Shown piece after piece: positions 1 to 26,703 of a stretch of 26,703 nt of DNA. The DNA is from a virus. Where the stretch lies: positions 1 to 26,703 of IMG/VR virus record IMGVR_UViG_3300049215_000162. The stretch is one strand, 5' to 3'. Each line of letters begins with the position of its first letter. Position 1 is the first letter of the stretch. Both the position numbers and the translations under genes were made by a program. Under the pieces are notes generated by a model. That model had not been told where the DNA came from, did not search any database, and was given only the letters and a program-made list of their open reading frames with translations.

Positions 1-199
1 AATCGGAATGATCCAGATAATGCATAAAGTTCTCATAATAAAGCTTATATGTTTCTCGCTTTTCTTCTTTATTACCTTCTTCAAACAAAAGTTCGTATAG
101 CGATTTAGCCATAGTGTCGAATACATGAGCACCGACAAGCAATCGTTTATCTGAAGATAACGACTCAATCAATGTTTTCTTAAATTCTTCGTATGTCAT
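1..199 (-). CDS. Unknown protein, N-terminal part, cut by the window edge
   Basis: The reading frame opens with ATG at 199 and stays open to the window edge, giving 66 residues that begin MTYEEFKKTLIES. The start overlaps the stop of the helicase-loader gene by four bases (ATGA at 199-196), which is typical translational coupling and the main reason to believe the gene. The visible part is charged and helix-prone, with a Glu/Lys-rich stretch near residues 48-54, and shows no transmembrane segment or motif I recognise. Its place directly after initiator and loader suggests a replication or early accessory function, but this is inferred from position only. Confidence 0.7.
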   Translation of the reverse strand, partial: MTYEEFKKTLIESLSSDKRLLVGAHVFDTMAKSLYELLFEEGNKEEKRETYKLYYENFMHYLDHSD

Positions 200-990
200 C
201 TATGCAACACCGTAATTTTTATGTTTTGCTCGTCATTCAAACGGGAATAAATCGACTTTCCAAAAGTGTCCTGAAGCTGTCCCCAATTGTAAGAGGTTGT
301 AACAATCGTTGGCAAAAGATTCGCTGTGCGGTAATCAAAGAATTCGAAAAGCATCTCTTTGTGCCATTCCGAGGAAGAGTGTTCGCCTAATCCATCAAAC
401 GCAATTAGCCTTTTTGATGCCATGTTTCTCACAGCCTCATGCTGCAAGCGCCCACTATTGATCGCCTGCTGAATATTCTCAAAGAAACGATTAGCCCTAA
501 GGTAGAAAAATTCTTGCTTTTGACTAAGGAAATGGTTAGCTAAAGCAACACAAAGAAAGGTCTTTCCTGTCTTTGGCATCCCCTGCACGATCAGAAAATT
601 CTCAGGCTTCTTTATCCATGCGCTGATAAGGCTTTGATGGTTTGGCTCTGCCCTCCATTTTGCAAGGGATACTCCGTAAAACTTAGGTCCAATAGAAAAA
701 ACTTGGGAGGCATCTTCAGAATCTTTCGTTTCTTTTTTATCTTTCTGCTGATAGCTAACATCATCGGTTAAACAAGAAGAAGTACCACAAAACCAGAGCC
801 AACCATCTTCTTCGCGGAAGATGTGACCTAAATTGCCTTGGCATCTTGGGCAAACATGTCCGAAAATCTTAGCTGCTTTACCTCCCGTGGGCTTGTGATC
901 GGAGATATCCCCAATCTGTAGTGGATTCGGTAAAATCTGATAATTCCCTCGATACAGAATTTTTCTTACTTCTATGCTTGGTGCTGCCAT
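196..990 (-). CDS. DnaC/IstB-like helicase-loader ATPase with N-terminal zinc-finger-like motif
   Basis: Probable AAA+ ATPase that loads the replicative helicase at the phage origin (264 residues). With the start used here, a CPRC...C...C cluster lies near residues 47-73 and could bind zinc. The Walker A motif GMPKTGKT is at 137-144, and a Walker B-like RLIAFDGLGEH follows at 194-204. A TTSYN segment near residue 232 fits sensor-1. I chose ATG at 990 because AAGGAG lies seven bases upstream; an ATG nine codons earlier (1017) has no comparable site. The gene begins inside the initiator gene, overlapping it by 113 bases, an initiator-then-loader order like lambda O-P. The family assignment is firm; the loader role is inferred from family and neighbour. 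Confidence 0.85.
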   Translation of the reverse strand: MAAPSIEVRKILYRGNYQILPNPLQIGDISDHKPTGGKAAKIFGHVCPRCQGNLGHIFREEDGWLWFCGTSSCLTDDVSYQQKDKKETKDSEDASQVFSIGPKFYGVSLAKWRAEPNHQSLISAWIKKPENFLIVQGMPKTGKTFLCVALANHFLSQKQEFFYLRANRFFENIQQAINSGRLQHEAVRNMASKRLIAFDGLGEHSSSEWHKEMLFEFFDYRTANLLPTIVTTSYNWGQLQDTFGKSIYSRLNDEQNIKITVLHR

Positions 991-1759
991 TGGATAACTC
1001 CTTGATCTGATTTTCAATAATAGATTTTATATAACTTATTGGGTCTGAGCCGCCTATTTTAGGGTTTTGCACTTTAAATGTCTCTATCGCTGTTTCAATT
1101 TGCTCAAATGTGTACATTTCCTTAAGCAAAGATTCATGCAGGCGCTTGTAGGTAATAAATGCTGCACCAGGTGATCTTTTTGTCCTGAAGGTCAACTTGG
1201 GTTCATGCTCTTGTTCCATTTCTTCCTTTTGGTTTTTTATATTAGACCGACCGACCCGCCCGATAGGGCGGCCCCCCTTTTGGGGGGTAGGGGGGTTAAC
1301 TAAATATCCTTCTTTTCTTTCTTGTCTTTCTTCTTTTGTGTCCCACTCTTGTCCCACTCTAGTCTCACTTCCTGTCTCACTATTTTTAATGAAACCATCG
1401 TATACTATAGTGACGATTGTTTTAATGTGTCTCACTTCCTGTCTCACTTTTTGGCATCTTTCCAATTTCTGCAAAAATCTATGAATGAAATTTTTCTCAA
1501 ACTTTATGATTTTTTCTGGCTGTTTTTCATCTCGCCAATCTGAAGGCCTGGAATCATTACACCAATCAGCGATTTGGCGATAAGTGGTCAATAATTGACC
1601 TGGATGAACCACAATCATTTTCCCATGGTCATCAAGTTCTAAGATTGAAAAAGCCATTCGATGGTAAAGTTCCTCAAAGACATGTCTTTCTTTTGCACTG
1701 AATTCACGCCACTGTGGATCTGTTCTAAGGGATCTTGGGAGTCTGATATAACCTGACAC
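878..1759 (-). CDS. Phage replication initiator (DnaD/O-like, winged-helix N-terminus)
   Basis: Probable origin-binding replication initiator of 293 residues. The N-terminus (MSGYIRLPRSLRTDPQW) and the helical segment that follows to about residue 110 resemble the winged-helix domain of DnaD/O-type phage replication proteins. Residues about 104-185 are low-complexity and charged, a linker. Residues about 185-260 form a helical C-terminal domain (YKRLHESLLKEMYTFEQIETAI) of the kind seen in loader-interacting regions. The start is GTG at 1759 with AAGG seven bases upstream; I see no better ATG. The linker-coding DNA holds iterons and GC hairpins listed separately, and the last 113 bases also encode the start of the loader. 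The family call rests on pattern and context, not on a catalytic motif. Confidence 0.7.
   Translation of the reverse strand: MSGYIRLPRSLRTDPQWREFSAKERHVFEELYHRMAFSILELDDHGKMIVVHPGQLLTTYRQIADWCNDSRPSDWRDEKQPEKIIKFEKNFIHRFLQKLERCQKVRQEVRHIKTIVTIVYDGFIKNSETGSETRVGQEWDTKEERQERKEGYLVNPPTPQKGGRPIGRVGRSNIKNQKEEMEQEHEPKLTFRTKRSPGAAFITYKRLHESLLKEMYTFEQIETAIETFKVQNPKIGGSDPISYIKSIIENQIKELSNGSTKHRSKKNSVSRELSDFTESTTDWGYLRSQAHGR
1231..1448. other. Candidate intragenic replication origin inside the initiator gene
   Basis: From right to left the region holds six GTCYCACT iterons (1340-1448), then a 30-base almost pure pyrimidine tract (1309-1339), then two adjacent perfect GC hairpins: CCCCCC/GGGGGG (1272-1287, loop TTTT) and CCGCCC/GGGCGG (1256-1271, loop GATA). 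An AT-rich patch follows at 1231-1245. All of it encodes the linker of the initiator. Lambda ori lies at the same place in gene O, with iterons beside an AT-rich, strand-asymmetric segment. The function is inferred from this architecture. Confidence 0.6.
1340..1448. repeat. Six iterons, consensus GTCYCACT, 4 + 2 arrangement
   Basis: Copies lie at 1340-1347, 1351-1358, 1362-1369, 1374-1381, 1429-1436 and 1441-1448, spaced 11-12 bases apart, about one helical turn. The two pairs 1362-1381 and 1429-1448 are identical over 20 bases (GTCTCACTTCCTGTCTCACT). The repeats are translated in three different frames of the initiator (KVRQEVRH, SETGSETR, RVGQEWDT), so the DNA, not the protein, is what repeats. 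Between the two groups lies the inverted repeat ATCGT/ACGAT at 1397-1416. Confidence 0.85.
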
Positions 1760-1780
1760 GAAAAAACCTTACATTAGCTA

Positions 1781-1809
1781 TTGCAGTTAACGCAGGCTTC
1801 CGCTAGAAT
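1781..1809 (+). promoter_or_regulatory. Candidate sigma70 promoter for small RNA 1, with overlapping palindrome
   Basis: TTGCAG at 1781-1786 and TAGAAT at 1804-1809 are separated by 17 bases; the -10 matches the consensus at five of six positions, the -35 at three. The predicted start near 1816 falls in the inverted repeat GGATATC-TACCAT-GATATCC (1812-1831), which could be an operator. It faces right, away from the initiator gene. Confidence 0.4.
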
Positions 1810-1815
1810 TGGGAT

Positions 1816-1888
1816 ATCTACCATGATATCCTTTCGCTTTGTGCGGAAGATTACTAAAGACCCGACGGCAAATCGGGTCTTTTCTTTT
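1816..1888 (+). ncRNA. Candidate short RNA with two hairpins
   Basis: A transcript from the promoter at 1781-1809 would be about 75 bases long and would contain the hairpin CTTTCGC/GCGGAAG (1831-1849, one G-U pair, loop TTTGT). It would end at the strong terminator at 1856-1888. No start codon with a ribosome site fits inside it. The best evidence is a rightward terminator with no rightward gene before it. Existence is inferred; the role is unknown. Confidence 0.35.
1856..1888 (+). terminator. Rho-independent terminator, rightward
   Basis: A ten-base perfect stem, AAAGACCCGA (1856-1865) with TCGGGTCTTT (1873-1882), has the loop CGGCAAA and is followed by CTTTTTA. On the minus strand the hairpin is followed by TAGTAATCTTCC, not a T-run, so it should act mainly on rightward transcripts. 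Confidence 0.75.
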
Positions 1889-1909
1889 TACACCTTACTC
1901 AAATTTGAC

Positions 1910-1939
1910 TTTACAGGCAAGTCGAATCGGTGGTATCAT
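1910..1939 (+). promoter_or_regulatory. Candidate promoter for small RNA 2 (extended -10)
   Basis: TTTACA (1910-1915, five of six matches to the -35 consensus) is followed after 18 bases by TATCAT (1934-1939, five of six), preceded by TG at 1931-1932 to make an extended -10. Transcription would start near 1946. Confidence 0.45.
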
Positions 1940-1945
1940 TTTGCT

Positions 1946-2054
1946 CTCATTTTTCTTTTCGTTAAATTTTAGAAATGTATTATGGGGATGTACTTTTCAT
2001 TACACTCCTCTCTTTAGGGTGAGGGCCAGGGCGCAACACCTGGCCCGTCTTTTT
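1946..2054 (+). ncRNA. Candidate small RNA complementary to two leaders of the early operon
   Basis: A transcript from 1946 to the terminator at 2023-2054 would be about 108 bases, with a CU-rich single-stranded stretch (2003-2015) and a terminal hairpin. The hairpin loop and flanks (2029-2040, GGGCGCAACACC) are exactly complementary over 12 bases to 3289-3300, the loop of a hairpin just before the ribosome site of the 3318 gene. The CU-rich stretch (1998-2017) can also pair imperfectly with the ribosome site and start codon of the 3132 gene. Lambda OOP and P22 sar are known antisense RNAs in comparable control regions. The RNA and its targets are inferred. Confidence 0.4.
2023..2054 (+). terminator. 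Rho-independent terminator, rightward
   Basis: Perfect eight-base stem GGGCCAGG (2023-2030)/CCTGGCCC (2039-2046) with loop GCGCAACA, followed by GTCTTTTTATT. The T-run reaches the 3' end of the oppositely oriented gene at 2056. No T-run follows the hairpin on the minus strand. Confidence 0.75.
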
Positions 2055-2055
2055 A

Positions 2056-2433
2056 TTAAAATGGTAAATTTTGTTGAACTTGTTCGGGATACTCAAGCGG
2101 TAAAGACGCTTTCTGCTGTGCATAATGAGCATCTACATTGACATTGTGGACAGATGTCATGCCCATGCGAGATCTGACGTGTGTGGTCACAAAATTGATA
2201 ATGCGGTCATGTTCACTTCGTGAGTCAATGTCAAACGCTTGGACATATTTCTCATCTAATGTAACGGGATCTTTGATTTTGAATGATGCTGTGGTTATGA
2301 AGAAGCCTTTCCCATCTGTTCGATTTTGGGCTTTGAATCGTAAGATAAGCCCTCCCCATTTGATGGAAGCAACACCTAAGTGGCGGTCATCTTTTGAAGC
2401 TGGTATGTAGTCTAAGAATTCTAGTGTGTTCAT
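2056..2433 (-). CDS. Small protein, tentatively SpoVG-like or ssDNA-binding-like
   Basis: 125 residues with no membrane segment. The core (LGVASIKWGGLILRFKAQ, then DGKGFFITTASFKIKD, then YVQAFDIDSRSEHDRIINFV) has the order of features of SpoVG-type nucleic-acid-binding proteins: an ASI strand, a G-x-FI strand with conserved Ser, and a closing helix after an acidic/Ser segment. The C-terminus (EYPEQVQQNLPF) recalls the acidic-plus-PF tail of single-strand binding proteins, but weakly. The start ATG at 2433 overlaps the stop of the upstream gene by four bases. Placement between the regulator and the initiator fits a DNA-metabolism helper. The family call is a guess from pattern. Confidence 0.6.
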   Translation of the reverse strand: MNTLEFLDYIPASKDDRHLGVASIKWGGLILRFKAQNRTDGKGFFITTASFKIKDPVTLDEKYVQAFDIDSRSEHDRIINFVTTHVRSRMGMTSVHNVNVDAHYAQQKASLPLEYPEQVQQNLPF

Positions 2434-2615
2434 TTGGTTTCCTTATGTTCTATTAAGTCTTTCAGGTGATCCTCTGGTGTTCTTATCATGAAATATTGTG
2501 AATCGAATGAAAGGAAAATTTCCTTTCCAAAATTATCAAGTTTATATTCTTCGATAAATCGCTGCCTCCACATCTGAATTTCGCGATTCGGAGGAGAATC
2601 TTCGTCATTGTACAT
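2430..2615 (-). CDS. Small hypothetical protein
   Basis: 61 residues, mixed charged and aromatic, with no membrane segment and no motif I recognise. GGAG lies about nine bases before the ATG at 2615, and the stop overlaps the next start by four bases, so it is probably translated with the 2056-2433 gene. It is transcribed from the regulator promoter at 2956-2984. Function unknown. Confidence 0.65.
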   Translation of the reverse strand: MYNDEDSPPNREIQMWRQRFIEEYKLDNFGKEIFLSFDSQYFMIRTPEDHLKDLIEHKETK

Positions 2616-2665
2616 CTCCCAACACTCCGTTAATCTCTTTAAAAATTTTACAAACTAGTCTTCAT

Positions 2666-2932
2666 TCATTTTGCTTCCTTTTTTGTGAATTTTCCTTTTT
2701 CATCTCGTTGAAAATTGAATTGCATTTGGTCATTATTGTCTTTTTTAAGACCGTTCCAATCCTCTTTTTTGACAAGCCCGCATGTAAACTTTTCAACAGC
2801 GTTGATAAATTTCTTTCCAGGCTTTCTGTGCCCGTGCATGCATACAGAGATGTATACGCGTTCATATTCAATATTTTTGGCAAATGCCGTAATATTCAAG
2901 TTGTTTTGCTCTAACCATTCTTTAAGTAGCAT
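2666..2932 (-). CDS. Cro/CI-like helix-turn-helix regulator
   Basis: 88 residues. Residues 1-60 read like a Cro/CI-type HTH domain: LKEWLEQNNLNITAFAKNI supplies helices 1-2, and ERVYISVCMHGHRKPGKKFINAVEKF supplies the recognition helix and helix 4. The C-terminal 25 residues are charged and probably disordered, with no LexA-like peptidase domain, so it resembles Cro or a short repressor more than full-length CI. AGGAGG lies seven bases upstream of ATG 2932, and a near-consensus sigma70 promoter precedes it. Operator-like repeats overlap that promoter and lie between it and the rightward promoter, so autoregulation and control of the plus-strand early operon are likely. An overlapping reading frame at 2662-2883 is a shadow. 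Confidence 0.75.
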   Translation of the reverse strand: MLLKEWLEQNNLNITAFAKNIEYERVYISVCMHGHRKPGKKFINAVEKFTCGLVKKEDWNGLKKDNNDQMQFNFQRDEKGKFTKKEAK

Positions 2933-2955
2933 TGGAGGGCCTCCTATCGTTATAA

Positions 2956-2984
2956 AGTATACATTTGTGAGAAAAGATTGTCAA
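2956..2984 (-). promoter_or_regulatory. Sigma70 promoter of the leftward regulator operon
   Basis: On the minus strand TTGACA (2984-2979) and TATACT (2961-2956) are separated by 17 bases. The -35 is a perfect match and the -10 matches at five of six positions. It drives the HTH gene and probably the leftward genes beyond. The operator-like half-site AAGTATAC (2955-2962) overlaps the -10. Confidence 0.8.
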
Positions 2985-3004
2985 GTGTATCTTTTTATAC
3001 GCTT
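2983..3004. promoter_or_regulatory. Operator-like inverted repeat between the divergent promoters
   Basis: AAGTGTAT (2983-2990) and ATACGCTT (2997-3004) form an inverted repeat with one mismatch and a six-base spacer. A related half-site AAGTATAC lies at 2955-2962. Position between the divergent promoters makes this the natural binding site for the HTH regulator; binding is inferred. Confidence 0.5.
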
Positions 3005-3009
3005 TTTCG

Positions 3010-3039
3010 TTGTAATAAAAGAAACGGTTATGCTATATT
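3010..3039 (+). promoter_or_regulatory. Rightward early promoter (extended -10)
   Basis: TTGTAA (3010-3015) and TATATT (3034-3039) are separated by 18 bases, and TGC directly precedes the -10, making an extended -10. The predicted start is near 3046, and the transcript would cover the early plus-strand operon. Confidence 0.65.
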
Positions 3040-3040
3040 G

Positions 3041-3118
3041 GTGTTATCAAGCAAACGACTCCCTGGTGACTCGCCCGCCAAAGCGAGCAGGTTGAGACGG
3101 ATGTTAGATAAATAACAC
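3041..3118 (+). promoter_or_regulatory. Structured leader before the first early gene
   Basis: CCTG (3062-3065) and CTCGC (3070-3074) pair with GCGAG (3083-3087) and CAGG (3088-3091), giving a nine-pair hairpin with a four-base bulge and the loop CCGCCAAA. The region is framed by GTGTTAT (3041-3047) and ATAACAC (3112-3118), a perfect seven-base inverted repeat whose left arm lies at the predicted transcription start, so it may act as DNA rather than RNA. I do not recognise a known riboswitch. Confidence 0.4.
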
Positions 3119-3131
3119 TAAGGAGAGTGAA

Positions 3132-3281
3132 ATGTCTAAAGTTAAGACCGTAGCAGTTGAGAATTTCATAGATAGTATGGATAAAAAACTTCCTATGATG
3201 GCAAATTTACTGAATGCCGAGCGCGATATGGCTATATATGAAGCTTACAATGTGTTGGCTATAGAAATCGTCAGATATTAA
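3132..3281 (+). CDS. Small hypothetical protein, first gene of the early operon
   Basis: 49 residues, beginning MSKVKTVAVENFIDSMDKKL, mostly helical by composition with Met/Leu-rich centre and no membrane segment. The start at 3132 has AAGGAGAG directly upstream (3120-3127), one of the best ribosome sites in the window. It is the first reading frame after the rightward promoter, the position of immediate-early regulators or host-takeover peptides in many phages; no motif supports a specific role. Its ribosome site and start codon can pair imperfectly with the candidate small RNA at 1946-2054. Confidence 0.65.
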   Translation: MSKVKTVAVENFIDSMDKKLPMMANLLNAERDMAIYEAYNVLAIEIVRY

Positions 3282-3286
3282 ACAAC

Positions 3287-3301
3287 GGGGTGTTGCGCCC
3301 C
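3287..3301 (+). promoter_or_regulatory. Leader hairpin complementary to small RNA 2
   Basis: GGGGTG (3287-3292) pairs with CGCCCC (3296-3301) around the loop TTG, just before the ribosome site AAGGAG at 3307-3312. Bases 3289-3300 are the exact reverse complement of 2029-2040 in the terminator hairpin of the candidate small RNA. No T-run follows, so it is not a terminator. Confidence 0.45.
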
Positions 3302-3317
3302 TTAACAAGGAGTCTAT

Positions 3318-3572
3318 ATGAAAAGGTTAATCGTTTTGATGTTGATGATGGCATCAGCTAATGCTTTTGCAATCGTAATTATTCCACCTCCTCCTTCTTT
3401 AGTGCCAATCTCGCCAAGTTGGCAATATGAGTCGCAAAATGATGCCTATGATCGCAATCGTGCCGAAGAACAGCAAGAATTACTAAGAAGGCAAGTGCGA
3501 ATCCAGCAGCAAATGCTTGATTTACAGAGAATACAGCAGCAAAATCAAGCATTACATAACTTCAGAAGATAG
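3318..3572 (+). CDS. Small secreted/periplasmic protein with signal peptide and Gln-rich coiled coil
   Basis: 84 residues. Residues 1-18 (MKRLIVLMLMMASANAFA) are a clear signal peptide with an A-x-A type cleavage site; there is no lipobox Cys. A Pro-rich stretch (IIPPPPSLVP) follows, then a Gln/Arg/Leu-rich coiled coil from about residue 46 to 80. The ribosome site AAGGAG is five bases before ATG 3318. The product should act in the envelope or outside the cell. An exported protein in an early operon suggests superinfection exclusion or envelope modification, but no family is recognisable. Confidence 0.7.
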   Translation: MKRLIVLMLMMASANAFAIVIIPPPPSLVPISPSWQYESQNDAYDRNRAEEQQELLRRQVRIQQQMLDLQRIQQQNQALHNFRR

Positions 3573-3579
3573 GCGGAAT

Positions 3580-3882
3580 ATGTACCAATCACTGTTAGAA
3601 CCAGATGCCCCGCCCTATGATGAAGATGAAGCAATGAGATCCCTCGAAATGGATCGGCTAAATCATCTTGAAAGTTTCAGAAGGGACTATCCCGTGCCAC
3701 AGTACGAACAGCTAGCCGAAATAATGGCCCAGGCGTATTTGTCGTACGAGGCCGACCGGAACAGCTGGAATAACGTGTCCCCTTTATGGCCACTTGGTAG
3801 TATTGAGGCGTGGACTATTTTACGGATGCTTGATGAATATGTTGAGTATCATAGCAGAGAAGATGAACCCTACGAGGATTAA
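3580..3882 (+). CDS. Hypothetical acidic protein
   Basis: 100 residues, acidic at both ends (DAPPYDEDEAM near the start and REDEPYED at the end), otherwise helical with several Trp (NSWNNVSPLWPL). I chose ATG 3580, just after the stop of the previous gene at 3572, because an upstream ATG at 3517 lies inside that gene and has no ribosome site; AGGCGG before 3580 is only a moderate site. No motif recognised. The gene is followed after one base by the start of a membrane protein. Confidence 0.6.
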   Translation: MYQSLLEPDAPPYDEDEAMRSLEMDRLNHLESFRRDYPVPQYEQLAEIMAQAYLSYEADRNSWNNVSPLWPLGSIEAWTILRMLDEYVEYHSREDEPYED

Positions 3883-3883
3883 C

Positions 3884-4075
3884 ATGGAATTACAAGTTTT
3901 ACTTTGGATATTGGGAGGAGGATTTGCAGGGACTTGGGGTCTCTGCATATTCTTCATGAGTGTCTGCATGACAGACATTAGAGAGATACGCAAAGAGATA
4001 TCCGAGCTGCATCATTGCGTTAAGGATCATCATGCGAGGCTGTCGGTCATTGAAAAAGTAATGGAAGGTGAATGA
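3884..4075 (+). CDS. Small single-pass membrane protein with C-terminal coiled coil
   Basis: 63 residues from ATG 3884 (GAGG seven bases upstream; longer in-frame starts lie inside the previous gene). Residues 4-28 (VLLWILGGGFAGTWGLCIFF) form one transmembrane helix; residues 32-60 are an amphipathic coiled coil ending HARLSVIEKVMEGE. The layout matches five other small genes in this window (7473, 8365, 16274, 16495, 16713), and the HxRLxxIE ending is also found in the 16274 product. The stop overlaps the ERF start. Anchored coiled-coil proteins of this size can be exclusion or lysis-associated proteins; there is no specific evidence. Confidence 0.65.
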   Translation: MELQVLLWILGGGFAGTWGLCIFFMSVCMTDIREIRKEISELHHCVKDHHARLSVIEKVMEGE

Positions 4076-4704
4076 TGAGGACTAGCGAACAGATCAACGA
4101 GATAGCCAAGGCGATGTCCTTGGCACAGTCAGAAATGAAGCCCGCGGCTAAAGATTCGGTTAATCCGCATTTTAAAAGCCGTTACAGTGACATTTCTTCC
4201 ATATGGGAAGCCATACGTGGGCCAATGACTGCCAATGGACTCACTATTTGGCAGAACGTAACCACAGAAGAAGGCTTTGTTTGTATTACAACACGCATCG
4301 TCCATTCTTCCGGTCAGTGGGTTGAATTTGGCCCCCTTAACGTTCCTTTATCTAAAAAAGATGCTCATGGCGTAGGCTCAGCTATTTCTTATGGCAAGCG
4401 TTATGCTCTATGCGCGGCCGTGGGTGTTGTTTCCGGTGATGAAGACGATGATGGTAATGCTTCAAAAGCAACACCTCCTCCTCAATTCAAGATGACCCCA
4501 GAAATGATTAGAGAGCTAAATTTAATCATTGATGAATGTGGTGAAGATTACAGCAAGAAGGTAATGGACGTCTTACACGGCTTCGCTCCTCCAATTCGCT
4601 CTTTTGGGGAATTAACAATTGAGCTATATGAAAGGATTAAATCGGCAGCGATAAAAGAACGCGATAAACGAAGGTCAGGAAATGGGAATGAAACGCCCTC
4701 CTAA
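4072..4704 (+). CDS. erf: ERF-family single-strand annealing recombinase
   Basis: 210 residues, matching the ERF superfamily that anneals single strands in phage recombination. Family segments are visible in order: NEIAKAMSLAQSEM (9-22), NPHFKSRYSD (31-40), then DAHGVGSAISYGKRYAL (97-113), followed by an acidic stretch SGDEDDDGN. The C-terminal 70 residues are variable and helical, as usual. The start overlaps the membrane gene's stop (ATGA); ATG 4072 or 4075 are both possible, with GAAGGTGA upstream. The natural partner is the YqaJ exonuclease at 5530, from which it is now separated by an inserted HNH gene. The HNH start lies inside the last 23 bases of this gene. Confidence 0.9.
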   Translation: MMRTSEQINEIAKAMSLAQSEMKPAAKDSVNPHFKSRYSDISSIWEAIRGPMTANGLTIWQNVTTEEGFVCITTRIVHSSGQWVEFGPLNVPLSKKDAHGVGSAISYGKRYALCAAVGVVSGDEDDDGNASKATPPPQFKMTPEMIRELNLIIDECGEDYSKKVMDVLHGFAPPIRSFGELTIELYERIKSAAIKERDKRRSGNGNETPS

Positions 4705-5545
4705 ATCTTTAGTAGGTTTAAAAGTGGGGAAGTTGACAGTTGTCAAATTTTCCCATCAAAGCGCGTCAGGGCTTTATTGCTGGGAAACACAATGTGAATG
4801 TGGTAATCCAAGAATTATCTCTACGTCTGAATTAAATCGCGGTAGAGCGGCTGTCTTATCTTGTGGTTGCTCTAAATATAAAAGATCCTTAGTTGGTAAT
4901 AAATATGGAAGCCTTACCGCTCTTAAGATCTCCCATAAAAGAGGTTATAGATATTATTGGCTGTGTAAGTGTGATTGTGGAAATGAAAAATCAATTGCTG
5001 AAGAATGTCTTACAAGAGGCAATACTCTTACTTGTGGATGTAGCCGCCAATATAGACGTCTTCTACTAATATCCAGAACAAAAGAAAGGCTTGTTGAGAA
5101 CATGAAAGTAACCCCTGAGGGTTGTTGGGATTGGCAGCGAGGTAAAGATAAAAATGGGTATGGCACATGTGGGATGGGATATGGTGATCAGAGAGCGCAT
5201 AGATCCTCTTACAGAGTTTTTAAAGGATCAATACCAAAAGGTATGTTTGTCTGTCATCATTGCGATAATCCATCATGCATAAATCCTGAACATTTATTCC
5301 TAGGAACTAATAAAGACAATATTCTTGACGCCTCTTCTAAGGGTAGATTAGCTGTGGGGCCTGACAAAAGGAAAGGAAGTCTCGGTGAAAAAAACAGAAA
5401 AGCAAAACTTAATGACGATAAAGTTAAATGCATACGTTTTCTTTGCGATAATGGCTATAAAAAATCAGAAATTGCAAATTTTTTTGGAGTATATAAATCT
5501 AGTATCGAAAGTATTGCAAGGAGAAAAACATGGTCGCATATCTAA
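4682..5545 (+). CDS. HNH homing-type endonuclease with duplicated zinc-binding N-terminus
   Basis: 287 residues. Two copies of a strand-rich Cys module lie at 8-64 and 70-121 (each with CxCG and a later CGC, probable zinc binding). The HNH domain is at 141-222, with CWDW, GYG, AHR (172-174), CHHCDNPSCINPEHLFLGT and KGR. A C-terminal HTH at 245-285 (KSEIANFFGVYKSSIESIARR) would bind DNA. The layout matches free-standing phage homing endonucleases and the related gene at 20181-20858. It overlaps ERF by 23 bases and the exonuclease by 16, and its last codons contain the ribosome site for the exonuclease. ATG 4682 or 4688 are possible starts. Active-site residues look intact. Confidence 0.88.
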   Translation: MGMKRPPKSLVGLKVGKLTVVKFSHQSASGLYCWETQCECGNPRIISTSELNRGRAAVLSCGCSKYKRSLVGNKYGSLTALKISHKRGYRYYWLCKCDCGNEKSIAEECLTRGNTLTCGCSRQYRRLLLISRTKERLVENMKVTPEGCWDWQRGKDKNGYGTCGMGYGDQRAHRSSYRVFKGSIPKGMFVCHHCDNPSCINPEHLFLGTNKDNILDASSKGRLAVGPDKRKGSLGEKNRKAKLNDDKVKCIRFLCDNGYKKSEIANFFGVYKSSIESIARRKTWSHI

Positions 5546-6381
5546 TTCAAGGGACGGAAACCTGGAAAGCGTGGAGACTAAAGGTAATTGGCGCGTCAGA
5601 CTGCCCCGCAATAATGGGTGTATGCCCCTACAAAACCCAATATCAGCTCTTCGAAGAAAAGATGGGTCTGCGCGAACCCCCCGTTAACAGCGCGATGCGT
5701 TATGGCTCTGAGAATGAAGAAAAGGCACGTAACGAGTTCATCGATATGTTAGGGGTTATCGTTGTTCCTTATGTAACAGTGCATCCCAAGATCCCCTACA
5801 TGGCCGCTTCTTTAGATGGTCGTAGCACTGACGGAAAGGTGATCGTTGAGCTAAAATGCAACGGTGACAAGAACCACAACATAGCCAAAGAGGGAAATAT
5901 CCCGCCGAATCATTATGCGCAGATGCAGCACCAAATGGAGGTTTGCGGATTACCTGACTGCTATTATTTTTCTTACCAGCCAGGCGATACAGTCATGATT
6001 AAGGTTAAAAGGGATCAAGGTTACATTGATGATCTTTTGAAAAAGGAGGCGGAATTTTGGGAATGTATAGAAAACTTCACCCCTCCCCCGTTAACCAAGC
6101 GCGATTATCAATTCAAGGCAGACCCAACATGGTGCGATATCGCGTCCGACTGGGTTGCGACCAGCAAAGAATTAAAGAAGCTCAAGGAAAAGGAAGAAGA
6201 TCTAAGGGATGCATTAATTTCACTGTCACACGGGCAGAGTTCGATCGGTGGAGGCATAAAGCTATCCAAAAGGGTCAGACGGGGTGCTGTGAATTATGAT
6301 GCGATCCCACAGCTTGATGATGTGGATTTGAATAAATATAGAAAAGATAACGTTGAATATTGGAACATCGTAGAGGGGTAA
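5530..6381 (+). CDS. YqaJ/lambda-exonuclease-type recombination nuclease
   Basis: 283 residues of the YqaJ viral recombinase fold, which digests double-stranded DNA ends to give single strands for ERF. Motifs are seen in order: IGASDCPAIMG (20-30), the GSENEEKARNEF helix (59-70), AASLDG with metal-binding D96, and VELKC with E107 and K109, the D...ExK signature of this nuclease fold. A QMQHQM segment near residue 136 is typical of the family. The C-terminal third is a charged helical region (LKKLKEKEEDLRDAL). The ribosome site AAGGAG lies inside the end of the HNH gene. Together with ERF it forms a two-component recombination pair. Confidence 0.9.
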   Translation: MVAYLIQGTETWKAWRLKVIGASDCPAIMGVCPYKTQYQLFEEKMGLREPPVNSAMRYGSENEEKARNEFIDMLGVIVVPYVTVHPKIPYMAASLDGRSTDGKVIVELKCNGDKNHNIAKEGNIPPNHYAQMQHQMEVCGLPDCYYFSYQPGDTVMIKVKRDQGYIDDLLKKEAEFWECIENFTPPPLTKRDYQFKADPTWCDIASDWVATSKELKKLKEKEEDLRDALISLSHGQSSIGGGIKLSKRVRRGAVNYDAIPQLDDVDLNKYRKDNVEYWNIVEG

Positions 6382-6382
6382 T

Positions 6383-6646
6383 ATGTCGGCAGAAGTGAAA
6401 TGGGTTGTTCCAAAAGCAACAGTTGACTACTACACCAAAGACAGGAAAACATACGATAGCCCAATCCCAATCAGGAGAAGCCCGTCTGTTCTTTTAAATT
6501 CTGATGTTGACGATAGGGCTATGGCATTTGCCGAAAGCTGGATAAAAGAGCAGCAGGAAGCATCCAGGCGTGCGTTTATGGACGAGGTGAACAAGAAGCG
6601 GTTTCGTCATATTTTTAACAGCTGGGCACCGCCGGCGAAGAAGTGA
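6383..6646 (+). CDS. Hypothetical protein
   Basis: 87 residues with a basic, Pro-containing N-terminal half (VDYYTKDRKTYDSPIPIRRSP) and a helical C-terminal half ending in NSWAPPAKK. No membrane segment or known motif. It starts one base after the exonuclease stop and shares its operon, so a role linked to recombination or replication is possible but not shown. Confidence 0.6.
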   Translation: MSAEVKWVVPKATVDYYTKDRKTYDSPIPIRRSPSVLLNSDVDDRAMAFAESWIKEQQEASRRAFMDEVNKKRFRHIFNSWAPPAKK

Positions 6647-6649
6647 CAT

Positions 6650-6838
6650 ATGGAATGGAAAAAAGTAACCTGTGCGATTTGTGGAAAGGAAAAATACCAA
6701 TGGGAATTTATCTCTAACCACAAGAAAACAGGCGTTCAGAATAGATGCAAGGAATGCAGGAATAAACAGAATCGAGAATATAAATTAAGGACTGAGGGTT
6801 TACCCTCTGATAACCCAGACAGGAAGTATTTACGATAG
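6650..6838 (+). CDS. Small zinc-ribbon protein
   Basis: 62 residues with two CxxC knuckles: CAIC at 8-11 and CKEC at 33-36 with about 21 residues between, a pattern typical of phage zinc-ribbon peptides related to HNH-associated fingers. The end, NPDRKYLR, is repeated in the next gene. It probably binds DNA or a protein partner; there is no catalytic motif. It follows the preceding gene by three bases. Confidence 0.65.
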   Translation: MEWKKVTCAICGKEKYQWEFISNHKKTGVQNRCKECRNKQNREYKLRTEGLPSDNPDRKYLR

Positions 6839-7012
6839 GTAAATTATGTGTGATTTATGCGATAAAATGACCGAAGAATACCTAAAAAAGAATCCTAAAA
6901 AAAGAGGGTTTGTCTTGTGTGAAAAATGTTTTGAAGAATCAAAAGAATATTGCTGTTACCTTGACTTTTCCTATAATCCAGATTCCAAATACCCAGACAG
7001 GAAGTATTTACG
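6813..7012 (+). repeat. 22-base direct repeat at the 3' ends of two adjacent small genes
   Basis: Bases 6813-6834 and 6991-7012 are identical over 22 positions (beginning ACCCAGACAGG and ending TATTTACG). In both places they encode PDRKYLR at the extreme C-terminus of a Cys-rich mini-protein. The rest of the two genes is not alike. Confidence 0.85.
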
Positions 7013-7016
7013 GTGA
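6846..7016 (+). CDS. Small Cys-rich zinc-binding protein
   Basis: 56 residues with CDLC (2-5) and CEKC (25-28) knuckles, and CC at 36-37, so a zinc ribbon is likely. The C-terminus PDRKYLR and its DNA are identical to the end of the preceding gene. The next gene starts inside the last codons (GTG 7013, or ATG 7019 just after the stop). No recognisable ribosome site precedes ATG 6846 other than ATAGG about six bases upstream. Function unknown. Confidence 0.6.
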   Translation: MCDLCDKMTEEYLKKNPKKRGFVLCEKCFEESKEYCCYLDFSYNPDSKYPDRKYLR

Positions 7017-7222
7017 GCATGGTTGATGATATGAAGCCTTCTTGGCAAGACATGAAATTGAATGCATTTTTTCACAGGTTCGACCCGTCTCTGGATATGT
7101 GGGAGAATGTAAAACTTACTATAGATGAGGCAAGGAATAGATATTGGAGTTATGAGACATTGAAAAAGGCGATAGACAAAATCAAAGAGATTTATGGCCA
7201 ACATCCAAAAGCGGATCTATAA
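7013..7222 (+). CDS. Hypothetical helical protein
   Basis: 69 residues if GTG 7013 is used, 67 if ATG 7019 is the start (MVDDMKPSWQDM); I cannot decide between them. The sequence is helical and charged (LTIDEARNRYWSYETLKKAIDKIKEIY) with no membrane segment. Its 3' end overlaps the next gene by 29 bases. No family recognised. Confidence 0.55.
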   Translation: MSMVDDMKPSWQDMKLNAFFHRFDPSLDMWENVKLTIDEARNRYWSYETLKKAIDKIKEIYGQHPKADL

Positions 7223-7463
7223 GAACGGCCGCGTTACCTACAAAGTAAGATTTCGTAAAAATGCTTATCCTGAATATTCAGTAAGTGTTACATTTCTAAC
7301 ACTCGAAGCTGCTCACGAGTTTGTTGAGGCGTATGAACCAATTTTTGATGCGAACCCGAAAATGATGCTGGAACTGAAGGATAAAATGCGGGCTGATATG
7401 CAAAGCAGGGGCATCTATACTGAAGATGGGATGTTAAAGCCAAGGTTTAGGACGTTTTTATAA
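7194..7463 (+). CDS. Protein resembling a stand-alone arm-type/AP2-like DNA-binding domain
   Basis: 89 residues. The first 50 (IQKRIYKNGRVTYKVRFRK, then VSVTFLTLEAAHEFVEAYE) read as a three-strand sheet plus helix, as in the arm-binding domain of tyrosine integrases and AP2-type folds: basic strands with Arg/Lys, then T-F-x-T-x-x-x-A-x-x-F. The rest is helical (PKMMLELKDKMRADMQ) and ends with RFRTFL. No integrase catalytic domain follows. The role could be a DNA-binding accessory or an excisionase-like factor. The family call rests on pattern only. Confidence 0.55.
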   Translation: MANIQKRIYKNGRVTYKVRFRKNAYPEYSVSVTFLTLEAAHEFVEAYEPIFDANPKMMLELKDKMRADMQSRGIYTEDGMLKPRFRTFL

Positions 7464-7472
7464 GGGGGTTTT

Positions 7473-7649
7473 ATGGAGTGGATGAAAAAACATGTGGATA
7501 CTGTCATTATTTTGGGTGCATTTGGAGCTGCTATGCTTTGGATGAATGGCAAATTCAATGCGCTGGAAAAGGATATCACCATTATAAAAACGGTGCTTGT
7601 GCTGAAAAATATCATGCCGGCAGAGCTGTGTCACAAAGAAAATGAGTGA
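7473..7649 (+). CDS. Small single-pass membrane protein
   Basis: 58 residues with ATG 7473 and AAGGGGG upstream. Residues 8-24 (DTVIILGAFGAAMLWMN) form one transmembrane helix, followed by a short helix (LEKDITIIKTVLVLKN) and a polar end. The layout is shared with 3884, 8365, 16274, 16495 and 16713. The gene is followed by about 270 bases without a convincing gene. Function unknown. Confidence 0.6.
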   Translation: MEWMKKHVDTVIILGAFGAAMLWMNGKFNALEKDITIIKTVLVLKNIMPAELCHKENE

Positions 7650-7756
7650 TTTTTGCCTGAATGTTATATTTCATACATCAAGCTTTTTGAAATGTGTTTT
7701 TGTTGAAACGGCTCATATTTGATGTGGGCGCTTCTTAAAAAACATAACGAAGCTTA

Positions 7757-7923
7757 TCAGACGTTAAAAGGATTTCCTAGGAACCAGTGTATGGCCTCAC
7801 CTGGACATCGCAAGATGTGAAACGGCCCCTATAAACTGGGCAAACTCTTGGTTAACTAGTCAATGCCTCGGATGCCTGTATCCGGCTTATAACGAAAACA
7901 GGCGTTTTATAATAGAAGGAATC
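7757..7923 (+). ncRNA. Candidate structured RNA/leader in a 270-base non-coding gap
   Basis: Between 7650 and 7923 there is no convincing gene. Possible helices are CTAG+AACC (7777-7785) with GGTT+CTAG (7850-7859), GGCC (7793-7796) with GGCC (7824-7827), ACATC/GATGT (7805-7818) capped by a GCAA tetraloop, and CGGAT/ATCCG (7869-7884). The loop of the last, GCCTGT (7874-7879), is fully complementary to ACAGGC (7898-7903), and GTTTTAT follows, so the two helices could be an antiterminator/terminator pair. A short start at 7721 (32 codons) lacks a ribosome site. I do not recognise a named RNA class. Confidence 0.45.
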
Positions 7924-7940
7924 ATGTCAGACGTTAAAAG
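7757..7940 (+). repeat. 14-base direct repeat flanking the structured gap
   Basis: TCAGACGTTAAAAG occurs at 7757-7770 and again at 7927-7940, 170 bases apart, bracketing the helices described above. The second copy covers the first codons of the short reading frame at 7924. It could be an insertion footprint or a repeated regulatory site. Confidence 0.75.
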
Positions 7941-7980
7941 AGTTTTCAATCAAAGGAGAGATAATGAACATGCCTACTAA
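7924..7980 (+). CDS. Possible 18-residue leader peptide
   Basis: ATG 7924 has GAAGG about four bases upstream and encodes MSDVKRVFNQRRDNEHAY before a stop at 7980. The frame contains the ribosome site of the next gene and overlaps its start by 17 bases, so translating ribosomes would pass through that start region. It may be a coupling or attenuation leader; the peptide itself need not matter. Confidence 0.35.
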   Translation: MSDVKRVFNQRRDNEHAY

Positions 7981-8134
7981 TTTTGACCATGCAGAAAAAA
8001 TACACGCCTTAACAATAGTGATAAAAAGTTTATGTGAAGAAAATAATATTTCTAAAAAAGTTGTAGTCGAAGATTTTATCTACTGGATGAATTTTAAGAA
8101 TGATGAAGTACAAAAAGAAATAGCGGTGGGGTAA
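7964..8134 (+). CDS. Small hypothetical protein
   Basis: 56 residues from ATG 7964, with AAAGGAGAG upstream, a strong ribosome site. The sequence is helical and acidic (AEKIHALTIVIKSLCEEN, then KKVVVEDFIYWMNFKND), without a membrane segment or motif I recognise. It lies three bases before the DUF551 gene. Confidence 0.65.
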   Translation: MNMPTNFDHAEKIHALTIVIKSLCEENNISKKVVVEDFIYWMNFKNDEVQKEIAVG

Positions 8135-8137
8135 TAC

Positions 8138-8368
8138 ATGGAATGGATAGACGTGAAAGACAGGATTCCTGAATATCTCTGCGTCTTAATGGTCAAAAGG
8201 GAAAATGGAAGTATAGAAAAAGTTAATTTTCATCACGATCAAATGCAGTGGCTAAGTTTTTATACAAAAGAAAAGTTATCACATTTTCAAAGTTGTGAAA
8301 CGAATAGATTTTTACATGATGTAACCCACTGGGCATTTCCACAAGCTTGCGATAAGGAGAAATTATGA
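8138..8368 (+). CDS. DUF551-domain protein
   Basis: 76 residues. The N-terminus MEWIDVKDRIPEYLCVLMV and the end DVTHWAFPQ match the characteristic W-x-x-V-K-x-R-x-P-E start and THW-x-x-P end of DUF551, a small domain common in phages and without known function. The length is normal for a single domain. The stop overlaps the next start by four bases. Confidence 0.7.
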   Translation: MEWIDVKDRIPEYLCVLMVKRENGSIEKVNFHHDQMQWLSFYTKEKLSHFQSCETNRFLHDVTHWAFPQACDKEKL

Positions 8369-8604
8369 ACGAATTTTATCAAGGTGTTTACGCTGCCCTC
8401 GGAATGCTTGGCGGTCTTTGTGCATTCAATTACTGGATGTTTGCAATGATTGAAAAGCGACTCGAATTAAAGATCGGTGGCATGAGTGAAAAACTGGAGA
8501 TGATGAATCAGGACATCCACGGCCTTATCAATGAGCTTAAAGAAGAAAGGCGCGCCAAAGATTTGATGTATCAATTCGTATTGGATTCACATAAAAAGAA
8601 ATGA
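8365..8604 (+). CDS. Small membrane protein with C-terminal coiled coil
   Basis: 79 residues. Residues 5-29 (YQGVYAALGMLGGLCAFNYW) span the membrane once; the rest is a long heptad-rich helix (ISEKLEMMNQDIHGLINELKEE-type pattern, residues 38-65) ending in basic residues. The ribosome site AAGGAG precedes ATG 8365. It belongs to the set of anchored coiled-coil proteins in this window. Both stop and start overlap neighbours by four bases (ATGA). Confidence 0.65.
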   Translation: MNEFYQGVYAALGMLGGLCAFNYWMFAMIEKRLELKIGGMSEKLEMMNQDIHGLINELKEERRAKDLMYQFVLDSHKKK

Positions 8605-8765
8605 TTAAGTTAAAAGACGTGTTATCTATCATACGCGCGCTCAAGCGTAAATATGGCAAGCTGTCAATCACATTGCTCCAACGTAATTTTGGACTCTCGT
8701 TTGACGAAGCGAAATTACTGCTTGATGAGTTCTTACAAAAATCTAGCAGCGCAGGGAAAACATAA
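8601..8765 (+). CDS. Stand-alone FtsK-gamma-like winged-helix protein
   Basis: 54 residues. The stretch KLSITLLQRNFGLSFDEAKL (20-39) followed by LLDEF matches the core of the FtsK/SpoIIIE gamma domain, where an S-x-x-LLQR-x-[FL]-x-[IL] pair of helices is followed by an A-x-x-L-[IM]-[DE]-x-[FL] recognition helix. In FtsK this domain reads polar DNA motifs and contacts XerD. Here there is no translocase motor, so a small DNA-binding regulator, or a factor that interferes with XerCD/FtsK, is possible. The start overlaps the previous stop (ATGA). The domain call is from pattern recognition. Confidence 0.6.
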   Translation: MIKLKDVLSIIRALKRKYGKLSITLLQRNFGLSFDEAKLLLDEFLQKSSSAGKT

Positions 8766-8796
8766 ATTTTGTGTTTTGGTGAAACCCTGGCGCTGC
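8746..8796 (+). promoter_or_regulatory. Long hairpin across the end of the winged-helix gene
   Basis: GCAGCGCAGGG (8746-8756) pairs with CCCTG (8785-8789) and CGCTGC (8791-8796), eleven pairs with a single bulged G at 8790. The stop codon lies in the 28-base loop. Only CTTTTAAGG follows, so it is at best a weak terminator; it may affect mRNA stability. Confidence 0.45.
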
Positions 8797-8814
8797 GCTT
8801 TTAAGGGATACAAT

Positions 8815-8877
8815 ATGAATCATATTGGTGATGTCGACGATATGATGGAAATTACCGGAAATCCAAAAGGAACCTAA
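8815..8877 (+). CDS. Possible 20-residue peptide
   Basis: ATG 8815 has AAGGGA about seven bases upstream and encodes 20 residues (MNHIGDVDDMMEITGNPKGT). Its stop overlaps the next ATG by one base (TAATG at 8875-8879), a coupling arrangement common in this genome. It could be only a coupling device for the following gene. A longer version of this frame from 8653 lies over the winged-helix gene and is unlikely. Confidence 0.35.
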   Translation: MNHIGDVDDMMEITGNPKGT

Positions 8878-9107
8878 TGACAACCCCGCCAGTGATGAAA
8901 ATCCGTGATCCGATGAAATACCCTCAGACTGAAGAAAAAAGCTGCTGGAAGGCTTTAAAATACGTTTTCTGTGGCAGGGATGTGATCGTTGAAAAAGAAA
9001 CGAAAGGAAAACCTGTTCCTACCAATTTATTACCAAAATCTACCGAATTGGTAGCATCGCCAGCAAGTCAGGATTTGGGTGATCGGATTAAGAAGTCAGA
9101 AGTTTAG
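8877..9107 (+). CDS. Hypothetical protein, last gene of the rightward operon
   Basis: 76 residues with a Pro-rich N-terminus, a middle helix (KSCWKALKYVFCGRDVIVEK) and a polar tail; no membrane segment or motif recognised. It is the last plus-strand gene before the strand switch, and its stop lies one base from the stop of the converging virion gene. Its 3' third contains a nine-base inverted repeat (9019-9054). Confidence 0.55.
   Translation: MTTPPVMKIRDPMKYPQTEEKSCWKALKYVFCGRDVIVEKETKGKPVPTNLLPKSTELVASPASQDLGDRIKKSEV
9019..9054. repeat. Inverted repeat with internal TACC repeats near the convergent junction
   Basis: CTACCAATT (9019-9027) and AATTGGTAG (9046-9054) are perfect reverse complements with an 18-base spacer. 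TACC occurs directly at 9020, 9031 and 9041. There is no T-run on either side. It may act as a weak bidirectional terminator or protein site. Confidence 0.4.
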
Positions 9108-9108
9108 G

Positions 9109-9276
9109 CTATTTCTTCTTTTTCTTTGATTGGCCGCTTTCTGACATGGCAATTGCTTTCATTTGAGCAGGATTGGTCACAATCGGACCCTTTTTAGACC
9201 CGCTATGTAATTTTCCTTCATAGCCCTCGCGCATCACCTTAGCAACTTTCTTCTTCCTGACTTCTTTGCCTTTCAT
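9109..9276 (-). CDS. Small basic protein, DUF6496-like
   Basis: 55 residues, strongly basic. The core VMREGYEGKLHSGS, then PAQMKAIAMSES, fits the small phage/bacterial family in which K-x-G-x-L-x-S-G is followed by a Q-A-x-A-I-A-x-S-E helix (DUF6496-like by my recollection). The C-terminus is a run of Lys. It is the last gene of the minus-strand virion operon, its start overlapping the upstream lipoprotein stop (ATGA). A DNA-condensing or minor virion role is possible. Confidence 0.65.
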   Translation of the reverse strand: MKGKEVRKKKVAKVMREGYEGKLHSGSKKGPIVTNPAQMKAIAMSESGQSKKKKK

Positions 9277-9452
9277 AAATATCCTAATGGTGGGATTTTA
9301 ATATCTGCCTCCGCTTCTGTTTCCGGATCGGCATCGACTGCATCGGTTGAATCTGACGACTGTGTTAAGACTACGTTCAGGGTGCACGCGCTAACGAGAA
9401 ATAGTAGAAAAAGCAACGCTATATTCAATGAGATTATGACTATTCCCCTCAT
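9273..9452 (-). CDS. Small lipoprotein
   Basis: 59 residues from ATG 9452. Residues 1-22 are a signal sequence (MRGIVIISLNIALLFLLFLV) ending in the lipobox LVSAC, so Cys23 would be acylated. The mature part is short and acidic (DAVDADPETEAEADIK). A longer frame to 9506 overlaps the preceding gene and would put a basic tail before the signal, so I reject it. One of two lipoproteins within 550 bases; a Rz1-like spanin role is conceivable but there is no embedded Rz partner. Confidence 0.6.
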   Translation of the reverse strand: MRGIVIISLNIALLFLLFLVSACTLNVVLTQSSDSTDAVDADPETEAEADIKIPPLGYL

Positions 9453-9459
9453 CTTAGGA

Positions 9460-9642
9460 TTATTCGTGAGCCTTTTTCGCACGGCGCGACATATCTTTAG
9501 ATGCACTGAGTGCTTCCCGCTTCTCGATTAACTCGTGTTTTTTCTTTACTTTCGATTTCTCGTGTTTCGCTTCTTTGGAGTATTTAGAAGCGTCTTTTTT
9601 TAGATCTTTGGATGCTTTTTCCATGATTTTTTTATGTGTCAT
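9460..9642 (-). CDS. Small highly charged Lys/Glu-rich protein
   Basis: 60 residues, mostly Lys, Glu, Ser and Ala (KIMEKASKDLKKDASKYSKE), probably one long amphipathic helix or disordered. The start overlaps the stop of the upstream lipoprotein by four bases. Small basic proteins like this occur next to virion genes; function unknown. Confidence 0.6.
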   Translation of the reverse strand: MTHKKIMEKASKDLKKDASKYSKEAKHEKSKVKKKHELIEKREALSASKDMSRRAKKAHE

Positions 9643-9815
9643 ATTGTTTTTTTCCCTTTATCAGCTGTGTTAGAAAGCTGTTGCGATCTTTCTAACTCGG
9701 CTTGGATGATGTCGTCTTCAACTTTCTCGAAATCGTTAAATATGATCTTTTCGTCTTCTGGAGGTATCATGGAGCATGATGTAAGTAATATTACAAGTAT
9801 GCAAAGTCTTAGCAT
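9639..9815 (-). CDS. Small lipoprotein
   Basis: 58 residues from ATG 9815. Residues 1-13 (MLRLCILVILLTS) plus C14 form a very short lipoprotein signal with lipobox LTSC. The mature part is acidic and helical (PPEDEKIIFNDFEKVEDDII). The gene overlaps both neighbours by a few bases. It is likely an outer-membrane or virion-associated lipoprotein; lysis and superinfection exclusion are both possible. Confidence 0.6.
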   Translation of the reverse strand: MLRLCILVILLTSCSMIPPEDEKIIFNDFEKVEDDIIQAELERSQQLSNTADKGKKTI

Positions 9816-10015
9816 GTTGAGTTTTCCTTTTTCAGTAGTTCGCGCTCATGTTGAATAATTTCAATAATTTTGTCCAATAAATCCACGCGGGAGAATTTGT
9901 TGACCAGGTAATACTCTGATGTGCTTTCCATGACATCCTGAACACATTGTAGAATGTGTTTAGTCTGCATAAGCCGATGCTCTGGCTTGATCATTAGATG
10001 GATTTCATCGATCAT
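9809..10015 (-). CDS. Hypothetical helical protein
   Basis: 68 residues from ATG 10015, four bases after the stop of the spike-like gene. A TTG start at 10033 is possible but overlaps that gene. The sequence is entirely helical and charged (RLMQTKHILQCVQDVMESTSEY, then LLDKIIEIIQHERELL). No known motif. Possibly a chaperone or accessory for the tail protein encoded just before it. Confidence 0.6.
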   Translation of the reverse strand: MIDEIHLMIKPEHRLMQTKHILQCVQDVMESTSEYYLVNKFSRVDLLDKIIEIIQHERELLKKENSTC

Positions 10016-10019
10016 ATGG

Positions 10020-11675
10020 TTAAATAGCCACAACTTGGTAGGTGATTTGATAGGTCACGGTATTATTGTTAGCGGCGTTTCCTGTGATCTCTGTGGCTAT
10101 TGGATTATACAGATTAACAACAGTATTGTCGAAACCAGTATTTGCGCCGCCAAATGTTGCAAGAGCATTCACACCATTGAATTGTGTTGCGGATGCTACA
10201 ATTTCAGCGTTAGTCAAAACGGCTGCAATGCTGGTGGCTGTTCCATAATATAAATTGATGGTCTGTGCTGCACCAGCAGTAAAAACGTTTGTGCCGCCGT
10301 ATACCATCTTTGCCGATGCTGAGACGACTTGAATTACTTTACCAGAACCTGGTGCTGGAATAACCGAAACCGGAGTTCCGTGCAATGCTTTGATTTGGGC
10401 ATTCGTCAAAGAGCCTGTAATGGTCACTATTTGCCCTGGGAGAGTGTTTACGGTGCCAGCGGCGTTACTTACAGTGATACCAGTATTCGAAAAGACAAGC
10501 CCTGAATAATTCAGAGTGCCTGATGTGGTTAGCGGAGTTGTATTTGTAGAGTCAATGGTTGTATTGAGAATGTTTGCTGTGCCAGCAGAGGATGTAAAAG
10601 CATTATTTGTTCCAGAAAGGAAATAACTACCTATCGCATTACATGCACCGGTTACCGCGACAGCATTATTCGCCGATCCATCGATTTTGGTGTTGATAAT
10701 GTTGTTTGTGCCGTTACTTGAAAGAGTCACAATGCCTTGAATATCGCAATTCCATAGAGTTAAGCTATCGCCTGATGTATTGCAGTTAAATTTTGTTCCT
10801 GTTCCTGTTCCAGTTACATTGCAATTTCTAAATGTAAAAGATGCTCCGCCCAGATTTCTTATCAAATTTCCGGAGTTTGTGCCATATGCGAAATTGCAAT
10901 CATAAAACGTAAATACAGCGGTGGTGCTTGATCCTGAAACGACGAAAGTGTTTGCGCTTCCATCAGTTTGAGTAACTTTGCACTTCGTAAAATTCATGAC
11001 GGTTGATGTGCCAACGCCGTTAAATATGTTATTGCTTCCATTATTGGTGAATTGTATTCCGGAAATATTTACTGTTCCTGATGCTGCTAGAGTGGCAAGG
11101 CCAACAACAGAAACCGTTGGTGTAAAGGAATCGGTATCCCATGCTGTTAAGTTTACACCGCTTTTCAGTGTTATGTTTTCTGTGTATGTCCCTGGGCGAA
11201 TGAAAATCGTTTGTCCGGATGATGCGGCTGTTAGCGCAGACGCAATTGTTGCAAATGTACCACGCAAACCAACTGTTGCGGATGGATCAACCACTAAAGG
11301 AGTAAGCCAGCTACGATTTTCTACTTGTACTGTACTAGCCGCTCCGATCGTACCCATCACGGCTATTGTACCTGCTTGCTGTCCTAATATATTCAGATTA
11401 TTAGCCGCAGCAACGGCAGATCCTGAATCTTCAGTAAATGTTAAAGGAACGCTAGCGCCCGCCACTAATGTGATGTTAGGCGACGAATACCCAACAGTCA
11501 CTGAACTATTTGGAGATGTTATTGACCCCACTTTAATATTTGGGGTAGATGTGGAGCCGATAAGCAATTGCCCGTTTATGCTAACAGTTTCTGTAGGTAT
11601 AACTGCACCTGAAAAGTCAACGTTATCCGACCAAATGATCGAATTTCCACTAGGACCGTTTGCGAAACCTGGCAT
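10020..11675 (-). CDS. Tail spike/fibre-like protein with beta-helix
   Basis: 551 residues, rich in Thr, Asn, Ser and Gly. Residues 1-100 begin MPGFANGPSGNSIIW and probably attach to the tail. From about 140 the pattern changes to ATIASALTAASSGQTIFIRPG followed by YTENITLKSGVNLTAW, the hallmark of pectate-lyase-type right-handed beta-helices (a rung of T-I-x-x-A, then the FIRPGTYTENI turn). Regular N-rich rungs continue to about 380, and a compact C-terminal domain follows. No catalytic residues can be assigned. AGG lies six bases before ATG 11675. The likely role is receptor binding. Confidence 0.75.
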   Translation of the reverse strand: MPGFANGPSGNSIIWSDNVDFSGAVIPTETVSINGQLLIGSTSTPNIKVGSITSPNSSVTVGYSSPNITLVAGASVPLTFTEDSGSAVAAANNLNILGQQAGTIAVMGTIGAASTVQVENRSWLTPLVVDPSATVGLRGTFATIASALTAASSGQTIFIRPGTYTENITLKSGVNLTAWDTDSFTPTVSVVGLATLAASGTVNISGIQFTNNGSNNIFNGVGTSTVMNFTKCKVTQTDGSANTFVVSGSSTTAVFTFYDCNFAYGTNSGNLIRNLGGASFTFRNCNVTGTGTGTKFNCNTSGDSLTLWNCDIQGIVTLSSNGTNNIINTKIDGSANNAVAVTGACNAIGSYFLSGTNNAFTSSAGTANILNTTIDSTNTTPLTTSGTLNYSGLVFSNTGITVSNAAGTVNTLPGQIVTITGSLTNAQIKALHGTPVSVIPAPGSGKVIQVVSASAKMVYGGTNVFTAGAAQTINLYYGTATSIAAVLTNAEIVASATQFNGVNALATFGGANTGFDNTVVNLYNPIATEITGNAANNNTVTYQITYQVVAI

Positions 11676-11682
11676 TTTTTAC

Positions 11683-12237
11683 CTATGAAGCTAAAGTGTA
11701 AGTTCCCGTAATATTCCAATTATAGATTTTCCCCGCAATACCTGTAAGCGTAACGATAATTGTATTCCCACTCACTCCCATTACAGCGTTTGAGCCTACA
11801 TTTTCTTCAAAAGAATCTTTCTGTTGATTAGGTATCAGAACTGTTGCAGCTCCTGTACTTCTTACAGCGCCGACTATTGTGTAGCCATTTCCTGCAGGTG
11901 TTACAGAATCAAAAGCGGCTATAGATATATCAAGGGTATATGTGCCTGCGGAAAGTGCGGATAAAATAGTAATAATTTGAGTTTGGCCAAGACCATCGCT
12001 TGTTGTTGATGTTTGCTGATATCTATTTGTGAGAACTATATCAACTTCATTAGATACGCCCGTTCCTGCTACTCCGCCTTTGGTTATTATCCCATTAGCA
12101 TTATTTTCAGTGGAATCAAAACCATTTACAATAAGAATATGCGCCAAAGGTACTGCATTTCCATTCTGTGTGTCGAATTCTTCTGATACTGATGGAGGTA
12201 AACTTCCAGCTGTAGATCCTGCCCAAAATTGACTCAT
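11683..12237 (-). CDS. Tail appendage protein with MSQFW N-terminus
   Basis: 184 residues. It begins MSQFWAGSTAGSLPPSVSEEF, nearly the same start as the next upstream gene (MSQFWIGNTSSSSF), which suggests a shared attachment peptide. The remainder is beta-rich (SALSAGTYTLDISIAAFDS, then VMGVSGNTIIVTLTGIAGK), like a jelly-roll or Ig-like virion domain. The ribosome site is weak. The position in the fibre cassette supports a tail or baseplate decoration role. Confidence 0.6.
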   Translation of the reverse strand: MSQFWAGSTAGSLPPSVSEEFDTQNGNAVPLAHILIVNGFDSTENNANGIITKGGVAGTGVSNEVDIVLTNRYQQTSTTSDGLGQTQIITILSALSAGTYTLDISIAAFDSVTPAGNGYTIVGAVRSTGAATVLIPNQQKDSFEENVGSNAVMGVSGNTIIVTLTGIAGKIYNWNITGTYTLAS

Positions 12238-12241
12238 GGTT

Positions 12242-12934
12242 TTATCTCGCCGAATTAAGGGTATAGGTCATGTAAAATAAGTCTACTTGGGATTGTGGAA
12301 GTGTTCCGCTTGTGCTTAACATTTTATACATTGGCCCTATATTCAATGTGGGAATGTTGGTAGTAATAGCCGTCCCGACAGAGGCTCCATTGATTGTAAA
12401 AGAAACGCTACCACCATTTGCACTAACGACAAATCCTAGATTTACAAAACCTGTTATAGCTAAAGTCCCAGAGTCAACAGTAGTTGTTATTCCTCCGTTA
12501 GTACAATTCAGAAGCCATTTTCCGCCATTAACATTATCTGAATAGCTAAAATAAACCCCATTTGTGGTAGCTACCTCAACACCATCCATCATACCTTGTT
12601 GATTTGTATATCTATTGGCAACTTCAGATAATGTAACGAGACTGGTTACCCAGTTTATAGAATAAGACCCTCCCCCCAAAACAATAGGAAAATCAATAAA
12701 GGAAGAATCTCCTAAAAAAAGACTGATATTTACTGATAAACCTGATGAGATAGCTATCAAGCCTGGATGGGTAGACGATCCCCCTTCACTTATAAAGGCA
12801 TTTGTTTCGCCCTCTAACCAATTTAAATAGCCGTTGTCTGACGAACTATTACTCAGAAAATCATCGAAAATATTGACAGTCGTATTTGGCTGAAAAGATG
12901 ATGAAGATGTATTTCCTATCCAAAACTGGCTCAT
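12242..12934 (-). CDS. Tail appendage protein with concanavalin/jelly-roll-like domain
   Basis: 230 residues. An N-terminal MSQFWIGNTSSSSF peptide is followed by FDDFLSN and a beta-sandwich with the common phage features: an HPG segment (STHPGLIAI), VNLGFVVSANGGSVSFTING and a DLFYMTYTL ending. Such concanavalin A-like domains occur in tail proteins and may bind glycans. TAGGTAAATA precedes the ATG, the same ribosome-site pattern as the neighbouring cassette genes. Confidence 0.65.
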   Translation of the reverse strand: MSQFWIGNTSSSSFQPNTTVNIFDDFLSNSSSDNGYLNWLEGETNAFISEGGSSTHPGLIAISSGLSVNISLFLGDSSFIDFPIVLGGGSYSINWVTSLVTLSEVANRYTNQQGMMDGVEVATTNGVYFSYSDNVNGGKWLLNCTNGGITTTVDSGTLAITGFVNLGFVVSANGGSVSFTINGASVGTAITTNIPTLNIGPMYKMLSTSGTLPQSQVDLFYMTYTLNSAR

Positions 12935-12937
12935 TAT

Positions 12938-13282
12938 TTACCTAAATCCGATAATTTGAAGCCATGTCGGCTGTTCTGCCGTCTTGCCGAAAATGATCTG
13001 TCCTTTGCGTAAATACAAAGTACCATTTCCATAAGTTGTTTTAGCGCTATGATTCGTTTGAAAATCAACAATCAATGTGCCAAGCGGAGGGATGAAATCA
13101 TGATCTGTAACGCCATCTAATGAAATATCAATAGCAACGGTAGATGATCCGTTATACATTTTCCATATTTTCACATCATCAGTAAAGCCCGATCCATTCA
13201 TTGCTTGATATGTACCTGTGAGCGATCCAGGATTAAATATTGATTTTGTCACACATTGGACGCAAGAAAGTTCTTCAGCCAT
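12938..13282 (-). CDS. Small conserved-type virion protein
   Basis: 114 residues, beta-rich, with FTDDVKIWKMYNGSS, VAIDISLDGVTDHDFIPPLG and LYLRKGQIIFGK segments. The text resembles a small structural protein that I associate with podovirus tail regions, but I cannot name the family. AGGTTAAAA precedes ATG 13282. It lies between the fibre and the appendage proteins. Probably a decoration or adaptor protein. Confidence 0.6.
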   Translation of the reverse strand: MAEELSCVQCVTKSIFNPGSLTGTYQAMNGSGFTDDVKIWKMYNGSSTVAIDISLDGVTDHDFIPPLGTLIVDFQTNHSAKTTYGNGTLYLRKGQIIFGKTAEQPTWLQIIGFR

Positions 13283-13284
13283 TT

Positions 13285-13485
13285 TTAACCTATGTTTTCA
13301 ACTTTTGGTTCTTCTACGCTCTTCTCTAGGGGTCTATTTTCATTGATTTTGTTGATTACAAAATTGAGCATTTCACACATAACATCATGAAGCTCTCCAA
13401 GACTGGCATTGCAATCGCATTCATATCTGTGTACTCTTTCGTCTTTTTTCACTTGTAGAATTGTTTTGTTGTGTGCTTCGACCAT
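13285..13485 (-). CDS. Small hypothetical protein in the fibre cassette
   Basis: 66 residues, charged and helical (HRYECDCNASLGELHDVMCEML) with a CDC motif and a disordered acidic tail. GAAAGGTGA precedes ATG 13485. It lies 86 bases after the repeat fibre gene, from which it is separated by a long hairpin. No family recognised; a fibre chaperone or assembly factor would fit the position. Confidence 0.6.
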   Translation of the reverse strand: MVEAHNKTILQVKKDERVHRYECDCNASLGELHDVMCEMLNFVINKINENRPLEKSVEEPKVENIG

Positions 13486-13517
13486 GTATTCACCTTTCTA
13501 TGAAATTCTTTTTACTG

Positions 13518-13560
13518 AATCCTCTACTAAACTAATAATATCTTAGCTTAGAAGAGGATT
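13518..13560. promoter_or_regulatory. Long imperfect palindrome after the fibre gene
   Basis: AATCCTCT-A-CTAA-A-CTAA (13518-13535) pairs with TTAG-C-TTAG-A-AGAGGATT (13543-13560): sixteen pairs with two mismatches and a seven-base loop, beginning 12 bases past the fibre stop. On the minus strand no T-run follows, so it may slow or process the transcript rather than end it; on the plus strand only TTTT follows. Confidence 0.55.
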
Positions 13561-13571
13561 TTGCCAAATAT

Positions 13572-15971
13572 TTAGGTTTGGCCAAATATAATATATGTAA
13601 CGGTACTGACATCAGCGGTCTGCGTGCTCGCAGGTGTGCCAAGTATTAGACTAGTGATGGTAAATGAAGCTCCCGCGCTTATAGTATACGTGAGTTCCCC
13701 AAGTGTCACTGATCCGTTTGCTGCTGACCTGCTCAAGAATATCCGATCGGTAGCCGCGATACCTGTACATGCGACTGTTACCGTTCCAAGTACTAAGACT
13801 GCACTTCCAATAAAGTCGGTCACAGCGCCGCCATTATATGAAATCTTTGTGGCAACGCTGGTTAAATTAACGTTACCCGTTAGATTGACCCCTCCAGAGC
13901 CTGCCTGAATCGTAGTAGTTGATGTTGTATTAGTAGAACCTAGAGTTACAGTTTTAGCCGCGCCACCCGTTCCAATTGTTAAAGTTGTGGCCGCTGCATC
14001 TCCACTGATGGTTATTGCGCCCGTTCCCGTGGCCAAGGTAAAGATGCCGTTAGTGGTTGTGTGGGTAGTTCCGCCTGTTCCGGTATTTATGTTAACAGCT
14101 GTTGCGCCTGTTACATTTCCAATAGTGATAGTTTTAGCGGCGGCATCTGTACCAACGTTGATTGCGCCCGTGCCAGTCGAGAGACCCCAAGAGGCATTGG
14201 TTGTTGTCCATAAGTTAGCGCCTGTTCCGCTGTTATGAGTAATCGCGGTGGCACCTGTTACGTTGCCAACTGTGATAGTTTTAGCGGCGGCATCTGTACC
14301 TATATTAATCGCTCCAGTCCCAGTAGATAATCCCCAACTTGCGTTAGTTGTTGTCCATAGGTTAGCCCCTGTACCAGAATTGATTGTAATAGCCGTCGCA
14401 CCTGTTACGTTGCCGATTGTGACGGTATGGGCAATCGCGTTTGTGCCAATATTGACTCCAGAAGTACCCGCATTAAGAGAGACTGGGGTTGCGCCTGTTG
14501 AGTTACCAATATTGATGGTATGGTCAGCTGCGTCCGCACCGATTGAAATCGTTCCAGTTCCTGTAAGAAGAGAAAAAATTCCATTCGTTGTCGTTAGGGT
14601 TGTTCCGCCTGTACCTGTATTAATATTAACAGCGGTGGCACCTGTTACGTTGCCGATTGTGACGGTATGGGCAATCGCGTTTGTGCCAACGTTTAACGCT
14701 CCCGTTCCCGCATTTAATGAAATTGCTGTAGCACCTGTTGAGTTGCCAAGGGTGATTGTATGAGCTGCTGCGTCAGTACCGATATTAATTGCGCCTGTTC
14801 CGGAAACCAAGGCGAGAGTTGCGTTGGTGGTTGTCCAAGTTGAACCGCCTGTACCTGCATTAATATTAACGGCTGTAGCACCCGTTACGTTACCAATCGT
14901 GATAGTCTTGGCGATTGCCGTACCGATATTGATGGCTCCAGTTCCAGAATCTACAGTTACGCTTGTTCCACCTGTTTGGTTACCGATAACAACTGGTTGC
15001 GCAATCGCATTTCCAGAAATAGAAGTCCCTGCTGTACCCCCATTTAATACAACTTGAGTGGCACCTGTAGAGTTACCCAACGTAATAATTCTTGCAGCTG
15101 CCCCAGTGCCTACATTGATATTTTGTGCTACGGCATCATTCCCAATCCCAATGACACCCGCCGAAGAATTAAGTTCCAAAACACCTGATGAATCAATCAG
15201 AACCGTATCAGCAGAATTCAGGATAATATCACCCGTTCCAGTTGAAGTTACTGTAAAACTGCCCGTACCCGTATTGACAGCTATTGCGGTGGCACCTGTT
15301 ACGTTGCCGATTGTGATAGTTCTAGCTCCTGCGCCTGTACCGATATTTACAGCGCCTGTAGATGCGTCTGAAGCTAAATTTAATGCTGTGGCGCCCGTTG
15401 TAATTGTAGCGCTAGCATCACCTGTTATTAGACCTGTAAAGTGAGCCGTAGTTCCCACAACTGCTGTAAATGTACCAGCGGCGGGTGTAGTTCCTCCGAT
15501 TGCGGGAGGTGCTGCAAAAACTGACGCTAAGTTACTTGGTTGAACAGCTAAAGCCGTAACACCAGGAACTGTAGCCGTTCCAGCTACTGCCTGAGCATTT
15601 GTTGCAAGGTTTGTAATACCTGTAACACCTGTTTGAGCAATTGGAGCGCCTGCAATAGCTACAGCATCAACATAATCTTTAATTTCTTTTACTGAAGGAA
15701 CTAATGTCGTAGAAGAAGCATCGCCAACTATTGTAGAAGACAGTTGTACAATACCTGCCGTTGTTGTTGTGGCATAAGCATTGCCCCCACTTATCCATAC
15801 GCCAGAACCTGTGGTTTCATATATAATAGAAGGAGAAGCGCTGTTATCCTGCCAACGAGATCCTGGAATCATTTTATCATTTGTTGTAGGGGCTCTTTGT
15901 GCATTGACATATGTTGGAAAGGTGTTTGGGTCTACGCCATCTATATCTGAGCTATTGTAAAATGATGTCAT
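13572..15971 (-). CDS. Repeat-rich tail fibre protein
   Basis: 799 residues from ATG 15971, where AAGGAG lies upstream; the frame extends further but without a ribosome site. Residues 1-140 form an attachment region (FPTYVNAQRAPTTNDKMIPG, then VPSVKEIKDYVDAVAIAG) of a kind common to phage fibres. Residues about 205-690 are tandem beta-strand repeats: a 31-residue unit of the type GTGAINIGTDAAAHTITLGN plus STGATAISLNA, and a 49-residue version with an extra 18 residues (GTGGTTLTTTNGIF-like). The last 100 residues are a distinct globular end (IAATDRIFLSRSAANGS). The protein is probably a trimeric fibre shaft with a tip for host recognition. Antisense reading frames here are shadows. Confidence 0.85.
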   Translation of the reverse strand: MTSFYNSSDIDGVDPNTFPTYVNAQRAPTTNDKMIPGSRWQDNSASPSIIYETTGSGVWISGGNAYATTTTAGIVQLSSTIVGDASSTTLVPSVKEIKDYVDAVAIAGAPIAQTGVTGITNLATNAQAVAGTATVPGVTALAVQPSNLASVFAAPPAIGGTTPAAGTFTAVVGTTAHFTGLITGDASATITTGATALNLASDASTGAVNIGTGAGARTITIGNVTGATAIAVNTGTGSFTVTSTGTGDIILNSADTVLIDSSGVLELNSSAGVIGIGNDAVAQNINVGTGAAARIITLGNSTGATQVVLNGGTAGTSISGNAIAQPVVIGNQTGGTSVTVDSGTGAINIGTAIAKTITIGNVTGATAVNINAGTGGSTWTTTNATLALVSGTGAINIGTDAAAHTITLGNSTGATAISLNAGTGALNVGTNAIAHTVTIGNVTGATAVNINTGTGGTTLTTTNGIFSLLTGTGTISIGADAADHTINIGNSTGATPVSLNAGTSGVNIGTNAIAHTVTIGNVTGATAITINSGTGANLWTTTNASWGLSTGTGAINIGTDAAAKTITVGNVTGATAITHNSGTGANLWTTTNASWGLSTGTGAINVGTDAAAKTITIGNVTGATAVNINTGTGGTTHTTTNGIFTLATGTGAITISGDAAATTLTIGTGGAAKTVTLGSTNTTSTTTIQAGSGGVNLTGNVNLTSVATKISYNGGAVTDFIGSAVLVLGTVTVACTGIAATDRIFLSRSAANGSVTLGELTYTISAGASFTITSLILGTPASTQTADVSTVTYIIFGQT
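13890..15340 (-). repeat. Tandem 93/147-base repeats in the fibre gene
   Basis: The shaft is built of 93-base (31-residue) and 147-base (49-residue) units. Some copies are near identical in DNA: 14399-14450 and 14639-14690 share more than 50 consecutive bases. Exact repeats so close invite slippage or recombination and would change shaft length. Confidence 0.75.
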
Positions 15972-16035
15972 AAGGATCTCCTTGTTGTTTGAATTTGAAA
16001 TTATTACATAAGATTTTTTTTTGAAAGGAAAATCA

Positions 16036-16064
16036 TTGAAATTAATTAGGGTGTTATGTATAAT
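16036..16064 (+). promoter_or_regulatory. Sigma70 promoter of the plus-strand island
   Basis: TTGAAA (16036-16041) and TATAAT (16059-16064) are 17 bases apart: five of six and six of six matches. The palindrome ATGATCAT (16063-16070) overlaps the -10 and the start region and could be the operator of the RHH protein encoded immediately downstream. Confidence 0.8.
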
Positions 16065-16090
16065 GATCATATAGTGACAAAAGGCATTAA

Positions 16091-16264
16091 ATGAATGAAG
16101 AACGTATAATCCGCATCAAGTTACGAGATGAGCTTTTTCGTAAATACAAGGTATATTGCGCTATTGAAAATATATCAATGACTGAGATGACGAACATAAT
16201 CGTTTCAGAATATATTAATAAACAACAAGAGAATGTTAAAATTTTTAAAGTTGAGAAAAAATAG
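16091..16264 (+). CDS. Ribbon-helix-helix (CopG/Arc-like) regulator
   Basis: 57 residues. IIRIKLRDELFRKYKVYCAI gives the N-terminal strand and helix A, ISMTEMTNIIVSEYI gives the turn and helix B, the order typical of the ribbon-helix-helix fold (R-I-x-I-x-L-x-x-E then S-x-T-x-x). A basic tail follows. The near-consensus promoter at 16036-16064 lies 27 bases upstream. Its gene opens a plus-strand island inside the minus-strand virion operon; autoregulation through the palindrome at the promoter is likely. The ribosome site is weak (AAGGCATTAA). Confidence 0.65.
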   Translation: MNEERIIRIKLRDELFRKYKVYCAIENISMTEMTNIIVSEYINKQQENVKIFKVEKK

Positions 16265-16273
16265 GTAAAGATT

Positions 16274-16483
16274 ATGACCGAAGCATGGTTTCAAGTTTTG
16301 GCTATCATTTTCGCAAACGCAGCAATTTCAATTTCGATGGTCTTATGGATAAGGACTGAGGGAAATGCTGATCGAAGGGATATTCAGAATATGATGTTGT
16401 CTTTTCATAATGATATTCAAAAAGAAATGAAGGATTTTCATGGAAGACTGTGTGCTATTGAAGAAAAAAATAAAGGAAAATAG
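16274..16483 (+). CDS. Small membrane protein with C-terminal coiled coil
   Basis: 69 residues. Residues 5-27 (WFQVLAIIFANAAISISMVL) span the membrane; residues 32-66 are a charged helix ending FHGRLCAIEEKNKGK. The ending is close to that of the 3884 gene (HARLSVIEKVMEGE), suggesting a common origin. The ribosome site AGGT precedes ATG 16274. First of three adjacent copies of this architecture in the plus-strand island. Confidence 0.65.
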   Translation: MTEAWFQVLAIIFANAAISISMVLWIRTEGNADRRDIQNMMLSFHNDIQKEMKDFHGRLCAIEEKNKGK

Positions 16484-16494
16484 GGGTATAATTT

Positions 16495-16713
16495 ATGGAA
16501 TTCATAATTGATTTCACAGTAATTGGAACAGGCATAACGACCATAAGTTCAGTCTATATGATTATTAGAAATTTTAAAACCGACATCAATTCCCATATTG
16601 ATCGCCTTGAAAAACGTATGGATCTTTTAGATGAGAGAATGTTTATGCTTGCTACAGGGAAAAGTTTAGCTGATGCCATCAAAGAAGAAAAAATGAAAAG
16701 GAGTGAGGGATAA
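16495..16713 (+). CDS. Small membrane protein with C-terminal coiled coil
   Basis: 72 residues. Residues 3-25 (FIIDFTVIGTGITTISSVYM) span the membrane; then HIDRLEKRMDLLDERMFMLA makes a heptad helix. AGGGG lies upstream of ATG 16495. The arrangement resembles XhlA-type phage proteins with the order of membrane and coil reversed. Stop and next start overlap by one base (TAATG). Confidence 0.65.
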   Translation: MEFIIDFTVIGTGITTISSVYMIIRNFKTDINSHIDRLEKRMDLLDERMFMLATGKSLADAIKEEKMKRSEG

Positions 16714-16925
16714 TGGAAGGAAATAAAATGGGATTCTTTAAAGATCATGCCGATACACTGGCAATTATTGGTGTGAATTTGGCAATCGGCGCATTTATGT
16801 TAAGTTTTATGATTTCTACAAGCCATCGAGTAGATGCGGCTAATGTTCGCTTAGATGCGGCTAATGTAAGAATGGATACAGTGCAAATGATGATTTATGA
16901 CATGTTAAAAGAGGGTAGAAAATAA
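16713..16925 (+). CDS. Small membrane protein with duplicated coil repeat
   Basis: 70 residues. Residues 14-36 (DTLAIIGVNLAIGAFMLSFM) span the membrane. The following helix contains the short repeat RVDAANVRLDAANVRMDT. Two starts are plausible: ATG 16713 (coupled by TAATG, AGGAG upstream) and ATG 16728 (AAGGAAATAAA upstream). Same architecture as the two genes before it. Confidence 0.65.
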   Translation: MEGNKMGFFKDHADTLAIIGVNLAIGAFMLSFMISTSHRVDAANVRLDAANVRMDTVQMMIYDMLKEGRK

Positions 16926-17047
16926 TGAAAGAATTTATATTAAAGTGTTTTGTTGTTAGTATTTTCGCTATTATAGTCATGAATATTGAAATATTTTTGC
17001 AAATATTAGGAAATCTTATTCTTTTTATATTTTTTAGAAATATTTAG
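16925..17047 (+). CDS. Very small hydrophobic membrane peptide
   Basis: 40 residues, nearly all hydrophobic (FILKCFVVSIFAIIVMN, then IFLQILGNLILFIFF), enough for one or two membrane passes. ATG 16925 overlaps the previous stop (TAATG), the usual coupling here. Its stop overlaps the stop of the convergent KTSC gene (17044-17047). A holin-like or small-toxin-like role is possible but unsupported; it could also be a remnant. Confidence 0.45.
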   Translation: MKEFILKCFVVSIFAIIVMNIEIFLQILGNLILFIFFRNI

Positions 17048-17538
17048 GAAACTTTTTGATAGGGATATCCACCGCCCTTTATCAAAGTATACATGGATGC
17101 GCCCATTGACGGAACCTTCCCTTTCCACCACTTACCCCAAGCATTCTGTCCATCTGTTCGGGCAGGTATTGCGCCTTTTTGGAATAGATCGAATATGACA
17201 TTGGGAACACCTTCATAAGAATAGATCGGCCCATTGCGATCTGGATATTTACCCAGGAACCTGACGAATAATTTTTGCATTTCCGGATCATATGCAAAAC
17301 CTTCTACATTGCTTGATTCCATCCCTGGTTCAATTGGTGGGGTTAAACCTTCAACTGGAGCTTGTTGCAATTCTACTTGTAATTGATCTATCCGATCTGT
17401 TGTTGCTGTCAATTCCTGCGCAAGCATCATTTGAAATTCATCGCTAAGAATTTCACCAGATTGCAATACGTCTTGAATGCCTTTTAAAAGCTGATCTAGA
17501 AGTTGTTCGAGTGCTTGCAATTCTTGGCGCGGATTCAA
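17044..17538 (-). CDS. KTSC-domain virion protein
   Basis: 164 residues. Residues 1-55 form a Gln/Leu-rich coiled coil. From about 79 the sequence SSNVEGFAYDPEMQKLFVRF followed by GPIYSYEGVPNVIFDLFQKG and a Lys/Tyr-containing end (ASMYTLIKGGGYPYQKV) fits the KTSC domain: an S-x-I-x-x-x-G-Y/F-D strand, Y-x-Y-x-x-V-P, and the closing Y. The ending IKGGGYPYQKV is extended compared with the short classical form. The gene follows two candidate ejection proteins with an overlapping start, so it is probably part of the virion or its assembly. Confidence 0.65.
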   Translation of the reverse strand: MNPRQELQALEQLLDQLLKGIQDVLQSGEILSDEFQMMLAQELTATTDRIDQLQVELQQAPVEGLTPPIEPGMESSNVEGFAYDPEMQKLFVRFLGKYPDRNGPIYSYEGVPNVIFDLFQKGAIPARTDGQNAWGKWWKGKVPSMGASMYTLIKGGGYPYQKVS

Positions 17539-18179
17539 GCTCCACCGCCTCTAGACTGCTGAATTTTTTGAAGGATATTCATTAATGCTTGCTGGCCTTG
17601 GCCGGATTGAGTTTGTTGTGGCTGTTGCATTTGCTGCGTTTGCTGTTTTTGTCCTTGTGCCTTTTCCCCCCTTCCATAAATGCTTTCCAGAATAGAAGGC
17701 CAATCGGTTTTGTAATCTTTTTCCATTTTTCGGATTATAGAATCAAATTCTTTGTGCCCTCTTGCTATATGGCCGGCTGCCATTGGAAGTTTGCCTTCTT
17801 TGATTTTGCTTTCAATGAATGCGTGAAGCTTATCGGAATATTGTCGAATTATATTTCCTTGTTGAGGGGGCTTCTTTGACGATTCTTTTTCTTCGGGAGT
17901 TTCCTGCATCTTTTCTTTGATAAAATCTAATATCGCATCTTGAGATTGTCCAGTTTGTGTAGCTCCATTGATAAATTTACCAAAAGTAGGATTAACTTTT
18001 TCCAGTCCTTTTGTTGCTAAATCTTTTGGTACATATGGATTTAATAATGCTGCAACTTTGCTTAAAATCGGCGCTGTTGCAGCTACACCTACAGCCGCTT
18101 TACCAGCTTTCTTTAATAATTCTCCTGGCTCTTTAGATTGTCTAACAATTTCCTCTGATGCCTGTTGATAGGGTTGCAT
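17535..18179 (-). CDS. Candidate internal virion/ejection protein
   Basis: 214 residues. Residues 15-45 include a hydrophobic Ala-rich helix (AAVGVAATAPILSKVAALL) able to enter a membrane. The middle is helical and charged, and the C-terminal 40 residues are Gln-rich (QKQQTQQMQQPQQTQ). Such mixed amphipathic and Gln-rich proteins next to the tail hub are typical of podovirus ejection proteins. The stop overlaps the next start (ATGA). The assignment comes from composition and order. Confidence 0.6.
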   Translation of the reverse strand: MQPYQQASEEIVRQSKEPGELLKKAGKAAVGVAATAPILSKVAALLNPYVPKDLATKGLEKVNPTFGKFINGATQTGQSQDAILDFIKEKMQETPEEKESSKKPPQQGNIIRQYSDKLHAFIESKIKEGKLPMAAGHIARGHKEFDSIIRKMEKDYKTDWPSILESIYGRGEKAQGQKQQTQQMQQPQQTQSGQGQQALMNILQKIQQSRGGGA

Positions 18180-18180
18180 A

Positions 18181-19509
18181 TTATTGTTGCTCCACTATTG
18201 GGTCTAATCCTGACCAATAAAACATCCATAGATCATTTAGAGAGGGTGTAAAGTCTCTACCCTTCTGTGACAGTTGTCTTCCCTGGCTTTCGCTTAAATC
18301 CAGTTTTTCACGATTCTTGTCGAGATATTCCATCCATACTTGAGGATCATAGCCGCGTGATTTTAATTCTTCGGCAATCGCTAATGGGCTTCCCTTTTTT
18401 CCCATTGCTTGAGCAATCTTAGGGGCTATTTGAAGCGTTTTATCTCTAGATTGATTCGGATCGAATTCTTTTTCATAGGGAAGATACGTTTTCAGTTTGG
18501 GAATTTTTGCAATCGCATTATTTAATTCTTTATCTTCAGATACTGGGTAGGCCAAATAATATGCTTTACTCGGTGAAAGCTTGTTTTTCGATATTAATGA
18601 ATCAGCAAAATTTTCAAGATCGTTTCTTTTCTTAAAGTCTTCTCGTAAAGACTTGATTGCTTCCTTATTCCCGGAAGGTGTTTTAGTGATTATTTTTCCT
18701 GTTCCAATCGTATCAAGAGCTTTATATTGTCTAGAAATTTTATCTAATTCTTTACCATATTCTTTTGCAGCTTGCAATTCAGTAAGATCGCCTTTTTTAA
18801 CTCTATCTAATGCTTCATCTTCAATGTCTTGATATACATTTTCTGGAATATCGGCTCTCAATGCTTCTCTTTGTGCTGCCAATTCATTCTGCACTTGCGA
18901 TTGGACGTTTTGTTGCAATCCACGTTGTGTTTGCAATGATTTAACTCTAGATTCTTCAATTTGCGATTCTTGAACAGCGGCTTGAATGGCATTGTTTGGA
19001 TCGTTTTTGTAAAGGGCAGGATTTGTATTATAAAGTTGCCCCGCTCTATCCAGAATATCGTTGTAAGAAGGTGGGGTAAAATTTTCTATCGTTGCCTTCA
19101 CCGGGGCTGTTGTAGTTATACTTGGCGTTGGCTGTCCTGGTTTTTGTGTTCCTGGTTGAAATGATTCACGGGGAAATTTTGGAGCTTCGACTTGACCTGT
19201 TGTAGTTTCTGGTTGAGGAATTCCCTTACCCTTTGGAGGTATCCCCCTTGTTAATGCGCCCGCTTGCGCCTGCTGTCTTGCAAGTTCACTAAATGATTGA
19301 ATCATTTGAGGTGTAACGCCAGGGATTGAAGAAATATAAGCTTGCTGTTCAAGCGGTGTCATATTTGCAGCGTTTTGTGAAAATTCCTTTAAACCTTGGG
19401 AGAGACGATATTGTTGCATTTCTTGAGGAGCTTGCCCTCCGATTCCTTCACCCAATCCAAGACCGGCCCTGGTGAATTTACTTCCTTGTTGTGGGATGAT
19501 TTGCACCAT
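18181..19509 (-). CDS. Candidate internal virion/ejection protein
   Basis: 442 residues, mostly helical and rich in Gln, Ala and Lys. The first 90 residues are Gly/Gln-rich (GLGLGEGIGGQAPQEMQQYR). A Pro-rich linker follows (residues about 95-150), then long helices (RVKSLQTQRGLQQNVQSQVQ). No enzymatic motif is visible. It starts two bases after the stop of the upstream gene. In position and composition it fits P22 gp7/gp20/gp16-type ejection proteins; this is an inference. Confidence 0.6.
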   Translation of the reverse strand: MVQIIPQQGSKFTRAGLGLGEGIGGQAPQEMQQYRLSQGLKEFSQNAANMTPLEQQAYISSIPGVTPQMIQSFSELARQQAQAGALTRGIPPKGKGIPQPETTTGQVEAPKFPRESFQPGTQKPGQPTPSITTTAPVKATIENFTPPSYNDILDRAGQLYNTNPALYKNDPNNAIQAAVQESQIEESRVKSLQTQRGLQQNVQSQVQNELAAQREALRADIPENVYQDIEDEALDRVKKGDLTELQAAKEYGKELDKISRQYKALDTIGTGKIITKTPSGNKEAIKSLREDFKKRNDLENFADSLISKNKLSPSKAYYLAYPVSEDKELNNAIAKIPKLKTYLPYEKEFDPNQSRDKTLQIAPKIAQAMGKKGSPLAIAEELKSRGYDPQVWMEYLDKNREKLDLSESQGRQLSQKGRDFTPSLNDLWMFYWSGLDPIVEQQ

Positions 19510-19510
19510 T

Positions 19511-20179
19511 TTAGCCGTGTACTCCCTGTGCTTGCATTCTTAAATTTTGATTAGATTGGGCATTACCATAAGGTGAGGATTTTCCGAATCCTGAATTCGA
19601 CATTGAATTAAATCCCTGACCAACACCTTGGGTTATCAAGTTTCCAACTGCGGGTAAAATTTTATCCATAAATCCACCAGTCGCAGGTCTTAAGGTATTC
19701 TCTCCAAAAGATTGCAAGCCAGCTTGGCCAATATTCATTAGTCCTTGAGCTGATTGTGATCTTAGATTTGCACGTATATTGGCTAGTCTTTCTGTTAGAT
19801 CGGTTCCGGCTTGGATGCCTGCATTTCTAAATCCACTGCTAGATAATCCCCCTGACCCCATTCCAGCGAATTGTTCAGCAAGTCCAGGTATAACTTGCTC
19901 ATTGAAATATCTTCTTTCAGGAGCTGCAAAGGCTTCGAAATCTAGTGGATTGTTGCTTAAATTACCATAATAATAATCAGCTGCCCCTCCATAAGCACCA
20001 CCTGCGCCTGGCCCCATTCCCGCTTGAACAGCTTGTTCGGATAAAGGCATTTGATCTTCCCGTAATTGAGAAATATATTCTTGTCTTTCCGGATCTCCCC
20101 AAAGAAATTGATTAACACCTTTACCAGCACCAAAAATCTTTTTTGGTATACTTGTTAATGAATCAAAAAATCCTGCCAT
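19511..20179 (-). CDS. Candidate internal virion/DNA-transfer protein
   Basis: 222 residues from ATG 20179; the ribosome site AAGGAG lies inside the last codons of the HNH gene, and a longer start at 20221 would overlap that gene. The protein starts MAGFFDSLTSIPKKIFGAGK, then is Gly/Ala/Gln-rich (GMGPGAGGAYGGAADYYYGN) with a conserved-looking GSGGLSSSGFRNAG segment near 110 and helices. Composition and location next to two similar genes suggest a podovirus ejection protein. Confidence 0.65.
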   Translation of the reverse strand: MAGFFDSLTSIPKKIFGAGKGVNQFLWGDPERQEYISQLREDQMPLSEQAVQAGMGPGAGGAYGGAADYYYGNLSNNPLDFEAFAAPERRYFNEQVIPGLAEQFAGMGSGGLSSSGFRNAGIQAGTDLTERLANIRANLRSQSAQGLMNIGQAGLQSFGENTLRPATGGFMDKILPAVGNLITQGVGQGFNSMSNSGFGKSSPYGNAQSNQNLRMQAQGVHG

Positions 20180-20180
20180 A

Positions 20181-20858
20181 TTAAAGCTCCTTAGTCCAAT
20201 TTGTTTTCCAGGATACTCCATTAAGTATCTTTGCGATACATGTTTGACCTACTTCAAACTTCAACTGAAGTTCTTTTCTTGTCATTCCATGGGAATTTAA
20301 TTTTTTTATCTCTTCAACTTGCTCAAAAATCAATTTATTTCTTCTTTTGCCTAATTTCCTATTATCATATCTTCCTTTATTTGCTCCATCCTTAACATTA
20401 TCCTTTTGAGTACCAAGGAAAAGATGTTTAGGATTACAGCAACTTGTCATATCGCACTTGTGACAGACCTTCATTCCTTTAGGAATATCACCAATATAAA
20501 CTTCCCATGCTATGCGATGAACTAATGAATATTTTCTTTTATATCTTAAACTGCCATATCCTTGTCTATGCTTACTTCCTTGCCATATCCAACATTCATT
20601 TACATCAATATCTATATTTTCTTTTATTTTATTTTTTATTACTTCAAAATAGTCTTCCCTGTCATATGAGCGCTTTGTTTTATATTCATAACATCCACAA
20701 GATGCTTTAGGGCTTGTATTAAGAAATGTTTCAGTAACAATTTTCTCATTTCCACAATCACATTTACAGAGCCAGGTTTCTGGTTTATAAGGGTTTTTAA
20801 CACGTTTAGTGATTTTCGTAACTGTAACCAATCTTCCAAATCTAATTTTTTCTATCAT
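20181..20858 (-). CDS. HNH homing-type endonuclease in the virion operon
   Basis: 225 residues from ATG 20858, chosen because GGAGGTAAAT lies directly upstream; the open frame extends to 20957 but overlaps the upstream gene. A zinc-like Cys module (CKCDCGNEK...CGC, 31-56) is followed by the HNH core: CWIW, GYG, VHRIAWEV (113-120), CHKCDMTSCCNPKHLFLGT and KGR (161-163). A C-terminal HTH (MTRKELQLKFEVGQTCIAKI) ends the protein. It is a relative of 4682-5545 with one instead of two Cys modules. It sits between two virion genes, and its last codons carry the ribosome site of the next gene. A hairpin sequesters its own ribosome site. Confidence 0.88.
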   Translation of the reverse strand: MIEKIRFGRLVTVTKITKRVKNPYKPETWLCKCDCGNEKIVTETFLNTSPKASCGCYEYKTKRSYDREDYFEVIKNKIKENIDIDVNECWIWQGSKHRQGYGSLRYKRKYSLVHRIAWEVYIGDIPKGMKVCHKCDMTSCCNPKHLFLGTQKDNVKDGANKGRYDNRKLGKRRNKLIFEQVEEIKKLNSHGMTRKELQLKFEVGQTCIAKILNGVSWKTNWTKEL

Positions 20859-20862
20859 ATTT

Positions 20863-20889
20863 ACCTCCGTTTGGAGGTCTATTATATCA
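20863..20889 (-). promoter_or_regulatory. Hairpin over the HNH ribosome site, with a promoter whose start falls inside it
   Basis: On the minus strand ACCTCC (20878-20873) pairs with GGAGGT (20868-20863) around AAAC, hiding the Shine-Dalgarno of the HNH gene in read-through mRNA. Directly upstream lies TGATATAAT (20889-20881), a perfect extended -10, with a predicted start at about 20874-20872, inside the 5' arm or loop. RNA started there would lack the arm and leave the ribosome site free. The -35 (TTCGCT, 18 bases away) is weak. Confidence 0.6.
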
Positions 20890-20913
20890 CGCCATATGCC
20901 TTTTAGCGAAGCT

Positions 20914-21387
20914 TTAAACTTCTTGACAGTACTCAATGAACGCAAACCCACGATCAAAATTCTGTGGAGATGTTATAACTAATTGCGTGGCGTTCATTAG
21001 AACGTCATCTCCTGTTATTCTGCGTGCTGTAAAAGTACCTGAATTGGTTCCTGCAACCCATAAGTCGATCAATGTAAAATTTGCATCAAATGTAATGCCA
21101 TGATTAATTCCTGGATTTACGCCCGCTGCCAAAGGGCCAACATTCACAACCTTTCTCAAAACGCTTCTAAATTGCTGATTCGAACCCGATAAACCTGTTC
21201 CAGGTATGAATTGCCATCCGCTAATCAATTCTTCATCAAGATACCAACCAATCGTTCTAATATTAACAGCATTAGATATTTTTTTAAGATGTTCCACGAG
21301 AAACGGGCGTGCGTCTTCCCATGTTTCTGGTACTGTATCATATACGGGAACATAGCTTTCGAATACCTGACTTGTTTGTGATGTCAT
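20914..21387 (-). CDS. Virion structural protein (tail)
   Basis: 157 residues. The N-terminal half is helical/aspartate-rich (VPVYDTVPETWEDARPFLVEHLKKI-type), the rest beta-rich (GINHGITFDANFTLIDLWVA) with an ending RGFAFIEYCQEV. I associate such sequences with podovirus tail-associated proteins but cannot name a family. The start overlaps the preceding stop by one base. It is followed by the HNH insertion. Confidence 0.6.
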   Translation of the reverse strand: MTSQTSQVFESYVPVYDTVPETWEDARPFLVEHLKKISNAVNIRTIGWYLDEELISGWQFIPGTGLSGSNQQFRSVLRKVVNVGPLAAGVNPGINHGITFDANFTLIDLWVAGTNSGTFTARRITGDDVLMNATQLVITSPQNFDRGFAFIEYCQEV

Positions 21388-21998
21388 TAGTTACCCACCG
21401 CAATCCAATAGAAGCCACCAAAACTCGCACTTGAAGATCCTGTAAATTGCCAATGGAAATTAGTAGCAGATACTGAATTTATACATATATCACCTGTGGA
21501 ATTGCTTGTAGGGCCGATAAATGTAACTGTCACCGCATAGCAATTATTCGGGAATGGGATTGCCCCCGCTGATCTATTCTTAAATGTAAGGGTTTGATCT
21601 GTTGTGGGCCATGACCCTCCAAGTCCTGTTTTTCTTCCCCATTGTATTAACATTCCTCCAATCCAATTCCAACCATCTGTAGCCGCCGAATTACCTGTAA
21701 GTTGAGATAGTCCTCCCGCCCCTGTTAAGGAAAACAATTGTGTATCTGCCGTGCCGCCTGCTGTATCTGGTGTATAATCTTTTGAAAAGACAATTTGCGC
21801 ACCTGCTGTTGCCCCTGGATTGCCAACTCTTTTGACGATATGGACATCCTTATGCCTTCCTTTGTTCGCTGTAGCATCATCAAAAGGGTAATGGTCGATC
21901 GTCATCACGTTATTTGCGACGGTGAAATTATTTTTAAGATCTTTTTGTGAATCGCTCAAAAGATCTGTGGGAAGTGGTTTATTTGGTTGATACGTCAT
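21387..21998 (-). CDS. Tail fibre protein with gp53-like C-terminal domain
   Basis: 203 residues from ATG 21998, with AAGGG upstream; the longer frame to 22043 lies inside the hub gene. Residues 1-35 (TYQPNKPLPTDLLSDSQKDL) are a short attachment segment typical of fibre proteins. The last 90 residues contain GGMLIQWGRKTG, TLTFKNRSAGAIPFPNNCYAV and the ending FYWIAVGN, the pattern of the gp53-like receptor-binding C-terminal domain. The gene is compact, so it may be a minor fibre or fibre tip. Confidence 0.75.
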   Translation of the reverse strand: MTYQPNKPLPTDLLSDSQKDLKNNFTVANNVMTIDHYPFDDATANKGRHKDVHIVKRVGNPGATAGAQIVFSKDYTPDTAGGTADTQLFSLTGAGGLSQLTGNSAATDGWNWIGGMLIQWGRKTGLGGSWPTTDQTLTFKNRSAGAIPFPNNCYAVTVTFIGPTSNSTGDICINSVSATNFHWQFTGSSSASFGGFYWIAVGN

Positions 21999-22000
21999 AT

Positions 22001-24310
22001 TTAAAACCCTTGTGGTAATTGGCGACCGGCGGGCCGCATCCATAAAATTTGAGCATCAATTTGCACATCTGATTCTTGTTCCGGCCCGATCATCTGTAAA
22101 TTAGATAACGTCCATTCCAGCGTTACAAAAGATCCTCTTGCAGCGCAAAATACTCTCTGCCATGCCTTAGATGTATCAATGCCTCCCGGGGAAGAGGTTG
22201 GCACAACAGAATTAAAGAACGTATCGGGCGCATTCGTATCAGGACTTTGGTTTTGGGGGATGATATTTACTGGTTCGTTGTTGTTGTAATCAATGTAAAC
22301 GTTCAGTGTAATTGCGCCATCGGTAGTTGTATTCATAAGAACATCTACGAAGCCAAATTGGATAGCCTGTCCATCATCTAGGAAGTTGAATTTTTTACTT
22401 ACAACGCGGAAATTATCTATTACAGCTATTCGACCGCCCCCAAGATATGTTCCCGGCGTTGCAAGTGCGGGATCAGAAAAATCGCCCGTAATGCTGCTAT
22501 ATACGCTTAAATCTATATTATCGTTATCAACACGATCAACCCCATAAATGCCATCATTCAAGCCTACAAATTGATCTGTTGTCACAATGTTAGTGATTTC
22601 AATGACTTGGCCGGTCTCAAGATTATGGCTGGGCGAGTTTATTCTAACTGGAAGATCAGTCGGTAAAATGCCATTGCCTGTAATATTTGCAATAGTTAGG
22701 CTAACGTCATTTTTTACTTGGCTGTCCAGGAATTCAACAAACCCTTGCTGATTACCACCTACAATTGCTGGAAAAAGGGAGGGTCTATTGATCCATGAAT
22801 AATTTTGATTCTGCCACGTGTCGATTGTCGGGCGAGTGTAATCCTGCCAACGTCTTCCAGATTGTGGTTGATAGGTCCCAAGTGTAGTTAATGAGTCAGT
22901 GAATATCGCCCATGAATCATTTTCATAGTTGTAGACTAATCTGCGGTTAGGGAATATGTCCGTCTCTTCTTCGTCGGGTTTATAGGGATATGTCCAATAA
23001 GCCAATCTTTGTTGAAAGTCGCGTATTCCATGCACCCTTTTTGGGCCGTTTGCATCATTATTGAAAAAGAAAACAAGATCGGGAATCTTGATGTCGATTC
23101 TTTCAGATTTATAACTATCACATTCGACAACCCCTTTGTCTCCAATACCAACAAGACTTGTATCAAATTGAACAGCGCTGAATGTGCTTTCAGCGCCGAG
23201 TTCTGTGTTTACTTTTTCAATTTGGAATGGAGCGATAGAGCGGCCAGTATAACGAAGCTGCCAAGTGCTACGTTCGCAATAGATAACAAGATTATCTCGT
23301 ACAAAACCCACCGCCACAATGTCTTCTGCTGTTGGAATATCTAGAAATCCACCTTTACCACGGATGTCATCTCTCCAAGCATCTGGCGAAGGCGTTGAAA
23401 CAATAGCGCTTGCCACATTAAAGGGATTGCCGATTGCTGCCCATCTAATACGCTGACGTTGCTGTACTGATGCGGCCAGATTCATGCCTTCCCATGTATT
23501 GAAAGTAACAAGCCTTCCTCTAAAAGGCAGCATTGCCAGGCATTGATTAAGCTTGTTACCAACAGAATCTATCGTGGGCGCGAAGTCTACCCAAGCGGTA
23601 CCATTTGTGTAACGCATTGGATCTTTTGTAGGGCCGGAGAAGTTTGTAACCCAAAAGATCTTGTTATCGTTATCGCCAACCCAATAGTTTGTTGACCAAA
23701 AGAAATCGGAATCGTTTCCCGACCAGATAGTACCGGGAATAAATTCTTCCCATCCGCTTGCGCCGAATTTGTAGGCGTAAACTGTATCAAATGCAACAAG
23801 CTGCTCATTATTGATATTATCTAGCTCTCTTGAACGAAGACCCATAACAGGAAGGCCAGGGAAATAATTAAAGGTTGCGGTCGTTGCAACCCCGCCAGCA
23901 TTACCCGTAATCGTTATTACACCCGAAATGTAGTTTATGACACCCGTCACACCACTTACCGGACTTGTCGCAAGCGTGCCATCGCCTTGATCGATTAATT
24001 GGGTTGCCCCGATGTTGATTATGACTGAACCAACTTCAATTTCTCTTGCTGATTCTAAGATTGGCGGGGCAACAGATGTAAAAAGATTGAACGTCCAGGG
24101 AGAAGCTCCGCTAACGCCGATCGCTGAAAGAGTGTAAACTCTTCTTAATCTCCCAAGAAGCTCATAACCTTGTTTTCTTTTGATACGTTCGCGCCATACG
24201 AAAGCATTTTCTAGAATGGGGTAAGCATCGTTCGGAAGAATGAATTCTTCGCGATTTTGGACAAGCCCCGTTTCCATCCCTTTGATGTAGGTTGGTCGAT
24301 ATCCCGCCAT
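22001..24310 (-). CDS. P22 gp10-like tail hub/stabilisation protein with inserted domains
   Basis: 769 residues, longer than P22 gp10 (about 470). The N-terminus (GMETGLVQNREEFILPNDAY, then ENAFVWRERIKRKQGYELLG) and the propeller-like middle with WR/FN repeats (GRLVTFNTWEGMNLAASVQQ) fit this hub family, which plugs the portal and carries the tail needle and fibres. The extra length comes from about residues 65-150 (IINIGATQLIDQGDGTLATS) and 540-630, where SPSHNLETGQVIEITNI and DGIYGVDRVDNDNIDLSVYS form an FCCH-like Ig module also present in the next gene. The start overlaps the upstream stop by one base. Confidence 0.7.
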   Translation of the reverse strand: MAGYRPTYIKGMETGLVQNREEFILPNDAYPILENAFVWRERIKRKQGYELLGRLRRVYTLSAIGVSGASPWTFNLFTSVAPPILESAREIEVGSVIINIGATQLIDQGDGTLATSPVSGVTGVINYISGVITITGNAGGVATTATFNYFPGLPVMGLRSRELDNINNEQLVAFDTVYAYKFGASGWEEFIPGTIWSGNDSDFFWSTNYWVGDNDNKIFWVTNFSGPTKDPMRYTNGTAWVDFAPTIDSVGNKLNQCLAMLPFRGRLVTFNTWEGMNLAASVQQRQRIRWAAIGNPFNVASAIVSTPSPDAWRDDIRGKGGFLDIPTAEDIVAVGFVRDNLVIYCERSTWQLRYTGRSIAPFQIEKVNTELGAESTFSAVQFDTSLVGIGDKGVVECDSYKSERIDIKIPDLVFFFNNDANGPKRVHGIRDFQQRLAYWTYPYKPDEEETDIFPNRRLVYNYENDSWAIFTDSLTTLGTYQPQSGRRWQDYTRPTIDTWQNQNYSWINRPSLFPAIVGGNQQGFVEFLDSQVKNDVSLTIANITGNGILPTDLPVRINSPSHNLETGQVIEITNIVTTDQFVGLNDGIYGVDRVDNDNIDLSVYSSITGDFSDPALATPGTYLGGGRIAVIDNFRVVSKKFNFLDDGQAIQFGFVDVLMNTTTDGAITLNVYIDYNNNEPVNIIPQNQSPDTNAPDTFFNSVVPTSSPGGIDTSKAWQRVFCAARGSFVTLEWTLSNLQMIGPEQESDVQIDAQILWMRPAGRQLPQGF

Positions 24311-25635
24311 TAAACCCAGCCGGTGCCGCCAAAACCCCCATAAATGGAGTAGGCTTGCGTTGAATTGAATAGTTGATAGTTGGGTTGCCCAATCTCTTCA
24401 ATGCCTTGGCGCTCCAAAACAAGCCCTTCCTGACGCATAAATCCTTCACGAAGATTCTCAACCCCTTCCATATCTTGACGGTCTCTTAGTATCTCCATGC
24501 TTGCGCCATAAGCCAAATATTGCGCCCACTGCGAAACAATAGGATTATCTGTAGAAAGCATGAATTGTACGGGTGTCATATAGACTTCGATTTCGATCTT
24601 ATGTATTAGTTTTGGCACGGGGCGAATGGTGATTTCATTATTCCAATACATCGCACAATAAGGTCGGCCAGTCTGATATTGAGATACCCATACTGTAAGA
24701 AGCGTTCCTGCTGCCAAAGAAACGCCTCCTGGTAAAAGAAAATCTATTAGTCCTGTTACATAGTCAACGGTTCCAATATTGACGAAGGTATTTAACCCTG
24801 GATTGCCTGTATTTTGATTGTGCATCCCAGGGATTGGCTTGCCTATATCGCTTGCTGTCGGCGCATTTAAACTTGTATAGACATCCGTATACGGCGGAAC
24901 GGTTGTTTGAGGGTTTGGCGTGATATATTGCAAATTGCCATTGCCATCATCGTTTATGCTGATTGCATTGCCAAATGAATCAACTCCGCCAATGACCACT
25001 TCTTTGCTTAAAAAAGGGCCGGGAATAGTGAACGAGAAGGATTGATCTATGGTTGTCCAAGATCCCCCTGATGTATAAGCTCCAAATGCTGTATTATCAA
25101 TTCCATCCAGGGAGAAAGTGTTAGCATCTATGACCGTGATTGTGTAGGTGTTTCCGTTAAGCTGGGTCATCCCGCCAACGCTTGAGATTGTGATGACAGC
25201 GCCGGTTGTTAGATTGTGAGCTGTACTGGTTATTTGTGTTGGATTTGTAGGTTGGGCAATAGCTGTTATATTACCTGTGATCGTGTCATTGCCCTGCTGA
25301 AACTTTGTCGGCCATCTTGGCCATAAGTTGTAAAATTGAGTACGGTCTTTAAAAAATGTGCCTAAAATGCCTTCTACATATAGAGGAGCTCGAAATCCCT
25401 GGCAATAGTTTACATCTACAGGATATCTGTCAATATATGGTCGGGTGTAAAAAGTGTAAACGAAGCGTTGCTGATCTATCTTGATTGCATATGGGAAGTC
25501 AGAGTTGTAAAAATTATTAATGTACTGGTCAATGGATGCCGTGGATAAAGCGGATTCACTTGACGACGTTGTTAATCGCCTTATTTTTTGTCTTATAAAA
25601 GCAACCGTCTGATCGCCAGGTGAAACCGCTGTCAT
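24310..25635 (-). CDS. Head-to-tail adaptor-like virion protein with FCCH-like module
   Basis: 441 residues. The helical N-terminus (AFIRQKIRRLTTSSSESALS) and C-terminus (VSQWAQYLAYGASMEILRDR, then NLREGFMRQEGLVLERQ) resemble gp4-type tail accessory/adaptor proteins of podoviruses. Between them, residues about 130-190 carry an FCCH-like module (PTQITSTAHNLTTGAVITIS, LNGNTYTITVIDANTFSLDG, and a GAYTSGGSW turn), which makes it longer than a minimal adaptor. It precedes the gp10-like hub, the expected order for a short-tail assembly. The role is inferred from fold pattern and order. Confidence 0.65.
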   Translation of the reverse strand: MTAVSPGDQTVAFIRQKIRRLTTSSSESALSTASIDQYINNFYNSDFPYAIKIDQQRFVYTFYTRPYIDRYPVDVNYCQGFRAPLYVEGILGTFFKDRTQFYNLWPRWPTKFQQGNDTITGNITAIAQPTNPTQITSTAHNLTTGAVITISSVGGMTQLNGNTYTITVIDANTFSLDGIDNTAFGAYTSGGSWTTIDQSFSFTIPGPFLSKEVVIGGVDSFGNAISINDDGNGNLQYITPNPQTTVPPYTDVYTSLNAPTASDIGKPIPGMHNQNTGNPGLNTFVNIGTVDYVTGLIDFLLPGGVSLAAGTLLTVWVSQYQTGRPYCAMYWNNEITIRPVPKLIHKIEIEVYMTPVQFMLSTDNPIVSQWAQYLAYGASMEILRDRQDMEGVENLREGFMRQEGLVLERQGIEEIGQPNYQLFNSTQAYSIYGGFGGTGWV

Positions 25636-25642
25636 ATTTTAT

Positions 25643-26062
25643 TTACTCCGCACGGACAAGTTTATGAACCCACTCTCCATCTATATCTTTATCTAAAGGA
25701 GATCCATCCTTTGTAACTTTTACTCCATCAACTTCTAAAAGCCCTGAGCGGTTAATTTTTCTCATTTCGTTAACTTCCTTAGCGAAACCTTTTGGAAGCT
25801 CGTAAACCCTTCCAGGTATTAAATGATACATCTGAATTGGGTCTCCGGCATATCTGCAATAAGGTTTGGTAAGCCTTTCGTGATTGCCTTGCCGATTTAC
25901 ATACTCATATTTTTCGATCTTGGAATCTTCTTTTTTTTCTTTTTCTAACTTTGCTTTAACGTCTGGCTTCATGTGTTTAAAATCATTATTTTCGCATGAG
26001 TTTGTCAGCGTATTGATTAGCCCATGCGCTTCGCCTGTTGCTGTATACATTGTTAATTGCAT
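25643..26062 (-). CDS. Small virion-associated protein
   Basis: 139 residues. The N-terminal half is Lys/Glu-rich (MKPDVKAKLEKEKKEDSK) and the C-terminal half has GDPIQMYHLIPGRVYELPKG and RSGLLEVDG segments. I have a sense of similar proteins in podovirus head-tail regions but cannot name a family. GGGGAATTGAC precedes ATG 26062. Located between two structural genes. Confidence 0.6.
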   Translation of the reverse strand: MQLTMYTATGEAHGLINTLTNSCENNDFKHMKPDVKAKLEKEKKEDSKIEKYEYVNRQGNHERLTKPYCRYAGDPIQMYHLIPGRVYELPKGFAKEVNEMRKINRSGLLEVDGVKVTKDGSPLDKDIDGEWVHKLVRAE

Positions 26063-26063
26063 G

Positions 26064-26465
26064 TCAATTCCCCGTGTTATTTAGGCTTTGAAAGCCTATC
26101 TGGTTTGTGGAGTTACTAAAAGCAAGGTTCCTGGAACCTGAAGGAGCAAAACTTGCCGGCTGGATCACGTTCCCACTAGGAACAACGAAAGCGTCGAATA
26201 GGCTGGAATCAATGTTTAGCGTGATGTTTAAGCCTGTGTTATCTAATACCTGACCAATCAGGCCATCTGCCTGTATCATTTTATACGTCACCGGCACTGT
26301 CAATTTCACTAGTTGCCCTGGAATATATGTGTCGGCTTCCGATACTGAATTTACACTCACTGTAACCACCATTGGATTAGATTGAGTTATCCCGGTAATC
26401 ATCAATGAGCTGGGTATTGCAATTACACCAGGTAAATATGTATTTGAGTTGTTTGGTACCGTCAT
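26064..26465 (-). CDS. Small beta-rich virion protein with FCCH-like features
   Basis: 133 residues. ITGITQSNPMVVTVSVNSVS, YIPGQLVKLTVP and GLIGQVLDNTGLNITLNIDS form a strand pattern similar to the FCCH-like modules in the next two large proteins. The end is Asn/Ser-rich. The start overlaps the preceding stop (ATGA). Possibly a decoration or tail-assembly protein that carries this module alone. Confidence 0.6.
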   Translation of the reverse strand: MTVPNNSNTYLPGVIAIPSSLMITGITQSNPMVVTVSVNSVSEADTYIPGQLVKLTVPVTYKMIQADGLIGQVLDNTGLNITLNIDSSLFDAFVVPSGNVIQPASFAPSGSRNLAFSNSTNQIGFQSLNNTGN

Positions 26466-26703
26466 GGTTTCACATAAAGTAATTTATTGTGGGTATGATA
26501 ATGGCAAATCTTACAAAGCCATTTAACCTCTAATGGCTTTGAATAATCATCGTGATGTCCTTCGGGTTTACCCTCTTTCATACATTTTTCACATTTATTT
26601 GGTCTTATCAGATGTCCTAATCTAATCGCCCAATGCATAAGCGTTCTAGCCCTATCTATAGGTGTCCTTGGAGTGGTTTTTCTTTTTTTCTGTCTTTCCG
26701 CAT
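26462..26703 (-). CDS. HNH/zinc-finger-like protein, 5' end outside the window
   Basis: The last 79 residues are visible. They contain CEKC followed by EGHHDDYSKPLEVKWLC and CHYHTHNKLL, a double CxxC zinc knuckle around an HH-D-Y centre. This pattern is common in small phage HNH-type nucleases or zinc-finger relatives. A basic N-terminal stretch (KKRKTTPRTPIDRAR) precedes it. The stop overlaps the next start by four bases. It is a third HNH-like gene of this phage, of a different subtype from the other two; catalytic competence cannot be judged without the missing part. Confidence 0.7.
   Translation of the reverse strand, partial: AERQKKRKTTPRTPIDRARTLMHWAIRLGHLIRPNKCEKCMKEGKPEGHHDDYSKPLEVKWLCKICHYHTHNKLLYVKP

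Follow-up and report, generated by a model that had tools for sequence, protein, structure and literature searches.

A predicted replication origin of helically spaced direct repeats nested in a phage initiator gene

In phage lambda and the Stx phages, gene O carries the replication origin in its middle part, with the iterons beside an AT-rich tract, and extra iterons make the O protein longer by 13 residues (PMC7466680). In lambda, dimers of O bind iterons that are inverted repeats of about 19 bp; the iterons of plasmids, by contrast, are repeated directly, follow the helical phase of the DNA and are recognized by monomers (PMC5043065).

We analysed a linear virus record of 26.7 kb with a GC content of 40% (this whole stretch is called the window), in which an initiator gene contains six copies of an 8-bp word. 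As in lambda, the predicted origin lies within the initiator gene, the iterons stand beside easily melted DNA and the loader gene comes next (PMC7466680, PMC5043065). Unlike the inverted iterons of lambda (PMC5043065), those of the window are asymmetric 8-bp direct repeats at 11–12 bp. An earlier sequence-only reading had called the locus a lambda-like origin; the mid-gene position and the neighbouring loader bear this out, but the iterons do not, and an origin of the strict lambda type, with inverted repeats of about 19 bp, is not what the window contains. The iterons resemble those of plasmids P1, F and RK2 in being direct and in helical phase (PMC5043065), but they are located inside the initiator coding sequence. 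As read from the DNA, the window origin combines the lambda location with plasmid-style iterons, and we therefore name it an HK022/P22 O-type initiator-gene origin, not a strict lambda ori. Plasmid iterons usually measure 17–22 bp, and the 11–12 bp steps of the window are shorter.

The structural genes of the window form a podovirus-like set, and an ERF/YqaJ recombination module is also present, with the genes for an ERF-type annealing protein and a YqaJ/RecE exonuclease as close neighbours at 4072–6381; among named phages, Bdellovibrio phage phi1422 contains the best relative of the exonuclease. Two related HNH-type endonuclease-like genes (4682–5545 and 20181–20957) occur in this single small genome, and HNH genes from Bacillus phage Slash and from T7-like (Kayfunavirus) phages match the DNA at 5221–5323 with 75–82% identity, which suggests a mobile homing endonuclease. 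The long protein encoded at 13572–16070, with repeated NIGT..A.TITIGN.TGATA motifs and DNA repeats of 147 and 240 bp, is probably a tail fibre or spike.

The initiator gene of the window and its iterons

The features of the predicted origin and its two genes are as follows.

878–1759, minus strand: replication initiator gene (ORF; phrog_2514, E=1.4e-7; hhalign to the family containing HK022 O, E=1.1e-8)
196–990, minus strand: DnaC-like helicase loader gene (phrog_50, E=3.5e-26; IstB Pfam, E=6.9e-12)
1429–1448, minus strand: iteron block A, two AGTGAGAC copies 12 bp apart (exact repeats; kept in the relative L016)
1382–1428, minus strand: AT-rich spacer from block A to block B (sequence; family distances)
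1340–1381, minus strand: iteron block B, AGTGAGAC, AGTGAGAC, AGTGGGAC, AGTGGGAC (exact repeats in linker-coding DNA)
1298–1339, minus strand: purine tract of the coding strand (pyrimidine on the plus strand) directly after the array (98th percentile of the gene for purine, 96th for instability)

The initiator gene begins with a GTG codon at 1759, with AAGG just upstream, and encodes an N-terminal winged helix (DnaD-like, phrog_2514), a linker and a C-terminal helical region, in that order; an AlphaFold run on the initiator with two sequences was uninformative (pLDDT 38.7). The loader gene starts with ATG at 990 and overlaps the 3′ end of the initiator gene, and its phrog_50 match at 196–990 agrees with the earlier reading that a DnaC-like loader adjoins the initiator gene. 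The same order, initiator then loader, is found in phages iA2 and Palmer.

The word GTCYCACT occurs exactly at 1340, 1351, 1362, 1374, 1429 and 1441 on the plus strand, with start-to-start steps of 11, 11, 12, 55 and 12 bp, and nowhere else on either strand of the whole window. Shuffled sequences gave a mean of 0.88 copies per window and never reached six. On the coding strand the six copies, which span 1340–1448, read AGTGRGAC, an asymmetric word in direct repeat. The 20-mer GTCTCACTTCCTGTCTCACT is present at both 1362–1381 and 1429–1448, 67 bp apart. The six iterons at 11–12 base spacing and the exact 20-base tandem pair, both reported from the sequence alone, thus stood on re-analysis. The same reading had assigned all iterons to the linker, which holds for the four copies at 1340–1381; the pair at 1429–1448 encodes VRQEVRH, where the DNA-binding domain ends (residues 104–111, likely the wing). 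In the coding direction, the block A pair is followed by a 55-bp step between the nearest iteron starts across the spacer, then by the four sites of block B at steps of 12, 11 and 11 bp, and then by about 40 nearly pure purine bases.

The iterons lie in coding-strand frames 2, 2, 0, 0, 2 and 1 and encode, in turn, KVRQ, EVRH, SET, SET, RVGQ and EWD, and shuffling of synonymous codons yielded at most four AGTGRGAC copies in 5000 trials. These results agree with the previous view that selection on the protein is insufficient to explain iterons read in three frames.

The pyrimidine tract noted beside the iterons was also recovered: its best 40-mer, at 1311, ranks in the top 0.04% of window 40-mers. 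The purine tract at 1298–1339 is the likely unwinding region, judging from its composition and predicted stability. The sequence-only reading had further included two perfect GC hairpins in the origin:

1256–1271, no strand assigned: GC hairpin 1, CCGCCC-GATA-GGGCGG (exact 6-bp stem)
1272–1287, no strand assigned: GC hairpin 2, CCCCCC-TTTT-GGGGGG (exact 6-bp stem)

Both stems are exact, but the hairpins are absent from L016, and their stability does not exceed that of dinucleotide shuffles (z = -1.3 as DNA and -0.8 as RNA). As they are neither conserved nor unusually stable, we rejected them as part of the origin; they may represent a short palindrome inserted into the linker. GC skew, which has its minimum at 2920, where gene direction also flips, was likewise rejected as evidence for the origin because of this confounding.

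Family placement and the relative L016

The initiator matches phrog_2514 (E=1.4e-7), which carries the PHROG name 'DnaD-like helicase loader'. The helicase-loading label is a putative annotation, and a distinct DnaC-like loader gene adjoins the initiator in the window. A two-sequence profile of the window initiator and L016, compared with a 19-relative profile headed by HK022 O, gave an hhalign match (95.6%, E=1.1e-8) spanning the whole N-terminal domain. The tblastn matches of another relative, L194, were the O proteins of HK022, HK620 and HK630, and the HK022 record annotates its gene O as P22 gp18-like. The family profile also matches GntR-type winged helices in the PDB (8pqm, E=2.3e-4). 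By these profile matches, the window gene product is a predicted DnaD-like phage replication initiator with a DNA-binding domain. No relatives of the initiator or the loader were found among IMG/VR or GTDB contigs by peptide-seeded searches, nor did tblastn with the initiator find one among named phages.

HK022 gene O and other P22 gp18-type genes share the homologous N-terminal winged-helix domain with the window initiator, and HK022 gene O has two site pairs 55 bp apart, equal to the spacer of the window. The two differ in that HK022 uses a GATTACCA-type word instead of AGTGRGAC, and in that a DnaB-like helicase gene comes next instead of a DnaC-like loader. The phrog_2514 initiators of Staphylococcus, Listeria, Bacillus and Vibrio phages are alike in family, array place and phase-locked spacers, but repeat word and copy number are particular to each.

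L016 is the only close relative of the window initiator in the collections searched (34.7% identity over 144 residues, E=3e-15). It has five recognizable sites with steps of 12, 67, 12 and 11 bp, so that its spacer differs from that of the window by exactly 12 bp (67 versus 55), and both values are preferred distances of the family. Among residues identical between the two proteins, the same codon was used at 12/12 positions inside the iterons versus 26/47 outside (Fisher p=0.0024), a comparison that on its own is selected, not unbiased, since L016 was retrieved by its iterons. In this pair the iterons were kept while residues drifted, as the sequence-only reading had expected, and the pattern recurred in generalized form in most of the unbiased family sample. 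The replisome organizer of FP_Brigit has its C-terminal region alone in common with L016 and lacks an iteron array, indicating that the C-terminal region is separable from the iterons.

Arrays and spacer phase across the family

Members of phrog_2514 from Pseudomonadota, Bacillota and a third phylum were drawn blind to repeats, and clusters of repeated 8-mers were scored against codon-order shuffles. In this unbiased sample, significant clusters were present in 22/38 initiator ORFs versus 1/81 neighbour ORFs. The sole positive neighbour, from L208, is probably the initiator itself, because its length equals that reported by the family search for the true match. About two fifths of this first sample gave no significant array; some of these cases were picked ORFs that are not true family members, and others (e.g. 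L186 and L196) truly lack an array. In the sample of named phages, 21 of 26 initiator genes contained one. The repeat words differ by member (GTAACAAA, CAACCACC, AAGGGCCA, AACAAGCA and others), and the place of the array is constant, covering the last part of the winged helix and the linker that follows. Block A mostly lies just before the ITI.NY..YQ wing strand, and its DNA thus probably encodes the part of the protein that touches DNA. Members L188–L193 and L200 have a period of 21–24 bp instead of 11–12 bp and do not follow the two-block layout; the L193 array runs through all frames.

AGTGRGAC as a specially widespread word was rejected, as a reversed control word found 40 loci versus 36; loci of the reversed word also included initiator-like genes with arrays. 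Among other loci, L142 contains a winged-helix-like initiator outside the phrog_2514 matches with the same AGTGAGAC word (linker SETVSET...). In L011 and L033, prim-pol/AAA replication genes have AGTGGGAC arrays towards their 3′ ends, possibly origins embedded in another replication gene family; in L030 and L032, AGTGGGAC arrays adjoin a terminase small subunit ORF or occupy its start and could be packaging sites.

The recurrent layout consists of an upstream group of sites in wing-coding DNA, a spacer, an array at 11–12 bp and easily melted DNA. The 80 bp after the array reached at least the 95th instability percentile of the gene in 16/23 members versus 4.4 expected, where the best 40-mer in the 80-bp stretch was taken and the null was treated alike. 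In the window and L016, this low-stability DNA is a purine tract.

Across the family, spacers cluster at 44–45, 55–57, 66–69 and about 79 bp. In the first set of members with 11–12 bp arrays, the second group lay at 45, 55–57 and 66–68 bp. Two held-out sets were then used: six further genome loci and 26 named-phage initiators, including HK022 gene O, those of Staphylococcus phages SA7, HSA84 and StB27 and Listeria phage A006, and others from Vibrio, Pseudomonas and Lactobacillus phages. Held-out arrays were defined without reference to the second site group, and the nearest upstream distance was measured; the values were 35, 56, 56, 57, 57, 66, 66, 67, 67, 67, 68, 68, 69, 79, 79, 79, 81 and 91 bp. 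The period and phase taken from the first set predicted these distances (V-test p=6.6e-9), with a fitted period of 11.7 bp and about equally good fits from 11.25 to 11.75. The distances showed no preference modulo 3, which argues against codon structure as the cause of spacer constancy. A conserved wing length could explain part of this constancy, although indels in the protein would give 3-bp steps and not gaps of a helical turn. The gene of L288 (phage Lc-Nu) has sites at its positions 150, 217, 282 and 349, and the steps of 67, 65 and 67 bp hint at more than two phased groups. The open papers searched described the lambda and Stx origins but not the two-block phase rule, which is weak evidence of novelty.

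Taken together, we consider it likely that family members carry private iterons in the DNA of their own wing and linker, separated by a whole number (about 4, 5, 6 or 7) of periods of about 11.3–11.7 bp, in phages of both Gram-negative and Gram-positive hosts, and that each such gene comprises a DNA-binding domain and its own site, changing together.

Predicted origin activity and its alternatives

With a probability of roughly 0.87, we read 1298–1448 as the replication origin of the phage, contained in the gene for its initiator; initiator-bound iterons would open the DNA there for helicase loading, and the phage of the window most likely begins DNA copying at the six repeats. From the arrangement of sites and genes, we infer initiator binding, unwinding, loading and origin activity in the following form. 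The winged-helix domains of the initiator would bind the six directly repeated AGTGRGAC sites, probably at one domain for each turn of the helix and all from the same side of the DNA. The 55-bp step would keep blocks A and B in helical register, so that both could be brought together. The resulting nucleoprotein complex would open the adjacent purine-rich, low-stability DNA, and the C-terminal part of the initiator, with the DnaC-like loader, would recruit the replicative helicase of the host.

Alternatively, the repeats might be operators that allow the initiator, or a different protein, to repress transcription or to limit its own synthesis, with the true origin elsewhere. Plasmid iterons can double as control sites, and a weak promoter-like match overlaps block A. 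However, the sites are distant from the gene start, at 310–420 bp within the coding sequence, across the family the array is followed by easily melted DNA, and characterized lambdoid origins occupy the same position (PMC7466680); we regard the operator reading as improbable. Binding by a host or phage regulator unrelated to replication appears less probable still, as different initiators come with different words at a constant place in their genes, a pattern expected if the product of each gene reads the repeats. Finally, the reading that the repeats reflect a linker protein of repetitive or low-complexity sequence is equally improbable and already contradicted: linkers are compositionally biased and some relatives with a 21-bp period (L188–L192) repeat in one frame, but copies in the window and in L193, L203, L204, L219 and L222 cross several or all three frames, identical codons within the iterons of the window and L016 exceed the background, and spacer distances do not favour multiples of three.

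As a single origin, that of the window is of a kind already known, and it adds a new repeat word from a phage without a close sequenced relative. The phase-locked, word-swapping architecture of the family may be the part that a specialist would not expect. In uncultured phage genomes, the initiator gene by itself becomes sufficient to predict the origin, and the spacing rule suggests that the initiator probably assembles along a single face of the DNA, each helical turn taking one domain. Each such gene would provide a DNA-binding domain matched with its target, making the evolution of winged-helix specificity directly testable, and the family, if the rule is true, would constitute a large natural set of matched protein–site pairs.
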